This document shows positions 1 to 64,000 of a DNA stretch of 64,000 nt, piece by piece (the first letter of the stretch is position 1; each line of letters starts with the position of its first letter). A program made the translations under genes and the position numbers. The stretch is from Heminiphilus faecis. Its GTDB lineage: Bacteria; Bacteroidota; Bacteroidia; Bacteroidales; Muribaculaceae. The notes under the pieces were generated by a model that was not told the origin of the DNA, ran no database searches, and saw nothing but the letters and a program-made list of their open reading frames with translations. Location: assembly GCF_008728965.1 (NCBI RefSeq), contig NZ_VSMC01000008.1, positions 58,788 to 122,787 on the forward strand, read 5' to 3'.

Positions 1-1535
1 TCGAACTGCGTATGTTCGAAGGACCTCAGGCCACAGTCAACAACGTCATCATCAACGGCAACGACCGCCTTTATGAAAAGGTAATACGCCGCGAACTCCG
101 TGTAAAACCCGGTCAACTTTTCAACAAAGACGACCTGATGCGTTCGGCACGTGAAATAGCACAGACCGGACACTTCGATCCGGAAAACATGGACATACGC
201 CCAGAGCCCAACGAAGACAACGGTACTGTCGACATCGTATTTAACCTCGAGTCAAAAGCCAATGACCAAGTGGAGGTGTCATTCGGCTGGGGTCAGACCG
301 GTCTTATAGGAAAACTCGCGCTCAAGTTCACCAACTTCTCAATAAAAAATCTGTTCCGTCCGGGCACTTACAAAGGTCTCATACCACAGGGTGAAGGACA
401 GACATTCACCATAAGCGCACAGACCAACGCCAAGTACTACCAGAGCTACTCGATATCGTTCCTCGACCCGTGGTTCGGAGGCAAACGCCCCAACTCACTC
501 TCGGTATCGGCCTACTACGCCCGCCAGACAGGTATCAACTCCTCATATTACAACAACAACTGGTACAATCCGTACATGTACGGAGGCTATGGCTACGGTT
601 ACGGCTACGGCAGCAATTACAACGACTATTACCAGAATTCATATGAGAACGCCTACGACCCCAACAAGATGCTCCAGATGGTTGGCGTCACAGTGGGCTT
701 CGGAAAGCGTCTCAACTGGCCTGACGACTACTTCACATTCCAAGCCGAGCTGAGCTATCAGTGGTATTACCTGAAGAACTGGGACTACCTGTACTACATG
801 AACAACGGTACTTCCAACTCGATAGTACTCGGACTGACACTCGCCCGCACCTCCATCGACAACCCGCTTTACACCCGTAAAGGCTCGATGTTCTCTGTCA
901 ATCTCCAGCTCACACCGCCGGCCTCATGGCTCAACGGCAACAAAAACTGGGAGAAACTGTACAAAGAGAATACCACCGAGTCCAAGAAACAGCTTTACCG
1001 CTGGATCGAGTACTGGAAACTCCGTATCAAGTCACGTACTTACACTCCGCTTACCGATCCTGACGGCAAATGGACACTCGTGCTGATGACACGCGCCGAC
1101 ATGGGACTTCTCGGCAGCTACAACAAGTGGCTCAAGTCACCGTTTGAAACATTCTACGTGGGCGGTGACGGCATGTCAGGCTCGTACACCTATGCTACCG
1201 AAACAATCGGTCTCCGCGGTTACGAAAACGGACAGTTCACCCCGTGGACAAAAGAAGGCTACGGCTATGCCCGCGTAGGTATGGAACTCCACTTCCCGTT
1301 CATGCTGTCGGCATCGACAACAATCTACGGTCTGACATTTGTTGAAGCCGGTAACGCATGGACCGATGTCAAGAGCTTCTCACCATTTGACCTCAAGCGC
1401 AGCGCCGGTGCCGGTGTACGTATCTACCTTCCTATGGTGGGTATGATGGGTATCGACTGGGCCTACGGTTTCGACAAGGTGTACGGCAAAAAAGGCGGCA
1501 GCCAGTTCCACTTCATTCTCGGCCAAGAATTTTAA
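1..1535 (+). CDS. bamA: BamA/Omp85 outer-membrane assembly factor, C-terminal part
   Basis: The gene enters from the left edge; its reading frame is open from base 3, so only about 510 C-terminal residues are present. The visible part begins inside the last POTRA domain (VNNVIINGNDRLYEKVIRRE, then RVKPGQLFNKDDL) and continues into a tyrosine- and glycine-rich 16-strand Omp85 barrel ending in FHFILGQEF, a terminal aromatic beta signal. BamA inserts barrel proteins into the outer membrane. Immediately downstream lie two OmpH/Skp chaperones and murI, an arrangement common in Bacteroidales. A Gly/Tyr/Asn-rich insert near 545-660 is probably a surface loop. The family call is firm; the N-terminal POTRA domains cannot be seen. 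Confidence 0.93.
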   Translation, partial: ELRMFEGPQATVNNVIINGNDRLYEKVIRRELRVKPGQLFNKDDLMRSAREIAQTGHFDPENMDIRPEPNEDNGTVDIVFNLESKANDQVEVSFGWGQTGLIGKLALKFTNFSIKNLFRPGTYKGLIPQGEGQTFTISAQTNAKYYQSYSISFLDPWFGGKRPNSLSVSAYYARQTGINSSYYNNNWYNPYMYGGYGYGYGYGSNYNDYYQNSYENAYDPNKMLQMVGVTVGFGKRLNWPDDYFTFQAELSYQWYYLKNWDYLYYMNNGTSNSIVLGLTLARTSIDNPLYTRKGSMFSVNLQLTPPASWLNGNKNWEKLYKENTTESKKQLYRWIEYWKLRIKSRTYTPLTDPDGKWTLVLMTRADMGLLGSYNKWLKSPFETFYVGGDGMSGSYTYATETIGLRGYENGQFTPWTKEGYGYARVGMELHFPFMLSASTTIYGLTFVEAGNAWTDVKSFSPFDLKRSAGAGVRIYLPMVGMMGIDWAYGFDKVYGKKGGSQFHFILGQEF

Positions 1536-1608
1536 AAATGCCTAATATGACTAAACTTAATTATCTGCCAAGCGTCATATTAGCATAACCGTTTAATTGA
1601 TTTTCAAC

Positions 1609-2124
1609 ATGAAGAAACTTACTTTAGCTATCATCGCCATCGTTGCATGCACGTTCGGAGCATACGCACAAAAGTTTGCGCTCATAGATATGGAATACAT
1701 TCTCAACAATATTCCCGCCTACGAAATAGCCAACGAACAGCTCAACCAGATATCGCAGCGCTGGCAGAAAGAGGTAGAAGCCAAAGCCAGCGAAGCCCAG
1801 ACCCTCTACAAGAACTTCCAGAACGACATGGTGTTTCTTACCGACGAGCAGAAGTCCAAGAAAGAGGCAGAGATAGTAGCCAAGGAGAAAGAGGCTACCG
1901 AACTCCGTTACAAATACTTCGGCCCGGAAGGGGAACTTAACAAAAAACGCCTCGCTCTCATACAGCCCATACAGGACGAAATCTACAACGCCGTCAAGAA
2001 AGTAAGCGAGGAGAGAGGCTATCAATGTATATTTGACCGTGCGTCATCGGCCAACATAATATTTGCATCGCCGCGCATTGATGTAAGCAACGAAGTACTT
2101 GCCAAACTCGGATATTCGCGCTGA
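1609..2124 (+). CDS. OmpH/Skp family periplasmic chaperone (first copy)
   Basis: A 171-residue protein. The ATG at 1609 is preferred over an in-frame TTG at 1597 because it begins a clean signal peptide (MKKLTLAIIAIVACTFGAYA, cleavage before QKFALIDMEYIL). A long charged helix (about residues 45-110, rich in K, E and A) forms the coiled-coil tentacle typical of Skp/OmpH. It is expected to escort unfolded outer-membrane proteins across the periplasm to BamA, encoded 73 nt upstream. A second, shorter-spaced paralogue follows at 2238. Paired ompH genes behind bamA are usual in this phylum. Confidence 0.9.
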   Translation: MKKLTLAIIAIVACTFGAYAQKFALIDMEYILNNIPAYEIANEQLNQISQRWQKEVEAKASEAQTLYKNFQNDMVFLTDEQKSKKEAEIVAKEKEATELRYKYFGPEGELNKKRLALIQPIQDEIYNAVKKVSEERGYQCIFDRASSANIIFASPRIDVSNEVLAKLGYSR

Positions 2125-2182
2125 CGGCCCGGATATTCAGTTTTTTTGAGAGCTCATTTTAGCATATATGAATAGAGTTTCT

Positions 2183-2190
2183 TATCTTTG
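2183..2190 (+). promoter_or_regulatory. -7 promoter element ahead of second ompH
   Basis: TATCTTTG matches the Bacteroidetes -7 consensus TAnnTTTG and would start RNA about 44 nt before the ATG at 2238. No good TTTG is seen at the -33 position, so this is a moderate call; it would allow the second ompH gene to be expressed separately from bamA. Confidence 0.5.
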
Positions 2191-2237
2191 CATAGTTATT
2201 AACCTAAACCGACAATTTTAACATTACACTACTTAAT

Positions 2238-2738
2238 ATGATTAAGAAATTTTTGCTCGCTATATTTGTAGCGCTTCCCATGCTTGCAGTAGCTCAGGCA
2301 CCCAAGTTCGGAGTTGTAAACACTCAGGTTATCATCGAGGCCATGCCTGAAGTCAAGGCCGCCCAAGAAAAGATCACCGAGTCTTCAAAGAAGTATGAAG
2401 ACGAGTTCAAGAAGCTGCAGGAAGAGATGGAGAAAAAATTCGGCGAATACCAAGCTCTCGCCGCTGACACCCCCGAGTCCATAAAGGAGCGTCGCATGCA
2501 GGAAATACAGGAACTAGACCAGAAGATGCAGCAATTCCGCGCAACCGTTTCTCAGGACCTCAGCCGTCAGCAGGAAACCCTTATGGCCCCCATTCAGGAA
2601 AAAGTACGTCAGGCCATCAACACCGTGGGCAAAGAAAACAGCATGACATTCATCTTTGAAAACATTCTTCCGGTCTACACCGGCACCGATGTTCAGGATG
2701 TCACCGCCAAAGTAAAGGCTAAACTCGGCCTCCAATAA
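2238..2738 (+). CDS. OmpH/Skp family periplasmic chaperone (second copy)
   Basis: A 166-residue protein with a signal peptide (MIKKFLLAIFVALPMLAVAQ), the conserved start of the mature domain (PKFGVVNTQVIIEAMPEVKAAQ), and a long Lys/Glu/Gln coiled coil (about residues 40-110). The C-terminus (AINTVGKENSMTFIFEN) matches the OmpH family closing beta strand. Role as for the first copy: holding outer-membrane proteins soluble in the periplasm. It has its own candidate promoter at 2183 and a strong terminator at 2764, so bamA-ompH-ompH appears to end here. Confidence 0.9.
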   Translation: MIKKFLLAIFVALPMLAVAQAPKFGVVNTQVIIEAMPEVKAAQEKITESSKKYEDEFKKLQEEMEKKFGEYQALAADTPESIKERRMQEIQELDQKMQQFRATVSQDLSRQQETLMAPIQEKVRQAINTVGKENSMTFIFENILPVYTGTDVQDVTAKVKAKLGLQ

Positions 2739-2763
2739 GAGACATCAATAATCCATATAACTG

Positions 2764-2798
2764 AAAAAGGTCGCGTCTTAACAAAGTAGCGACCTTTT
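2764..2798 (+). terminator. Rho-independent terminator after ompH
   Basis: Arms AAAAGGTCGC and GCGACCTTTT are perfectly complementary around a short loop and end in a T run. It lies 26 nt after the ompH stop. Confidence 0.85.
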
Positions 2799-2834
2799 GA
2801 TTTAATAAGGCTCAGATACAAAATACCGTCTGAT

Positions 2835-3674
2835 ATGATAACAAAACCGACTGCCAAAGGCCCCATCGGCATTTTCGACTCCGGATACGGAGGTCTCACA
2901 ATATTGAGCGACATCATGAAAACGCTGCCCGAGTATGACTACATATACCTTGGCGACAATGCACGAGCGCCATATGGAGGCAGGTCATTCGACATAGTAT
3001 ATCGCTTCACACTTCAGGCGGTCCGATACCTTTTCGAACGCGGATGCCATCTCGTGATACTGGCCTGCAACACGGCATCGGCAAAAGCATTGAGGACCAT
3101 ACAGCAAAACGATCTGCCTGCAATAGACCCCTCACGCAGAGTGCTCGGGGTGATACGCCCCACGGTAGAAAAAATCGGCGACATAACCCGCAACGGCAAC
3201 ATAGGCATTGTGGGCACCGCCGGCACCGTACGCAGCCGAAGCTATGACATGGAGATAAACAAACTGTATCCCGGATTCAACATATTCTCCCAAGCATGCC
3301 CTATGTGGGCGCCGCTCGTAGAGAACGGAGAAGCCGACAAGCCCGGAGCCGACTACTTTGTCAAGCGCGACATAGATCTGCTAATCCGGCAGGAGCCTTC
3401 GATCGACTCCATAATTCTCGGGTGCACACATTACCCTCTTCTCCTTGACAAGATCGAGCGCTATGTACCAGAAGGCACAAAAGTACTGCCACAAGGCAAA
3501 ATAGTGGCCGACAGCCTTGCCGACTACCTTGTGCGTCATCCGGAGATGGCCGCAAAATGCAGCCGAGGCTCTACATGCACCTATCTGACCACGGAGAATC
3601 CGGATAAGTTCTCTGAATCCGCCACGGTGTTCCTCTCCACCCCTGTCACCGCACAGTCGGTCACCCTAAACTGA
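2835..3674 (+). CDS. murI: Glutamate racemase
   Basis: Converts L-glutamate to D-glutamate for peptidoglycan. The 279-residue protein has the family signatures: GIFDSGYGGLTIL (residues 12-24), the first catalytic cysteine in ACNTASA (Cys78), and the second in GCTHYPLL (Cys197, followed by Thr-His). DNARAPYG (about 41-48) is the usual substrate-binding segment. It sits behind the bamA-ompH block but is separated from it by a terminator. It faces trpB2 tail to tail, with a shared hairpin between them. Confidence 0.95.
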   Translation: MITKPTAKGPIGIFDSGYGGLTILSDIMKTLPEYDYIYLGDNARAPYGGRSFDIVYRFTLQAVRYLFERGCHLVILACNTASAKALRTIQQNDLPAIDPSRRVLGVIRPTVEKIGDITRNGNIGIVGTAGTVRSRSYDMEINKLYPGFNIFSQACPMWAPLVENGEADKPGADYFVKRDIDLLIRQEPSIDSIILGCTHYPLLLDKIERYVPEGTKVLPQGKIVADSLADYLVRHPEMAAKCSRGSTCTYLTTENPDKFSESATVFLSTPVTAQSVTLN

Positions 3675-3710
3675 CCGCATTAACGATACTTCCATATAGC
3701 ATATAATGAC

Positions 3711-3742
3711 AGAGGGCCGCGGTCTTATACTCGCGGCCCTCT
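3711..3742. terminator. Bidirectional hairpin between murI and trpB2
   Basis: A perfect 11-bp stem (AGAGGGCCGCG / CGCGGCCCTCT) lies between two convergent genes. The T run is weak on both sides, so it may act as a processing or end-protection structure as much as a classical terminator. Confidence 0.65.
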
Positions 3743-3767
3743 GATGTTATGTCAAATAAACGTTCTA

Positions 3768-5129
3768 TCAGATGATTTTATCAAGAGAGGCTATATTGGC
3801 CTGCACCATCTCGTCGGTAACCTCATAGTTCTGCAAGTCACCGGCTATGTACGAGTCATAGGAAGCCATGTCGATAAGACCGTGACCAGAGAGATTGAAT
3901 AATATGACCTTGGAAGTACCCTCTTCTTTGGCCTTCTGTGCCTCGCGTATAGCTGTGGCTATGGCATGGGAGCTTTCCGGAGCCGGTATGATGCCCTCGG
4001 AACGGGCAAACAGAGTGGCTGCGGCAAAGGTCTCCAGTTGAGGAATGTCCACCGCCTCGATAAATCCGTCCTCACGCAACTGGCTCACTACAGCACCGGC
4101 ACCGTGATAGCGCAATCCGCCGGCATGTATGTTGGCCGGAGCAAAGTTATGACCGAGCGTATACATCGGTATCAACGGCGTGTATCCGGCCTCGTCGCCG
4201 AAATCGTATTGAAGTACTCCGCGGGTGAGTTTTGGGCATGAAGCCGGCTCGGCGGCAATAAAACGTGTAGAGCGTTCACCGGCAAGATTATGACGCATGA
4301 AAGGGAAAGTCACACCCGAGAAGTTGCTGCCGCCGCCGAAACATCCGATAACGACATCAGGATACTCGCCTGCCATCTCCATCTGCTTCTCCGCCTCAAG
4401 GCCAATGACAGTCTGATGCAGTGCCACGTGATTGAGAACAGAGCCGAGAGTATACTTGCAGTTGGGAGTCGCCATGGCGAGTTCCACGGCTTCGGATATG
4501 GCCGTACCGAGTGAACCCTGATAGTGCGGATTCTCGGTAATAATCTTTCGTCCGGCCTTGGTCGACATACTCGGCGAGGCAATGACTTCGGCTCCATAAG
4601 TCTGCATGATGGAACGACGATACGGTTTCTGATGATATGACACCTTGACCATATACACAGCCAGCTCAAGACCGAAATGACGGGCGGCAAGCGACAGAGC
4701 GGCACCCCATTGCCCGGCACCGGTCTCGGTAGTTATATTGGTCACACCCTGCTTCTTGCAGTAGTAAGCCTGCGGTATGGCCGAATTGAGTTTATGCGAC
4801 CCCACCGGGCTCACACTCTCGTTTTTGAAATATATATGGGCCGGAGTATCAAGCGCTTTTTCAAGACCGCGAGCACGCACCAACGGAGTCGGACGCCATA
4901 TGCGGTACATATCGCGCACCTCATCGGGGATTTCTATCCAGCGGTCGGTATCGTTAAATTCCTGACGCGACACCTCCTCGGAAAAGAGCGGAAACAGGTC
5001 TTCGGCCTTCATCGGTTCCTTGGTGACAGGGTTGAGCAGCGGCCGCGGCTTACGCGGCATATCGGCCACCACATTGTACCATGCGGTAGGAATATCTTTT
5101 TCCTGCAATAAAAATTTCTTTGATTCCAT
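3768..5129 (-). CDS. trpB: TrpB2-type tryptophan synthase beta-like protein (PLP)
   Basis: A 453-residue PLP enzyme of the long TrpB2 subfamily; canonical TrpB is nearer 400. The ATG at 5129 starts MESKKFLLQEKDIPTAWYNV, the usual TrpB2 beginning; an upstream in-frame ATG at 5168 adds 13 non-conserved residues. The Schiff-base lysine lies in VGSHKLNSAIPQ and the phosphate loop in GCFGGGSNFSG. TrpB2 joins indole and L-serine to make tryptophan. There is no trpA or other trp gene nearby. Its start lies 14 nt after the PG0541-like gene at the end of the RND pump run, so it may be co-transcribed with the pump. Confidence 0.9.
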   Translation of the reverse strand: MESKKFLLQEKDIPTAWYNVVADMPRKPRPLLNPVTKEPMKAEDLFPLFSEEVSRQEFNDTDRWIEIPDEVRDMYRIWRPTPLVRARGLEKALDTPAHIYFKNESVSPVGSHKLNSAIPQAYYCKKQGVTNITTETGAGQWGAALSLAARHFGLELAVYMVKVSYHQKPYRRSIMQTYGAEVIASPSMSTKAGRKIITENPHYQGSLGTAISEAVELAMATPNCKYTLGSVLNHVALHQTVIGLEAEKQMEMAGEYPDVVIGCFGGGSNFSGVTFPFMRHNLAGERSTRFIAAEPASCPKLTRGVLQYDFGDEAGYTPLIPMYTLGHNFAPANIHAGGLRYHGAGAVVSQLREDGFIEAVDIPQLETFAAATLFARSEGIIPAPESSHAIATAIREAQKAKEEGTSKVILFNLSGHGLIDMASYDSYIAGDLQNYEVTDEMVQANIASLDKII

Positions 5130-5143
5130 GTTAAATGATTGTA

Positions 5144-5437
5144 TTAAATATTCTGTTCGATACGCCATGTAAATGCACGCAGGCCGAGACGCGGCGTAGC
5201 CACATCCATCTCGTGCAGTTTATCGAGCACGTTTTCCACTCTTTCGTCGGCCACCATAGTTATAATCGCGGAAGCGAGCGATGGCCACGCGTGGGAACCG
5301 TAGTGAGGCTCTCCGGTCGAGGAGCCCCGGCCCTGAACCTCGCGCCAAGCGGTAAAACCGCGGCAGTTGTTGCGCTCAAGCATATCGACGATGCGTTCGT
5401 AGTAGGCTTGGTCAAATGTTATAAGTATAGCTTGCAT
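5144..5437 (-). CDS. PG0541-family (PII-like) transporter-associated protein
   Basis: A 97-residue soluble protein resembling the PG0541 family, small ferredoxin-fold/PII-like proteins found beside RND pumps in Bacteroidetes. The N-terminus MQAILITFDQAYYERIVDML and the Ala/Ile-rich segment SAIITMVADERVENVLDKL are consistent with a beta-alpha-beta PII-like fold. It begins 24 nt after the RND transporter stop and ends 14 nt before trpB2. The likely role is a regulatory or accessory subunit of the pump; I infer this from linkage only. Confidence 0.75.
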   Translation of the reverse strand: MQAILITFDQAYYERIVDMLERNNCRGFTAWREVQGRGSSTGEPHYGSHAWPSLASAIITMVADERVENVLDKLHEMDVATPRLGLRAFTWRIEQNI

Positions 5438-5461
5438 ATGGTCGATGATTATAGCAAAGGA

Positions 5462-8400
5462 CTATTGTTTCTCTATTTTGTTATCACTAATCACGTTCTT
5501 TCGTAACTTCCTACGGTTGCGTCTCACTCCGTTATATGCAAAGATACAATAAAGTACCGGCACAAACAACAGCGTAAGTATGGTCGAGAATGTAAGACCG
5601 CCGATAACGGCTGTACCCATAGGTCGCCACATCTCGGCACCCTGACCCGTACCGCAAGCCATAGGCACCATACCGAGTATTGTTGTAAGGGTCGTCATGA
5701 CCACCGGGCGCAGACGCGACTTGCCGCCGAGTATCACGGCCTTGCTTATAGACATGCCGCGCTCGCGGTTGAGCGATATGTAGTCGATGAGCACGATACC
5801 GTTTTTCACCACAATACCGATAAGCATTATGGCTCCGATCATCGACATGATATTGAGAGTATGGCCCGACAGCCACAGTATTATGAACACACCGGAGAAA
5901 GCAAACAGCAATGATGTCATGATGATGCCCGGATAGGTATAGCTTTCAAACTGTGCCGCCATGACAATATACACAAGTATGACAATCAGCACTGCGAGCA
6001 GCAACAGGTCACGGAATGAATCCTGCTGGTCCTCGTAGCTTCCCGCAAGACCGATGTTTACACCCGAAGGCAAATCCATTTTGTCAATCTCCACCTGCGC
6101 CTTTTCTACTATCTCACTCATAGGCGCTCCGGCCACCACGGCACTCACCGTGATTATACGCTGACGGTCTTTGCGCTCAATTGTAGGCGGAGTGAAACGC
6201 TCTACCACAGTGCCTACATCCTTTATGCGTACCGCATTGCCGGTGCCGGAGTATATAAGTATATTTTCGATATCCTCAAGCGATGTGCGCTTCTCGGGAG
6301 CATACATAACCTTTATGTCGTACTCCTCGCCGTCCTCGCGATAGAGCGATGCTATGGAACCGTTTATGCGGTTGCGCAGATAACCGGCAGCCGTCTGCAG
6401 ATTAAGTCCGTACAGAGCCAGCTTCTCTCGGTCAAAGTCGACCTGATACTCAGGCTGGTAATCGGCACGCGACACACGTATGTCAGCCGTACCCTTAATG
6501 CCTGACAGTATTTTGACAAGCCTCTGCGCCACAGAATCGGTCTCTGTAAAGTCATAGCCGTATATCTCATAATCAAGCTGTGACTGACCGCCCATGCCCA
6601 TTCCGCCGCCGACAATGACCTGAGCCTTTTTAAACTCCGGATACCGCTTCAAATCGGCACGCATAGCAGCCGCAATCTCGGTTATGCCCCTTTCTCGGTC
6701 GCCGGGATCAAGCAGACGCACATTAGCCGATATGATGTGGGTGCCGTTGTCGCTCAACGAGCCAAACACATTGTCGCTCGAAGCCGTACCGGTGGTGTAA
6801 TTCATAACCCTGATTTCGGGATATTTATCGCGCCACTCGGCATAAAGACGCTCCATAACCTCCTTTGAAATCTCAACACGGGTGCCTATTGGAAGTTCAA
6901 GTTTCACCGACAGGCGCGCATCGTCAGCCACGGGGAAAAACTCGGTGCCCACGCTCTTCATAAGCACAAGCGAGCCGAAAAATGTGGCCATACACACCAT
7001 AACCGTCAGCAGTTTATGGCCCACTACCCAGCCAAGCAGCCAAGCATAGCCGTTGTCAAACGCATCAAGGCCCTTACGTACAGGAGTATACAGCACCTTG
7101 TAAATCCGTCCATGCTTGACATCCTTGCGCAGCAACTGCGAGCATAACATCGGAGTAAGCGACAGTGCGCACACCGTCGATATGATCATCATGATAGTCA
7201 CCATCCATCCGAGCTGGCGGAAAAGGACTCCGGTCATACCGGTGACGAGAGTGAGCGGGAAGAACACCGCTATAAGCGTAAGCGTCGATGCTATAACCGA
7301 TACGGCCACCTCGTTGGTGCCGTGTACGGCGGCCTGTTTCGGGTCGGAGCCACGCTCAATGTGGGTAGTGACATTTTCAAGTACAACAATAGCGTCATCG
7401 ACCACCATACCTATCGATATGGATAGAGCCGACAGCGACACGATGTTGAGCGAATTGCCCGTAATGGCAAGATATATGAACGAGGCTATAAGCGATATCG
7501 GTATTGTGATCGTGATAATCAATGTGGCGCGCCAGCGTCCCAAGAACGCAAACACCACAATTATCACAAACAGCAGAGCGTAAAGCACAGTCTCGACCAA
7601 TGAGGCTATTGTATTGCGGATGTTGTCAGACGTATCCACAATCACCCCGAGCTTCACGTCGGAAGGGAGTCGCTTCTGCAGCGAAGGAAGCATCTTCATG
7701 ACCTCTTCCGATATTTTTACCGAATTGGCTCCCGACTGCTTCTGCACCACAATCATGGCTCCCTGCTCACCGTTGTTGAATGTTTCCTGCGCACGCTCCT
7801 CAAGAGTATCTTCAATGCGGGCCACGTCGCGCAGATACACGTTGCGGCCACCCTGCGAGCCCACCACAAGGTCCTTGAGGTGATCGGTAGACGTGAACTC
7901 GCCTTGCACACGAAGCGAGTATGTATCACTGCCTATGTCAAATGCTCCGCCGGGTATATTGCGGTTTTCTGCGGCAATCAGGGCCGAAATGGTCTCCACC
8001 GACAGATTATAGGCCTCAAGACGCTGCGGGTCGACATAAATATGTATCTCACGCTTGGGAGCGCCGGATATGGATACCGAACCGACTCCGCTGATTCGGG
8101 CAAGCGGATTGGCCACATTCTCATCAAGAATCTTGTATAGTCCCGGCATGCTCTCTTTGGCCTGTACCGACAGCAGCACTATCGGTATCATGTCGGAACT
8201 GAACTTGAATATTATGGGATTTTCAGCCGCGTCGGGCAGCTGGCTCTTCACCATGTCGAGTTTGTCGCGCACATCATTGGTAAGCACGTCTATATCTTCG
8301 CCATACTCAAATTCGAGAGTTATAACCGATATGTTCTCACGCGACTTCGAGGTTATGTGTTTAAGATCGTTTACCGCATTAAGACTGTTTTCAAGCGGAC

Positions 8401-8593
8401 GCGTCACATTCTGCTCGATATCGGGCGCGCTTGCCCCGGAGTAAGTGGTCATGACCATTATGGTATTGGTCTCGACATCGGGGTAAAGGTCGATAGGCAG
8501 AGTCGTGAGCGAGAATAGACCGAGTATCATCACGGCCACAAAACAGAGAGTGGTCATGATCGGACGCTTCACCGCACTTGCATATAAGCTCAT
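5462..8593 (-). CDS. RND-family efflux permease (AcrB/HAE1-like)
   Basis: A 1043-residue inner-membrane pump. The N-terminal helix (RPIMTTLCFVAVMILGLFSL), the large periplasmic loops, the central helix cluster, and the proton-relay pair of TM4 in GMVVDDAIVVLENV mark a proton-driven HAE1-type RND transporter. The second half repeats the layout (GIVVKNGIVLIDY, then PVVMTTLTTILGMVPMA). It exports drugs, bile acids or similar compounds with the HlyD adaptor and TolC channel encoded just upstream (31 nt and then 17 nt spacing). Intact length. The substrate cannot be read from sequence. Confidence 0.93.
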   Translation of the reverse strand: MSLYASAVKRPIMTTLCFVAVMILGLFSLTTLPIDLYPDVETNTIMVMTTYSGASAPDIEQNVTRPLENSLNAVNDLKHITSKSRENISVITLEFEYGEDIDVLTNDVRDKLDMVKSQLPDAAENPIIFKFSSDMIPIVLLSVQAKESMPGLYKILDENVANPLARISGVGSVSISGAPKREIHIYVDPQRLEAYNLSVETISALIAAENRNIPGGAFDIGSDTYSLRVQGEFTSTDHLKDLVVGSQGGRNVYLRDVARIEDTLEERAQETFNNGEQGAMIVVQKQSGANSVKISEEVMKMLPSLQKRLPSDVKLGVIVDTSDNIRNTIASLVETVLYALLFVIIVVFAFLGRWRATLIITITIPISLIASFIYLAITGNSLNIVSLSALSISIGMVVDDAIVVLENVTTHIERGSDPKQAAVHGTNEVAVSVIASTLTLIAVFFPLTLVTGMTGVLFRQLGWMVTIMMIISTVCALSLTPMLCSQLLRKDVKHGRIYKVLYTPVRKGLDAFDNGYAWLLGWVVGHKLLTVMVCMATFFGSLVLMKSVGTEFFPVADDARLSVKLELPIGTRVEISKEVMERLYAEWRDKYPEIRVMNYTTGTASSDNVFGSLSDNGTHIISANVRLLDPGDRERGITEIAAAMRADLKRYPEFKKAQVIVGGGMGMGGQSQLDYEIYGYDFTETDSVAQRLVKILSGIKGTADIRVSRADYQPEYQVDFDREKLALYGLNLQTAAGYLRNRINGSIASLYREDGEEYDIKVMYAPEKRTSLEDIENILIYSGTGNAVRIKDVGTVVERFTPPTIERKDRQRIITVSAVVAGAPMSEIVEKAQVEIDKMDLPSGVNIGLAGSYEDQQDSFRDLLLLAVLIVILVYIVMAAQFESYTYPGIIMTSLLFAFSGVFIILWLSGHTLNIMSMIGAIMLIGIVVKNGIVLIDYISLNRERGMSISKAVILGGKSRLRPVVMTTLTTILGMVPMACGTGQGAEMWRPMGTAVIGGLTFSTILTLLFVPVLYCIFAYNGVRRNRRKLRKNVISDNKIEKQ

Positions 8594-8624
8594 CCTGTGT
8601 ACTTTTTATTGTTATGACGTATAA

Positions 8625-9665
8625 CTACTTTTTTATGACATTAACCTCTATGCCGTCGGCAAGGCGGCTCTGTCCGGATATGACTACTTCGTCACCGTTT
8701 TCAACTCCCGAGAGCAATTCATAAGCGTCGCCGAGGCGCTGGCCTATCTCGACACGGCTGAAGTCGACTTTACCGTCTTTATAAATGTATACAAACTTCT
8801 CGCCCGAACCGGTCTGCTTCACGATGGCCCTGTCAGGCACAACCACACGCTCCTCGGTGCCGAAATTCATCACCACACGCGCAAACATGCCGGGACGCAC
8901 ACGCTCGTCGGCATTGGCTATCACGACCTCGACGGTAAACGTACGTGTGGCAGGATCGATCACCGGATATATCAGGTCGACCTCTCCGACAAACTTCTCG
9001 TCGCCATATACATCAAGATACACATCGACTTTCATGCCCTTGCTCACCTTGGTGAATTCATTCTCGCTGACATTAATAAGAACCTTCACCGGCCGTAGCT
9101 GCTCGATGGTGAGTATAGGCTGCTGGCCGGTCATGTCGCCGGGATCATAGTTGCGGGCGGTCACCACTCCGTTTATAGGCGACAGGAGTATGGTGTTTTC
9201 AACCATATTGTCATATTGGCGCCGTGCGGCGTCAAGTTCAGTCTTCATCTGGTCCACGGCCTGCTTTGTGCCGCCGCCTATGTTAAACAGCTCAAGTGCG
9301 CGGTTATATTCACGCTCGGTATTGTCGAGGCGTACCTTCAGCTGATCTATGTTAACATCGTCGAGCACCACGAGTTTCTGACCTTTGGCCACCTTATAGC
9401 CTACATCGACAAGTATCGACTTTATACGGTTGGGTGTGGAGGTAGTTATATTGTTGGTCTTGAAAGCCTCTACCGTAGCGGTGTATGACATAAGTTGGTC
9501 AACACTCTGACGGTGTACTTTGCGTATCTCCACGTTAGGACGTTCGTCCACTTCCGCTACAATGGCCTTATCGGCTCCGTCGCCTTTGCAGGAATGAAAA
9601 GGCACCGCGGCCATCAACGCCAAGCCTAACAATGCGGCGGCGTATCTGTTGCAATTCATTGACAT
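8625..9665 (-). CDS. RND efflux periplasmic adaptor (HlyD/MFP family)
   Basis: A 346-residue membrane-fusion protein linking the inner-membrane pump to TolC. The N-terminus has a hydrophobic stretch ending at Cys26 (AVPFHSC), consistent with a lipoprotein anchor. The lipoyl/biotinyl-like halves flank a coiled coil (about residues 100-150, DQLKVRLDNTEREYNRALEL), and GVVTARNYDPGDMTG marks the second lipoyl half. The C-terminal membrane-proximal domain ends in SRLADGIEVNVIKK. ATGs at 9665 and 9659 are both possible starts. Confidence 0.92.
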   Translation of the reverse strand: MSMNCNRYAAALLGLALMAAVPFHSCKGDGADKAIVAEVDERPNVEIRKVHRQSVDQLMSYTATVEAFKTNNITTSTPNRIKSILVDVGYKVAKGQKLVVLDDVNIDQLKVRLDNTEREYNRALELFNIGGGTKQAVDQMKTELDAARRQYDNMVENTILLSPINGVVTARNYDPGDMTGQQPILTIEQLRPVKVLINVSENEFTKVSKGMKVDVYLDVYGDEKFVGEVDLIYPVIDPATRTFTVEVVIANADERVRPGMFARVVMNFGTEERVVVPDRAIVKQTGSGEKFVYIYKDGKVDFSRVEIGQRLGDAYELLSGVENGDEVVISGQSRLADGIEVNVIKK

Positions 9666-9682
9666 TATACTCGTGATTGTTT

Positions 9683-11128
9683 TTATTTGTTATCGACCGG
9701 TTTATATTTTTCAAGATCTGCATTGCCCAACAGAAGTTCCAGCTCGCTGTTGGCCACCAGATAATTGTATATCGACTGATAATACGACAGGCGGGCCTGC
9801 GTAAGCGCAAGTTCTGCATCGCGCAGGTCAAGATAGCTTGCCGCACCTATCTCAAACGACTTCTCCATTATGGCATAGGCCTTGACTGCCTGCGTCACAC
9901 TCTCGGAACTGCTCGATATCTGCTTCACATTTTTATTGATATTGTCCACTGCAAGGTCAACCTGCATCCTTACCGAGCGCTCAAGATTATCACGCTGCCA
10001 CTTCATCTCGTCGACCTGTATGCGCGACTGCTTGATGCGGCTGTAGCGCTGACCGCCCTCAAATATCGGTATCGACAATGTAAGCCCCACTACGGAATAA
10101 GGGTTCCAACGGAAGTTTTTAAGCGCGTTGCCGTTTGATGACGAAGTCCAGTTGTAGTTGGCCGTAAATGCAAGCGTAGGAAACCATGCTGCTTTCTGCA
10201 CCTTAAGAGCCTGCTCAAGAGTACGTGTCTGCAACGACAATTTGCGCAGGTCGCTGTTGCCGTCTATCGTCTTGTCGATCGATAAAGCGTTTTCGTACAT
10301 GTCTTTCTCGTAGTCGGCCAGTTTAACCGTAGGTTTCACCGGATATCCGGTGTCTATGCCCATGAGTATGGCAAGCTGCATACGGGCCTGCTTGATCGCG
10401 ATTTCGGCCTGAAGCAATTCCGGCTCCACATTCTTTACCTGAACCGATGAGCGCAACACATCATACTCCGACGCCGTACCCACCTGAAACTTTTTCTCAA
10501 ACACCCCGTGGTTGAACACCGCGTTGTCATAATTCTCCCTTATCACCAAATAACTGTCCTCGGCAAGCAGGAGCGAGTAGTAAGCGCTCTTTATCTGGTT
10601 GACAAGCGACAAGCGCGAAGAACGCGCATCCTCGATATTCTGTAATATCTGACTGTCACTCAACTTAAGCGAGGCCCATAACTGGGGGGCTATAAGTGGC
10701 AGAGTAGCGTTGAATCCTACCTGATAGCTGTTGTCGAGACCCATTTTTATACCGTCGCGGCCGGCCGATGACTTGGCTCCCGAAAGTCGGTTTTCCGGCT
10801 CTTCACCGTCGCCCTGACCGGCATCGCCGCCACCGCCCAGACTGCCGAAATCCATATTCATATAAGCCACCTGCTTGGCTACCATGCGGTTATAGTTGGC
10901 TCCGAAGTTTATTGTAGGGAGTAGCTGGCCGAGAGTCTCTTTCTTGGAGTAGTCCATTCGTTCTATCTCCATATCGGCTACTTTTATTGTAGGATTTTCA
11001 CTTAAAGCTATAGTGATGCATTGGTCAAGCGACAGAGCAAGTGTATCGGCCGGAAGTTGCCGGGCCGGCAAAGACAGAACGAGACCGAAAGCAACCCCTG
11101 ACACAGCATATCGTAATTTCATACCCAT
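9683..11128 (-). CDS. TolC-family outer-membrane efflux protein
   Basis: A 481-residue outer-membrane channel with a signal peptide (KLRYAVSGVAFGLVLSLPA) and the two OEP repeats of the TolC family (LSLDQCITIALSENPTIK at the start of the mature protein; EIGAASYLDLRDAELALTQA in the second repeat). It is the first gene of a minus-strand run tolC-hlyD-RND-PG0541-trpB2 with gaps of 14-31 nt. An in-frame ATG two codons in (11122) is an alternative start. A two-element promoter lies upstream at 11174-11205. Confidence 0.92.
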   Translation of the reverse strand: MGMKLRYAVSGVAFGLVLSLPARQLPADTLALSLDQCITIALSENPTIKVADMEIERMDYSKKETLGQLLPTINFGANYNRMVAKQVAYMNMDFGSLGGGGDAGQGDGEEPENRLSGAKSSAGRDGIKMGLDNSYQVGFNATLPLIAPQLWASLKLSDSQILQNIEDARSSRLSLVNQIKSAYYSLLLAEDSYLVIRENYDNAVFNHGVFEKKFQVGTASEYDVLRSSVQVKNVEPELLQAEIAIKQARMQLAILMGIDTGYPVKPTVKLADYEKDMYENALSIDKTIDGNSDLRKLSLQTRTLEQALKVQKAAWFPTLAFTANYNWTSSSNGNALKNFRWNPYSVVGLTLSIPIFEGGQRYSRIKQSRIQVDEMKWQRDNLERSVRMQVDLAVDNINKNVKQISSSSESVTQAVKAYAIMEKSFEIGAASYLDLRDAELALTQARLSYYQSIYNYLVANSELELLLGNADLEKYKPVDNK

Positions 11129-11173
11129 GTGATGATTATTGACATTTGTTATTAAATATCCTCTAATTCAATA

Positions 11174-11205
11174 CAAAGTTAATAGCACGGCTACCGAAAT
11201 ACAAA
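11174..11205 (-). promoter_or_regulatory. Promoter of the tolC efflux run
   Basis: On the minus strand, TTTG (11205-11202) is followed 20 nt later by TAACTTTG (11181-11174), matching the Bacteroidetes -33/-7 consensus. RNA would start about 40 nt before tolC. Confidence 0.7.
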
Positions 11206-11215
11206 TATCACATAT

Positions 11216-11261
11216 AAAAAATGCCAAAAAAGATAATAATTTATCCTTTTCGGCATTTTTT
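11216..11261 (-). terminator. Terminator after ilvA
   Basis: Arms AAAAAATGCC and GGCATTTTTT flank an A/T-rich loop, ending in a T run when read on the minus strand. It lies 22 nt past the ilvA stop and ahead of the tolC promoter. Confidence 0.75.
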
Positions 11262-11282
11262 ATATTTTACGACCAAATATAG

Positions 11283-12494
11283 CTATGAGGCGAGGACCTG
11301 ATAACCGGCTTCGGCAAGACCTTTCTTTATGATCTCGATATGCTCATGATTTCGGGTTTCCATCACAAGACGGAGCGAGCAGCTTGTTATAGGAGTATCA
11401 ACACTTATGCGCTCGTGAGTCACTGATATGATGTTGCCTCCGAGACGTCCTATGACCTCGCTGACATCGGCAAGGACACCGGGCTTGTCGAAGAGGTCTA
11501 TGGTTACGGCATAGTTGCGGCCGCTCTTTATAAGACCTCGGTTTATCACACGGCTGAGTATGGTGACATCTATATTGCCACCCGACACAAGACACACAGT
11601 ATTGCGGCCCTTGACGGGCACCTTGTTAAACATCGCGGCTGCCACGGCCACGGCACCGGCGCCTTCAGCCACCAGCTTCTCCTGCTCCATCATGGCAAGA
11701 ATGGCGGCCGATATTTCGTCGTCGCTTACAGTGACTATATCATCGACGTACTCCTTGCACAACGCAAATGTATTATCGCCCGGTTCTTTTACCGATATGC
11801 CGTCGGCCACGGTCGACACACTCGGCAGGCACTCTATCTTACCGTGCTTCAGCGACTCTACCATGCTCGGCGCTCCGGCGGCCTGAACACCGTATACTTT
11901 CACATCAGGGCGCACCGACTTTATGGCATAGGCCACTCCCGATATGAGACCGCCGCCGCCCACAGGCACTATGACTGCTTCGACTTCAGGCATCTCGTCA
12001 AGTATCTCAAGGCCTATAGTACCCTGTCCAGCTATGACAAGAGGGTCATTGAACGGATGCACAAACGTGTAGCCGTGTTCGTCCCGCATTTCGAGAGCAC
12101 GCTTGTAGGCGTCATCGTACACTCCCGGCACAAGACACACCTCGGCACCGTACTTTTTGGTAGCCTCCACCTTCGATATAGGAGCCCCCTCGGGAAGACA
12201 TATTATGGCTTTTATGCCGTTGGCTTTAGCTCCCAGAGCCACACCTTGGGCATGATTGCCGGCAGAACAGGCGATTACCCCATGTGACTTTTCCTCGTCG
12301 GAGAGTTGCGATATTTTATAGTAGGCGCCGCGCAACTTGAACGAACCCGTGTGCTGCAGACACTCCGGCTTAAGGTATACGTTACTTTCCGGATTTATCT
12401 TCGGCGCGGCTATTAGTTCCGTATGCCGCACTACACCTTTAAGCACGTGAGCGGCACGATATATGTCGCTCAACGATAGCATTTCATTTGACAT
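11283..12494 (-). CDS. ilvA: Threonine ammonia-lyase with ACT domain
   Basis: A 403-residue PLP enzyme converting L-threonine to 2-oxobutanoate and ammonia, the first step to isoleucine. The PLP lysine lies in HTGSFKLRGAYYK, the phosphate loop in VPVGGGGLISGVAYA, and SAGNHAQGVALGA is also typical. Residues about 325-403 form a single ACT-like domain (YAVTIDLFDKPGVLADVSEVI), giving the roughly 400-residue class rather than the 510-residue E. coli IlvA with two ACT repeats. A -7 element (TACATTTG, 12528-12521) lies 27 nt upstream of the start. Divergent from pyrE. Confidence 0.93.
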   Translation of the reverse strand: MSNEMLSLSDIYRAAHVLKGVVRHTELIAAPKINPESNVYLKPECLQHTGSFKLRGAYYKISQLSDEEKSHGVIACSAGNHAQGVALGAKANGIKAIICLPEGAPISKVEATKKYGAEVCLVPGVYDDAYKRALEMRDEHGYTFVHPFNDPLVIAGQGTIGLEILDEMPEVEAVIVPVGGGGLISGVAYAIKSVRPDVKVYGVQAAGAPSMVESLKHGKIECLPSVSTVADGISVKEPGDNTFALCKEYVDDIVTVSDDEISAAILAMMEQEKLVAEGAGAVAVAAAMFNKVPVKGRNTVCLVSGGNIDVTILSRVINRGLIKSGRNYAVTIDLFDKPGVLADVSEVIGRLGGNIISVTHERISVDTPITSCSLRLVMETRNHEHIEIIKKGLAEAGYQVLAS

Positions 12495-12569
12495 TTTGAC
12501 ACTGTATTTTTTCTATGCCGCAAATGTAGCAATTATTCCTTTTACAAGGATACTTTTTACCGGGTTTTA

Positions 12570-12601
12570 TTTGATTTTAGCCTCCAAATACATTATCTTT
12601 G
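12570..12601 (+). promoter_or_regulatory. Promoter of the pyrE-argH run
   Basis: TTTG at 12570-12573 and TATCTTTG at 12594-12601, separated by 20 nt, match the Bacteroidetes -33/-7 consensus. The predicted start is about 25 nt before the pyrE ATG. Confidence 0.8.
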
Positions 12602-12630
12602 CACCTGACAAAAACCAAATTATATTCAAG

Positions 12631-13278
12631 ATGAAAAAGTTAGAAAGTCTCGTTGCCGAAAAGTTATTGAAAATCAGTGCGATTAAATTGCAACCCGAAA
12701 TTCCTTTTGTTTGGGCTTCAGGCTGGAACTCACCTATATATACCGACAACCGCAAAACCCTCTCATATCCGGAATTGCGCACCTTTATCAAAACCGAGCT
12801 GTGCCGCATCATCATGGAGAACTTCGATCAGCCCGATGCCATAGCCGGTGTCGCCACCGGAGCCATAGCCCAAGGCGCGCTGGTAGCCGATACTCTCGCA
12901 TTGCCTTACGTATACGTACGGTCGACGCCGAAAGACCACGGACTTGAAAACCTCATCGAGGGCAACCTCAAACCCGGCCAGAAAGTTGTAGTGATCGAGG
13001 ACCTCATCTCTACGGGCGGCAGCAGCCTGAAAGCCGTCGAAGCCATACGCAATGCAGGTTGTGAGGTGGTAGGCATGGCGGCAATATTCACCTACGGCTT
13101 CCCGGTAGCTGTAAAACGCTTCAACGAAGCCGGTGTAAAGCTCATCACGTTGAGCAACTACAACTCCATGCTCGAAGCGGCGCTTGAAACCAACTACATC
13201 AAGCAGGAAGACCTTAAAACACTCAAAGAATGGCGCAAGGACCCCGCAAACTGGTCGCCCGCATCAAAAGCAGAATAA
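12631..13278 (+). CDS. pyrE: Orotate phosphoribosyltransferase
   Basis: Makes orotidine monophosphate from orotate and PRPP in pyrimidine synthesis. The 215-residue protein has the PRPP motif VVVIEDLISTGGSSLKA (about residues 115-131) and the conserved FVWASGWNSPIYTDNR near the N-terminus. The ATG at 12631 is chosen: it follows a complete promoter and gives the usual family length, while the frame open upstream runs through that promoter. First gene of a plus-strand run with a SRPBCC protein, argH and a lipoprotein, spaced 30 and 13 nt and then overlapping. Confidence 0.95.
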   Translation: MKKLESLVAEKLLKISAIKLQPEIPFVWASGWNSPIYTDNRKTLSYPELRTFIKTELCRIIMENFDQPDAIAGVATGAIAQGALVADTLALPYVYVRSTPKDHGLENLIEGNLKPGQKVVVIEDLISTGGSSLKAVEAIRNAGCEVVGMAAIFTYGFPVAVKRFNEAGVKLITLSNYNSMLEAALETNYIKQEDLKTLKEWRKDPANWSPASKAE

Positions 13279-13308
13279 AGTTACAACCATCATTTAATCT
13301 CCCATAAA

Positions 13309-13734
13309 GTGACTACTTACTCCAGCAAACCGGCAACTCTCGACATGCCGGTAGAAACCGTATACAAACACATCAGCGACATAGCCGCGTATCAGGAAAA
13401 AATCAACGGACTGCCCGACGAAATAAAGCAAAAGATAGGAAACGTAACTTTTGCCGACGACAAAATAACGATCAAGGGCGCCCCGATGGGCGACATAGAA
13501 CTTGTCGTTTCGGAACGCGTCGAAAACAAGCGCATGGCCCTGAATGCCATGAATTCGCCGGTGCCTATCATAATGTCTATAAATCTTGACGAGCAAGGAA
13601 CCGGAAAGACGCAGGTGGTCACCTCGATTGACGTCGAGATGCCGGCCATACTCAAACCTATGGTAGGTCCGAAACTTCAGGAAGCAGCCGAAAAATTCGG
13701 CGACATGATCAAAAACCTCGCTTTCGTAAAATAA
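13309..13734 (+). CDS. SRPBCC-fold small protein
   Basis: A 141-residue protein starting at a GTG 30 nt after pyrE. The pattern of an amphipathic helix after the first strand (MPVETVYKHISDIAAYQEKI), a series of antiparallel strands (ITIKGAPMGDIELVVSERVE) and a long C-terminal helix (MVGPKLQEAAEKFGDMIKNLAF) fits the START/SRPBCC hydrophobic-ligand fold found in many Bacteroidetes. The ligand is unknown. It lies between pyrE and argH and is likely co-transcribed. Confidence 0.75.
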   Translation: MTTYSSKPATLDMPVETVYKHISDIAAYQEKINGLPDEIKQKIGNVTFADDKITIKGAPMGDIELVVSERVENKRMALNAMNSPVPIIMSINLDEQGTGKTQVVTSIDVEMPAILKPMVGPKLQEAAEKFGDMIKNLAFVK

Positions 13735-13747
13735 ACGCATACACGGC

Positions 13748-15100
13748 ATGGCATCCAAACTTTGGGAGAAATCGGTAACCGTCGACCATGACGTCGAGTC
13801 CTACACGGTAGGGCGCGACAGAGAGATGGATTTATATCTGGCCCCGTACGACGTACTCGGCTCCATGGCCCATATAACCATGCTTGAATCGATAGGGCTA
13901 CTTACCGCCGACGAGTTGCACACGCTTCTCGATGCGCTGCGCGACATATACCGCGGCATAGAACAGGGCGAGTTTATAATCGAGGACGACGTCGAGGATG
14001 TACACTCTCAAGTGGAGCTGATGCTCACCCGACGCCTCGGCGACATAGGCAAGAAAATACACTCGGGACGCTCTCGCAACGATCAGGTACTTGTAGACCT
14101 GAAACTGTTCATACGCTCACGTATCGAGGATGTCGTGAAGGCGGCGACCCGGCTTTTTGACACACTCATAGCACAAAGCGACCGCTACAAGGATGTGCTG
14201 ATGCCCGGCTACACTCATCTTCAGGTAGCCATGCCATCGTCGTTCGGCCTGTGGTTTGGAGCCTATGCGGAGTCGCTTGTCGACGACCTTACGGTACTTC
14301 GCGGAGCCTATGACGTGACCAACCGCAATCCGCTCGGATCGGCTGCCGGTTACGGCTCGTCGTTCCCGCTCGACCGCATGATGACTACCGACCTGCTCGG
14401 TTTTGACTCCATGGACTACAACGTAGTATATGCGCAGATGGGGCGCGGAAAGACCGAACGGATAGTATCGCAGGCTCTTGCCGGAATAGCGTCGACCATA
14501 GGAAAACTGGCTTACGACGCCTGTATGTTCAACTCACAGAATTTCGGCTTTATCAAACTGCCCGACGAATACACTACCGGCTCATCGATAATGCCTCATA
14601 AGAAAAATCCCGACGTATTCGAACTTACCCGTGCGAAGTGCAACAAACTTCAGGCACTCCCTTATGAGATAACGCTCATCACCAACAATCTGCCGTCGGG
14701 TTATTTCCGCGACCTTCAGCTCATAAAGGAGAATTTCCTGCCGGCATTTGACTCGATGATCGCCATAATAGACATGGTGGAGGCAATGGTGTCCAGCATA
14801 AAAGTAAATACTGACATACTGTCTGACGAACGCTACCGGCTTATGTTTTCCGTCGAGGAAGTCAACAGACTTGCCCGTGAAGGCATGCCGTTCCGCGACG
14901 CATACAAAAAAGTGGGCCTCGATATCGAGAACGGCTGTTTTATAGCACCCGACAAAGTCAGCCATACCCATGCAGGCTCCATAGGCAATCTGTGCAACGA
15001 CCGCATAAAGGCTCTGTACGGCAAGGTCTTGTCTGAATTTAAATTCGACACCTATCACGAGGCTTTTGCCCGGTTGCTTGGACGTGAAAACGCTGATTGA
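13748..15100 (+). CDS. argH: Argininosuccinate lyase
   Basis: Splits argininosuccinate to arginine and fumarate. The 450-residue protein has the fumarase/aspartase-superfamily signature GSSIMPHKKNPD (about residue 278, including the catalytic serine), the N-terminal LWEKSVTVDHDVESYTVGRD and EDVHSQVELML, and HSGRSRNDQV. It starts 13 nt after the SRPBCC gene and overlaps the next lipoprotein gene by 17 nt. No other arginine genes are in the window. Confidence 0.95.
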   Translation: MASKLWEKSVTVDHDVESYTVGRDREMDLYLAPYDVLGSMAHITMLESIGLLTADELHTLLDALRDIYRGIEQGEFIIEDDVEDVHSQVELMLTRRLGDIGKKIHSGRSRNDQVLVDLKLFIRSRIEDVVKAATRLFDTLIAQSDRYKDVLMPGYTHLQVAMPSSFGLWFGAYAESLVDDLTVLRGAYDVTNRNPLGSAAGYGSSFPLDRMMTTDLLGFDSMDYNVVYAQMGRGKTERIVSQALAGIASTIGKLAYDACMFNSQNFGFIKLPDEYTTGSSIMPHKKNPDVFELTRAKCNKLQALPYEITLITNNLPSGYFRDLQLIKENFLPAFDSMIAIIDMVEAMVSSIKVNTDILSDERYRLMFSVEEVNRLAREGMPFRDAYKKVGLDIENGCFIAPDKVSHTHAGSIGNLCNDRIKALYGKVLSEFKFDTYHEAFARLLGRENAD

Positions 15101-15575
15101 AATATTGGCGGCCATACTGTCGGCCACAGCAGTGCTATCGTGCTCACACGTCGATGATGACCGCATACCAGCCGTAGGCGTCAACATAGCGCTTGACAAC
15201 CCCGGATATTGGAACACCTTCGGAGTACACGCCCTCGGACAGTACCGCTACTTCATAAAAAACGAGGGTATACCGTCTGAATTTCACTACACGGCGCTTA
15301 CATTTACAGGATTCGGCGGCGTGCTGCTTGTAACGGACATATACAATCAACCGCTCGCCTACGATCTTGCATGTCCCGTGGAGATGAAGCCGACTGTCAG
15401 AATCAGTTACAATCCCGACAATCTGCGCGCACGATGCAGTTCGTGCGGTTCGGAGTATGATGTAAGCGAATTTAACGGCAGTCCGGTGTCAGGAGCGGCC
15501 TACGAAAAAAAATACGGATTGCGGCGTTACCGCGTCATCCCCTCCTCCAGCGGCGGCTACAATATAGTATTCTGA
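15084..15575 (+). CDS. Rieske-like lipoprotein without histidine ligands
   Basis: A 163-residue protein from the GTG at 15084, which overlaps the argH end. The N-terminus is a lipoprotein signal (hydrophobic run to AVLSC, Cys20). The C-terminal half resembles a Rieske domain: LACPVE (Cys97) aligns with the C-x-H ligand pair, and RCSSCGSEYDVSEFNGSPVSG (Cys118, Cys121) aligns with CPCHGSxFD...G. Both histidines are missing: Val99 and Cys121 take their places. It may be a degenerate fold, or bind another metal or cluster through three cysteines. The function is unknown, and the Rieske resemblance is my inference from motif spacing. Confidence 0.7.
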   Translation: MKTLIEILAAILSATAVLSCSHVDDDRIPAVGVNIALDNPGYWNTFGVHALGQYRYFIKNEGIPSEFHYTALTFTGFGGVLLVTDIYNQPLAYDLACPVEMKPTVRISYNPDNLRARCSSCGSEYDVSEFNGSPVSGAAYEKKYGLRRYRVIPSSSGGYNIVF

Positions 15576-15677
15576 CCCCGACGCCCGACTAAAACGAAGT
15601 TAAAACAAGTCAACATTTGCACATTACGAAATAACTTGCTAACTTTGCCGAGCATAAGCATTATTACATGCCGGGCT

Positions 15678-15762
15678 GCCTGAATGGTGGAATGGTAGAC
15701 ACGAGGGACTTAAAATCCCTTGGCCATTATCGGCTGTGTGGGTTCGAGTCCCACTTCAGGTA
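15678..15762 (+). tRNA. tRNA-Leu (anticodon TAA)
   Basis: An 85-nt class II tRNA. The anticodon stem AGGGA/TCCCT carries loop CTTAAAA with anticodon TAA, followed by a long variable arm, a T loop GGTTCGAGTCC, and an acceptor stem GCCTGAA/TTCAGGT. Discriminator A. The 3' CCA is not encoded. Confidence 0.95.
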
Positions 15763-15767
15763 CAATA

Positions 15768-15803
15768 TGACAGACGCCACATCACTTGATGTGGCGTCTG
15801 TCA
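15768..15803. terminator. Perfect 17-bp hairpin after tRNA-Leu
   Basis: TGACAGACGCCACATCA is followed by a CT loop and its exact complement, then ATTATTAT. It starts 5 nt after the tRNA and stands before the convergent nfnB gene, so it can end transcription from both sides. Confidence 0.8.
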
Positions 15804-15877
15804 TTATTATCGGACCGCTCTTTCTGACGAGTCAAAACCGTTTTTCAGATGGACTAATTGCTCCATATAAAACTCTA

Positions 15878-17353
15878 CTAATCGGCAGGCATCAGTTGTT
15901 CGTGCATGGAAGCGGCTGCATGTCGTCCGTCACCCATGGCGAGGATTACAGTAGCTCCACCCCTTACTATGTCGCCACCGGCATATATATCGTCAACCGA
16001 TGACTTCAATGTAGCATCATCGACTACAATCGTGCCGCGACGCGACACTTCAAGAGCCTTAATCGAATTAGGTATCAGCGGATTAGGCGACACTCCCACA
16101 CTCACGACCACCAAGTCGACCGAGATATCGACAACATCACCCTCTACCGGCACAGGCGAACGTCGTCCCGAAGCGTCAGCCTCTCCAAGTTGCATACGCT
16201 GGACTCTCATGGTCTTCACCCGGCCTTTTTCGTCAGCAAGATACTCCACCGGATTGTGCAGCGTCATAAATTCCACACCCTCCTCCTTGGCATGCTTTAC
16301 CTCTTCGGCGCGGGCAGGCATCTCGGCCTCACTGCGCCGATATACTATCATGGCACGCTCGGCTCCCATGCGACGCGCAGTGCGCACTGAATCCATAGCC
16401 GTATTGCCGCCTCCTATCACCGCTATATTGCGGCCTTTAAGAACAGGAGTGTCATATCCGTCACGCCCGGCTCCCATAAGATTTATACGGGTAAGATATT
16501 CATTGCTCGACATGACCCCGACAAAATTTTCACCGGGAATACCCATAAAACGGGGCAAGCCAGCTCCTGAAGCGACAAACACGCCGCGAAAACCCATCTC
16601 ATGGAGGTCATCGTAACTAATCGTCTTGCCCACCACACAATCCTTTACAAACTTAACGCCAAGTGCGGCAAGAGCGTTTATCTCCACATCTACCACATCA
16701 TTGGGCAAACGAAACTCCGGTATGCCGTACTTCAGCACGCCTCCTATCTCATGGAGCGCCTCAAACACAGTCACTTCGTAGCCGCGCTTTATCATGTCGC
16801 CGGCAAATGATAGCCCGGCCGGACCGGAACCGACAACCGCCACCTTTATGCCGTTGAACTTCAACGGCTCGACATCGGCGGAGGCTGCGCCGTTAATCCG
16901 CTCGTAGTCCGCGGCGAAACGTTCAAGATAACCTATCGCCACAGGGTCCTTTTTCATTTTATGATATAGACACCGCGATTCGCACTGTTTCTCCTGCGGG
17001 CACACTCTGCCGCACACAGCCGGCAATGCGCTCGTCTCCTTAAGCACCACAGCGGCCTTGCCAAACTCACCGCGCTCTATATTTTTGATAAAGCCGGGAA
17101 TGTTGATATTGACCGGACATCCGGTAACACACTGCGGGTCGGGACAGTCCATACAGCGACGGGCCTCAAGCACTGCCGCCTCGGCCGAAAGGCCCTGATT
17201 GACCTCCTCGTTGCACGTAACACGATAATCGGCCGGAAGCTCCGGCATCTTGACACGGGGTATGGATGTGCGCTCTTTCACAGGCGTGGCTTTACGCAGC
17301 TCTTCACGCCATTGTGCATCGCGTGGCGATGATGTATTCTGATTTATAGACAT
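15878..17353 (-). CDS. nfnB: NfnB-like NADPH:ferredoxin oxidoreductase large subunit (GltD family)
   Basis: A 491-residue flavoprotein of the glutamate-synthase small-subunit family. N-terminal cysteines 67, 70, 75, 79 (CMDCPDPQCVTGCP) and 114, 118, 124, 128 (CGRVCPQEKQCESRC) can bind two [4Fe-4S] clusters; an FAD Rossmann loop follows (VVGSGPAGLSFAG) and then an NADP loop (VIGGGNTAMDSVRTARR). Such proteins are often named gltA or gltD, but no glutamate synthase large subunit is present. The partner 22 nt upstream is an NfnA-like reductase, which points to an electron-bifurcating NADH-dependent ferredoxin:NADP+ oxidoreductase. The assignment rests on the pairing. Confidence 0.85.
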   Translation of the reverse strand: MSINQNTSSPRDAQWREELRKATPVKERTSIPRVKMPELPADYRVTCNEEVNQGLSAEAAVLEARRCMDCPDPQCVTGCPVNINIPGFIKNIERGEFGKAAVVLKETSALPAVCGRVCPQEKQCESRCLYHKMKKDPVAIGYLERFAADYERINGAASADVEPLKFNGIKVAVVGSGPAGLSFAGDMIKRGYEVTVFEALHEIGGVLKYGIPEFRLPNDVVDVEINALAALGVKFVKDCVVGKTISYDDLHEMGFRGVFVASGAGLPRFMGIPGENFVGVMSSNEYLTRINLMGAGRDGYDTPVLKGRNIAVIGGGNTAMDSVRTARRMGAERAMIVYRRSEAEMPARAEEVKHAKEEGVEFMTLHNPVEYLADEKGRVKTMRVQRMQLGEADASGRRSPVPVEGDVVDISVDLVVVSVGVSPNPLIPNSIKALEVSRRGTIVVDDATLKSSVDDIYAGGDIVRGGATVILAMGDGRHAAASMHEQLMPAD

Positions 17354-17375
17354 TTGTTTATCGATATTATAAATT

Positions 17376-18158
17376 TCAATTATATGAACGCAGACGCATC
17401 ATCATTTCGTCAAAATCCACTTTATGAGCGTCAAACTCCGGTCCGTCAATGCACACAAAACGCATCTTTCCATCGACCGTTATTCGACAGGCACCGCACA
17501 TGCCTGTGCCGTCGACCATAATGGTATTGAGCGAGCACATAGTAGGCACTTCGTATTTCGCGGTAAGCTGAGCGACAAACTTCATCATTATCGCCGGGCC
17601 TATCGTAACAACCTGATCGACCTTCTCCCGTGCTATCACACTTTCTACTCCGGCTGTGACAAGCCCTTTCGTACCGTAACTTCCGTCATCGGTCATTATA
17701 ATAACCTCATCGGAGTAAGGCCTCACCTGATCCTCAAGTATTATAAGGTCCTTCGTTCGAGCCGCAAGCACGGTAACCACTTTATTGCCGGCCTCTTTCA
17801 TAGCCTTTATTATCGGAAGCAGCGGAGCCACACCTACGCCCCCACCGCAGCACACTACGGTGCCGACTTTGGCTATATGGGTAGCCTGCCCCAAAGGACC
17901 TACCACATCGGCAAGGCATTCTCCCGGCTCGAGAGCGCATATCTTTTCGGTCGATACCCCCACATTCTGTATAACAAGGGTTATCGTACCGCGAGCTGTA
18001 TCGGCGTCGGCTATCGTGAGCGGAATCCGTTCACCACGCTCACAAGCCCTTACTATAACAAAGTGCCCGGGCTTACGCGATGTCGCTATGGACGGAGCCT
18101 CAACCACTAATTTTACAACTTTTTCCGAGAAGTATTCCTTCTCAAGAATTTTATTCAT
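17376..18158 (-). CDS. nfnA: NfnA-like ferredoxin-NAD(P)+ reductase subunit
   Basis: A 260-residue FAD/NAD-binding protein of the sulfide dehydrogenase subunit / dihydroorotate dehydrogenase electron-transfer family. The N-terminal barrel binds FAD (ERIPLTIADAD), the middle Rossmann part has VVCCGGGVGVAPLLPIIK, and the C-terminal cysteines (MCSLNTIMVDGTGMCGACR, then FVCIDGPEFD) can hold a [2Fe-2S] cluster. With NfnB just downstream it should couple NADPH, NAD+ and ferredoxin pools. Minus-strand TAACTTTG (18209-18202) upstream is a plausible -7 element. Confidence 0.87.
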   Translation of the reverse strand: MNKILEKEYFSEKVVKLVVEAPSIATSRKPGHFVIVRACERGERIPLTIADADTARGTITLVIQNVGVSTEKICALEPGECLADVVGPLGQATHIAKVGTVVCCGGGVGVAPLLPIIKAMKEAGNKVVTVLAARTKDLIILEDQVRPYSDEVIIMTDDGSYGTKGLVTAGVESVIAREKVDQVVTIGPAIMMKFVAQLTAKYEVPTMCSLNTIMVDGTGMCGACRITVDGKMRFVCIDGPEFDAHKVDFDEMMMRLRSYN

Positions 18159-18243
18159 AATGTTTAAGGTTAATATTATAATTCGTAACTATTGTTTCCG
18201 GCAAAGTTAACGAAAATAATCTTTCTCCGACACCTTTGCCAAA

Positions 18244-19398
18244 TTAATTTAATTTCCTCATCACGACAATATACTCGTTATTCATAGTATCCACTTTTTT
18301 ACCCGCTATATTGGTCGGGCTCGTTTTGGACGGCATACGCTTATTGGGAATACTCCGCACCACAGTCGTAACATGCTCGAAACCGCACTGTTCAAACATT
18401 TCCGCCGTGAAATAATCAAGCGGTATCTGAACTCCTTTCACGTTGCGGTTGCCAACCACATAGCACACCATGCCGCCTGTACGCACTGTATCGGCGACAT
18501 TTATTATCGATGCCTTGTAATCGTTTAGAAACGATACAACCTCACAATAACGCCGGCAGTCGATATCTTTTATCTGCTGAAGCTCGGAACTGATAGTCTT
18601 GGTATCAAGCTCACTGACGTTTTTCCCTCCGCCCATGAGCAATGTATCCAGATTTCTGGCATGCTCGAAAGAAAACCATTCATTGGACCATCTTGAAAAC
18701 TGGCCGTAGGCAACCGTAGTGCGGCTATCGCCATAGGGCGGAGATGTAAGCACTATATCCACGCTCTCTTTGGCCACGGCATCATCCGGGATTGGAAGAG
18801 TGCTGTCAAAGCCATATATTCTAACATCATCGTTGATTACGGCTTTTTTGTATTCGACAAGACCGATGATATTACGCCTTACTTTCTCCTCAAACATTTT
18901 GAATACGTCAGGATTATAAGTCGCAATACGTTTTTTATCCATACGGAAGCGCTTGAACTCGCCGTTGCGTGTATATGACGCCTCTCGCACTACTTCCGAT
19001 AAAGCCAGATTAAAAAAATCAATATTATCCGTGCTGTTATCACTAATCAACTGCGACAGATATGAAAGCCGCAGCAGCACATCATAGGAATACCAGAACT
19101 CTCGATTGGATATCCGGCCAAAATCACGCTCTCTAACCGCTTCATCTGAATAAAACAACAAACCGTTTTGTATATTCCGAAACTCACGCTCTATTGCCAT
19201 TGCATCATATCTCGTCGTTTTCACCTTTGATATGAATCGGGCAAGCGGATTAAGATCGGTCCCTACTGAACTCATTCCGCATAACGAGGCCTCCACAAGA
19301 GAGGTGCCGCTGCCCATATAAGGGTCAAGTAGCATCTCGCATCTGCCTTCTGGTCTGAATTCTCTTAATATCCGGCGCGCCACCTGAGGAATCATCAT
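18244..19398 (-). CDS. DNA methyltransferase (probable N4-cytosine/N6-adenine), apparently N-truncated
   Basis: A 384-residue AdoMet-dependent DNA methyltransferase. Motif I is DPYMGSGT (residues 25-32) and the catalytic motif IV is TSPPYGDS (SPPY at 219-222). It is the likely protective partner of the MvaI-like endonuclease on the other strand. The only usual start codons are the two ATGs at 19398 and 19395, yet the same frame stays open upstream and reads THCYHNYPA directly before them, matching a segment conserved in related enzymes (H.YPAKMIPQ). No ATG, GTG or TTG exists between there and a stop at 19510-19512. The 5' end therefore seems to be missing, or an unusual start is used. Confidence 0.78.
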   Translation of the reverse strand: MMIPQVARRILREFRPEGRCEMLLDPYMGSGTSLVEASLCGMSSVGTDLNPLARFISKVKTTRYDAMAIEREFRNIQNGLLFYSDEAVRERDFGRISNREFWYSYDVLLRLSYLSQLISDNSTDNIDFFNLALSEVVREASYTRNGEFKRFRMDKKRIATYNPDVFKMFEEKVRRNIIGLVEYKKAVINDDVRIYGFDSTLPIPDDAVAKESVDIVLTSPPYGDSRTTVAYGQFSRWSNEWFSFEHARNLDTLLMGGGKNVSELDTKTISSELQQIKDIDCRRYCEVVSFLNDYKASIINVADTVRTGGMVCYVVGNRNVKGVQIPLDYFTAEMFEQCGFEHVTTVVRSIPNKRMPSKTSPTNIAGKKVDTMNNEYIVVMRKLN

Positions 19399-20093
19399 TG
19401 CCGGATAATTATGATAGCAATGAGTATATTCTTTTGTGTCAGCGTCTTGAGGATTACATAGGAGTAGTCGAAAACAATATCGACGAACCGGATTTATTCG
19501 GATACGAAATTAAAGCTCACCGCAATTCGGTAGGGTCTTATATAACCCTGTTTACTAAAAGCCCTGACTTTCCGAAAGGAGCCAACAGTATACTTAAGGA
19601 CCGCTACGGAGTGCCGTATGATGACATTCCGGAATTAAAGAAGCTTCACACATCGATGTTTGCCGACAGGGGCAACACATTCAACAACCGCCTTTCCTTC
19701 CGGCTGATAAATGACCGGGAAAACAAAGTCCTGAAGATTGGCATATTTGACCTTGGCACCGGCCGGCTGATTGATAGCTCCACAGGATATACTTACAATT
19801 GCCTCAACAAAATATTACATAAAAAACTCATTGATCTTTTTTACGTAAGCGCGGAACGTAAATATGTTGACGATAAAGAGTTTTTTCATTTCAACCAAGC
19901 TACCATTTATTCTAAACCGTCGCTTGAACGCTTTCTCTCTCTTGTAGACAAAGGACTCATCATGTATGACATACGCATCGGCAGCTATAAGTCAGGGAAA
20001 AGCATGGGAAAAGCCCATGACCATGGTAGCGGGTTCCGTATACTGGAAGGAAACCTTCGGTTGCTGTTTGACGAGAAAGAAAATGTGCAATAA
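19398..20093 (+). CDS. MvaI/BcnI-family type II restriction endonuclease, apparently N-truncated
   Basis: A 231-residue protein from the TTG at 19398; no better start exists. It closely follows MvaI from memory of that family: catalytic D-x4-E-x-K (Asp32, Glu37, Lys39 in EPDLFGYEIKAHR), TLFTKSPDFPKGANSIL, and near the C-terminus DIRIGSYKSGKSMGKAHDHG. MvaI-type enzymes cut CCWGG or CCSGG as monomers. About 30 residues that precede this region in MvaI are absent, and the first ten codons here are antisense to the methyltransferase frame. The catalytic core is intact, so activity cannot be excluded. Confidence 0.8.
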   Translation: MPDNYDSNEYILLCQRLEDYIGVVENNIDEPDLFGYEIKAHRNSVGSYITLFTKSPDFPKGANSILKDRYGVPYDDIPELKKLHTSMFADRGNTFNNRLSFRLINDRENKVLKIGIFDLGTGRLIDSSTGYTYNCLNKILHKKLIDLFYVSAERKYVDDKEFFHFNQATIYSKPSLERFLSLVDKGLIMYDIRIGSYKSGKSMGKAHDHGSGFRILEGNLRLLFDEKENVQ

Positions 20094-20135
20094 ATTGATC
20101 AGCACGGAGCGTGTAAACGATTTTCCATATAAAAA

Positions 20136-20159
20136 GGGTGTTGTCTCACGACGACACCC
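20136..20159 (-). terminator. Terminator of the SPOR-lipoprotein operon
   Basis: Read on the minus strand, GGGTGTCGTC and GACAACACCC form a 10-bp stem (one G-T pair) followed by TTTTT. It lies 115 nt beyond the SPOR gene stop, between it and the endonuclease gene end. Confidence 0.7.
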
Positions 20160-20172
20160 CCTATAATCTACA

Positions 20173-20219
20173 ATCTATATTTGAATACTTCCTCATGACG
20201 GGAGTATTCAAATATAGAT
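20173..20219. repeat. Long imperfect palindrome (about 20-bp arms)
   Basis: ATCTATATTTGAATACTTCC and its near-complement flank a 7-nt loop (TCATGAC). It lies between convergent genes in the 180-nt gap 20094-20273, next to a separate terminator hairpin. No T run follows, so it may be an extragenic palindrome or RNA-stabilising structure. Confidence 0.8.
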
Positions 20220-20273
20220 AATCATAATCTTATTTAAAAGCAAACATGTTGAAGAACATGCTTTACCCGACGT

Positions 20274-20798
20274 TCACCTTACAGGAAAACGCGCCGGACG
20301 CAGAATCCAAGGATAAGGAGCTTTAACAACCACATTCCTGTCCTTTACAATATCATTATATGCCGCAGCGGCCTCCTCTGCCGTCGTATAGCTACCTGCC
20401 ACAACATAATACAAGGCATCGGCATTCTCAAGAAGAAACGCTCCCGTATATCCGGCGGCCTTAAGACGTGTCATCTGCGACTTGGCATTAAACACCTGCT
20501 TGAAACCGTTGACTACAATATTATATTGCTTAACCTCAGCCGGATCTATGCTTTGAGCCGCCACTTTGACATTTACCGTATTCATTGGCAAGGAGTCTCC
20601 GTCAACGATTAGGCGCGTGTCTATCGCCTCCTTTTTCATTTTATCATATACATCGCTTCCTACACCTGAGGCCTCTTCCTTTTTCTGCCGGGCTATCTCA
20701 TAAGCGGCTTTATAATTTTCTTCACTGGTCTTACATCCCGATATCGCGAACGATGCAATGACCACAAACGCCATAGCGGCTTTAAACATTAGTTTCAT
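20274..20798 (-). CDS. SPOR-domain lipoprotein
   Basis: A 174-residue protein with a lipoprotein signal (KAAMAFVVIASFAISGC, Cys22) and a C-terminal SPOR domain (about residues 90-165: QYNIVVNGFKQVFNAKSQM, YYVVAGSYTTAEEAAAAY). SPOR domains bind denuded septal peptidoglycan, so a cell-envelope or division role is likely. The start overlaps the end of the yfcE gene by 17 nt. It closes a minus-strand run that begins with the lipoprotein at 23451. Confidence 0.87.
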   Translation of the reverse strand: MKLMFKAAMAFVVIASFAISGCKTSEENYKAAYEIARQKKEEASGVGSDVYDKMKKEAIDTRLIVDGDSLPMNTVNVKVAAQSIDPAEVKQYNIVVNGFKQVFNAKSQMTRLKAAGYTGAFLLENADALYYVVAGSYTTAEEAAAAYNDIVKDRNVVVKAPYPWILRPARFPVR

Positions 20799-21309
20799 TC
20801 TGTATTCTATTAGATAGTTTGTTCAGTTCTATTACCTCAAGATCTTTTATAGTCCCCGCATCGACAACAAGTCTTACCAAAGTACGCTGTTGCTGCCAGC
20901 CCTGTACTCCGGCCGCTCCCGGATTCACATGAAGCATATCAAGCTCGTTGTCATACATCACTTTAAGTATATGGCTGTGGCCGTCTACCATCAGTTTCAC
21001 ACCGCTGTCGCGCAGAAGCGGCTTAAGGCCTCTCGCATAACGGCCGGGGTAACCGCCTATGTGTGTCAGCCATACTTTCACGCCCTCTACGGTGAACTCC
21101 TCGACCTCACGACATACACGGCGCACCTGACCGTGATCTATATTTCCTGCCACGGCACGCACCACAGGCGCCACATCCTGAAGCCGCTGAAGTATAGTTA
21201 TGTCACCGATATCGCCGGCGTGCCATATCTCGTCACATCCGGCGAAATACCGCGCATAACGGTCATCCCAGTAGCTATGTGTGTCTGACAATATACCTAT
21301 ACGTTTCAT
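20782..21309 (-). CDS. YfcE/MJ0936-family metallophosphoesterase
   Basis: A 175-residue calcineurin-like phosphoesterase. The metal motifs are all present: GILSDTHSYWD, WHAGDIGD, VAGNID, LTHIGG and VDGHSH. Family members hydrolyse phosphodiesters with Mn2+ or other divalent metals; the physiological substrate is unknown. It starts 12 nt after the glycosidase-like gene and overlaps the SPOR gene, consistent with one transcript. Confidence 0.9.
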   Translation of the reverse strand: MKRIGILSDTHSYWDDRYARYFAGCDEIWHAGDIGDITILQRLQDVAPVVRAVAGNIDHGQVRRVCREVEEFTVEGVKVWLTHIGGYPGRYARGLKPLLRDSGVKLMVDGHSHILKVMYDNELDMLHVNPGAAGVQGWQQQRTLVRLVVDAGTIKDLEVIELNKLSNRIQNETNV

Positions 21310-21321
21310 TAAAATATCCTG

Positions 21322-23451
21322 TTATTGTTTTATAAGTCTTACACACTCTATCACGTAACCGTCATAGGCATGTCCGTGTCTTTCCCGAATATGACGTAAT
21401 GAAAAACGGTTTTTACCGGCTTTTAGTTTTACCCGCAACATATTGCTGTTTACCGACACACCATCTCCGGAGTCGGCACTCAGGGGCATAACCAGCCCAC
21501 CGGCTTCGGCTCCGTCTATATATATCATATACAGCGCACATCCATGCAGGACCTTTTTTACCCTATATCCGACATCCATGAAGTAGTCACCCGCCTCAGA
21601 CACTTCCACCTCGAAATCAGGACTCCCGTTCTTTTTCGGCGTCTTCATCTCTACGACAGTCAATGCACCCTCGGGAATATACTCGTATGGTCGCGCGCTG
21701 AAGCCGCACCAAGTCTCGGTCATGACAGGCACTACATCGACCACGGCATATCTGTCCTGCGGCACAAACCTCACGTAGCCTGTATTAACCTGATCTATAA
21801 AGTCTCCGTTTATAGTTATATTGTATGCTATGCCCTCGGTAAAATTCGTTATTCGTCCTATGTGGTCGCTCCCCCACTCTATTGCCGGGGTCGCCGGCAT
21901 TCTCGCCGCAGCCTCCTCGGTCACGACACCATAATCACCGGCCTGTTTATCCATGATTATCTCTACATTTACCTTTCCTTTCATGTCTGCGGGTAAAAAA
22001 TGTCGGTCGCGTACCTCCCCGTTTATTGAGAAACTCTTTATTCGGCTGCCACTGCCCGATACAGTCACCGAGAGTTCCATGCCACGATATTTCATTCCGT
22101 ACAACCTTTTTCGGCCGCCAAACGCCTCCGGCACCACCGGCGCAAAAACTATACCGTCGGATTCCAACTCCATGCCCATGACAACCTTTAGCACTATTGC
22201 GGCTATCCCCGCGCAAGCCCCGCCGCCATCAGATAAGCCTATGACCGTATCACCGGTGGTGTCCATACTTTCGGCTATATCCGACATGGCATAGGCTCTG
22301 AACAAAGAGGCCATACCGCGCTCCACCGCCGCCATGTTGCCGGCCTTGGCCGCCGCCATAGTCCAGCAAGCCTGCACCACAGGCCATGCCTCTCCTTCTT
22401 TACTGTCACCGTGCATAAAAGGATATACAGCCGGCACTCCATAAGCGCCCCAAGGAGTCTTGGACACAATCGAGCGCGCCATCTCTCTGTTGGCTATGCC
22501 GAATATTATGGCAAGAGCCTGACCGAAATTATCAACAGCCTGCGACTGTATCGGATATACTCCTCCGTAAAGATAGCGGCTGTAGAATCCGAGATTAGGT
22601 ATCCACAGATTATTGTTGACGGCATCGGCTATCTCCTTGTCAAGACCGACCCACATAGGCATGACGTTATAGTCAGGAAGTCGTGTTATCATCGAGTCTC
22701 GCACTTTAAACGCCTCGGCAAACATGACATTTGTACCCAGACACATTGACTCATAACGGTCCTTGGCATCCATCCATTCGGGATAGTCGGCCACAGCATA
22801 ACCTGAGTGAAGTTGCTCGCCGTGCATAAGTTTATAGGTATCGTCCCACATTACGAGCTTGTTCTCATTAAGGCTGTTCTCTATGGCATGCACCGCCTCG
22901 GGCAGCGCCGAAGCATCGCCCGTGACCTTGTACAGCTCCCACATAGCCGCGGCCCATGACATACGGTCGTCCGACACGGGCCAGTCCGCACAATGCCTTA
23001 TATAAGCATCGCCATGCTCTCTTATAATCTTCGACATCAGAGTTCGCGACGAACGTTCGGGCACTAACAACGCCTCCGACATATATATAGCGTAATCATC
23101 AGCCGCAGCAGTATCGTTCAGTATCTCAGCCGCGGCTTTGTTATACAGAAAATCCACAAGGCACTGCTCCGACTCATACCGAGGCATACCGGCCGGCACC
23201 GAGTCAATGTCAACCGACAGAGTATCGGATGCCATATGCGGACCCGTAGCAATCATCCGCACAGGACTCACAGCTTTTACACATACCGCACCCTGCACTA
23301 TACTGTCAGCATACACCGTAAACTCATCCGAGCCATATAGTCGGTCGGCCGCCTCTTCAGGGCCGCCACACGAAACGGCCATCCCCGATACGACAAACAA
23401 TCCGGTCAAGATGACAAATCTTATCATAAACCACAGCCTCCTGTTATCCAT
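21322..23451 (-). CDS. Six-hairpin glycosidase-like lipoprotein
   Basis: About 709 residues from the ATG at 23451 (an ATG 21 nt earlier is less likely). A lipoprotein signal (FVILTGLFVVSGMAVSC) anchors it to a membrane. The middle (about residues 120-460) has the helical-hairpin pattern of (alpha/alpha)6 glycoside hydrolases, with acidic/aromatic motifs such as MSWAAAMWELY, GVYPIQSQAVDNFGQAL, WGAYGVPAVYPFMHGDSKEGEAWPV and GLSDGGGACAG. The C-terminal 170 residues look like a beta-sandwich carbohydrate-binding module. I cannot name the GH family or the catalytic acids. First gene of the run with yfcE and the SPOR lipoprotein. Confidence 0.7.
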   Translation of the reverse strand: MDNRRLWFMIRFVILTGLFVVSGMAVSCGGPEEAADRLYGSDEFTVYADSIVQGAVCVKAVSPVRMIATGPHMASDTLSVDIDSVPAGMPRYESEQCLVDFLYNKAAAEILNDTAAADDYAIYMSEALLVPERSSRTLMSKIIREHGDAYIRHCADWPVSDDRMSWAAAMWELYKVTGDASALPEAVHAIENSLNENKLVMWDDTYKLMHGEQLHSGYAVADYPEWMDAKDRYESMCLGTNVMFAEAFKVRDSMITRLPDYNVMPMWVGLDKEIADAVNNNLWIPNLGFYSRYLYGGVYPIQSQAVDNFGQALAIIFGIANREMARSIVSKTPWGAYGVPAVYPFMHGDSKEGEAWPVVQACWTMAAAKAGNMAAVERGMASLFRAYAMSDIAESMDTTGDTVIGLSDGGGACAGIAAIVLKVVMGMELESDGIVFAPVVPEAFGGRKRLYGMKYRGMELSVTVSGSGSRIKSFSINGEVRDRHFLPADMKGKVNVEIIMDKQAGDYGVVTEEAAARMPATPAIEWGSDHIGRITNFTEGIAYNITINGDFIDQVNTGYVRFVPQDRYAVVDVVPVMTETWCGFSARPYEYIPEGALTVVEMKTPKKNGSPDFEVEVSEAGDYFMDVGYRVKKVLHGCALYMIYIDGAEAGGLVMPLSADSGDGVSVNSNMLRVKLKAGKNRFSLRHIRERHGHAYDGYVIECVRLIKQ

Positions 23452-23581
23452 AATCACGGCTAAGGTATGCAATTTCCCGCAAAAAGCCTCATTACTTAAA
23501 TATTATTTTACATTTTCCCGACACAAAAACTTCGCAGTTACGATATAATACCGCCCAAATTTCTGTAAATTTGTCTCTAAA

Positions 23582-26260
23582 ATGGACAGACGGTTGCCAA
23601 TATATATAGTAATACTCATTATTCTGACGCGCGGCACAAGCATGTCGGCAAAAGATTTATCTTTCCGACACTACGATGTAACGGACGGATTATCGGAGAA
23701 TACGGTCAATTGTATTTCACAAGATCACAGAGGGTTCATGTGGTTTGGCACAAACAATGGTCTTAATAGATTCGACGGGACCTCTTTTAAAGTATACAAT
23801 TTCCTTTCAGACAACGTTATAAAATCATTATATCCCGACAAAGAAAGATTATGGATAGGTACCGGAAAGGCATTGTATTTTCTTGACTTCAATACTGACA
23901 GCATTATTTCGCCCAAAATACTTCCTTTTAACGACCTATGTTATAATGACACTGGAGCAATTATAGATATTGTAAAATGCGGTGACCGCATTTTTTTACT
24001 TGACGCCGCGGGAAGGATATTGTCACCTGACACATGCATCATGAAGCATCCGTCAATACTCTCATCACAACATTGGCACACCATTGCGTCACTTAATGAC
24101 CGATATATACTCGGCATAAGTACAGAGGGAATGAGTGTCATCAATCCGACAGAGGCGACAATAGTCAGCCATATGTCGAAAACACACACAGACATACCGA
24201 TGGATCTGTTTTATGCCGACAGTATGGCAGTCGTCACCTACGGCAATGACAAACGCACCGAATGTTTTATGATTACATCTGATTACCGCATAAAACCGAC
24301 TTACGAAATGCTATATCCGGCTGCCGATATAGCGGGAAGTCATAATAACAGCATACTGCTCGGTACAAATGGCCAAGGCATTTACTCAACGTACGGCACC
24401 AAATGTTTCAACACTGCAAACAGTAATTTAAGCGGCAATGTCGTGACTTCCATATTTACTGACAGGGACGGCAACCTATGGGTAGGTACATACCGAGATG
24501 GCATCAATTTCCATTCACCTGTCTTCCGGTGGTTTGACAGATACACTATCGACAATGGAGTTCTTTCTCACAAACTCGCCACAGCTATCATGAAAGATGG
24601 ACCAATTCTATATATAGGTACTGACGGAGGCGGCTTGGACATATATAATATTGAAAAGCGACGTCTTACCAATTTAAACACCGGAAACAGTGACATCATC
24701 GGTGATGATATACTATCAATGATACAAGACGGGGGCGATATTCTGATGATTTCATATACAAAAGGGATATCACGCTTCTCGCCCCTAACAGGTAAGTTTG
24801 TCAATTACCCTCTAAAGAATGCCCTATTATGGTGCCTGTCAAAAGACCCTGACGGGAAAATATGGGCATTGGGAAAAGACATATCCGTTTTCGACCAAGC
24901 GACCGGAGCCATAAAAGCGCTCGAGCATGATGTCACGGCTTCATGTATCGGATTTTCAAAGCAAGAAGCATGGGTAGCGACATCAGGGCACGGAATATAC
25001 GTGTATCACCGACGCTCATTCAAACAACTGCGGCATATACTTCAAGGACAGGATATACGAACTTTTTTTATTGATTCGCACGGAAATAAATGGATCGGGA
25101 TTAAAAACAGAGGTTTGTCTATATTGAGTGACTTGGACAGCATTATGACATTTGGCCCCGATAACGGTTTTACGGCATCCAATGTAGTCTCCATCCAAGA
25201 AGACACAAGGTGTTTTCTTTGGATAGCGACCGACAACGGCCTGTTCAGATACAACCCCACAAATCGGCACTTCCGGCGTTTTGGTGAATATGACGGCCTT
25301 CCGGCTACATTTTTAAGCAATTCAAGCCATAAAACCGACAGTATACTATACTTCGGGAGCAATCAGGGTGTTGTCAAAGTAAATTCTTCTTATATCAACT
25401 TCAACAACATATCGACACCGGTCGTCATAGACAAAATATCCTTTTCCGGCAGCGACACAACAATTGTCCTGCCTGACAGCAATATGTCGGTAGAGCTGCC
25501 GTCCAATCTCAATTCTCCGATATTACATTTCTCACATCCCGCATTCATATCACCTGAAAACATAAGATACGATTACACTCTTGAAGGCTACGGCAACCAA
25601 TGGCACAAAATCGGACCGGACCATAAAATCAGTCTGCCAAACTTGCCGTATGGGAACTATACACTCCGGATACGGTTCCGCGATTCAAACGGCAACTATA
25701 ATAAAAACATATCCTCGGTAAGTATATACATAGTCCCCCCGTGGTGGCGCAGCCGATGGGGTGTGACTATGTGTGCAATACTTCTTTCGCTTGCCATCTA
25801 TTTACTTTACCGTACATCATTACATTTCAAAAACATCAAGAAAAAAGCACGTGAAGAAGAGCGCAAAAACGCATTTGAACATGCGATTGAGATAAAAACG
25901 CCGATAACCGATATCGTGTCTACCGATAAAAAATTGATGGACCGCGTGCTTGATGCCATAGATCGTAACCTCTCAAATGCCGGTTATTCGGTAGATGAAC
26001 TAAGTATGGAAGCTGGCATAAGCCGTACCAATCTCTTTAAAAAGATACAATCACTGACGGGTATGACACCCGCTGCATTAATTCGTTCGATAAGACTGAA
26101 AAAAGCATCCCGCCTACTGATTGAATCCAAACTCAATATATCGGAAATATCTGATGCCGTAGGCTTCGGCAATATCAAATATTTCAACAAATACTTCAAA
26201 GAAGAGTATGGAATGACTCCGTCGAGATACAGGGCCGAGCATTGTCAAGATATACCCTAA
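23582..26260 (+). CDS. Membrane-bound reg_prop/Y_Y_Y sensor fused directly to AraC DNA-binding domain
   Basis: An 892-residue regulator. Signal peptide about 1-23; reg_prop beta-propeller repeats through about 630 (DGLSENTVNCISQDHRGFMW, then GNLWVGTYRDG, NKWIGIKNRGLS and FLWIATDNGLF); Y_Y_Y domain about 640-715; a single membrane helix about 725-745 (GVTMCAILLSLAIYLLY); and an AraC helix-turn-helix pair about 795-885 (SMEAGISRTNLFKKIQSLTG and AVGFGNIKYFNKYFKEEYG). Hybrid two-component glycan sensors carry a kinase and receiver between the last two parts; here they are absent and only about 50 residues remain. It should sense a periplasmic sugar and activate the GH43-GH43-GH51 genes downstream. 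TAAATTTG at 23566-23573 puts the RNA start within a few nt of the ATG. Confidence 0.9.
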   Translation: MDRRLPIYIVILIILTRGTSMSAKDLSFRHYDVTDGLSENTVNCISQDHRGFMWFGTNNGLNRFDGTSFKVYNFLSDNVIKSLYPDKERLWIGTGKALYFLDFNTDSIISPKILPFNDLCYNDTGAIIDIVKCGDRIFLLDAAGRILSPDTCIMKHPSILSSQHWHTIASLNDRYILGISTEGMSVINPTEATIVSHMSKTHTDIPMDLFYADSMAVVTYGNDKRTECFMITSDYRIKPTYEMLYPAADIAGSHNNSILLGTNGQGIYSTYGTKCFNTANSNLSGNVVTSIFTDRDGNLWVGTYRDGINFHSPVFRWFDRYTIDNGVLSHKLATAIMKDGPILYIGTDGGGLDIYNIEKRRLTNLNTGNSDIIGDDILSMIQDGGDILMISYTKGISRFSPLTGKFVNYPLKNALLWCLSKDPDGKIWALGKDISVFDQATGAIKALEHDVTASCIGFSKQEAWVATSGHGIYVYHRRSFKQLRHILQGQDIRTFFIDSHGNKWIGIKNRGLSILSDLDSIMTFGPDNGFTASNVVSIQEDTRCFLWIATDNGLFRYNPTNRHFRRFGEYDGLPATFLSNSSHKTDSILYFGSNQGVVKVNSSYINFNNISTPVVIDKISFSGSDTTIVLPDSNMSVELPSNLNSPILHFSHPAFISPENIRYDYTLEGYGNQWHKIGPDHKISLPNLPYGNYTLRIRFRDSNGNYNKNISSVSIYIVPPWWRSRWGVTMCAILLSLAIYLLYRTSLHFKNIKKKAREEERKNAFEHAIEIKTPITDIVSTDKKLMDRVLDAIDRNLSNAGYSVDELSMEAGISRTNLFKKIQSLTGMTPAALIRSIRLKKASRLLIESKLNISEISDAVGFGNIKYFNKYFKEEYGMTPSRYRAEHCQDIP

Positions 26261-26384
26261 CAAGCTGTATAATAGTATTTCTGTACGAATCATACTATTA
26301 ATCTGTACATTCTATCCCATACCGGAACCAACGCTTTCACTAATTTTGCGGTGAAATATAAATGTCAACCTTAATTGAATAATA

Positions 26385-27425
26385 ATGAAACCTTTCATCA
26401 CTTTTTTTATCATGCTTGCGGGTATTGTAGTTGTAGCATTAGCACAAAAGTTACCGGCAGAGAACGAGATGAGCGCTTATCTTATGGTATTTCACAAAGA
26501 TGACACCCACAGCCTGCATATGGCATTGAGCCGTGACGGTTATACGTTCACCGCCCTTAACGACGGCAAGCCCGTGATAGCTGGCGATACCATAGCCAAG
26601 CAGAAAGGCATACGCGATCCGCACATATTCCGCGGTCCTGACGGAGCATTTTATCTTGCGATGACCGACCTGCACATTTTCGCTCAGCGCGATGGACTTC
26701 GCGATACAGAATGGGAACGCGATGGAAGCCTTTACGGATGGGGCAATAACCGCTGTCTGGTACTTATGAAGTCATATGACCTGATAAACTGGAAACGCAC
26801 CAATCTGCACATGGACAATCTTTCGGACAAATATAAAGAAATAGGATGTGCGTGGGCTCCCGAGACAATATATGACGAGAGCAAAAACAAGTTGATTATA
26901 TACTACACCATGCGTTTTGGCAATGGACAAAACCGGCTCTATTATTTTTACGTAAACGACGATTACGACACAGCGGAAACTACGCCGGAGCTATTGTTTG
27001 AATACCCTAAAAAGGGGGTTGCGGCTATTGACGGCGACATCACTAAAATAGGCGACAAGTACCATATGTTTTACGTGTCGCACGACGGACAGGCTGGCAT
27101 AAAGCATGCCATGTCAGACAAAATCAACAGCGATTACACCTATCTTCCGGAATGGGTCGATCCTGAGCCGAAAGCATGTGAGGCTCCCAACGTATGGAAG
27201 CGCATAGGCGAAAACAAATGGGTGCTTATGTATGACTGTTACGGAATAGCAAGACACAACTTCGGCTTTGTGGAAACCTCCGATTTCGTCAACTTCACTC
27301 CTTTGGGACACTTCAACGAAGGCCCGATGAAATCCACCAATTTCACGTCACCCAAACATGGGGCTGTAGTACACCTAACAGCAGAGGAAGCCGACCGTCT
27401 TGAAAAACATTGGAATAACCAATAA
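26385..27425 (+). CDS. GH43-like five-blade propeller glycosidase
   Basis: A 346-residue secreted protein with signal peptide (FITFFIMLAGIVVVALA). Propeller motifs of clan GH-F are visible: GIRDPHIFRGPDGAFYLAMT with a candidate catalytic Asp, a central WAPETIYDESKNKLIIYYT, and IDGDITKIGDKYHMFYV. Substrate is probably an arabinose- or galactose-containing side chain, judging from the GH51 neighbour. TAATTTTG at 26341-26348 is a plausible -7 without a clear -33, as expected of an activator-dependent promoter. First gene after the regulator. Confidence 0.82.
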   Translation: MKPFITFFIMLAGIVVVALAQKLPAENEMSAYLMVFHKDDTHSLHMALSRDGYTFTALNDGKPVIAGDTIAKQKGIRDPHIFRGPDGAFYLAMTDLHIFAQRDGLRDTEWERDGSLYGWGNNRCLVLMKSYDLINWKRTNLHMDNLSDKYKEIGCAWAPETIYDESKNKLIIYYTMRFGNGQNRLYYFYVNDDYDTAETTPELLFEYPKKGVAAIDGDITKIGDKYHMFYVSHDGQAGIKHAMSDKINSDYTYLPEWVDPEPKACEAPNVWKRIGENKWVLMYDCYGIARHNFGFVETSDFVNFTPLGHFNEGPMKSTNFTSPKHGAVVHLTAEEADRLEKHWNNQ

Positions 27426-27438
27426 ACCTGCAATTATA

Positions 27439-29148
27439 ATGACACGTAAACAATTATTAGTCATCATATCACTTATGACAGTGATGCCGTTTGCTTTATC
27501 GGCCAAGAAAAAAGCGCCCAAACCCGATGCGAACCCTATATTCACCAATGTCGAGTACTATGGACAGGACAGCATCTACATCAACAATCCTCTCGGTGAG
27601 GATGAGTTCTACAACCCTATTCTTCAGGGCTGCTACCCTGATCCGGCCATATGCAAGAAGGGCGATGACTACTACCTTGTGTGTTCGTCGTTCGTGATGA
27701 TGCCGGGGTGTCCTATATTCCATTCCAAAGATCTGGTCAACTGGCGGCAGATAGGCCATGTGCTTGACCGCCCCTCGCATCTGCCGGTGACAAACAGCGG
27801 CACAAGTCAAGGAATGATGGCTCCCGGCATAACCTATAATCCCCACAACGACACATTCTACATGATAACCACCGTAGGTGGTAACTTTGTCGTGAAAGCA
27901 AAAGACCCTGCAGGACCGTGGAGCGACCCTATACGCCTCGGCTTCGGCGGTATCGACCCATCGCTCTTTTTCGATGACAACGGCAAGGCATACATTGTCC
28001 ACAACGATGCTCCGAAACAAGCCCTTTGGGACGGACACCGCACAATCAGAATCTGGGAATACGACGTTGAAAACGACCGTCTTATACCTGACTCCGACCA
28101 TGTGATTGTCAACGGCGGCACGAAGTTTCACAAAAAGCCATTCTGGATTGAAGCTCCTCATATCTATAAAAAAGATGGTAAATATTATCTGATGTGTGCC
28201 GAAGGCGGCACCGGCGACACCCACAGCGAAGTCGTATTCATGAGCGACAACGCCACCGGCCCATACATCGAGGCTCCTTCCAATCCGGTACTTACACAGC
28301 GCCATCTCGACCCGCAACGCAAGGAAAAGGTTGACTGGGCCGGACACTCCGATGTCATAAAGGGCCCCGACGGTAAATGGTTCGGCGTATTCCTCGCCAT
28401 TCGCCCCAATGTCAATGACCGTACCGTAACCGGACGCGAAACCTTCATGCTCCCAGTCGACTGGAGCGGAAAGTGGCCCATGTTTGAGAACGGGCTGATA
28501 CCCATCGAGCCAAAACTCAAACTTCCCCGTGGCGTAAAAAACATGACCGGCACAAACGGGTTCATGCCACAAGGCAACTTCGGCTTCAGAGATGACCTGA
28601 CTGCCGACACTCTCGACTACCGTTGGGTAGGACTGCGCACGATGATCGACAGCGTGGCACGCCACACCCCCTTCGGGCTGCAACTTCTCCCCAACAACCA
28701 TAACATAACGGAAAATCGCCCCTTGTCAGCGGCGTGGACACGTCAGATACATAATGACTTCTCCTTCTCGACCCACCTCCTCTACCGCCCACGCAACGAG
28801 AAAGACCTCGCCGGCATAGCCTGCATACAAAGCAACAAGTTCAACTATGTATTCGGAATTACCCGTAAAGGCAAAACCGACTACATCGTGCTACAACGCA
28901 CGGCCAAAGGCGAAAGTACTGTCATCGCATCGACTCCTGTTGAGAATTTCAAAGGCAAAATCGAGTTGCGGGTAAGCGCTGTAAATGATGAATACCGCTT
29001 TGCATACAGCCTTGACAGCGGCAACACCTATACGGAATTGGGCGATCCGCAGTCAGGCGACATTCTGTCAACCGACATAGCCGGCGGCTTCGTAGGCAAT
29101 CTCCTCGGCCTCTACTCAACTTCCGACAACACAGCAATACCCCAATAA
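27439..29148 (+). CDS. GH43 beta-xylosidase / alpha-L-arabinofuranosidase
   Basis: A 569-residue secreted enzyme from the ATG at 27439, 13 nt after the previous gene; an in-frame ATG at 27400 would overlap that gene and lacks a signal peptide at the right place. Clan GH-F residues: catalytic base Asp in GCYPDPAICKKGDDYYLVCS, pKa-modulating Asp in GGIDPSLFFDDNGKAYIVHN, and acid Glu in WIEAPHIYKKDGKYYLM. The C-terminal 200 residues form the concanavalin-like sandwich typical of the two-domain GH43 xylosidases. It removes xylose or arabinose from plant hemicellulose fragments. Confidence 0.9.
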   Translation: MTRKQLLVIISLMTVMPFALSAKKKAPKPDANPIFTNVEYYGQDSIYINNPLGEDEFYNPILQGCYPDPAICKKGDDYYLVCSSFVMMPGCPIFHSKDLVNWRQIGHVLDRPSHLPVTNSGTSQGMMAPGITYNPHNDTFYMITTVGGNFVVKAKDPAGPWSDPIRLGFGGIDPSLFFDDNGKAYIVHNDAPKQALWDGHRTIRIWEYDVENDRLIPDSDHVIVNGGTKFHKKPFWIEAPHIYKKDGKYYLMCAEGGTGDTHSEVVFMSDNATGPYIEAPSNPVLTQRHLDPQRKEKVDWAGHSDVIKGPDGKWFGVFLAIRPNVNDRTVTGRETFMLPVDWSGKWPMFENGLIPIEPKLKLPRGVKNMTGTNGFMPQGNFGFRDDLTADTLDYRWVGLRTMIDSVARHTPFGLQLLPNNHNITENRPLSAAWTRQIHNDFSFSTHLLYRPRNEKDLAGIACIQSNKFNYVFGITRKGKTDYIVLQRTAKGESTVIASTPVENFKGKIELRVSAVNDEYRFAYSLDSGNTYTELGDPQSGDILSTDIAGGFVGNLLGLYSTSDNTAIPQ

Positions 29149-29150
29149 CA

Positions 29151-31070
29151 ATGAATTTCAGATTACTAATTTCATCGCTTGCATTAGCTTCAGTTTCCAC
29201 TACATTCGCCGGAACACGCGACATAAGTCCAAACCTGTTTGGAGTATTCTTTGAAGACCTCAATTATGCAGCAGATGGCGGCTTATATCCCGAACTCGTG
29301 CAGAACCGTTCTTTTGAGTACAGTCCATCAGACGTGAACTGGGGAAATAACCCTCACAACAACTGGTATTACTTCACATCTTGGGCAATGGAGCGCAAAG
29401 ACGGCATATGCACCATATCTTTGGAATCAGCATCGCCACTCCACAAAAACAATCCCCACTATCTGCGCTTCAAAGGACTTACAGCAGGCCCGGAAGGCGT
29501 CGGGATTCGTAATGACGGCTTCGACGGCATACCGGTGAACAAAGGTGAAAAATATGATTTCAGCGTCTGGACCCGTCTCGTCAAGTCACCATCTTTGCCG
29601 ATGCGCGTCACTCTTAGCGAAAAGGGCAACATCATATCGGACACAACGGTGACCATATCCAATAAAGACTGGTGCAAGCACTCTTTCGTCATAATACCTA
29701 AGGCCGATGCCGATAGTGCGTCTCTGATGATACGCTTCATGAAGCCGGCCACAGTCGATGTCGACATGGTGTCGCTCTTCCCGCAGAATACTTTCAAAGG
29801 GCGCAAAAACGGGCTACGTAAAGACCTCGCCGAGATTATCGCCGCACTGAAGCCGAAGTTTGTACGATTTCCCGGCGGATGCCTAACTCACGGTGACGGT
29901 CTGGATAACATCTACGACTGGAAGCGCACAATAGGTCCTGTAGAGCAACGCAGAGGCGACAAAAACATCTGGAACTATGCCCAGACCTTCGGCCTCGGCT
30001 ACTTCGAGTATCTCCAGTTCTGCGAGGACATAGACGCCAAAGCCATACCGGTAGTAGCCGCCGGTGTCAGTTGCCAGAACTCAGCCCGTAAAAGAGGAAC
30101 CGGACAAGAGGCCATACCTATGGAAGAAATGGACAAATATATTCAGGACATACTCGACCTCATCGAATACTGCAACGGCCCGGCCACTTCCGAATGGGGA
30201 AGCAAGCGTGCGGAAGCCGGACACCCGGCATCATTCAACCTCGAATACATCGGTATCGGTAACGAGGACCACATAACTCCGGCCTTTGAAGAGCGATACC
30301 GTATGATTACCGATGCCGTACATGCCAAGTACCCCGACATAAAAATCATCGGTACCTCGGGACCGCTTGACTCCGGCGAGGATTTCGACGCAGGATGGCA
30401 GATAGCACGCACAAGCAATACCGACATTGTGGACGAACACTTCTATAAGGGCGAGGAGTGGTTCCGCAACAACCTCAACCGCTACGACAAATATGACCGC
30501 AAAGGACCGAAAGTGTATCTCGGCGAGTACGCTTCTTGGGGCTCAAAATTGAGTAACGCACTTGCCGAAGCCGCATTCATGACAGGGCTGGAGCGCAACG
30601 GCGACGTCGTAGAGTTCGCGTCATACGCGCCTCTTCTCGGACGAATCGGCCACTGCCAGTGGAATCCCGACCTGATATACTTCGACGGCCGCAATGTATA
30701 TCCGACCGTAAACTACTATGTCCAGCAGTTGTTCGGAACCAATTCGGGCGACAAGATTATCGACGGAGTTTTCGCAAATGATGTCAACTATGCGTCATGC
30801 GTGAAAGACAGTAATACCGATGACATAATACTCAAAATGGTCAACCTGACCAACGAGCCGAAACCGATAGCCGCCAGACTGCCTTCGCTCAAAGGCTACG
30901 ATACGCAGGCTGCCTTGACTGTTCTCAAGGGCGAGTCACTCGATGATACAAACGGTCAGGGGACACCGGGGAAAATCAGTCCGGAGAACTCCGGATTAAA
31001 GGTATCACGCAATTTTGTTTACCCGATGCCTCCTCGCTCCCTATCAGTCGTACGCATCAAAAAACAATAA
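29151..31070 (+). CDS. GH51 alpha-L-arabinofuranosidase
   Basis: A 639-residue enzyme starting 2 nt after the GH43 stop. Signal peptide (LLISSLALASVSTTFA). Typical GH51 opening (ISPNLFGVFFEDLNYAADGGLYPELVQNRSF is split here only by length), FVRFPGGCLTHGDGLDNIYD, acid/base Glu in YIGIGNEDH (about residue 372) and nucleophile Glu in YLGEYASWG (about 459). An N-terminal carbohydrate-binding jelly roll probably covers residues about 70-220. It releases terminal L-arabinofuranose from arabinan or arabinoxylan. Last gene of the cluster. Confidence 0.93.
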   Translation: MNFRLLISSLALASVSTTFAGTRDISPNLFGVFFEDLNYAADGGLYPELVQNRSFEYSPSDVNWGNNPHNNWYYFTSWAMERKDGICTISLESASPLHKNNPHYLRFKGLTAGPEGVGIRNDGFDGIPVNKGEKYDFSVWTRLVKSPSLPMRVTLSEKGNIISDTTVTISNKDWCKHSFVIIPKADADSASLMIRFMKPATVDVDMVSLFPQNTFKGRKNGLRKDLAEIIAALKPKFVRFPGGCLTHGDGLDNIYDWKRTIGPVEQRRGDKNIWNYAQTFGLGYFEYLQFCEDIDAKAIPVVAAGVSCQNSARKRGTGQEAIPMEEMDKYIQDILDLIEYCNGPATSEWGSKRAEAGHPASFNLEYIGIGNEDHITPAFEERYRMITDAVHAKYPDIKIIGTSGPLDSGEDFDAGWQIARTSNTDIVDEHFYKGEEWFRNNLNRYDKYDRKGPKVYLGEYASWGSKLSNALAEAAFMTGLERNGDVVEFASYAPLLGRIGHCQWNPDLIYFDGRNVYPTVNYYVQQLFGTNSGDKIIDGVFANDVNYASCVKDSNTDDIILKMVNLTNEPKPIAARLPSLKGYDTQAALTVLKGESLDDTNGQGTPGKISPENSGLKVSRNFVYPMPPRSLSVVRIKKQ

Positions 31071-31107
31071 TTGTCAATACAAAATTCTCGGTGAGTCGGA
31101 AGCCGAT

Positions 31108-31139
31108 TTTGCACGGTAGTGATTTTTTGGTTAAATTTG
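31108..31139 (+). promoter_or_regulatory. Promoter of the obg run
   Basis: TTTG at 31108-31111 and TAAATTTG at 31132-31139 with 20-nt spacing. Gives a leader of about 70 nt before obg and isolates it from the arabinosidase cluster. Confidence 0.75.
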
Positions 31140-31213
31140 TAGGTTGTCAGCGGTTTCGGGCATGAACACGCAGAGCCACAAGCATGTTCTGACAATATAA
31201 ATATGTAATAATT

Positions 31214-32401
31214 ATGGCAGAATCCAATTTTATCGACTACGTGAAGATATTGTGCCGCTCCGGTAAGGGCGGCGCCGGCTCCCGACACTTTTACCGTGCG
31301 AAGTACATACCCAAAGGAGGTCCTGACGGAGGCGACGGTGGTCGCGGCGGCCACATAATACTCCGCGGCAATAAAAACATGTGGACTCTTCTGCCACTGA
31401 AATATCAGCGTCATGTTTTTGCCGGCAACGGACAAAGCGGATCTGGCAACCGCAGTTTCGGCAAAGACGGTGAGGACAAAATCATAGAAGTACCCTGCGG
31501 CACGGTAGTATTCGACGCCGAGACCGGCGACTTTCTCTGTGAAGTGACCCAAGACGGCGAAGAGATAAAACTCCTCCGCGGTGGTCGTGGCGGTCTCGGA
31601 AACTGGCACTTCAAAAGCGCTACCAATCAGACCCCCCGGTATGCACAGCCGGGTGAGCCGGCCATAGAAAAATCCGTCATACTTGAATTGAAGTTGCTCG
31701 CCGACGTAGGTCTGGTAGGCTTCCCGAATGCAGGAAAATCGACCCTTTTATCCTCAATATCTGCGGCACGTCCGAAAATCGCCGACTACCCGTTTACCAC
31801 GATGGAGCCACAGCTCGGCATAGTCAGCTATCGCGACAACCGGTCGTTTGTCATGGCCGACATACCGGGCATAATCGAAGGCGCAAGCGAGGGCAAGGGG
31901 CTCGGGCTAAGATTTCTACGCCATATAGAGCGCAATGCGGTACTGCTGTTCATGATACCCGCCGACGCCAATGACATACGCAAAGAGTACGATATCCTGC
32001 TCAACGAACTGACCCGTTTCAATCCTGAACTGGCCGACAAGCACCGCGTACTCGCGATAAGCAAGTGCGACATGCTCGACGACGAGCTCATGGCAGAAAT
32101 AGAGAATGACCTCCCGGAGGACCTGCCCCATGTATTCATTTCGGCCGTGTCGGGACTTGGCATACAGCAACTAAAAGACATGCTTTGGGAGGCCATCACC
32201 GACGAGGCCAACCGCATAGAACCGGCCACTATAACCCATCGCCGGCTTGACGGCCACCATCGTGTGAGAGAAGAGGACGAATTCTTATTTGAAAACACCC
32301 CGAAGGAAGCTGACGACGACATGCTGGCCGATGAAGAGTGGGACGACGAAGAGTGGGATGACAGCTGGGAAGACTATGACGGCTCCGACGATGCCCGATG
32401 A
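31214..32401 (+). CDS. obg: Obg/CgtA ribosome-associated GTPase
   Basis: A 395-residue essential GTPase acting in 50S subunit assembly. The glycine-rich Obg fold occupies residues 1-160 ([14 protein letters not shown]). The G domain has G1 [12 protein letters not shown]3 [12 protein letters not shown] and G4 ISKCD. The C-terminus is short and acidic ([20 protein letters not shown]), a tail common in Bacteroidetes Obg. The stop overlaps the pgeF start by 11 nt. Confidence 0.95.
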
Positions 32402-33137
32402 CGGCTTCATACACATGATTGATATAGCACCGGGCGTGCACGCCGGCTTTACCTCACGAGGCAATACAACATCGTCGCCCTACTCCGGCATAAATATGTG
32501 TCACTACACGGGCGACGGACAGGCTCATGTTGCAGATTGCCGCGACCGGTTTTCAGGCATTACCGGCATTCCGTGTGAGCGCATAATAATACCGCGTCAG
32601 ACCCATTCGTCCGATTGTGCGGTAATCGACCGCATACCTGTCGAAGAGGAGGTCATAAACGGAGTCGACGCACTCGTCACCACTCTTACAGGAGTCATAA
32701 TCGGCGTATCCACCGCCGACTGCGTGCCTGTCATACTGGCCGACGCCGACAACGGAGTCATAGGAGCGGCCCATGCAGGATGGCGCGGAGCATTGGCCGG
32801 AGTTACCGACAACGCCGTCGAAGCCATGCTGCGGTGCGGAGCACGCATCGACAACATCAAGGCCGCCATGGGGCCATGCATATGCCCCGCCTGCTTTGAG
32901 GTAGGAGAAGAGGTGGCTGAAAATTTCCCCGACCGATTCATAGCACACGGCTTCACGAAACCGCATGTCGACCTGCCGCTTTACGTAAAGTCACGTCTTG
33001 AAGCCCGCGGCATAGCCCCGTCAATGATCCAGATGCCGCCGGCATGCACCCGCTGCGCCCCCGGCATATACTTCTCGGCCCGGGCCCTCGGCATCAACTC
33101 AGGACGCATCTACACTTTTATATCCCTCGACACTTAA
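32391..33137 (+). CDS. pgeF: PgeF/YfiH multicopper-like (laccase-domain) protein
   Basis: A 248-residue DUF152-family protein. Metal site motifs are [16 protein letters not shown] and [10 protein letters not shown], giving the His-Cys-His zinc set. Family members act as purine nucleoside phosphorylase/adenosine deaminase-like enzymes or remove wrongly added L-Ser from peptidoglycan precursors (PgeF). The ATG at 32391 overlaps obg; an internal ATG at 32415 is possible. Confidence 0.9.
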
Positions 33138-33217
33138 ATTTTTATCATAGATTTTCGTACACCGGTGAAACTATACGGAAAAGCCAGCGTCTAACTCGGC
33201 AAAACAGATCATCACCG

Positions 33218-33709
33218 ATGCCATCAATTGAAAATAAAGACAGCGCGTTTGACTCGCTTATATCCATGCACGGCAGCACAATATCAAAAGTGTGCTACTT
33301 CTACGCCATCGACACGGATGACTTCAACGACCTGAGGCAGGAAGCACTCATAAATCTGTGGCGCGGACTTGACCGGTTTCGCGGAGAGGCCGAAATGTCG
33401 ACATGGGTCTACCGTATATGCCTCAACACATGTGTGTCATACTTCCGGAGCAACAAGAAGCGCAGACTGTCGGTACCTGTAGACGAATGCCCGCAACTGA
33501 TTGCCGACGACACCGACAAGAGCTCCATGCTCAAGGAAATGTACAATCTTATCAACCGGCTCGGACCCACCGACAAGGCGCTTATACTCATGTGGCTCGA
33601 CAACTATGACTACGAAACAATAGCCGAAGTCATGGGCATACCGCGCAACACGGTAGCGTCACGGCTCCGGCGCATTAAAGAACGACTTGTAAAATACTCT
33701 AACCAATAG
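33218..33709 (+). CDS. ECF-type RNA polymerase sigma factor
   Basis: A 163-residue sigma-70 family protein from the ATG at 33218. Region 2 is YFYAIDTDDFNDLRQEALIN followed by STWVYRICLNTCVSYFR, and region 4 is TDKALILMWLDNYDYETIAE then MGIPRNTVASRLRRIKERL. Long open frame upstream of this ATG reads through pgeF and is not used. The next gene, 4 nt away, encodes a four-helix membrane protein that could be an anti-sigma partner. Target genes cannot be told from this window. Confidence 0.9.
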   Translation: MPSIENKDSAFDSLISMHGSTISKVCYFYAIDTDDFNDLRQEALINLWRGLDRFRGEAEMSTWVYRICLNTCVSYFRSNKKRRLSVPVDECPQLIADDTDKSSMLKEMYNLINRLGPTDKALILMWLDNYDYETIAEVMGIPRNTVASRLRRIKERLVKYSNQ

Positions 33710-33713
33710 CCCT

Positions 33714-34262
33714 ATGGACCCCGAAGAAATGAAAGTGAAATGGAATGAAATCAACTCACGCCTCGAAAACATCGAAGCGGTAAACTCACGTATACTCGAG
33801 CACATAAAACTCGACAAGGTAAAATCGGCACAAGAACGGCTGGCCCTGCAGTACAAACGCTTCTGCACAATACTGCCGATACTCGGCATATGCGCCGCAT
33901 TCAATGCCATGCGGTTCTTTTCTACGGGCATACTCTTGGCTTTTATCGCGTTTTTCTGCATAGCCGCTGTCACCGACTTCTACCTGTGGCAGGGCATAAA
34001 GAGCATCGACACAGCCACTATGGGAGTGGCCGAAGTAGTCGCTAAAGCGCGTCTGTACCGCCGCCGCCACCATCAGGCGCAGATACTTCTCGCAGCGATA
34101 GTCATACCGCTGTTGACAGCTCTGTTCATTTACGCCAACGACTACTCACGCATAGGCATAATAATCGGCGGCGTTATCGGAATAGCCTTGGGACTCGTCG
34201 CGTACTTCAGCATGATGCGCAACTACAAGACCATGATTTCAGCCGAGGCCGACGATATCTAA
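33714..34262 (+). CDS. Four-helix membrane protein, possible sigma-factor partner
   Basis: A 182-residue protein. The N-terminal 55 residues are soluble and helical (WNEINSRLENIEAVNSRILE, coiled-coil like), followed by two pairs of membrane helices (about 58-100, LPILGICAAF and ILLAFIAFFCIAAVTDFYL; and 122-168, ILLAAIVIPLLTALFIYA and IGIIIGGVIGIALGLVAYF). It starts 4 nt after the sigma gene, a position usual for anti-sigma factors. I see no known anti-sigma domain, so the role is inferred from linkage. Its last 4 nt overlap the convergent ispG stop. Confidence 0.7.
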   Translation: MDPEEMKVKWNEINSRLENIEAVNSRILEHIKLDKVKSAQERLALQYKRFCTILPILGICAAFNAMRFFSTGILLAFIAFFCIAAVTDFYLWQGIKSIDTATMGVAEVVAKARLYRRRHHQAQILLAAIVIPLLTALFIYANDYSRIGIIIGGVIGIALGLVAYFSMMRNYKTMISAEADDI

Positions 34263-35920
34263 GCGTCTTTCCAGTCGCCGCACGATTTTATCAGCTCCAC
34301 GAGCCGCGGTATGGCCTCCTCCTGAGGTATATTCTTCTCGACACAGGTCTTGCCCTTGTACAGGCTGACGTGGCCCGACGCCGCACCCACATACCCGTAG
34401 TCGGCATCGGCCATTTCACCCGGCCCGTTGACTATACACCCCATAACGCCGATTTTCAGACCTTTCAGATGCGACGTGGCCTCCTTGACCGCCTTTAGTG
34501 TCGACTGCAGGTCAAAGAGTGTCCTGCCACAACCCGGACAGGCTATATACTCCGTACGGCTTATACGCAGGCGGGTAGCCTGAAGTATGCCGAGCGACAC
34601 CCTCATCAACTCCTCGTCGCTAAGACGCGAACTCTTTATCCACAAGCCGTCGCGCAACCCGTTGAGTATCATGCAGCCGAAATCGGCCGACGCCATAAGG
34701 GCCACTTCGTCAAACTCCGCATCGCCGTAATCTATCATCGGTATCACAGGATGCGTCATGCCCGCGGCGGCCATGATATGCGCGGCGGCAAGTATAGAAC
34801 CCGGGCGGTTGACATGTGACGTAGTTATGACCACCGGCTTGCCGGGATTATTTTTCAGTTCAGGCAGCCAGCTTGCAGCGGGGGTTGCCGCGTCGACCGG
34901 CACATAGTCGTCGAGCACGGCCTCCAGCCTGTTGACAACGACAGCAGGGCTGTCACCGCCCACTCCGCCGCAATTGTCGGAGGGACGGCGCTCCGGCATG
35001 TACGTACATGACGCATCGGTGACGCCGCACTCAATAGGAGCTGCGTCACTTCGACGGCTTATGTAATCGACAAGTGCCGCGGCCACAGGTATTTCGTTTT
35101 CAGGCGCTTCGCTGAGCGACACCCTTATCGTGTCGCCTATGCCCTCGGCAAGCAGTGTGCCTATGCCTACCGCGCTCTTTATACGGCCGTCCTCGCCGTC
35201 ACCCGCCTCGGTCACGCCGAGATGCAGCGGAAAGTCCATACCCTCGTTATCCATAGCGTCGACAAGGCGTCGCACAGTCTCCACCATCACCGTCACGTTG
35301 CTGGCCTTTATGGATATGACTATGTCGTAGAAATCATGACGCACGGCAACGCGCAGAAATTCCATGGCGCTCTCCACCATGCCGGCCGGAGTATCGCCGT
35401 AACGACTCATGATGCGGTCGCTCAATGACCCGTGATTGACTCCGATACGTATGGCCGTACCATGACGGCGGCATGTGTCGAGAAACGGCACAAAGGCATC
35501 CTCTATGCGCTTCAGTTCGGCGGCATACTCCTCGTCGGTGTACTCTAACTTCTTGAACGTACGTCCGGGGTCCACAAAATTTCCGGGATTTATCCTCACC
35601 TTGTCAGTCACCACGGCGGCGGCAAACGCAGCCTTGGGATTGAAGTGTATATCCGCCACCAGCGGCACATCTGTGCCGGCGTCGCGCAACAGGCGTCTGA
35701 CAACACCGATGTTTTCGGCTTCCCTTACTCCTTGGGCCGTAAGCCTTACATAGTCGGCTCCCGCTTCGGCTATACGGCGGCATTGGGCCACCGATCCCTC
35801 GGTGTCCATGGTCGAAGTATTGGTCATGGACTGTATTCTTACAGGATTATCGCCGCCCAATGGTATTCCGCCGATGTTCACCTCACGCGATCGGCGGCGC
35901 ACGTAGTCATAGCTACCCAT
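34259..35920 (-). CDS. ispG: 4-hydroxy-3-methylbut-2-enyl diphosphate synthase
   Basis: A 553-residue enzyme of the MEP isoprenoid pathway, converting MEcPP to HMBPP. The TIM barrel starts with VNIGGIPLGGDNPVRIQSMTNT; the [4Fe-4S] ligands are in CPGCGRTLFD and MGCIVNGPGEMADADYG. The extra middle domain of about 180 residues is usual for Bacteroidetes and plants, so the length is normal. Last gene of a minus-strand run rpoN-PAP2-purE-ispG with gaps of 25-30 nt. Confidence 0.94.
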   Translation of the reverse strand: MGSYDYVRRRSREVNIGGIPLGGDNPVRIQSMTNTSTMDTEGSVAQCRRIAEAGADYVRLTAQGVREAENIGVVRRLLRDAGTDVPLVADIHFNPKAAFAAAVVTDKVRINPGNFVDPGRTFKKLEYTDEEYAAELKRIEDAFVPFLDTCRRHGTAIRIGVNHGSLSDRIMSRYGDTPAGMVESAMEFLRVAVRHDFYDIVISIKASNVTVMVETVRRLVDAMDNEGMDFPLHLGVTEAGDGEDGRIKSAVGIGTLLAEGIGDTIRVSLSEAPENEIPVAAALVDYISRRSDAAPIECGVTDASCTYMPERRPSDNCGGVGGDSPAVVVNRLEAVLDDYVPVDAATPAASWLPELKNNPGKPVVITTSHVNRPGSILAAAHIMAAAGMTHPVIPMIDYGDAEFDEVALMASADFGCMILNGLRDGLWIKSSRLSDEELMRVSLGILQATRLRISRTEYIACPGCGRTLFDLQSTLKAVKEATSHLKGLKIGVMGCIVNGPGEMADADYGYVGAASGHVSLYKGKTCVEKNIPQEEAIPRLVELIKSCGDWKDA

Positions 35921-35945
35921 CTTATATATAATGAATATATTGCTA

Positions 35946-36452
35946 TCAGTTTGTCTTAAAACGATACTTCACCTCGGCAAGCTCGGCATTGGCCTTCACT
36001 ATTTTACCTGCAAGCGACTTTTTGAACTCGACAAGACGCGCGGCTGTAGCCTCATCGCCAAGCGCAAGCATCTCCACCGCAAGAAGCGCGGCATTATAGC
36101 CTCCGTTTATGCCTACGGTGGCCACAGGTATGCCCGGAGGCATCTGTACTATCGACAGCAACGCATCCATGCCTTCGAGTGTTGACGCGATAGGCACTCC
36201 TATCACAGGAAGAGTGGTATTGGCGGCGATTACTCCGGGGAGAGCGGCGGCCATACCGGCGGCGGCTATTATGACTTTTATACCGCGGTCGGCGGCGCCG
36301 GTGGCGAACTCCTCGACCTGAGCGGGAGTACGGTGAGCCGACAGAGCGTTCATCTCAAACGGTATCTCGAACTCATCAAGAAGCTGGGCCGCTTTTCCCA
36401 TTACGGGCATATCTGATGTGCTGCCCATGATTATGCTAACGATCGGTTTCAT
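35946..36452 (-). CDS. purE: N5-carboxyaminoimidazole ribonucleotide mutase
   Basis: A 168-residue class I PurE converting N5-CAIR to CAIR in purine synthesis. Signatures GSTSDMPVMGKAAQLLDEF (nucleotide loop), SAHRTP (catalytic His) and AAGMAAALPGVIAANT. Spaced 25 nt before ispG and 29 nt after the PAP2-like gene. Confidence 0.95.
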   Translation of the reverse strand: MKPIVSIIMGSTSDMPVMGKAAQLLDEFEIPFEMNALSAHRTPAQVEEFATGAADRGIKVIIAAAGMAAALPGVIAANTTLPVIGVPIASTLEGMDALLSIVQMPPGIPVATVGINGGYNAALLAVEMLALGDEATAARLVEFKKSLAGKIVKANAELAEVKYRFKTN

Positions 36453-36481
36453 ATAATGTATATATTATTTGTTTTTCAGAC

Positions 36482-37084
36482 TCATGTCAATATAAACACC
36501 CATAAAAAGCCGTTGGCCACACCGGCCACCACCTGCATGAGGGTGTGACAATGCAGAAGTATGCGCGAAGTGCCGAGTATACCGGTCAATATGATGGCAA
36601 GTGATATGACAGGCCACATGTCGACCACTGCTATGCCGTAAAACGCTATGCGCGACAATAGCGCGAGAAGACCGCCCATGGCCGCTCCGTGGGCGCTGAT
36701 TTTCCACCACACGTTGACCACACACGACAGCGCGGCGGCCACAGCCCCGCCTATCATGAACATCCACATCCAGTGAGGGGCGTGTATGCCGTGAAGATAC
36801 CATGACGCGCCTATATAGCAGGCTGTAGTCATGACGTAAGGTATATAACGCTCCTTACGGTTGTTGAGTCCGGGGTGGCTTATGACCTTTAGCTTATATA
36901 GAATGTAGATGGCAAGGACCGGCAATACGCAGGTTATAAGCCACACCATAACCACTACATTCCACCGCAGGGCCGCGGGAAGCATTGACAGCGTTGTCAC
37001 CCACAGCGCGATAAACACAGCATAAGCAGGTATGAGCACCGGGCTTAGAACCCATGAAAATATGTGTGCGATTTTATTTATCAT
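36482..37084 (-). CDS. PAP2-superfamily membrane protein
   Basis: A 200-residue protein with about six membrane helices. Late residues SAHGAAMGGLLALL and LHCHTLMQVVAGVANGF look like the second and third phosphatase motifs of PAP2 lipid phosphatases, but the first motif (KX6RP) is not clear, so it may be a relaxed member. Sits between rpoN and purE in one minus-strand run. Confidence 0.68.
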   Translation of the reverse strand: MINKIAHIFSWVLSPVLIPAYAVFIALWVTTLSMLPAALRWNVVVMVWLITCVLPVLAIYILYKLKVISHPGLNNRKERYIPYVMTTACYIGASWYLHGIHAPHWMWMFMIGGAVAAALSCVVNVWWKISAHGAAMGGLLALLSRIAFYGIAVVDMWPVISLAIILTGILGTSRILLHCHTLMQVVAGVANGFLWVFILT

Positions 37085-37114
37085 GTCTTTATAACGATTG
37101 ATCTTTAACTATGT

Positions 37115-38554
37115 TTATATCTCGCGACGCAAACGCGCCACGGGTATGCCTAACTTCTCGCGATACTTGGCTACGGTGCGGCGCGCTATGTCATAGCCAC
37201 GCGATACCATCTCGGCCGTTATGACCTCGTCGCTTAGAGGATGGCGTTTGTCCTCGGCGTCGATCACCGACTTGAGCGTGGCTATAAGTTCATGCGTCGA
37301 CGCGTCGACGTCATCCTTGGGCCGCTCGTTGAAAAAGAATTTCAAAGGATACACACCGTGGGCCGTGGCCACGTACTTTCCGGCCGCGGCACGCGATATC
37401 ACCGACAGGTCGTAGCCGGTCAGTTTTGACACATCCTTGAGTATCATGGGCTTGATGAGGCTTTCGTCATCGCCGTTGATGAAGAAGTCTTTCTGCAACC
37501 TCACTATGGCGCTCATAACACGGAAAAGTGTCTCCTGCCTCATGCGCAGTATCTTTATAAATTCTGTCGCCTCGTCGCGTTTCTGCCTGATAAACAGAGC
37601 CGTCTCGCCCGACGCTCTCGAACTTTGAGGCAATAAATGCTTGCCGTCTTCATCATCGCGAAAAGTAGCCTCGATGCGTAGCTCCGGCACGTTGTTAAGA
37701 AGCGTAAGCTCTATGTCGTTGCCCTCAACTTCAAGAGCGAAGTCGGGTATTATATGACGGGTACGTTCCTCGGCGGGGTCATCGCCTATGTCGCTCGCAG
37801 GCTTTGGATTGAGCGACCGTATGACTTTTATAGCCTCGCGCAGTTTTTCGGGCGATACGCCGACCGCCGACGCAAGCCTGTCATAGTGCTTGCGCGAGAA
37901 CAGGTCAAAATAGTGGGTCACAATCTCCGTGGCTGTCTTCACGCTGTCGCTGAGTTCACGGCGTTTCAGCTGCAGAAGCAGACACTCGCGAAGGTCCACG
38001 GCTCCTATTCCGGCCGGTTCGAGAGTGCGCACAAGGTCAAGCATGGACCTGACCTCGGCTGTCGACGCCACCTGCCCGGTCTGCTCCTCAATATCGTAAA
38101 CCATCGAATTGACATCGCGCGTCAAGTATCCGTTGTCGTCAAGATTGCCGGCTATGTATAAGGCCACGGTACGCTGCCGGTCAGTCAGATCATGCTCGGC
38201 GAGCTGCTCCGAAAGCATATCGAGAAGCGACATAGCCCCGTCGGCCGCCACCGGCTCGGCATAAGTATCGTTTACACTGTGATTGCGCGCTTCAAGCCGA
38301 TAAAAAGGTATCTCCTCCTCCGAAGCATAATCGGCTCGCCTTATATCTTCGGCCGTTTCGTTAAACCGCTCGTTATCCTCGGCGGCATCATCGGCCTCGA
38401 CCTTCTCAAGAGCGGGATTATCGTCAAGAGCCCGCCGCACTTCATCTTCCACCTCAGGACCGTTCATCTCAAGCATTTTCACAAACTTTACCTGAAGCGG
38501 AGAGAGCCGCTGTTGCAGCCGTTGTTGCAGTGATAGGCTTAATGACTCTTCCAT
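37115..38554 (-). CDS. rpoN: RNA polymerase sigma-54 factor
   Basis: A 479-residue sigma-54. Start taken at 38554 (MEESLSLSLQQRLQQRLSP, the glutamine-rich activator-responsive region I); a longer in-frame start adds 21 poorly conserved residues. Core-binding middle, a helix-turn-helix (about 365-390) and a C-terminal RpoN box (ARRTVAKYREKLGIP) are all present. Directs transcription dependent on AAA+ activators. TACTTTTG (38583-38576) is a plausible -7 just upstream. Confidence 0.94.
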   Translation of the reverse strand: MEESLSLSLQQRLQQRLSPLQVKFVKMLEMNGPEVEDEVRRALDDNPALEKVEADDAAEDNERFNETAEDIRRADYASEEEIPFYRLEARNHSVNDTYAEPVAADGAMSLLDMLSEQLAEHDLTDRQRTVALYIAGNLDDNGYLTRDVNSMVYDIEEQTGQVASTAEVRSMLDLVRTLEPAGIGAVDLRECLLLQLKRRELSDSVKTATEIVTHYFDLFSRKHYDRLASAVGVSPEKLREAIKVIRSLNPKPASDIGDDPAEERTRHIIPDFALEVEGNDIELTLLNNVPELRIEATFRDDEDGKHLLPQSSRASGETALFIRQKRDEATEFIKILRMRQETLFRVMSAIVRLQKDFFINGDDESLIKPMILKDVSKLTGYDLSVISRAAAGKYVATAHGVYPLKFFFNERPKDDVDASTHELIATLKSVIDAEDKRHPLSDEVITAEMVSRGYDIARRTVAKYREKLGIPVARLRREI

Positions 38555-38651
38555 AATCGCAATATATAATGTATACAAAAGTAACAATTCGGCGCCGATT
38601 TCGCCTAATAATGTCACTTATTTTTTCGGACCACACCCCATAAGGGCATTT

Positions 38652-39605
38652 TCACGACACCGTGTCGCCGGCATGATATGTGCCTATGTGCCGTCCTTTT
38701 TTCTCTTCAAATATTTCCGATACGGCAAAAAATATACCGCTTTCCTCCACATCGCCAAACTCGTCGTTGATCGCCGTGCCGAACATCCTCATCGAAGGCG
38801 ACAGGCTCATGTAGGCGTTGACAAGCGGAGGTATGTTGTAGCCATACTCCCTGATGGCTTTGTTGAGTATCTTGTAGTCTTCCTTGAATGACGTACCGGT
38901 AAACATCCGCTCCATCGCCTCGATATCGGTGTGGGTCTTCAGTGGCGTTATGGGCACAACGAGATGGTCCGGGTCAGGAAAGTGTTTGGTAAGGAAGTAA
39001 AGTATCATGTTGCGGCACTCCGCATTGTAGCTCGGATACATGGTCACCTTTCCGAAAAGGTATTTAACCGACGGATACACTACGGTAAGAGCACCCAGAC
39101 CGTCCCACAGGTTATCGAGCGCATAAAGCGCCTTGGGACCGGCCTTTGACGTCTGGTACTCGGGCCTCACCCATGACCGCCCAAGCTCCACGATGTGAGG
39201 CAGATACTCCTTTATGAACCGCGGAGAGAAGTCAAACATATGACTCGTGGCTATGCGTGGCTTGCCGTCGGGAGTAAATCTGATATTGTCACCGGTAATA
39301 AACCGATAGCCCCCTATGATCTCGCGCTCATCGGGATTCCATACTATCAGCTGACGGCACGGAGGATCCATAAGGTCAAACTCGTCTATGTCGCACACCT
39401 TGCCCGTACCGCCTCCGTCATTGCGGAAAGCTATCTCGCGCAGACGCCCTATCTCTTTCATCACATTGGGTGAATTGTGGGCATCTATGATATAGATATG
39501 ATTGCCCCCCTTGTTGGTGTTTCGCAGAAACTTATCGGGAGTCAACTCTTTTTCAAGCAACTCAACAGGTATCGGATCAATAATCTGCATGCTCATTTTA
39601 TTCAC
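38652..39605 (-). CDS. glsB: GNAT/hemolysin-like N-acyltransferase, probable glycine-lipid synthase GlsB
   Basis: A 317-residue acyltransferase of the putative-hemolysin GNAT family. It has IGGYRFITGDNIR, FIKEYLPHIVELGRSWVRPEY and the C-terminal half typical of long-chain N-acyltransferases. In Bacteroides, GlsB adds a 3-hydroxy fatty acid to glycine and GlsA then acylates the hydroxyl. Here the PlsC-like partner sits 16 nt upstream on the same strand, which supports that pairing. The gene name rests on family and neighbour, not on a search. Confidence 0.75.
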   Translation of the reverse strand: MNKMSMQIIDPIPVELLEKELTPDKFLRNTNKGGNHIYIIDAHNSPNVMKEIGRLREIAFRNDGGGTGKVCDIDEFDLMDPPCRQLIVWNPDEREIIGGYRFITGDNIRFTPDGKPRIATSHMFDFSPRFIKEYLPHIVELGRSWVRPEYQTSKAGPKALYALDNLWDGLGALTVVYPSVKYLFGKVTMYPSYNAECRNMILYFLTKHFPDPDHLVVPITPLKTHTDIEAMERMFTGTSFKEDYKILNKAIREYGYNIPPLVNAYMSLSPSMRMFGTAINDEFGDVEESGIFFAVSEIFEEKKGRHIGTYHAGDTVS

Positions 39606-39621
39606 AGCTTGGTGTTGATGT

Positions 39622-40470
39622 CTATTTCGTTTTTAAATTATATACTATGCGCTTCACTCTGCGGGCTTCCTCCGACGCCTGTCTTCCTCCTCGGAATATC
39701 GTGTGCGACAGCGGATTGCCCACTTTCAGCGTAAAGTGTGCATTACGGCTTTTAAATATTTCCCGCGGGAGGTAGATCATCTCGATGTTGAATTTCAATC
39801 CCAGACGGGTACGTAACTTTGCAAAATTATAAAAAAACGATGAATTTCTACCATCAAAATACACCGGAATTATATCACGGCCGTACTGGACGGCTTTGTT
39901 TATAAACATTTTCTGCCATTTCAGGTCACGCACTCCCTTTTTACCTTTACGCGACACAAGGCCGGCCGGAAAAATTATGATCGGATCATTGCCGGCAAAA
40001 TATTCGTCTACGTCGGTCGTGGCCTCGCGGCTCTGACGGCCGTGTTTGTTGACAGGAAGAAAGACCTCCTTCAAAGGCTTTACAGCCATAAGCAGGTCGT
40101 TGACCACAAACTTCACCTCGCCTCCGTACACTCGGTGTATCCAATCGATCATCACTATACCGTCAAGAGCCCCGAGAGGATGATTGCTGACTATTATTAT
40201 CCTGCGGTCGTTGGGCATAAGTTCCTCGCCCTTAACTTCATATGTGACTTTGAGGTCTTTAAGCACGGCACGGCAGAATCCGGCACCGTGTTTGCCCCGC
40301 GTACGTTCCAGTATGCCGTTTAGCTCATCCTGCCTCACGGTACGCTCAAGCCATCTGACCAGCACACCGGGTATGTAGCGCGAATATTTAGGCAGACGCT
40401 CCTTCAATGTCGCGCCCACCGCCACATGCAGGGCCTCGTCCTTGTTATGTCTTGCATTGTGATGAAACAT
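39622..40470 (-). CDS. glsA: PlsC-like acyltransferase, probable GlsA
   Basis: A 282-residue member of the lysophospholipid acyltransferase family. The acyl-transfer motif appears as IIIVSNHPLGALDG (block I, with His and Asp-like spacing NHPLGALD) and IIIFPAGLVSRKGKKGVRD (block III). It should O-acylate the N-acyl glycine made by GlsB to complete glycine lipid. TAATTTTG (40482-40475) lies immediately before the ATG, so the transcript may be nearly leaderless. Confidence 0.78.
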   Translation of the reverse strand: MFHHNARHNKDEALHVAVGATLKERLPKYSRYIPGVLVRWLERTVRQDELNGILERTRGKHGAGFCRAVLKDLKVTYEVKGEELMPNDRRIIIVSNHPLGALDGIVMIDWIHRVYGGEVKFVVNDLLMAVKPLKEVFLPVNKHGRQSREATTDVDEYFAGNDPIIIFPAGLVSRKGKKGVRDLKWQKMFINKAVQYGRDIIPVYFDGRNSSFFYNFAKLRTRLGLKFNIEMIYLPREIFKSRNAHFTLKVGNPLSHTIFRGGRQASEEARRVKRIVYNLKTK

Positions 40471-40526
40471 ACCGCAAAATTAGTCAAAATACTCGTAAAC
40501 GCCCTAAAAACCGCTATCACCTGTCC

Positions 40527-40557
40527 TGTAGGACTAATCAACCCAATTAGCCCTATA
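40527..40557 (-). repeat. Degenerate copy of the CTAATTGG dispersed repeat
   Basis: Read on the minus strand this begins TATAGGGCTAATTGG and continues with GATTAGTCC, resembling the two 34-bp copies at 50722 and 51100. It lies in the 202-nt gap 40471-40672 between glsA and the SulP gene. Confidence 0.55.
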
Positions 40558-40613
40558 TAATACTCCTTCCCCTAAATTCATGCCTGAAAGCAATGTTTTT
40601 CACTATTTTTTAG

Positions 40614-40621
40614 TAAATTTG
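40614..40621 (+). promoter_or_regulatory. -7 element ahead of the SulP gene
   Basis: TAAATTTG, about 50 nt before the ATG at 40673. No clear -33. Confidence 0.5.
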
Positions 40622-40672
40622 CGCCATAATTCTACAGTCTATTAATTTTTGTTAAACTTATCATCTTGCAAG

Positions 40673-42391
40673 ATGAAGCTTTCAGGTACAATCGATTTTC
40701 AGCCGAAACTCCTATCGGCCTTACGTCATTATTCATTAAACCGTTTTAAAGATGACCTAATTGCGGGCATCGTGGTGGGCATAGTGGCTCTGCCGCTGGC
40801 CATAGCTTTCGGTATAGCTTCCGGAGTAAGCCCCACCATAGGCCTCATAACCGCTATAATCGGCGGCTTCCTCGTATCGGCTTTCGGCGGCAACTCCGTC
40901 CAGATAGGCGGTCCGACAGGCGCATTCATCGTTATCGTCTACAGTATAATACAGAACTTCGGGCTGCAGGGCCTCGCCATAGCTACACTCATGGCAGGAC
41001 TCATACTTATTCTGCTCGGTCTCTTTCATCTGGGCACTGTCATCAAGTTCATCCCCTATCCCATAGTCGTAGGCTTCACCAGCGGTATAGCGCTGACCAT
41101 CTTCTCCACGCAGATCAACGACTTCCTCGGACTTGGCCTTAAGGACGTTCCGAGCGAGTTCCTGTCGAAATGGGGTGTGTTCATATCCAACTTCGACAAA
41201 ATAAGCTGGCCCACACTTGCCGTAGGCGCCATATCTCTTCTCATTATTATATTGACTCCAAAAATTTCCAAGAAACTGCCCGGCTCACTCATAGCCATAA
41301 TAATAGTGACAGCCGCAGTATACCTGCTGAAAGGGGCCTTTCCCGAATTTGCCGTCGAAACCATCGGCGACCGTTTCGGTTCGTTACCTACCGACATACC
41401 CCAGCCCCGCGGCTTCGAACTGTCGATGGGCACCATCAACCAATTGCTCCCGTCGGCATTCACGATAGCTGTTCTATGTGCCATTGAGTCGCTGCTGTCG
41501 GCTACAGTAGCCGATGGTGTCACCGGCTCACGCACCAACAGCAATACCGAGCTTATAGGTCAGGGCATAGCCAACATAGTAGTGCCCTTCTTCGGTGGCA
41601 TACCCGTCACCGGAGCCATAGCACGCACTATGACCAATATAACCAACGGAGGCCGCACTCCCGTAGCCGGCATCATACATACCGTCGTATTGCTGCTCAT
41701 ATTCCTATTCCTCATGCCGCTCATCAACCTCGTGCCTATGAGCTGTCTGGCGGCCGTACTCATCATCGTGTCATACAACATGAGCGGCTGGCGTACTGTG
41801 GTAGGCATATTCAAGGCTCCCAAAAGCGACGTGTCCGTACTCATCGTCACATTCCTTCTTACGGTCATCTTTGACCTCACGATAGCTATCGAGATCGGAC
41901 TGCTGCTTGCCATTATCCTCTTCCTCCGCCGTGTGACTGAAAACACCCAGATAAAGGTGTACTCCGAACAGCTTGACGTGGCAGAAGGCACAGACGCCAC
42001 CCACCATGAAGTGCTCGACGTAGAAAAAGGAGTTAGCGTATACGAAATCGACGGTCCGTTCTTCTTCGGCGTGGCTACTAAGTTTGACGAAATGATGCGG
42101 TCCACCCTCGGTGATAAGCCGGTAGTACGCATACTGCGCATGCGTAAGGTGCCGTTCATAGACGCCACCGCTGTACACAACCTTGAGATACTTATAAAAT
42201 CGTCGCAGAACGAAGGCATACATATAGTGCTCTCCGGCGTGAACCCGCAGGTGCGTCAGGTACTCCTTAAATCCGGCATTGACAGTCTTGTAGGAGAAGA
42301 TCACATATGCGACCACATAACCAAAGCGGTGAAAATGGCAAACCGTATCGCAGGCAGCTATAATGCGCTGCATCACCATTCGGCCCATTGA
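40673..42391 (+). CDS. SulP-family anion transporter with STAS domain
   Basis: A 572-residue inner-membrane transporter from the ATG at 40673. Ten to fourteen hydrophobic segments (DDLIAGIVVGIVALPLAIAF, then GGPTGAFIVIVYSII and GIPVTGAIARTMTNI) make up the SLC26/SulP core, and residues about 450-555 form a STAS domain (VEKGVSVYEIDGPFFFGVAT and VPFIDATAVHNLEIL). Probably carries sulfate, bicarbonate or a dicarboxylate; the substrate is not evident. Stands alone with its own promoter. Confidence 0.92.
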   Translation: MKLSGTIDFQPKLLSALRHYSLNRFKDDLIAGIVVGIVALPLAIAFGIASGVSPTIGLITAIIGGFLVSAFGGNSVQIGGPTGAFIVIVYSIIQNFGLQGLAIATLMAGLILILLGLFHLGTVIKFIPYPIVVGFTSGIALTIFSTQINDFLGLGLKDVPSEFLSKWGVFISNFDKISWPTLAVGAISLLIIILTPKISKKLPGSLIAIIIVTAAVYLLKGAFPEFAVETIGDRFGSLPTDIPQPRGFELSMGTINQLLPSAFTIAVLCAIESLLSATVADGVTGSRTNSNTELIGQGIANIVVPFFGGIPVTGAIARTMTNITNGGRTPVAGIIHTVVLLLIFLFLMPLINLVPMSCLAAVLIIVSYNMSGWRTVVGIFKAPKSDVSVLIVTFLLTVIFDLTIAIEIGLLLAIILFLRRVTENTQIKVYSEQLDVAEGTDATHHEVLDVEKGVSVYEIDGPFFFGVATKFDEMMRSTLGDKPVVRILRMRKVPFIDATAVHNLEILIKSSQNEGIHIVLSGVNPQVRQVLLKSGIDSLVGEDHICDHITKAVKMANRIAGSYNALHHHSAH

Positions 42392-42532
42392 CAGGCTTAG
42401 GGACCAGTGTTGTTGGAGATGCAAAAGATTGCCCGGCCGGCAACGGCATGTTTTCAACAGTCAGAGCGGAGTTTGCTCTTGCCGCGGACTTATTGCCATT
42501 GCCGCTTTAAGTGTTAAAAATCAGGCACTTCA

Positions 42533-42550
42533 AATACAAAATTTTGTATT
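42533..42550. repeat. Perfect 18-bp palindrome
   Basis: AATACAAAATTTTGTATT, followed by TTTTTATAG. It lies 141 nt after the SulP stop and could act as its terminator. The rest of the 282-nt gap 42392-42673 holds the promoter at 42593 and nothing else I recognise. Confidence 0.6.
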
Positions 42551-42592
42551 TTTTATAGAAAAAGCATTTTACCGTAAAAAATATTGTAAATT

Positions 42593-42626
42593 TTTGTTGT
42601 TGTGTTCCGATTTTATATTAACTTTG
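42593..42626 (+). promoter_or_regulatory. Promoter of the small lipoprotein gene
   Basis: TTTG at 42593-42596 and TAACTTTG at 42619-42626 (22-nt spacing). The predicted leader is about 44 nt. Confidence 0.7.
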
Positions 42627-42673
42627 CATCGTTTTTGAAGCTAAAAATTGTTTTATTATTAATTTACAAAGAA

Positions 42674-42877
42674 ATGAAAAAGTTAGTTTTATTACTTGCT
42701 GTTGTATTCAGCGTATCAATGTTCTCTTGCAAGTCTTCTGACGCTGCTGCTGAAGCTAATGACTCTGTAGCTGTTGTAGAAGAGGCTGTTGAAGTTGTAG
42801 AAGTTGTTGCTGATTCTGCTGCTGCCGCTGCTGACTCTGTAGCTGCTCCCGCTGACTCTGCAGTTGTTGCTGAATAA
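42674..42877 (+). CDS. Small Ala/Val/Asp-rich lipoprotein
   Basis: A 67-residue protein with a clear lipoprotein signal (KKLVLLLAVVFSVSMFSC, Cys19). The mature part is almost only Ala, Val, Asp, Glu and Ser (VEEAVEVVEVVADSAAAAAD), acidic and low in complexity. Codon choice (GCT, GTT, GTA) differs from the GCC/GTC-rich neighbours and suggests high expression. It has its own promoter and a strong terminator. An abundant, unstructured envelope lipoprotein is likely; no known family. Confidence 0.78.
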   Translation: MKKLVLLLAVVFSVSMFSCKSSDAAAEANDSVAVVEEAVEVVEVVADSAAAAADSVAAPADSAVVAE

Positions 42878-42900
42878 TTAATTCAACTACAGCATGAAAT

Positions 42901-42930
42901 AAGCTGACCACATAGTGATCAGCTTTTTTT
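42901..42930 (+). terminator. Terminator of the small lipoprotein gene
   Basis: AAGCTGA and TCAGCTT form the stem with inner CAC/GTG pairs, followed by seven or more T. Confidence 0.85.
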
Positions 42931-43053
42931 GTATACCTGCCTCTCATCAATCACATCAAGACACGGCTTCAAAATACGGTTAATATATTTTTGAGGCAGG
43001 TTGGACATTTTTGACACATTGGCCCCATTCGGCATGCCGGCATCACCTCTAAC

Positions 43054-44952
43054 TCAGCACCTGCTGATCGTATCGTCGGCCCCGATACACAATTTGCCCC
43101 TTTTCACCAGTCGACGTACGCACTCGATCACATCGTCGCGGCGCCAAGACGACTCCCGCACAAGATATTCCACCGTACGCGGCTCCTGCGACACCATATA
43201 CATAACCGATGACTCAAGCTCCTCTCGGCTAAGACTGTTAATCCTGACATGCTTCCGTTCGCGGCACACGTCACACTTGCCGCAAGGCGACACCGACTTC
43301 TCTCCGAAATACCTAAGCATCAGGCTTACACGGCACTCATCGACTGCAAACGCGAATTTCTTCATGGCCTCGATGCGCTTTTCAAGCCGGCGTCGCTGAT
43401 CTTCATAGACCGCCGTAGGCATAACAACATACTTAGGCAACTCGCGGGAGGTCGTATAGTATAAGTATGGAGTAGTCTTGCGAGGTATATACTGAAGTAT
43501 CTTCATCCGCGACAGAGCCAGAAAAGTCTCGTAGACCTTCTGCTCGTCAACATCGGCACGCCGCGCTATCAAAGACTCATTGACGTACACAAAATCGGCA
43601 AACAGCCCGGTGTAGCTACGTAGCAATATGTTGAAGATACGGTCACCCTCATCATCAAGCCTTACATCATAAAGCTCATCCTTGTAAGCGATTATCATGA
43701 CACGCGACTGCATTGTCACCTCTTCGATAAACTCGAAATAACCCGCCTGCGTAAGCAGATGCATGGCACTCCGCGCAGGCAACGGCGGCAAGTCATAAGT
43801 CTTGACAAACAGGTCGAAATTAAATTCAAACACCTTGTCATAACCCGACCCCACGGCCACGTTGACAAAGTTGCCCGCCATTTCGTAAACCCTTCGGATA
43901 AGCTCTTTGTCAGGAAATGCATCGGTCACCATGCGTGTAAGCCGCGCCTTGTCGGTCTTTGCAGTCAGCAGCACGGCAAAAGCCGGTTTTCCGTCGCGGC
44001 CAGCCCGGCCAGCCTCCTGATAATACTCTTCAAGTGACCCGGGCAAATCAAAGTGAACCACCACCCTGACATCGGGCTTGTCGATGCCCATGCCGAAAGC
44101 ATTGGTAGCCACCATGACGCGCACCTCGTCGCCCTTCCACCGGGCCTGCTTCTCGTTTTTATCCTCGGGAGCAAGACCGGCATGATAATAGTCGGCGCTT
44201 ATGCCCGATGACACAAGCATGTCAGCAATCTCGCGGGTGCGCCGACGCGAACGCACATACACCACCGCGCTGCCTACGGTATTTCCCAATACACGAAGCA
44301 ACTGGCGCTCCTTGTCAAAGTCGTTTCGCACAATGTATGACAGATTGTCGCGCGCAAAACTTTTCGCATACACGTTGCGCTCTCTGAACAGCAGCTTGTC
44401 CATTATGTCATCGACCACTTCGGGAGTGGCCGAAGCAGTCAAAGCGAGTACAGGCACCTCGGGAAAATGGCTGCGCAGCTCACCGATTTTCAGATACGAC
44501 GGACGGAAATCATAGCCCCACTGCGATATACAGTGAGCCTCGTCGACCACGATAAGACTTACATTCATCTGCCTGAGCTGGGCCGTAAATGGCTCCGAAC
44601 GCAATTTTTCAGGCGACACATAAAGTATTTTTATCTTACCGAGGCGGCAGCGGTCCATGCCGAGTTTCTGCTCGGCCCGAGTGAGACCGGCGTGAAAATA
44701 AGTAGCCTTTATACCACGGTCACGCAGATTGTCGACCTGATCTTTCATCAATGATATAAGCGGAGTCACCACAAGGGTAAGCCCCGGAAGCAGCATGGAC
44801 GGCACTTGAAACGTGAGCGACTTACCGCCGCCTGTAGGCAACAGACCGAGTGTGTCGCGTCCGGCGAGCACCGACGTGATTATATCCTCCTGAAGCGGCC
44901 TGAAATCTTCATAGCCCCAGTACTTGCGCAATATGTAATGAGGCTCAGCCAC
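43054..44952 (-). CDS. recQ: RecQ-family ATP-dependent DNA helicase
   Basis: A 632-residue 3'-5' helicase for recombination and repair. Walker A LLPTGGGKSLTFQVP, Walker B DEAHCISQWGYDFRPSY, motif VI QEAGRAGRDG, and zinc-binding CGKCDVCRERK. The segment after the zinc motif is short (about 65 residues) and I see no HRDC domain. Downstream of recJ on the same strand with a 35-nt gap, so the two are probably co-expressed. Confidence 0.92.
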   Translation of the reverse strand: MAEPHYILRKYWGYEDFRPLQEDIITSVLAGRDTLGLLPTGGGKSLTFQVPSMLLPGLTLVVTPLISLMKDQVDNLRDRGIKATYFHAGLTRAEQKLGMDRCRLGKIKILYVSPEKLRSEPFTAQLRQMNVSLIVVDEAHCISQWGYDFRPSYLKIGELRSHFPEVPVLALTASATPEVVDDIMDKLLFRERNVYAKSFARDNLSYIVRNDFDKERQLLRVLGNTVGSAVVYVRSRRRTREIADMLVSSGISADYYHAGLAPEDKNEKQARWKGDEVRVMVATNAFGMGIDKPDVRVVVHFDLPGSLEEYYQEAGRAGRDGKPAFAVLLTAKTDKARLTRMVTDAFPDKELIRRVYEMAGNFVNVAVGSGYDKVFEFNFDLFVKTYDLPPLPARSAMHLLTQAGYFEFIEEVTMQSRVMIIAYKDELYDVRLDDEGDRIFNILLRSYTGLFADFVYVNESLIARRADVDEQKVYETFLALSRMKILQYIPRKTTPYLYYTTSRELPKYVVMPTAVYEDQRRRLEKRIEAMKKFAFAVDECRVSLMLRYFGEKSVSPCGKCDVCRERKHVRINSLSREELESSVMYMVSQEPRTVEYLVRESSWRRDDVIECVRRLVKRGKLCIGADDTISRC

Positions 44953-44987
44953 CTGACATCCTATACTTGACGCTTGGTACTATATAT

Positions 44988-46715
44988 TCAGCTGCTGACT
45001 CTTATCTCTTTGACCTGCAACTGAATGTGTCCGGCGGAACTCTGATGCTTGTTCTCCTCTATGGTATAACAGATGTCAAACGGTTTACGTGCATGTATAT
45101 GCTCGAAAAACTCGCCCATATTGAACGCTATGCCGTTGAATACCTTTCCGGAAGTATTGTCGACGAGCTCCAGCTTTATGTGCTCCAGATGCTTGCCAAC
45201 GAGCTTGCTCGTGCCGAAATCCATAACACCGCGGCTGCAGAACACAGGCTTCTGATTGCCGGGGCCGAACGGGTTGAACCGGCGCAGCAAAGACAGAAAC
45301 TCCGGTGTAATTTCGGAAAACGTCAAAAACGCATCGATGTCAAGTTGAGGCGTCAGCTGCGACGGCAGTATATTTTCAGCGACATACTCCTCGAAGCGAC
45401 GGGTAAATTCCGGTATGTTCTCCTCCTTCAGCGACAACCCCACAGCATATGTGTGGCCGCCGAAGTTCTCAAGCAGGTCGCGCGAGGCATCTATGGCGCT
45501 GTACACGTCAAAGCCCTGTACCGAACGCGACGAGCCGGTGGCAAGTCCGTTGGACAGAGTAAGCACCACGGCCGGCTTGTAGTACAGTTCGGTCAGTCGC
45601 GACGCCACTATGCCTATTATGCCTTTGTGCCAGTCCTTATTGTATATGACTATCGACTTTTTGTCATTAAGACGTTCGTTATGGCGCTCCAGTATGGCAT
45701 TGGCCTCTTCGGTTATGCGCTTGTCGAGCTCCTTGCGGTCCTTGTTGTACTGATCTATGTTCTTGGCTCGCTGATATGCGTCGGAAAAGTCGCGCGACAC
45801 GAGCAGCTCAACAGCCTCGCGCCCGCTCTGCATGCGTCCCGACGCATTGATACGCGGACCTATCTTGAATATGACGTCGCTTATCGTGATTTCTCGATTG
45901 CCGAGCTGACATATCTTGATGATAGCCCGCAGGCCCACATTAGGATTGGTATTAAGACGCTTCAGACCCCAGAAGGCCATGATGCGGTTCTCACCTACCA
46001 TAGGCACAATATCGGCAGCGATACTTACCGCCACAAGATCGAGCATGTTGTCAAGCTCATTGCCCGTGATGCCGTTGCTCTTGGCAAACGCCTGCATGAA
46101 CTTGAACCCCACTCCGCAGCCCGACAGATGGGGACACGGATAAGTGCTCCCTTCAAGCTTCGGATTAAGTATAGCCGCGGCCGGAGGCAACTCGTCGTCA
46201 GGTACGTGATGATCGCAGATGATAAAGTCTATGCCGAGCGTGGCGGCATACTTTATCTCCTCGATCGCCTTTATACCGCAGTCGAGAATGATTATAAGCT
46301 TCACTCCCGAGGCATGAGCTTCGTCTATCGCCCGGAGTGATATACCGTACCCTTCGTCATAGCGGGTAGGTATGTAGTACTCTATGTTGGAGTAAAAATT
46401 CTGCAGGTATTTGTATACGAGCGCCACCGATGTGGTGCCGTCCACATCATAGTCGCCAAATACGAGAATCTTCTCCTTTGACCCCAAGGCTTTGTTAAGC
46501 CTGTTCACAGCTTTATCCATGTCCGGCATCAGAAACGGATCATGCATGTCCTTCAGCGACGGATGGAAGAATCGCTCCGCCTCGTCAACTGAGGATATGC
46601 CGCGCTGCACCAGCAACTCGCTAACAGGTGGGCAATTGGCGTATTTCGACGCCAACTCCGTCTCTAATTTTTGCTCTTCTGTTGTAAGGGGTAAGTAATT
46701 CCATTTACTTATCAT
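44988..46715 (-). CDS. recJ: Single-stranded-DNA exonuclease RecJ
   Basis: A 575-residue 5'-3' exonuclease. DHH-family motifs are present: VFGDYDVDGTTSVAL, ILDCGIKAI, ICDHHVPDDELP, and in the C-terminal half SGRMQSGREAVELL, FGGHTYAVGLSL and FNPFGPGNQKPVF. It supports RecF-pathway repair, fitting with recQ directly downstream. A structured 5' leader lies at 46729-46866. Confidence 0.94.
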   Translation of the reverse strand: MISKWNYLPLTTEEQKLETELASKYANCPPVSELLVQRGISSVDEAERFFHPSLKDMHDPFLMPDMDKAVNRLNKALGSKEKILVFGDYDVDGTTSVALVYKYLQNFYSNIEYYIPTRYDEGYGISLRAIDEAHASGVKLIIILDCGIKAIEEIKYAATLGIDFIICDHHVPDDELPPAAAILNPKLEGSTYPCPHLSGCGVGFKFMQAFAKSNGITGNELDNMLDLVAVSIAADIVPMVGENRIMAFWGLKRLNTNPNVGLRAIIKICQLGNREITISDVIFKIGPRINASGRMQSGREAVELLVSRDFSDAYQRAKNIDQYNKDRKELDKRITEEANAILERHNERLNDKKSIVIYNKDWHKGIIGIVASRLTELYYKPAVVLTLSNGLATGSSRSVQGFDVYSAIDASRDLLENFGGHTYAVGLSLKEENIPEFTRRFEEYVAENILPSQLTPQLDIDAFLTFSEITPEFLSLLRRFNPFGPGNQKPVFCSRGVMDFGTSKLVGKHLEHIKLELVDNTSGKVFNGIAFNMGEFFEHIHARKPFDICYTIEENKHQSSAGHIQLQVKEIRVSS

Positions 46716-46728
46716 TTATGTTATTTTT

Positions 46729-46866
46729 TATTTTTGCATAGCAAAACACCTGTGACCGCAGTCACAAGCCTGAAGAGAGAAGAAGTCTGCGTCTTGACGT
46801 CAGGGCCGTTCATCGTGCGTAGGAAGAGAGCCACGAAAGCCACACTATCGCCAATATGCAAAAATA
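46729..46866 (-). ncRNA. Candidate structured leader or small RNA ahead of recJ
   Basis: The 138-nt segment is bounded by a perfect 12-bp inverted repeat (TATTTTTGCATA / TATGCAAAAATA). The right arm supplies a minus-strand -7 element (TATTTTTG, 46866-46859), so RNA would begin about 46855 and run to recJ. Inside is a 6-bp hairpin with a 4-nt loop (TGTGAC, TGCG, GTCACA on the minus strand) and pairing of GCGATAG near the start with CTATGC near the end. Short frames here look non-coding. It may be a recJ 5' UTR element or a separate sRNA; I know no matching family. Confidence 0.4.
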
Positions 46867-47005
46867 ACAAATTTAAACCGATAAACCGCCATACCCCACC
46901 CACATTTATATTATATTAACCCTAACGCGGTTTTATGTGAGCCAGTCCGACTGGCGACATCACACCCGGTCGGCGAGTCCTTGTATACCCGCTTACAGGC
47001 TCAGG

Positions 47006-48151
47006 TTATTTTGCCGTAGGGTCCATGTGCACATCCAGCTGCGGGAAGGGGAAATGCAGCCCGTGTGCCGGAAGTTCGCGGTAGAAGCGCTCGTTCATGG
47101 TGTAGAAGACGTCCCAATAGTTTTCGGCACGGGTCCAAGCCCTTACGGTAAGGTCTATGCTGCTGGAGTTCAGATTGCCAAGCCTGACAAACGGTTCACG
47201 ATTGACCTTTGGCATCTTGGCCAATATCTCGGCATGGTGCGCCTCGATTTTCTGGCCGAGTGTCACGGCCCGCTTGCGGTTCATAAACATACGGCGCCAC
47301 CACGGTATTTTGCGCATGGCTTCAGGCGATACGTCGACAGCAACCGCCTCATCCTTAGGAGCAGTTGCGGCTTTCGCCTTTTTGCGGTCATCCTCTATAT
47401 ACTTCACCACGACACGCTTGTCGCTCAACAGAATATCCTTTATGGCACCAATAGCCACATCCACATCATCGCCGTAAGCTACCGACACCGTCCAGTCAAC
47501 ACGGCGGTAGTCCTCCTTGGAATAATTGTTGATCGAACTTGTCGACAACGGACCGTTGGGTATGATGATCTGCTTGTTATCGGGAGTATTGATTATCGTG
47601 CTGAATATCTGTATCTCCTTTACCGAGCCGGCATAGCCCTGCGCCTCGATGTAGTCGCCTATCTTGTAGGGTTTGAGGAGAAGTATGAGTACTCCGCCGG
47701 CAAAATTCTGAAGGGTGCCGCTCAAAGCCAGACCGATAGCCACACCGGCCGAGGCAAAGATGGCGAGGAACGAGCTCGTATTAATGCCCAATATGCCAAT
47801 AACCGTTATTATCAGGATGAAGTACAGCAATATCCTGATAAGGCTCAGGATAAATGTCGCCAACGAGCGGTCAAGATTACGGCGCAGAAATATAGCATCG
47901 ACAACTTTGTAGATCTTGGTGATGATAAACTTGCCTACATAAAACACCAATATGGCTATGGCAAGGTGGATGGCAAACTCCACCAGCCCGTTCACCATAC
48001 GCGACATAAGATCGTCCAGCGACATGGACTCAAGAGCTTTCAGACCGCCTGTCTTAACGGCTGCAATAGAATCGGACACCGCCGTGTTATCAGGTGCGGC
48101 AAACTGCGAGGCGGCTCCGCCTACAAGCTGATCAAACTGGGTATTAAACAT
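47006..48151 (-). CDS. MscS-family mechanosensitive channel with C-terminal insert
   Basis: A 381-residue inner-membrane channel. Three membrane helices (about 58-80, 95-118 and the pore helix about 125-155 with ASAGVAIGLALSGTLQNFAGG) lead into the beta domain (YKIGDYIEAQGYAGSVKEIQ and IIIPNGPLSTSSINNYS). About 60-70 extra residues (roughly 255-320, including KKAKAATAPKDEAVAVDV and PWWRRMFMNRKRAVTLG) interrupt the C-terminal alpha/beta domain, so it is longer than E. coli MscS (286). Protects against hypo-osmotic shock. It begins 28 nt after the protease gene. Confidence 0.9.
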   Translation of the reverse strand: MFNTQFDQLVGGAASQFAAPDNTAVSDSIAAVKTGGLKALESMSLDDLMSRMVNGLVEFAIHLAIAILVFYVGKFIITKIYKVVDAIFLRRNLDRSLATFILSLIRILLYFILIITVIGILGINTSSFLAIFASAGVAIGLALSGTLQNFAGGVLILLLKPYKIGDYIEAQGYAGSVKEIQIFSTIINTPDNKQIIIPNGPLSTSSINNYSKEDYRRVDWTVSVAYGDDVDVAIGAIKDILLSDKRVVVKYIEDDRKKAKAATAPKDEAVAVDVSPEAMRKIPWWRRMFMNRKRAVTLGQKIEAHHAEILAKMPKVNREPFVRLGNLNSSSIDLTVRAWTRAENYWDVFYTMNERFYRELPAHGLHFPFPQLDVHMDPTAK

Positions 48152-48179
48152 AGACGATTACAGACAATACAATAGGGTT

Positions 48180-49352
48180 TTAATTCCCGAAAGCGGGCGA
48201 CACCACGTCATTCCACCACCTCAAATCATAATAACCTTTAGTTGAAGCGACATAGTCATCCGTTCCGGTGATTATATAACTTGAAACACCGTTGCAGTGT
48301 ATTAAGTTTATTTCGCCGCCCCACATTGAAGGGGTATTGTCGGTGTACAGCACAAAATCAGACATGGCCCGGTCAAAGGAGCCGAGCAACGACGAGTCAT
48401 CGGTAAGTGACTTCACATAGTGTGCGAAGTCATAAAAGCGGTTGCCATAAGTGCGCCCGTAGCCATACTGCTGCTGAGAATAACCGTCAGCCGGCACTTT
48501 ATTGACAGCCAGCACGTTCTTGTATGCGGCTGCCACGGCGTCGATTTTCGACATATCATATAGTGAAATCGCTATGCTGCGGTCACTCCCCGACTTGGCG
48601 TCGTAATAGTCAAATGTATTTTTTGCCACCTGACGCAGGTCAGGCACCTTGGAGAAAAAGCACGGTACATTCTCTTCGTAAGGCATACCGGCCAAAGGGG
48701 TCTCGGTAGGTGAAGCCACGACGTAGCGCGCCGCGTCCTTCACTTCATACAATGACTCGATGTTGCCCATGAAGCAGCAGTCAAAGTATATGAACAACAG
48801 ATGCTGGTCGTCAAGCGCACGAGCAAGGTCGGGAATGGCCATCTCTTTGGCTTTCGACCCCTTGCCCTCCGACTCGTCTACACCCCATGACCTTCCTTCG
48901 GGGCTCTTGCCGTTGTCAATCATCCATCCGCTGGCATGGCTCCACAGCACCAGACCGTACTCATCGGCCGAAGCCACCGTGCGCATGTCGTCAAGCACAC
49001 CGCGCATCACAGCCACCGATACCGGACTGCCCTCACCCTCGTAGCGGCGCAGGGTCACGACCCCGTCGCGCGTTATCTCCTTCAACTCGGGCACCATGCC
49101 GCTGCCGGCATGATATACCAGCAGACGGCCCCCTTCATCAAGAGCGCCGGCCTGCACTGCCGATGTCATTTCACGAATGTCTTCGATGTCCCAGCGGCGC
49201 GAGGAATAGGAGCCGTCGCCGAGACTGTTGGCGGCAGCCATATATACAAGTACCGTACGCGAAACTCCTGCTGGTTGCTCCGGACCGTCATGGCCACCGC
49301 ACCCTACAAGCACAAGAGTTATGAGTGATGTGATAATGTATCGTAGTTTCAT
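48180..49352 (-). CDS. Clostripain-like (C11) cysteine protease lipoprotein
   Basis: A 390-residue surface or periplasmic lipoprotein starting at 49352 (MKLRYIITSLITLVLVGC, Cys18); an earlier in-frame ATG gives an unlikely N-terminus. Clan CD catalytic residues: His in LVLWSHASGW and Cys in IYFDCCFMG. Clostripains cleave after Arg or Lys and may act on host proteins. TAATTTTG (49366-49359) is only a few nt from the start codon. Followed by mscS. Confidence 0.88.
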   Translation of the reverse strand: MKLRYIITSLITLVLVGCGGHDGPEQPAGVSRTVLVYMAAANSLGDGSYSSRRWDIEDIREMTSAVQAGALDEGGRLLVYHAGSGMVPELKEITRDGVVTLRRYEGEGSPVSVAVMRGVLDDMRTVASADEYGLVLWSHASGWMIDNGKSPEGRSWGVDESEGKGSKAKEMAIPDLARALDDQHLLFIYFDCCFMGNIESLYEVKDAARYVVASPTETPLAGMPYEENVPCFFSKVPDLRQVAKNTFDYYDAKSGSDRSIAISLYDMSKIDAVAAAYKNVLAVNKVPADGYSQQQYGYGRTYGNRFYDFAHYVKSLTDDSSLLGSFDRAMSDFVLYTDNTPSMWGGEINLIHCNGVSSYIITGTDDYVASTKGYYDLRWWNDVVSPAFGN

Positions 49353-49451
49353 AATGTACAAAATTACAAAATCTTTTCCGTAGATTGCCAAAATAAGCTA
49401 ATTATAACATTTTAAAACCTATAAAGAGAGGCTAATCGACAAATTAAAATG

Positions 49452-49459
49452 TAACTTTG
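49452..49459 (+). promoter_or_regulatory. -7 element ahead of the TPR gene
   Basis: TAACTTTG, 27 nt before the ATG at 49487; no good -33 seen. Confidence 0.5.
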
Positions 49460-49486
49460 CAACCGTCAAAAACATATTAACCAATC

Positions 49487-50308
49487 ATGACTTCACGAAT
49501 CAGAATGTCCATAATACTGCTGCTGATACCAGTAATGCTTTCGGCACAGAGCTATCTCGAACTTGTCGAACTCGCCGATAAATCCATAGCCGAGGGCGAC
49601 TGGAGCGGCGCGGAAACCAACCTGCTCGAAGCGATAAGTCTGCGGCCCGAGGACCCTACCAACATCCTTCTGCTATCCAATCTCGGCATAGTACAGTATA
49701 ACCTCGGCAAGGACAGTCTGGCTCTGGCGTCGCTTGACCAAGCCCACCGGCGTGCGCCCAAGTCCGTGACAGTACTGCTCAACCGCGCCGAAGTGCTCAC
49801 GGCGATAGGACGCGATGACGAAGCCTACCGCGACTACACTACTGTCATAAGCCTTGACTCCACCCTTACCGAACCACGCTACATGCATGCCATCATGTCG
49901 CTCCGACGCGGTGACTTCAACACATCGCTGGCCGACTGCAAGGCTCTCGAGCAAATGTCGCCGGCAAGCGAAGAGGCCAACACGGCCTTCGGCTCATACT
50001 ACTCGGCCACAGAACAATGGGACAAGGCCCTGCCCTACTATACCGCCTTGCTCGAAAAACAGCCCACAACCCACATTTACGGTGCACGCGCCGTATGCTA
50101 TCTTATGCTGCAAAGGCTCAACGAAGCATCGGCCGACATCAATTCGGGGCTTGCTCTTGACCCTAAAGACGGCGAATTATACATGTACCGGGCATACCTC
50201 AACAAAATGCGCTTCGAAATCGATGCAGCCCGTGAAGACCTGCGCAAAGCCATCGAACTCGGCATTGACCGACGCCGGGCCATGGAGGTACTCCCGGCCA
50301 CCGACTGA
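49487..50308 (+). CDS. Secreted TPR-repeat protein
   Basis: A 273-residue protein with signal peptide (MSIILLLIPVMLSAQ) and about six tetratricopeptide repeats, e.g. LLSNLGIVQYNLGKDSLALA, LNRAEVLTAIGRDDEAYRDY and MYRAYLNKMRFEIDAAREDL. A periplasmic scaffold; the partner is unknown. Convergent with the gene at 50335. Confidence 0.85.
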   Translation: MTSRIRMSIILLLIPVMLSAQSYLELVELADKSIAEGDWSGAETNLLEAISLRPEDPTNILLLSNLGIVQYNLGKDSLALASLDQAHRRAPKSVTVLLNRAEVLTAIGRDDEAYRDYTTVISLDSTLTEPRYMHAIMSLRRGDFNTSLADCKALEQMSPASEEANTAFGSYYSATEQWDKALPYYTALLEKQPTTHIYGARAVCYLMLQRLNEASADINSGLALDPKDGELYMYRAYLNKMRFEIDAAREDLRKAIELGIDRRRAMEVLPATD

Positions 50309-50334
50309 CATATGTCGCGAAATCAACACAAACA

Positions 50335-50988
50335 TCAGTACTCCATGCGTTGGAAGCGTCGGCTCCTGCGCCCCATCATCAGCATCGACGACATCATGTA
50401 GCGCTCAAACTCGAGACGGTAGTCTTCGAGGCAGTCGACGGCAACGCGCCTGTTGTTGAGCAGGTACGTGTCGTAAGTGGGGATGTGGCCGGTGATGAAG
50501 TCGACACCCACATGGTGGTAATCGGCCAGACCCTGAAGGAAAGAGGTGTCGCGGAGCATGAGCGGACGCCAAGCCTCGATCATGTCCCAGTCGTTGCACA
50601 CCTCCTGACCCGGATAGCTGAGCGAGTGGCTGCGGCGGTAACCCGGCAAGGCCTTGTAGTAGTCGGCGGTGACGGGAGACGAGGGTGTAGGAGTAGCGGG
50701 CTTGGTGGATTCTGTGGGTTTTATAGGACTAATTGGTCTAATTGGACTAATAGAGCCTCTTGAGGTCGAGAGGGCTTTCTGACGGCGGCGTTCGCGGGCC
50801 CGGGCGTTGACACGCTTGCGGCGGTCGATGACGGCCTTGGCGAAGAGAAAGCCCATCATAGAGGCGGGGTCGAGGCCGACGGGCATGGTGTCGGTATTCT
50901 GATAGTGGCGGATGGCCTCGGTGAGACGGGCCTGACTGCGGGCGTCGAGGTGTGAGATGGCCTCGCTCCATTCTTGGTCAAATTTCAT
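50335..50988 (-). CDS. Hypothetical protein resembling mobile-element DUF (DUF6291/DUF7833-like)
   Basis: A 217-residue protein. The N-terminal half (EWSEAISHLDARSQARLTEA, then SMMGFLFAKAVIDRRKRVNA) is helical and basic, and the C-terminal part (WRPLMLRDTSFLQGLADYHH) resembles the Bacteroidetes DUF often found near phage or conjugative replication genes. The linker SISPIRPISPIKP (residues 79-91) is encoded by a copy of the dispersed repeat present also at 51100. No mobile element is visible around it. Family placement is from memory and tentative. Confidence 0.6.
   Translation of the reverse strand: MKFDQEWSEAISHLDARSQARLTEAIRHYQNTDTMPVGLDPASMMGFLFAKAVIDRRKRVNARARERRRQKALSTSRGSISPIRPISPIKPTESTKPATPTPSSPVTADYYKALPGYRRSHSLSYPGQEVCNDWDMIEAWRPLMLRDTSFLQGLADYHHVGVDFITGHIPTYDTYLLNNRRVAVDCLEDYRLEFERYMMSSMLMMGRRSRRFQRMEY
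50722..50755. repeat. 34-bp dispersed repeat, copy inside a coding region
   Basis: Starts TATAGGACTAATTGGTC and ends ACTAATAGAG; matches the copy at 51100-51133 at 30 of 34 positions, all differences being transitions. It encodes part of the Ser/Pro/Ile linker of the overlapping gene. Confidence 0.85.
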
Positions 50989-51099
50989 AGCACGGCGGGG
51001 TTTATGGGTGTGTTTTCAACCACAAAGATAATACACGCGAGGACCCGATTTATGCACAATCGGGCGTAAAGGGCATTTTTAACAATTACAGGGGGATTC

Positions 51100-51133
51100 T
51101 ATAGGGCTAATTGGTCTAATTAGGCCAATAGAG
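51100..51133. repeat. 34-bp dispersed repeat, intergenic copy
   Basis: Starts TATAGGGCTAATTGGTC and ends GCCAATAGAG. It lies 112 nt upstream of the 50988 gene in the 223-nt gap 50989-51211, which holds nothing else I can assign. Confidence 0.85.
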
Positions 51134-51211
51134 GACGTCATGACCGGTGTTTCGAACCCGTCCGCGGCCGACATAATGAATCGATATCACTAATCGGCAT
51201 ATCCGCCATGA

Positions 51212-51490
51212 TTAATTTTTAAATCGTTTCATATATGCTTTAATCCTTCGGATACCCTCTGCACCAAGTATAGTAATACCTCCATACTGCGCCGTTTTTG
51301 CCATTCCGAAAAACAAGGCCCAAAGCACCCCTTTTGCAGTAGCGCTTATAGGGAGTGCCATCTGCGCAAAAGACAAGATATAGAAGGGGATACATGCCAG
51401 TAATACGATGACTCCCGTCTTGAATGACATCTTTTTCAGATGATTATTCAACCAATATCTGATTTTGTGAAATATTTTTCGACCCATCAA
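51212..51490 (-). CDS. Small membrane protein (transporter-suffix-domain-like)
   Basis: A 92-residue protein with a basic N-terminus (KIFHKIRYWLNNHLKK) and two membrane helices (GVIVLLACIPFYILSFA and GVLWALFFGMAKTAQYGGITILG) ending in a basic tail (IRRIKAYMKRFKN). The pattern resembles the short transporter suffix domain proteins found alone or at transporter ends. Function unknown. Confidence 0.55.
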   Translation of the reverse strand: MMGRKIFHKIRYWLNNHLKKMSFKTGVIVLLACIPFYILSFAQMALPISATAKGVLWALFFGMAKTAQYGGITILGAEGIRRIKAYMKRFKN

Positions 51491-51569
51491 TTGTATATGA
51501 AGTGAGCTAAGCTCATTTATAGTTCTAAAAGACTAATGGCGGACTACATGGCCCGTATTTTGGGATCAA

Positions 51570-51722
51570 CGTAAAAATGCGGTTGTCAACCAACGACTAT
51601 ATATGTGGTAAGGACGCCAGTACCACGGCGTCAGGCTGCGACCCGCACGGTCTCTTGTACGGCCTCCGGCTTCGCGGGCGCCGTACTACTGGCGCCCCTA
51701 CATATCTGTTGCATTTAACACT
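51570..51722 (-). repeat. Inverted-repeat (MITE-like) element, distant copy
   Basis: Core 51607-51701: minus-strand ends TGTAGGGGCGCCAGT and ACTGGCGTCCTTACC form terminal inverted repeats, with the same inner segment (CCCGCGAAGCCGGAGGCC and on) as the three copies at 63.2-63.8 kb. Flanks are also related: AAATGCAACAGATA on one side and a diverged ACAACCGC-T-run on the other. Open frames across it are by-products of the repeat. It lies in the gap 51491-51813 beside the tRNA. Confidence 0.8.
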
Positions 51723-51785
51723 TCAACCGGGTTTTGAATCTGACCCGCCCGAACTGCAAGCGGGAACAGGAAAGAGGCAAATAGA

Positions 51786-51809
51786 AAAGGCTTGCGATTG
51801 CAAGCCTTC
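51786..51809 (-). terminator. Terminator after tRNA-fMet
   Basis: AAGGCTTGC and GCAAGCCTT enclose a 4-nt loop; read on the minus strand it ends in TTTTC. It starts 5 nt past the tRNA. Confidence 0.75.
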
Positions 51810-51813
51810 TTAG

Positions 51814-51885
<72 letters not shown>

Positions 51886-51902
51886 ATGTTGTTTTGTGAG
51901 TG

Positions 51903-51934
51903 CAAAGGTAGAAAGTTTTTCTGAATTATCCAAA
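51903..51934 (-). promoter_or_regulatory. Promoter of tRNA-fMet
   Basis: Minus-strand TTTG (51934-51931) and TACCTTTG (51910-51903), 20 nt apart. Upstream of it, 51935-52124 holds nothing I recognise. Confidence 0.75.
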
Positions 51935-52124
51935 CTGCAGATACAGAACACTCCGTTTTTAACCTCTTTTAATATAAATCACAGATATAACCGACATGAA
52001 TACATGAAATAGGCAGGTCATCAGTATCGGTGTCGTATGTACGATAGACATGGCTGTCGCCGCCGGCAAAGGGTATGCGGGCTATGGGCGGCTTATGCCC
52101 AAAAGCAAATAACGAGGAAATAAA

Positions 52125-52158
52125 AAGGCGTCAGGGATGTGTGACACCCTGACGCCTT
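52125..52158 (-). terminator. Terminator after serA
   Basis: A 12-bp perfect stem (AAGGCGTCAGGG / CCCTGACGCCTT) followed by TTTTTATTT on the minus strand, 21 nt past the serA stop. Confidence 0.9.
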
Positions 52159-52178
52159 GGTATGAGCAGTAAACAAGA

Positions 52179-53099
52179 CTATTTGTTTACTTGGTATTTG
52201 TTGATGCCGTCGCGAAGATAATCTACCACCTGACGGGCGGCGGCAATACCGGCGTTGATGTTAGCTTCGGCTGTCTGTGCGCCCATCTTCTTCGGCGTGA
52301 AGAAGACACGGTCGCCAAACCGGGCTTTGAGCTCTTCGGCGCTGTCAGGCTTGACGTCGGCCACATACTTGAGGTCGGCACGCGCTTCAAGGGCTTTATC
52401 AAGACCTTCTTCGTCAATCACCTCCTTGCGGGCCGTATTGATGAGCACCCCACCCTTGGGCATCTTCGTTATAAGGTCGAAACCGATGCTCTTTTTGGTT
52501 TCGGGAGTAGCGGGAATGTGTATCGACACGAAGTCATTGCCGGCATAAAGCTCCTCAACGGAGTGGACAGGCTTAATGCCGTCGGCAACCATAACATCAT
52601 CAGGACAATAAGGATCGTAAGCCGAAACCTCCATACCTACTCCTTTGGCGATACGGGCAACGTTGCGCCCCACCTGACCGTAAGCCTGAAGACCGAGGCG
52701 TTTGCCTTTCATCTCCGTGCCGGAAGTGCCGTTATACATATTGCGCACGGCCATGACAGCCATACCGAATACCAGTTCGGCAACGGCATTGGAGTTCTGG
52801 CCCGGAGTATTTTCAACCACAACGCCGTGGGCTGTGGCAGCAGCGAGGTCCACATTGTCATATCCGGCGCCTGCGCGCACTACAATCCTGAGCCTCTTTG
52901 CCGCGTCGAGCACTTCGGCATCAATGACATCGCTACGTATGATGACCGCATCGGCATCGGCAACGGCGCCAAGCAGGTCAGCCTTTGAAGAGTATTTCTC
53001 AAGCAGTTGAAGTTCATAGCCTGACTCTGCGATAACCTTACGTATACCGTCGACCGCAACAGCGGCAAACGGTTTTTCAGTAGCTACAAGTACTTTCAT
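52179..53099 (-). CDS. serA: D-3-phosphoglycerate dehydrogenase, short Lys-type
   Basis: A 306-residue enzyme oxidising 3-phosphoglycerate in serine synthesis; start at 53099 (MKVLVATEKPFAAVAVDGI), since an upstream ATG only adds ten residues reaching into the gap. NAD site about LGLQAYGQVGRNVARIAKG, catalytic Arg in NTARKEVID, Glu in VADVKPDSAEE. The usual catalytic His is replaced by Lys (FFTPKKMGAQTAEAN), and there is no ACT domain. This matches the short Lys-type also known from Entamoeba. Downstream of serC by 13 nt. Confidence 0.93.
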   Translation of the reverse strand: MKVLVATEKPFAAVAVDGIRKVIAESGYELQLLEKYSSKADLLGAVADADAVIIRSDVIDAEVLDAAKRLRIVVRAGAGYDNVDLAAATAHGVVVENTPGQNSNAVAELVFGMAVMAVRNMYNGTSGTEMKGKRLGLQAYGQVGRNVARIAKGVGMEVSAYDPYCPDDVMVADGIKPVHSVEELYAGNDFVSIHIPATPETKKSIGFDLITKMPKGGVLINTARKEVIDEEGLDKALEARADLKYVADVKPDSAEELKARFGDRVFFTPKKMGAQTAEANINAGIAAARQVVDYLRDGINKYQVNK

Positions 53100-53112
53100 A
53101 GTCAATGGAGGA

Positions 53113-54180
53113 TTAATGATTTTTCTCAAATTCCTTCATGGCATCGACAAGCACCTTAACACTCTCCAAGGGAAGAGCGTTATAGAGCGATGCACGGAAA
53201 CCGCCTACCGAACGGTGACCCTTTATGCCGACAATGCCTTTTGTGGAAGCGAAGTCGATGAACTCCTTGTCAAGGCCGTCATACTCGGGCTTCATGACAA
53301 AGCATACATTCATGATAGAACGGTCCTCGGGAGCGACAGTACCGACAAACATGCGGCTTGAGTCGATAGCCTCATAAAGCATCTCGGCCTTTGCAAGGTC
53401 GCGTCGCTGCATCTCCTCAACGCCACCCAACTCTTTATAATGTCTAAGAGTCTGGAGCGCGGAGTATATAGGCAGCACGGGAGGAGTATTGAACATAGAT
53501 CCTTTCTTTACATGGGTGCGGTAGTCAAGCATCGTGGGTATAGCCCGGTCTACGTTGCCGAGCGCATCTTCCTTTACAATAACTATTGTGACACCTGCGG
53601 GAGCAAGATTTTTCTGTGCGCCGGCATAAATGACATCATACTTTGACACATCCACGGGACGAGAGAAAATGTCGCTCGACATGTCGGCCACGAGAGGCAC
53701 TTTCACATCGGGATCATGACGCAACTCGGTGCCGTAAATAGTATTATTGGTAGTATAGTGGAAGTAATCGGCATCTTCGGGTACGGTAAAGCCCTTAGGT
53801 ATGAAAGTGTAGTTCTTGTCTTTGCTTGAAGCCACGACATCGACCTCGCCAAACAGACGAGCCTCCTTTATGGCATTGGACGCCCAAGTACCGGTATCGA
53901 GATAGGCGGCTTTTTTCTTCAACAGGTTGTAAGGCACCATGCAGAACTGCATCGACGCTCCTCCCCCGAGAAAAAGCACTTGATAGCCGGCAGGCACATC
54001 AAGAAGTTCTTTCACGAGTTGCTGCGCCTCATCCATGACAGCGACAAACTCCTTACTGCGGTGAGAGACTTCAAGGATTGACAATCCGGTACCCGCGAAG
54101 TCCTTGATGGCTTCAGCTGTATTCTTTATAGTGTACTCACTAAGAATTGATGGCCCGGCATAAAAATTATGCTTTTTCAT
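53113..54180 (-). CDS. serC: Phosphoserine aminotransferase
   Basis: A 355-residue PLP enzyme turning 3-phosphohydroxypyruvate into phosphoserine. [20 protein letters not shown] opening, [19 protein letters not shown] (cofactor phosphate), and the Schiff-base lysine in [16 protein letters not shown]. First gene of the serC-serA pair. Confidence 0.95.
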
Positions 54181-54213
54181 AAATTTTATAGTTAATGATT
54201 ATCGTTAGGCTTG

Positions 54214-54245
54214 CAAATTTAATGAATTTCCCCTATTCGTGTCAA
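54214..54245 (-). promoter_or_regulatory. Promoter of serC-serA
   Basis: Minus-strand TTG (54245-54243) and TAAATTTG (54221-54214), 21 nt apart, leader about 30 nt. Confidence 0.65.
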
Positions 54246-54393
54246 CAAAAAACGTCAAAAACCGGCATTTTCTTTCATTTTTCATCATAATCAGTCTATT
54301 TGGCGGCATTTTTACACTTCAAAAGACACATTGCCATACATAATAACAGATATACCGTCAGTTCAGCGGCAAAAGTGAATATGCGATTTAGTC

Positions 54394-54425
54394 ATTGCAT
54401 AATATTACCGCATATATTAACTTTG
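54394..54425 (+). promoter_or_regulatory. Promoter of bioA
   Basis: ATTG at 54394-54397 and TAACTTTG at 54418-54425 with 20-nt spacing; leader about 16 nt. Confidence 0.65.
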
Positions 54426-54444
54426 CGTACCGTAAAACAGAATT

Positions 54445-55728
54445 ATGACCGATCATTCCACACTCCACGACCCTTGGGACCATGACCATCTGTGGCATCC
54501 CTATACCTCGACCATAGACCCGCTGCCCACCTACAAAGTCGACTCGGCAAGCGGCTCCACGATAACCCTTGCCGACGGCACACGCCTTATAGACGGCATG
54601 TCGTCATGGTGGTGCACAATACACGGCTACAACCATCCGAGCATCAACGCGGCCGCAACCCGACAGATAGAAAAAATGTCGCATGTGATGTTTGGCGGCT
54701 TCACCCATGAACCGGCCATCGAACTTGGCAAAAAGCTGCTTGCCATGGCACCTCCGTCGATGAACAACATATTTTATGCCGACTCGGGCTCGGTGGCCGT
54801 AGAAGTAGCCATGAAAATGGCAATACAGGCGGCCATATCGCGAAGCGGCAGCCATGACAAGAGCAACTTCGTGACGATACGGTCGGGGTATCACGGCGAC
54901 ACATGGAACGCCATGAGCGTATGCGATCCGGTGACAGGCATGCACGGCGCGTTCGGACCGGCACTGCCTATAAGATATTTCGTCGAGGCCCCATCGACAG
55001 GATTTTACGAAGAATGGCGTCCTGAGTCGACAGCCCAACTCGAAACCGTGCTGCGGGAACACCACGACGACATAGCCGCACTCATACTCGAGCCTATAGT
55101 GCAGGGAGCGGGCGGCATGCGGTTTTACCATCCGCAGTACCTTCGCGAAGCCCGCAAACTATGTGACCGCTACGGGGTATACCTGATATTTGACGAGATA
55201 GCCACAGGCTTCTGGAGGACAGGCCGGCGCTTTGCATGGGAATGGGCCGGGACCGAACCCGACATAATGTGCATAGGCAAAGGGCTTACGGCGGGCTACC
55301 TGACCATGAGCGCCGTACTTACGACGAAGGATGTGGCCGACACCATATCGCGCGGCGAAGCCGGAGTCATGATGCACGGCCCCACGTTCATGGCCAATCC
55401 TCTCGCCTGTGCCATAGCGTGTGAGTCATTACGTCTGCTGGAGTCGCAGGACATGCCGGCATGCATAGCCCGCATAGAGGAGATAATGAAGCGCGAACTC
55501 GCCCCCGCCCGTAATATCGATCGGGTGAAAGAGGTCAGAGTGCTCGGCACGATCGGCGTCGTCGAAATGAAAGAGCCGGTGGATGTGGGCGCATTTCAGA
55601 AGCGATGTGTGGAGCGGGGCATATGGGTGCGTCCGTTTGGCCGCAACGTATACATCATGCCTCCCTATGTGATAACCGACGAGGAGCTGACCGGCCTGTG
55701 CCGCACGATGCTCGACATACTTCCCTGA
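54445..55728 (+). CDS. bioA: Adenosylmethionine-8-amino-7-oxononanoate transaminase
   Basis: A 427-residue class III aminotransferase of biotin synthesis, converting KAPA to DAPA with AdoMet as amino donor. HLWHPYTST near the start and [16 protein letters not shown] are BioA signatures, with [16 protein letters not shown] and the PLP lysine in [15 protein letters not shown]. No other bio genes are in the window. Confidence 0.94.
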
Positions 55729-55801
55729 CACAAAGCCAACAAAACGGCGCGTTCAAGTGTTAAAAAATCATCTCATCATGTTAAAAAACGACATTTCTAC
55801 A

Positions 55802-58273
55802 ATGAAGTATACGATCAGCCAGATATCGGAGATACTTGAGTTAAAAGCTCCTGCATTTCTACTGCACACAATATCGGTGCTGCTTACCGACTCGCGCTCA
55901 GTCACCTACCCGAGCGAGTCGCTGTTTTTCGCATTGCGCACGCGCAACAACGACGGCCACCGCTATATAAAGGAACTTATAGAAAAAGGAGTGCGCAACT
56001 TCATTGTCGACAATGTGCCGGTCAACGTGGTGGGCACGCCCAATGTAAACTTTCTCGTGGTGAAGGATGTGAAAAAGGCCCTTCACACGATAGCCCGGCA
56101 CCACCGCATGCAGTACGGCATACCGGTCATAGGCATAACAGGCAGCCGCGGCAAGACCACCTTGAAAGAATGGCTCTACCAGCTGCTGCAGCCCGACTAC
56201 CGCATAGTCAGAAGTCCGCGAAGCTTCAACAGCCAGATAGGGGTGCCCCTTTCGCTGTGGGAGATGAACCGCGACAGCGAGATAGGCATATTTGAGGCGG
56301 GAATATCGCTGAGCGGCGAGATGAAAGAGCTCCAAGCCATGATACAGCCCACTCTCGGCATACTCACCAACATAGGAGGAGAACATGCCGAGGGGTTTCC
56401 GTCGAAGCGCGATAAATGCCGCGAGAAGATAAGGTTGTTCAAGGAGTGCGAGTGCGTCATATACTGCAGCGACGACCCGCTCATAAGAGAGGTCATGGAG
56501 GAGGAAGAGATAGCGGCGCGGCATCTCGACTGGTCAGTGACCGACCCTGACGCCACCGTAAAGGTCACGATAAACAAGCGCAGCGACGGTAGCACGGGCA
56601 TAAAATGTCACATCAACGGGGCCGACCATGAGGCATCGATCAACTTCAACGACCCGGCATCGATAGAAAATGCCGTAGGAGCCATCATAGCCCTTATATA
56701 TTTAGGTGTGGCGCCTGAAAAGATAGCCGCACGCATGGAACGTCTAACCCCTGTCGGCACACGACTCAACGTCATCGAAGGAGTCAACGACTGCATGCTC
56801 ATATACGACTCGTACACGGGCGACTACCATTCGCTCAGTCCGGCGCTCGACTTCATGCAGAGGCGCGCCACCGCCGACCGCACATCGACCGTGATACTCA
56901 GCGACGTCATGCACGAGACCATGACGTCGGAAAACATGTACAGCAACATAGCCCACCTACTCAAGCAAAAAGGGGTGACACGCATAATCGGCATCGGCGA
57001 GGAGATATCGCGCCACGCTCCCTACTTCAACCAAAACTCCAAGTTTTACCGATCGACCGAGGAATTTCTTTCCAACACGACGCCCAACGACTTCAGCCAT
57101 GAACTGATACTGATAAAGGGCTCCGACGACTTCGGATTTCACCGGCTGAGCGAAGTGCTCGAAGCACGTCAGCACGAGACGGTGCTTGAGGTCAATCTCG
57201 ACGCCGTGGTGCACAACTTCAACAACTTCCGCTCGCGCATAAAGCCCACGACAGGCATAGTGGCTATGGTGAAGGCATCAGGTTACGGAGCCGGCTCTTA
57301 CGAGCTGGCCAAGACACTGCAGTCGCAGGGTGCGGCCTATCTGGCCGTAGCCGTAGCCGACGAGGGCGTTGACCTGCGCAAGGCCGGCATAACCATGCCC
57401 ATCATGGTGCTCAACCCGCGTGTGGTCAACTACACCACTCTCTTTGACTGCCGTCTGGAACCGGAGATATACTCGTTCGAGATACTTGAGGAATTTATCA
57501 GAGAGGGTCGGCGCCACGGCATACATGACTACCCGGTACACATAAAACTCGACACCGGCATGCACCGGTTGGGATTTCTCGAAGCCGACATGCCCCGGCT
57601 GAAAAAAGTACTTCAGTCACAGGACGTGCTCACACCGAAGTCGGTGTTCAGCCATCTGGCCGCCGCCGACTCACCGGAGATGGATGACTATACGATGGAA
57701 CAGTTCGAGATTTTCGCACGATGCAGCGAGTCGCTCCAGCGCGGCTTCAGCCACCATATACTGCGCCATATCCTCAACTCGACCGGCATAACACGCTTTC
57801 CGGAGCACCAATATGACATGGTGCGCCTCGGAATATGCCTTTACGGCATACCCACCATGCCCGACCACTCTCAGGGCGATCTGCGTCCGGTAAGCACACT
57901 GCGCACATCGGTCATATCAATAAAAGAGTGGCCCGCCGGCACCACCATCGGCTACTCGCGCAAAGGACTTCTGCACCGACGCTCGCGCATAGCCACCCTA
58001 CCCATAGGCTACGCCGACGGACTTAACCGTCACTTGGGCTACGGCAATGCGGCGGTGTGGATCAACGGACGCCGATGTCCTACAGTAGGAAGCATATGCA
58101 TGGATGTGTGTATGGTCGACGTCACCGACACCCCCTGCAAAGTGGGCGACACGGTGGAGGTATTCGGCCACAACATATCGGTCATAGAACTGGCCGACAT
58201 ACTCGGCACGATACCTTACGAAATACTGACTTCCGTGGCGTCGCGCGTCAAGAGGGTATATTATCGGGAGTGA
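55802..58273 (+). CDS. MurF-alanine racemase fusion
   Basis: An 823-residue bifunctional enzyme; the ATG at 55802 gives the best start (MKYTISQISEILEL), though in-frame ATGs at 55778 and 55757 exist. Residues 1-450 are a MurF-like ligase (nucleotide loop GITGSRGKTTLKEW, residues 111 on; NIGGEHAEGFPS; YDSYTGDYHSLSPAL). Residues about 465-823 are alanine racemase (PLP lysine in MVKASGYGAGSYELAK; catalytic Tyr region about IGYADGLNRHLGYG). It should both make D-Ala and join D-Ala-D-Ala to UDP-MurNAc-tripeptide. The fusion is well known in Bacteroidetes. The end overlaps the convergent tatC by 26 nt. Confidence 0.93.
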   Translation: MKYTISQISEILELKAPAFLLHTISVLLTDSRSVTYPSESLFFALRTRNNDGHRYIKELIEKGVRNFIVDNVPVNVVGTPNVNFLVVKDVKKALHTIARHHRMQYGIPVIGITGSRGKTTLKEWLYQLLQPDYRIVRSPRSFNSQIGVPLSLWEMNRDSEIGIFEAGISLSGEMKELQAMIQPTLGILTNIGGEHAEGFPSKRDKCREKIRLFKECECVIYCSDDPLIREVMEEEEIAARHLDWSVTDPDATVKVTINKRSDGSTGIKCHINGADHEASINFNDPASIENAVGAIIALIYLGVAPEKIAARMERLTPVGTRLNVIEGVNDCMLIYDSYTGDYHSLSPALDFMQRRATADRTSTVILSDVMHETMTSENMYSNIAHLLKQKGVTRIIGIGEEISRHAPYFNQNSKFYRSTEEFLSNTTPNDFSHELILIKGSDDFGFHRLSEVLEARQHETVLEVNLDAVVHNFNNFRSRIKPTTGIVAMVKASGYGAGSYELAKTLQSQGAAYLAVAVADEGVDLRKAGITMPIMVLNPRVVNYTTLFDCRLEPEIYSFEILEEFIREGRRHGIHDYPVHIKLDTGMHRLGFLEADMPRLKKVLQSQDVLTPKSVFSHLAAADSPEMDDYTMEQFEIFARCSESLQRGFSHHILRHILNSTGITRFPEHQYDMVRLGICLYGIPTMPDHSQGDLRPVSTLRTSVISIKEWPAGTTIGYSRKGLLHRRSRIATLPIGYADGLNRHLGYGNAAVWINGRRCPTVGSICMDVCMVDVTDTPCKVGDTVEVFGHNISVIELADILGTIPYEILTSVASRVKRVYYRE

Positions 58274-59069
58274 CAGCCTGAGCTTTCGCCTTGTCAGCCG
58301 ACGGCACCAGAAGCGCCCCGAACTCCCAAAGCAGATAGACCGGCAGAAAGACCACGGCAAGCGTAAACGGGTCGCCTGTAGGGGTAATGAAGGCCGCCAC
58401 GACAAGCAGCACGACTATGGCATGACGCCGGTAGCGGTTGAAAAGCCCGCGGTGAACTATGCCGAGCCTGCCGAGAAGCCAGCAGAGCAACGGAAGTTCA
58501 AAGACAAGCCCCATGATGAAAATCATCATCAGAAAATTGTCCATATAGGAATCAAGCGATATATGATTGGGCACGGCGGCACTCACCTGATAGTCGGCGA
58601 GAAACCGCAATGTGATAGGAAAAACCAGCAGATAACCCACCGCAAGCCCGGCAAAAAACATAAAGTTGCCGAGGATAAAGGCCGTTTTCACCCCGCGGCG
58701 CTCATGACTGTACAAGGCCGGGCTGACAAACGTCCACAGCAGATACATTATGACCGGACACGAAAGCACCAGCGCCAGCCAGAACGAAGAGGACACATGG
58801 ATAAAAAACTGCGACGCCAGTTTTATATTGACTATCGTCACTGAAAAGTCGCCGGCACCGAGCAGCCCGTAAAGCCAGAAATCGGGACGGCACGGAGCCA
58901 TAATAACCTCGTCGAAGAGCCGCGGCATGACGGAAAAAAGCAGCGCTGTCAGCACTACGACCACCCCGGCGGCGCGCAACAGCACCCCACGCAGAGCATC
59001 GGCATGGTCCCAAAACGACATCTCTTCCTGACGGCCCTTCTTTAGAGCTTCATCGGTCGCTGTCGCCAT
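58248..59069 (-). CDS. tatC: Sec-independent translocase subunit TatC
   Basis: A 273-residue six-helix inner-membrane protein that binds twin-arginine signal peptides. [20 protein letters not shown] opens the first helix, with the conserved [20 protein letters not shown] and FVFPITL-like loops ([17 protein letters not shown]), and [15 protein letters not shown]. Its start overlaps the tatA end by 20 nt. Genes for Tat substrates are not evident here. Confidence 0.93.
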
Positions 59070-59271
59070 CTGATTTTTTGTCGGTCGGCTTTGTTATCTC
59101 ATCCTGTATGTCATTCATGCCCTGCTTGAAGCTGCTGACACCCTTCCCGAGGCCGCGCATCAGTTCCGGAATCTTGCGTCCGCCGAAAAACAGGAGCACC
59201 ACCAATGCTATGATAAGTAATTCGGCTATGCCGAGATTGCCGAATAAAAGAGGTATAATGTTCATTGTCAA
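59050..59271 (-). CDS. tatA: Twin-arginine translocase TatA/TatE subunit
   Basis: A 73-residue protein with one membrane helix ([20 protein letters not shown] read from [17 protein letters not shown]), the FGG hinge, and the amphipathic helix [17 protein letters not shown] with a polar tail. Forms the variable-size Tat pore. First gene of tatA-tatC. Confidence 0.93.
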
Positions 59272-59357
59272 TGATTAAATTTAATATATCTGCACTTTCA
59301 ATAAGCGTAAAGGTACGAATTTAATCGCATATTGTCGCAATTATGGAAAAAAATCCG

Positions 59358-59365
59358 TAATTTTG
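59358..59365 (+). promoter_or_regulatory. -7 element ahead of fabD
   Basis: TAATTTTG, 38 nt before the fabD ATG; a TTG at 59332-59334 is 23 nt upstream. Confidence 0.55.
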
Positions 59366-59403
59366 CAGCCTGATTTAACATATAATCCAATCACTTAAAG
59401 ATT

Positions 59404-60282
59404 ATGAAAGCATTTGTTTTCCCCGGTCAAGGGGCACAATTCGTAGGCATGGGCAAAGACCTCTACGACAACAACCCCGTTGCCCGCGAAATGTTTGAAA
59501 AGGCCAACGACATCCTCGGCTTCCGCATTACCGACCTCATGTTTAACGGTACCGATGAAGATCTTCGCCAGACCAAGGTGACCCAACCTGCCATATTTCT
59601 GCACTCGGTAATACTTGCCAAGACTCTTGAAAACGAAATCAAACCCGACATGACCGCCGGCCATTCGCTCGGCGAGTTTTCGGCTCTTGTAGCAGCAGGC
59701 GCATTGAGCTTTGAAGACGGCCTGCGTCTTGTAAGCGCCCGTGCCCAAGCCATGCAGAAAGCATGTGAGCTCAAACCCTCGACTATGGCCGCTGTGCTCG
59801 CACTCTCCGACGAGACAGTCGAGGAGATATGCGCCTCGGTTGACGGAGTGGTTGTATGTGCCAACTATAACTGCCCCGGCCAGCTCGTAATATCGGGCGA
59901 GGAAGCCGCTATCGACGCCGCATGCGAGAAAGCCCTCGCCGCCGGTGCCAAGCGTGCGCTCAAACTGAAAGTAGGCGGTGCGTTCCACAGCCCCTGCATG
60001 GAACCCGCACGTGCCGAACTTGCCGAAGCCATCGAAAAGACTCCGGTACACGCTCCCGTATGTCCCGTATACCAGAACGTAGACGCCAAGCCCCATACCG
60101 ACCCCGCCGAAATCAAGGCCAACCTTGTAGCACAGCTTACCGCTCCCGTACGCTGGACACAGACCGTGCAGAACATGGTTGCCGACGGAGCCACCGAATT
60201 TATCGAAATAGGTCCGGGCAAAGTGCTTCAGGGTCTTATAGGCAAGATAGCCCGCGGCATGGAAGTTTCCGGCCGTCAGTAA
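59404..60282 (+). CDS. fabD: Malonyl-CoA:ACP transacylase
   Basis: A 292-residue enzyme loading malonate on acyl carrier protein for fatty-acid synthesis. FPGQGAQFVGMGKDLY, nucleophile Ser in GHSLGEFSALVAAGAL, catalytic His in GGAFHSPCMEPAR, and the C-terminal FIEIGPGKVLQGLIGKI. Stands alone, with a strong terminator. Confidence 0.95.
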   Translation: MKAFVFPGQGAQFVGMGKDLYDNNPVAREMFEKANDILGFRITDLMFNGTDEDLRQTKVTQPAIFLHSVILAKTLENEIKPDMTAGHSLGEFSALVAAGALSFEDGLRLVSARAQAMQKACELKPSTMAAVLALSDETVEEICASVDGVVVCANYNCPGQLVISGEEAAIDAACEKALAAGAKRALKLKVGGAFHSPCMEPARAELAEAIEKTPVHAPVCPVYQNVDAKPHTDPAEIKANLVAQLTAPVRWTQTVQNMVADGATEFIEIGPGKVLQGLIGKIARGMEVSGRQ

Positions 60283-60318
60283 CAACAACAGCCCCAAGTT
60301 ATATTTTTCAACCATAAT

Positions 60319-60352
60319 AAAAAGGAAGCGCGAAACTGCGCTTCCTTTTTTT
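60319..60352 (+). terminator. Terminator after fabD
   Basis: A 13-bp stem (AAAAAGGAAGCGC / GCGCTTCCTTTTT) and a T run, 36 nt past the stop. From 60353 to 60567 (215 nt) I see no gene or clear RNA. Confidence 0.9.
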
Positions 60353-60567
60353 GCCCTCTGCCCGTCCCTCACATAGGACCGCGGCCGACACGCGGTAGTG
60401 CTTAATGAATATCCGCGGCTGAAGCGGAATGTGCATAATGCGCCTGTACGCCATGCTGAACTTTACGCTGTGAACATCTGCTTCCGTTCCGAAAAGCTCC
60501 ATGATTGCCGGCAACCCCGGCGGGTTTGTGTCCCAACCACGGCCCTATGTTACACCTTATTATATTA

Positions 60568-61023
60568 TTACTTCAGCTCCACTGTCCAGTTTAAGCCTTG
60601 AATCTTCATATCAAGTTCACGAAGACTGCGTGAATGCCCGTCAAGCTTGCGACGTGCCTCGGCCACATCGACAAGACGCACGGTCTTTATCTCGTTGCGC
60701 CCGTAGCGGTTGTCAGGCTCCGACACAAAGTCGAGCACCTCACGCATCGACGACACTCTCATGGCGAGCACATCGCGGCGCGCTATCAGTGCGGTAAGAG
60801 TCGCGCCCTCATCGTCGGCCGTAGCGAGATTGGTAACATTAATACGGTATATCAACGTTTCAAGCTGCCCCAACAGCGAGTCAAACTCTTTCTCAAGAAC
60901 GGCGATATCCTCCGGAGGAGTGTCGCCTTCCTGAACTTTGGCGCTCTCTTTCATGCGCCCTTTCAACTGCGCAAGCCGCTTCTGCAGGTCGGCACGCAGG
61001 CTCAAAGCTTCAGCCAGTTTCAT
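60568..61023 (-). CDS. DIP1984-family (septicolysin-like) protein
   Basis: A 151-residue, mostly helical protein. KLAEALSLRADLQKRLAQLK at the N-terminus, LIYRINVTNLAT in the middle and RKLDGHSRSLRELDMKIQGLNW near the end are typical of DIP1984 proteins. Function unknown. TATCTTTG (61069-61062) is a plausible -7. Confidence 0.85.
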   Translation of the reverse strand: MKLAEALSLRADLQKRLAQLKGRMKESAKVQEGDTPPEDIAVLEKEFDSLLGQLETLIYRINVTNLATADDEGATLTALIARRDVLAMRVSSMREVLDFVSEPDNRYGRNEIKTVRLVDVAEARRKLDGHSRSLRELDMKIQGLNWTVELK

Positions 61024-61097
61024 AATGTCGTAATCTTTAATTATTGTATCGTATTTAATAACAAAGATATAGCGATATTGTTATACCGTCGCTCACT

Positions 61098-63017
61098 TTA
61101 TTTAGTAGGCACCACAGGCTTTATCGTGCCGTCGGCATTAAATTCGAGCCTGTCTATACATACCTGACGATGGATACCGGGCATCTTGTCCCTGTCTATA
61201 TAATCAGGATGTATACGGTGATACACTATACGCCACTCATCGGTACCGGGGATATTTATTACCGAATTGTGGGCCGGACCGTAAATCTTCTTCTCGGGGT
61301 TCTGCACAAGGACATTGCACTGATCGGCCACCTTGATCTTGCCGAGCGGAGCATCGGACGTACCGTAAGCCACATGATAGTTGGGCGAGCCGGTATCGTC
61401 AACCGACCACATGAAGTAATAGACGCCATTGCGGAAGAACACATAAGGAGCCTCACGGAACGCATAAGTGTCAAGAGTACCGCCCTCAGGAGTCATAACT
61501 GTCACCGTCTCCTCCTTTATCGAGGTCAGATCATCGTTAAGCTCAGCGCCGGCCATATAACCGTTGCCCCAATAAAGGTAATATTTTCCCGTAACCGGGT
61601 CATGGAATACGTCGACATCAATCTGCTGGCCGCCGCCGACAGGCGACTTGTCCACAATAGGAGTATCGAGAGCATAAAACGGCCCCGCCGGATCGTCGGC
61701 CACAGCCACTCCGATAGCCTTACGGTTGTTCAGCGGGTTATGACCGCTGAAATAAAAATAGTATTTGTACCCGTCATCCTCCTTGCGTTCGATTATAGCC
61801 GGCGCCCATGCGTTTCCGACCGCCCACGGCACCTGCTGACCTTTGACATCAAGCATAATGCCCTCATCGGTCCAGTCGGCAAGATTATGTGAAGAGTATA
61901 CACGGAAGTAATGTCCGCCCCAGCCCGGAGTGCCGTCAGTAGTCGAGTATATATAATACTTGCCGGTCTTGTTTGAGTAAATAATCTCAGGATCGGCATG
62001 GAAACCGGGCAATATAGGATTGTGCTTGTTGTCAAGAGCCGAATAAAGCGTGCTTATACCTGCGGCTGAAGCATGAATCGGGCGTATCGTACCGTCATCG
62101 TTGTACTCCAGCGGTTCAGCTATCACAGAGCGGCTGCCGCTGCCTCCACCGAGTCCGCCTATGTGAGAGAAGAAATAATTCTTTCCTTTAAACTCCACTA
62201 TGGCGGGGTGAGTGGTATTGCTGTTGCCGGCCACTTCCGATATTACGCCCTGATACTCCCACGGTCCGTTGATGTCGTCGCTCATAGCATAGGCAATCTT
62301 CTCGGGCCACTGCGCCGCATAGATCAGATAATACTTGCCGCCTCTTTTATGAATCCACGGCGCTTCGGTGAAGTCGGGCACATGTACCCTCTTGATATCG
62401 CCGTCAAGTTCGAGCATGTTTTCTTTAAGTTTGGCATAGTAGCAGAGTTGGTTGCCCCAGAACAGATAAGCCTGCCCGTCGTCATCAATGAAAACGGTGG
62501 GGTCAATGCTCACCCAGCTGTGATTGGCGCCCTCGCAATCGGCCATCGTAATAAGCGGCTTGCCTATGGCATCCTTGAACGGGCCTTGCGGGGTATCGCT
62601 TACCGCCACACCTATGCCGGAGCCGTTGGTACTGATAAAGTAATAGTAACGTCCGTCGCGCTCTATACACTGGGCCGCATATGAAGCGTGTGAGCTGTCC
62701 CACTTGAAATCCTTAACGGCGAGCGGCATCGGATACTCGGTCCAGTGCTGCATGTCGGTAGTCGAGAACACGCACCAGTTGGGCATATGATAACCCGGTT
62801 TGTTGCCCGGCTCGTCGGTGCCGGTATAGAGCCAGAGCGTGTCGCCGATGACCAGCGTAGCCGGATCGGCCGTATGCTTATGTTTTATAAGCGGATTACC
62901 GGTGTTGACGAAACGATACAGAGCACTGTCGCCGTCGGCACTGATGTCGGATGCCGTCACCGTCTGAACCGAAGGCACGGCGCACATCAAAGAAAGTAAA
63001 AGAGTATGATACTTCAT
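61098..63017 (-). CDS. Tandem two-domain GH43 glycosidase
   Basis: A 639-residue secreted protein from the ATG at 63017 (signal MKYHTLLLSLMCAVPSVQTV); an ATG 72 nt earlier is in frame but would bury the signal peptide. It holds two GH43 propellers. Domain 1 (about 35-320): HTADPATLVIGDTLWLYTG, SIDPTVFIDDDGQAYLFWGN, TEAPWIHKRGGKYYLIYA. Domain 2 (about 330-639): FHADPEIIYSNKTGKYYIYS, DVDVFHDPVTGKYYLYWGN, REAPYVFFRNGVYYFMW. Each keeps an Asp-Asp-Glu set, so both may be active. Substrate is probably an arabino- or xylo-oligosaccharide. Far from the other glycosidases, with no SusCD. Confidence 0.9.
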   Translation of the reverse strand: MKYHTLLLSLMCAVPSVQTVTASDISADGDSALYRFVNTGNPLIKHKHTADPATLVIGDTLWLYTGTDEPGNKPGYHMPNWCVFSTTDMQHWTEYPMPLAVKDFKWDSSHASYAAQCIERDGRYYYFISTNGSGIGVAVSDTPQGPFKDAIGKPLITMADCEGANHSWVSIDPTVFIDDDGQAYLFWGNQLCYYAKLKENMLELDGDIKRVHVPDFTEAPWIHKRGGKYYLIYAAQWPEKIAYAMSDDINGPWEYQGVISEVAGNSNTTHPAIVEFKGKNYFFSHIGGLGGGSGSRSVIAEPLEYNDDGTIRPIHASAAGISTLYSALDNKHNPILPGFHADPEIIYSNKTGKYYIYSTTDGTPGWGGHYFRVYSSHNLADWTDEGIMLDVKGQQVPWAVGNAWAPAIIERKEDDGYKYYFYFSGHNPLNNRKAIGVAVADDPAGPFYALDTPIVDKSPVGGGQQIDVDVFHDPVTGKYYLYWGNGYMAGAELNDDLTSIKEETVTVMTPEGGTLDTYAFREAPYVFFRNGVYYFMWSVDDTGSPNYHVAYGTSDAPLGKIKVADQCNVLVQNPEKKIYGPAHNSVINIPGTDEWRIVYHRIHPDYIDRDKMPGIHRQVCIDRLEFNADGTIKPVVPTK

Positions 63018-63077
63018 GTTATTTATATGAGATGAATGAATTGTCAGCTTACATAGGGCACCATCCCCTACTATCTG

Positions 63078-63108
63078 CAAATATAACAAGATACTTTTGT
63101 CTTACAAA
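63078..63108 (-). promoter_or_regulatory. Promoter of the tandem GH43 gene
   Basis: Minus-strand TTTG (63108-63105) and TATATTTG (63085-63078), 19 nt apart; leader about 57 nt. Confidence 0.65.
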
Positions 63109-63157
63109 ATCAAATATTTGCTTTTGCGCTCGGCTTATTAACATAGTTGACTCCGTC

Positions 63158-63392
63158 TTAAAATGCAACAGATAGGTAGGGGCGCCAGTTCCACGGCGCC
63201 CGCGAAGCCGGACGGCCATACAAAAGACCTTGCGGGACGCAACCGGACGCCGTGGTACTGGCGTCCCTACCAACCTTATCGACGTTTAACAACCGCCGTT
63301 TTTTAATTGATATTACATACTTCTGCTCGACTTATTCGTATCGTTGACATCCGTCTTAGATTACGGATCATCTGCAAAAGCCGATTGAACGA
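63158..63392. repeat. Tandem repeat unit 1 with MITE-like core
   Basis: A 235-bp unit whose core (63175-63271, 97 bp) is bounded by 24-bp inverted repeats matching at 22 positions (GGTAGGGGCGCCAGTTCCAC and GTGGTACTGGCGTCCCTACC). The spacer ends TGAACGA. Sequence at 63123-63157 is a degenerate piece of the preceding spacer. Confidence 0.88.
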
Positions 63393-63626
63393 TTAAAATG
63401 CAACAGATAGGTAGGGGCGCCAGTACCACGGCGCCCGCGAAGCCGGACGGCCATACAAAAGACCATACGGGACGCAGCCGGACGCCGTGGTACTGGCGTC
63501 CCTACCAACCTTATCGACGTTTAACAACCACGTTTTTTAATTGATATTACATACTTCCGCTCGACTTATTCGTATCGTTGACATCCGTCTTAGATTACGG
63601 TTCAACTGCAAAAGCCGATTGAACGA
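63393..63626. repeat. Tandem repeat unit 2 with MITE-like core
   Basis: A 234-bp unit nearly identical to unit 1; core 63410-63506 (97 bp), with the same inverted ends and the inner segment CCGGACGGCCATACAAAAGA. Confidence 0.88.
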
Positions 63627-63871
63627 TTAAAATGCAGCAGATAGGTAGGGGCGCCAGTTCCACGGCGCCCGCGAAGCCGGATGGCCATACAAAAGACCTT
63701 GCGGGGCGAAACCGGATGGCCATACAAGAGACCATGCGGGACGCAGCCGGACGGCCATACAAGAGACCGTGCGGGGCAAAGCCGGACGCCGTGGTACTGG
63801 CGTCCCTACTAACCTTATCGACGTTTAACAACCGCGTTTTTTAATTGATATTACATACTTCCGCTCGGCTA
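63627..63871. repeat. Tandem repeat unit 3 with internally expanded core
   Basis: Core 63644-63810 is 167 bp, exactly 70 bp longer than in units 1 and 2, because a 35-bp segment (starting CCGGAYGGCCATACAARAGA) occurs three times in a row. Homology to the spacer fades after about 63871. Short open frames across units 1-3 reflect the repeat. Confidence 0.88.
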
Positions 63872-63917
63872 ATTGTGAAGATTCAAAATCGAAGTGCAAA
63901 AACTTTGCTTAGATAAG

Positions 63918-63985
63918 CAGACCAACCTCACTCCTCTCGGAGGGGGATGCCCAAGCGGCGGGGGCGGCCGAGTCCGCCCCCAAGA
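63918..63985. other. GC-rich hairpins near the right edge
   Basis: GGGGGCGG and CCGCCCCC (63959-63980 region) enclose a 6-nt loop, and CTCCTCTCGGAGG lies just left. Possibly an extragenic palindromic element continuing past the window; no gene is seen from 63018 to the end. Confidence 0.4.
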
Positions 63986-64000
63986 GTGAATCGGTAGAAA

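Follow-up and report, generated by a model that had tools for sequence, protein, structure and literature searches.

The window analysed here, a stretch of 64,000 nucleotides from Heminiphilus faecis, carries an MvaI-like restriction-modification (RM) system that appears to have lost its control region. From comparison with related sequences, we conclude with a probability of about 0.8 that a single deletion of ~0.52–0.57 kb removed a likely C (controller) gene, the predicted promoters and both 5′ ends, most likely silencing the system in a genome that is, as far as sampled, nearly free of CCWGG. The best reading of the record would be that a CCWGG system, through long residence, cleared the genome of its target sites and then died by one recent deletion. 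This goes beyond the preliminary description of the locus in placing a likely C gene in the deleted segment, in taking the CCWGG content as a record of past activity and in considering the event recent.

Type II RM systems are considered difficult to shed: once the methyltransferase is missing, the genome lies open to whatever endonuclease is left. How lineages escape from them has mostly been deduced from sites that remain rare when the genes have disappeared. For the present locus, the lesion, intact relatives and the site record can all be read. The relatives form a graded set, with observed/expected CCWGG ratios of 0.00–0.44 in genomes with the system and 0.31–1.18 in genomes without it. 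Whether site purging precedes and permits RM loss thereby becomes directly testable.

Two shortened genes at a head-to-head junction

The methyltransferase (M) and the endonuclease (R) lie head to head within a small island, with the following features:

18223..20132, approximate extent: inserted RM island of ~1.9 kb, holding only M and R and absent from the congener locus L043
18244..19398, minus strand: 5′-shortened open reading frame (ORF) of an MvaI-type DNA methyltransferase (M), 384 aa, ATG start
19398..19448, plus strand: hybrid 5′ end of the endonuclease ORF, antisense through M, with TTG at 19398 and 19434
19399..19446, minus strand: remainder of the M frame, DADTKEYTHCYHNYPA, conserved and without a start codon
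19447..19448: putative deletion junction, with a 2-bp TT overlap inferred from codon constraints; intact divergent relatives have 519–566 bp here (15/15)
19449..20093, plus strand: native part of the MvaI/BcnI-family endonuclease (R), corresponding to residues 36–249 of the protein relative P0001, with D/E/K aligned with MvaI
20133..20179: terminator-like hairpin (by eye, not folded) at the right edge of the island, common to L043 and 90% identical there

As the preliminary description had stated, M (minus strand) and R (plus strand) share their first base, 19398. It had also described a conserved but start-less M frame, and we indeed find QDADTKEYTHCYHNYPA before the M ATGs with no ATG, GTG, TTG or CTG up to the stop at 19510–19512; the only near-start codons upstream of the ATGs are ATC (19503) and ATA (19497). 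M thus lacks ~14 N-terminal residues, start codon included. The ORF list gives R as 19398–20093 on the plus strand, 231 aa from a TTG start. The account of R needs some correction: the description was right that R has no ATG start but overlooked a second in-frame TTG at 19434, and the antisense hybrid that it put at ten codons spans 17 (19398–19448). Likewise, the N-terminus of R is lost, but the loss amounts to 35 residues rather than about 30, with 14 native residues still preceding the catalytic Asp; that Asp aligns with the catalytic Asp of MvaI, and the native sequence of R starts at the Glu of 'KTFED'. At the junction itself, M sequence can be traced to ~19448 and R sequence starts at 19447–19449.

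Both catalytic cores are intact, in agreement with the earlier observation. The D....EIK of R aligns with MvaI, D/E/K being presumably the catalytic residues of the family, and M has DPYMGSGTS and TSPPY, which we take to be its core motifs. R matches PF15515 (MvaI_BcnI) over the catalytic core at 176.8 bits against a cut-off of 25, and the GxGKTFE-type N-terminal motif of that family is absent. M matches the Pfam model N6_N4_Mtase, and adding the start-less upstream frame stretches the match from profile position 170 to 160. Among solved structures, the best match of the M relative P0122 had an E of 0.041. R resembles R.MvaI (PDB 2oa9/2oaa) in Pfam family, in the aligned core with D/E/K and in the predicted target CCWGG. 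Compared with the MvaI system, the window has an R without its N-terminal 35 residues and an M without its start, and expression is probably abolished.

Protein relatives show what has been lost. Among the best 120 of 907 R matches, the GxGKTFE-type region is kept in 117, and among the best 120 of 6,569 M matches the N-terminal YPA stretch is likewise kept in 117. Relatives of M in the latter set measure 411–458 aa in 117/120 cases and 383–386 aa in three. P0122 (413 aa, 85% identical to the window M) aligns from its residue 12, and P0001 (249 aa, 97% identical to the window R) from its residue 33.

The retained bodies of M and R are without sign of decay. We counted departures from near-invariant columns after removing near-identical and shortened proteins, which left 116 R relatives (P0001, P0090, P0106 and P0108 excluded) and 117 M relatives (P0121, P0224 and P0237 excluded). 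R has nine departures, all at or before the junction; the GxGKTFE columns are 97–100% conserved in the 116 relatives. The M body has three, within the range of 0–6 in its 117 relatives. P0001 keeps its N-terminus and differs from the window R at 3 of the 214 retained residues. The deletion therefore looks recent, given the undecayed bodies, the existence of this near-identical R with a full N-terminus and the fact that CCWGG sites have not regrown (see below).

A second record of the shortened M may exist. P0121 differs from the window M at 1/383 residues and has the same Met start; this one-residue difference and a longest contig of 3,083 bp suggest that it comes from a separate assembly. P0121 fits the same deletion allele and hints that the allele is perhaps not unique to the window's assembly, but its start alone is no proof, since clusters P0224 and P0237 start at that Met too.

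R was found in 1/14 genus genomes, the window's own, and in 16/297 family genomes including it, nine of these having only distant members. In L043, the pyrK-like and SPOR-like lipoprotein genes (names from reading translations) lie ~295 bp apart without the island; this empty site rests on one genome, as the pyrK-like gene was unseen in the other 10 congener loci, where ~1.5 kb or less was available on that side. The hairpin at 20133–20179 is flanked by T-runs on both sides in L043 but by a single one in the window, where it may now be a one-way terminator. Searches of the genome with full-length M and R found no second copy (one weak match, E 0.157). We therefore discarded the idea that the locus is duplicated or that a 5′ piece has moved elsewhere (inversion, shufflon), as only the window locus was found beyond this match and a weak one for the small gene described below (E 0.696). 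A viral origin was also rejected, no R relative being confirmed in viral contigs.

The segment between M and R in intact relatives

The preliminary description proposed that a deletion had fused the two 5′ ends and removed a shared promoter region, and that alignment to MvaI-like homologues should reveal the missing DNA. The alignments support the deletion: the missing N-termini are visible, and two codons that lie 2 bp apart in the window are 519–566 bp apart in 15/15 intact divergent relatives (52–67% identical; L029 and L038, with another gene order, were left out). Loci with the same overlapping 5′ ends, which would have spoken for a functional arrangement, were sought, and the overlap was found in 0/15 divergent relatives. 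Between the two options offered, a dying locus is thus better than rare starts with overlapping divergent transcripts. The size of the deletion and its microhomology are read from relatives of 52–67% identity, because a search of the other 13 genomes of the genus for an intact conspecific locus found none at the DNA level; for P0001 and P0121, only the proteins are known.

The proposed reading was incomplete, since the deleted segment likely also held a whole small regulator gene. In intact divergent loci, the spacer contains a gene of ~92–99 codons that runs in the direction of R and overlaps its start. It was found in 15/15 loci: we read it in 14 (12 plus L028 and L027), and the fifteenth, on a Parabacteroides distasonis plasmid, is annotated as helix-turn-helix. 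The products align with 14 invariant columns among 11 copies. All six that were scanned matched helix-turn-helix Pfam models, five of them above the curated cut-off, and a PDB search with the product gave 19 weak matches (best E 0.022) to other small helix-turn-helix regulators, none named as an RM controller. From its position and fold class, on which the label 'C protein' is based, the small gene is likely the C gene of the RM system. It is absent from its place upstream of and overlapping R in the window, in contrast to the candidates in 15/15 intact divergent relatives, and the rest of the window's genome holds no good homologue (best E 0.696).

Predicted control elements lie upstream of the putative C gene. 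TAnnTTTG, the −7 consensus of Bacteroides (PMC7366714), occurs within 150 bp upstream of C on the C strand in 11/15 loci and on the M strand in 15/15, against a shuffled expectation of 0.11 per strand. The M-strand box lies 68–115 bp from C in 12/15 loci; in L002, L017 and L021 it is found only within 17 bp of C and is less convincing. We regard these boxes as predicted divergent promoters for M and for the C/R side. Inverted repeats of the form CTCn7-9GAG, for example CTCTCAAATTGAGAG, precede C in 13/15 relatives. The window junction has no TAnnTTTG, and none was found on the minus strand over 19381–19800 (weak evidence); the sole CTCn7GAG match in the junction scan (19291) sits inside the M gene.

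The intact relatives thus resemble C-controlled Type II systems such as PvuII and Csp231I (PMC3850674, PMC4824078) in that a small helix-turn-helix gene precedes R in the same direction and overlaps it, with repeats in 13/15 loci. Compared with these systems, the window would have lost the C-like gene together with its repeats and promoter boxes in a single step.

The CCWGG site record

MvaI recognises CCWGG, and BcnI recognises CCSGG. P0001 scores 155.8 bits against R.MvaI and 40.8 bits against R.BcnI, and we predict CCWGG as the target of the window system. In the window, CCWGG occurs 0 times against 56.8 expected under a maximal-order Markov model (63.3 if both words are pooled), the lowest of 93 palindromic sites whose expectation reaches 10 or more. 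Each genome was represented by stretches rather than in full; in the 262 kb sampled from the window's genome there are 3 sites against 197.8 expected, a ratio of 0.02 (455.1 expected by base composition alone). CCSGG is normal in the same sample (418 against 440.3, ratio 0.95), and a BcnI-type CCSGG target was rejected for this reason. Of the 3 residual sites, one falls within an integrase-like ORF, another within a leuC-like one, and the third precedes a pnp-like ORF (names from translations). The one in the integrase-like ORF (L063:18600, contig C34 of the window's genome, G000) is possibly in DNA that arrived after the system died.

Compared with matched controls, CCWGG is strongly under-represented (3 against 197.8; 29/29 system-free genomes at 0.31 or above). 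System-free here means no endonuclease match at E 1e-5 (family search) or 0.001 (genus search); the 29 genomes, each with an expectation of at least 5, range from 0.31 to 1.18. Part of the deficit is background, as most system-free genomes are slightly below 1; 20 of them pooled give 0.85. Among ten relatives with an intact system, the strongest avoidance is 0.00 (G239, G073, G195), 0.01 (G785), 0.03 (G014) and 0.05 (G142), and 4/10 are moderate at 0.21 (G618), 0.33 (G784), 0.35 (G027) and 0.44 (G560), a range that overlaps two system-free genomes (0.31 and 0.36, 20 kb each). The six lowest span two genera (g7 and g14) and one Bacteroides sp. record, four of them belonging to g7, a genus that also includes a system-free genome at 0.72. 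Counted apart from the 29 are four genomes whose sole family member is a distant one (0.68–1.05) and G734, which has no more than a piece of M where a contig ends (1 against 21.8, ratio 0.05); G004 (0 against 1.3) was excluded for an expectation below 5. Two short system-bearing loci are not clearly low (L021, 3 against 4.1; L022, 2 against 6.2), short loci being noisy.

The fate of single sites can be followed in DNA aligned with four congeners. The window's genome keeps 0/45 congener CCWGG sites, against 61/102 for CCSGG, 13/33 for GGWCC, 22/96 for TCWGG and 21/90 for CCWGA, so that retention is also low for the one-base neighbours TCWGG and CCWGA. Sites that face a gap in the alignment (1 CCWGG, 2 CCSGG and a few of the other words) were left out of these counts, and the 45 are not all independent, since four congeners are compared with one genome. 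Of these losses, 24 are single-base and 21 several-base differences; the single-base ones comprise 10 C>T or G>A and 14 other changes and hit all five positions. Deamination as the only cause was rejected on this mixed spectrum. Together, the 45 lost sites, the mixed substitutions and the kept CCSGG argue for CCWGG as the target and favour selection against it over an explanation by deamination alone.

Other words also deviate. TCWGG/CCWGA stand above expectation (ratios of 1.17–1.41) in seven strongly CCWGG-poor genomes, the window's included, which may trace a path of site loss or be an arithmetic effect. CTAG is almost absent from most sampled genomes (in the window, 1 against an expectation of 76.6), and many have little GATC, irrespective of the system.

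Order of events, rival explanations and known systems

We propose the following course. The island would have been acquired, and the system would have been active over a long residence, killing or taxing cells with under-methylated sites, so that CCWGG was replaced through many substitutions. One deletion across the control region would then have shut down both genes at once, so that neither M nor R was transcribed or translated any longer. With ~35 CCWGG per genome (extrapolated from the sample) instead of ~2,300, loss of the protective methyltransferase was probably less dangerous. The purge most likely preceded the deletion, as CCWGG is still as rare as in those intact relatives that are purged most. 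That the purge made the deletion survivable is only weakly indicated, because ~35 sites per genome may still allow lethal cutting. More generally, and tentatively, we suggest as possible rather than probable that RM addiction dissolves itself in this clade: a CCWGG system purges its sites to nearly zero, the host then drops M and R in one small deletion, and the window would be seen just after that step.

Could part of the system be alive? A solitary M might be translated from the ATG at 19398 or 19395 off another promoter, with R alone dead. The M frame is open and undecayed, it retains its ATG, P0121 (1/383 differing), P0224 and P0237 start at the same Met, and expression from an unrecognised promoter is conceivable. 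Nonetheless, a start at that Met forgoes the YPA stretch kept in 117/120 (best 120 of 6,569), the start-less upstream frame extends the N6_N4_Mtase match (170 to 160), no TAnnTTTG was found on the minus strand over 19381–19800 (weak evidence), and the terminator-like hairpin (by eye) stands between M and the next upstream gene on that strand. We therefore consider a solitary M unlikely. A fully living system, with both enzymes made from rare starts and overlapping divergent transcripts as the preliminary description had allowed, could account for two open frames and for CCWGG still being nearly absent, as ongoing restriction predicts. It is very improbable in view of an overlap seen in 0/15 divergent relatives, an R without the GxGKTFE columns (97–100% conserved in 116 relatives) and the absence from the window of the small regulator gene and of the promoter boxes and operators predicted in relatives. 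Equally hard to credit is a junction created by assembly or binning in a strain with an intact locus. The genome is in 91 contigs, but a split locus should leave 5′ pieces, and searches of the contigs gave no further piece of M, R or the small gene beyond the weak matches at E 0.157 and 0.696; P0121, inferred to come from a separate assembly, is moreover the same short methyltransferase.

The site record might instead have nothing to do with the locus, reflecting another lineage-specific CCWGG enzyme or deamination of methylated cytosines. The genome does encode one C5 methyltransferase, 10/24 single-base differences are C>T or G>A, TCWGG/CCWGA are somewhat enriched (perhaps because the lack of CCWGG shifts the expectation arithmetically), and four of the six strongly avoiding relatives are in one genus. 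Near-total CCWGG loss, however, is seen in six relatives with an intact system and in 0/29 system-free genomes, the g7 genome at 0.72 included, and the remaining 14/24 single differences are other changes, with all five positions affected. An unrelated loss is thus quite unlikely. An EcoRII-C search gave no match in the window's genome, nor in any control genome, and so says little; a further system specific for CCWGG may exist. The C5-cytosine methyltransferase (668 aa, with a long C-terminal extension) lies at G000:C34:64757-65740 (L051), and its 4-kb stretch has two other ORFs of at least 80 aa that are, by eye, not endonuclease-like.

The proposed course draws on what is described for other systems. 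Rusinov et al. 2015 (PMC4687349) report a correlation between the long residence of orthodox Type II systems and the avoidance of their sites, which can persist when the genes have been lost. The window's genome resembles such traces of lost RM systems in strongly avoiding the site of a system that is no longer intact; in contrast to the traces described there, the dead genes remain here, the disabling lesion is readable and avoidance is near total in the sample (0.02). Loss of RM genes dilutes the methyltransferase and leaves unmethylated sites to the remaining endonuclease (PMC3874152). A limited survey of the literature on RM loss, C proteins, the MvaI structure and site avoidance brought up nothing on such a deletion or on this clade.

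Joins at the border of C and R, as in the C-REase fusion CR.NsoJS138I (PMC3850674), occur in the MvaI-like family too. Among 151 endonuclease clusters, P0090, P0108, P0241 and P0242 have a C-like start, MKNEYQN, directly followed by the catalytic core, and P0252 has a C-like start joined to R at another point; the C-like starts in the five are MKNEYQN / MKSEYQNYIINKI. Compared with CR.NsoJS138I, which is reported to be active both as C and as R, the family joins keep ~9–13 C residues and the window fuses none. With the window and two fusion types with different join points, the small gene has probably been lost by deletion at least three times in the family, at different breakpoints; the fusions are known from proteins alone, and chimeric assemblies are possible. 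A related M-R pair in tandem is found on the Candidatus Azobacteroides plasmid pCFPG1 (L038), where R is annotated in two pieces and is probably decayed.
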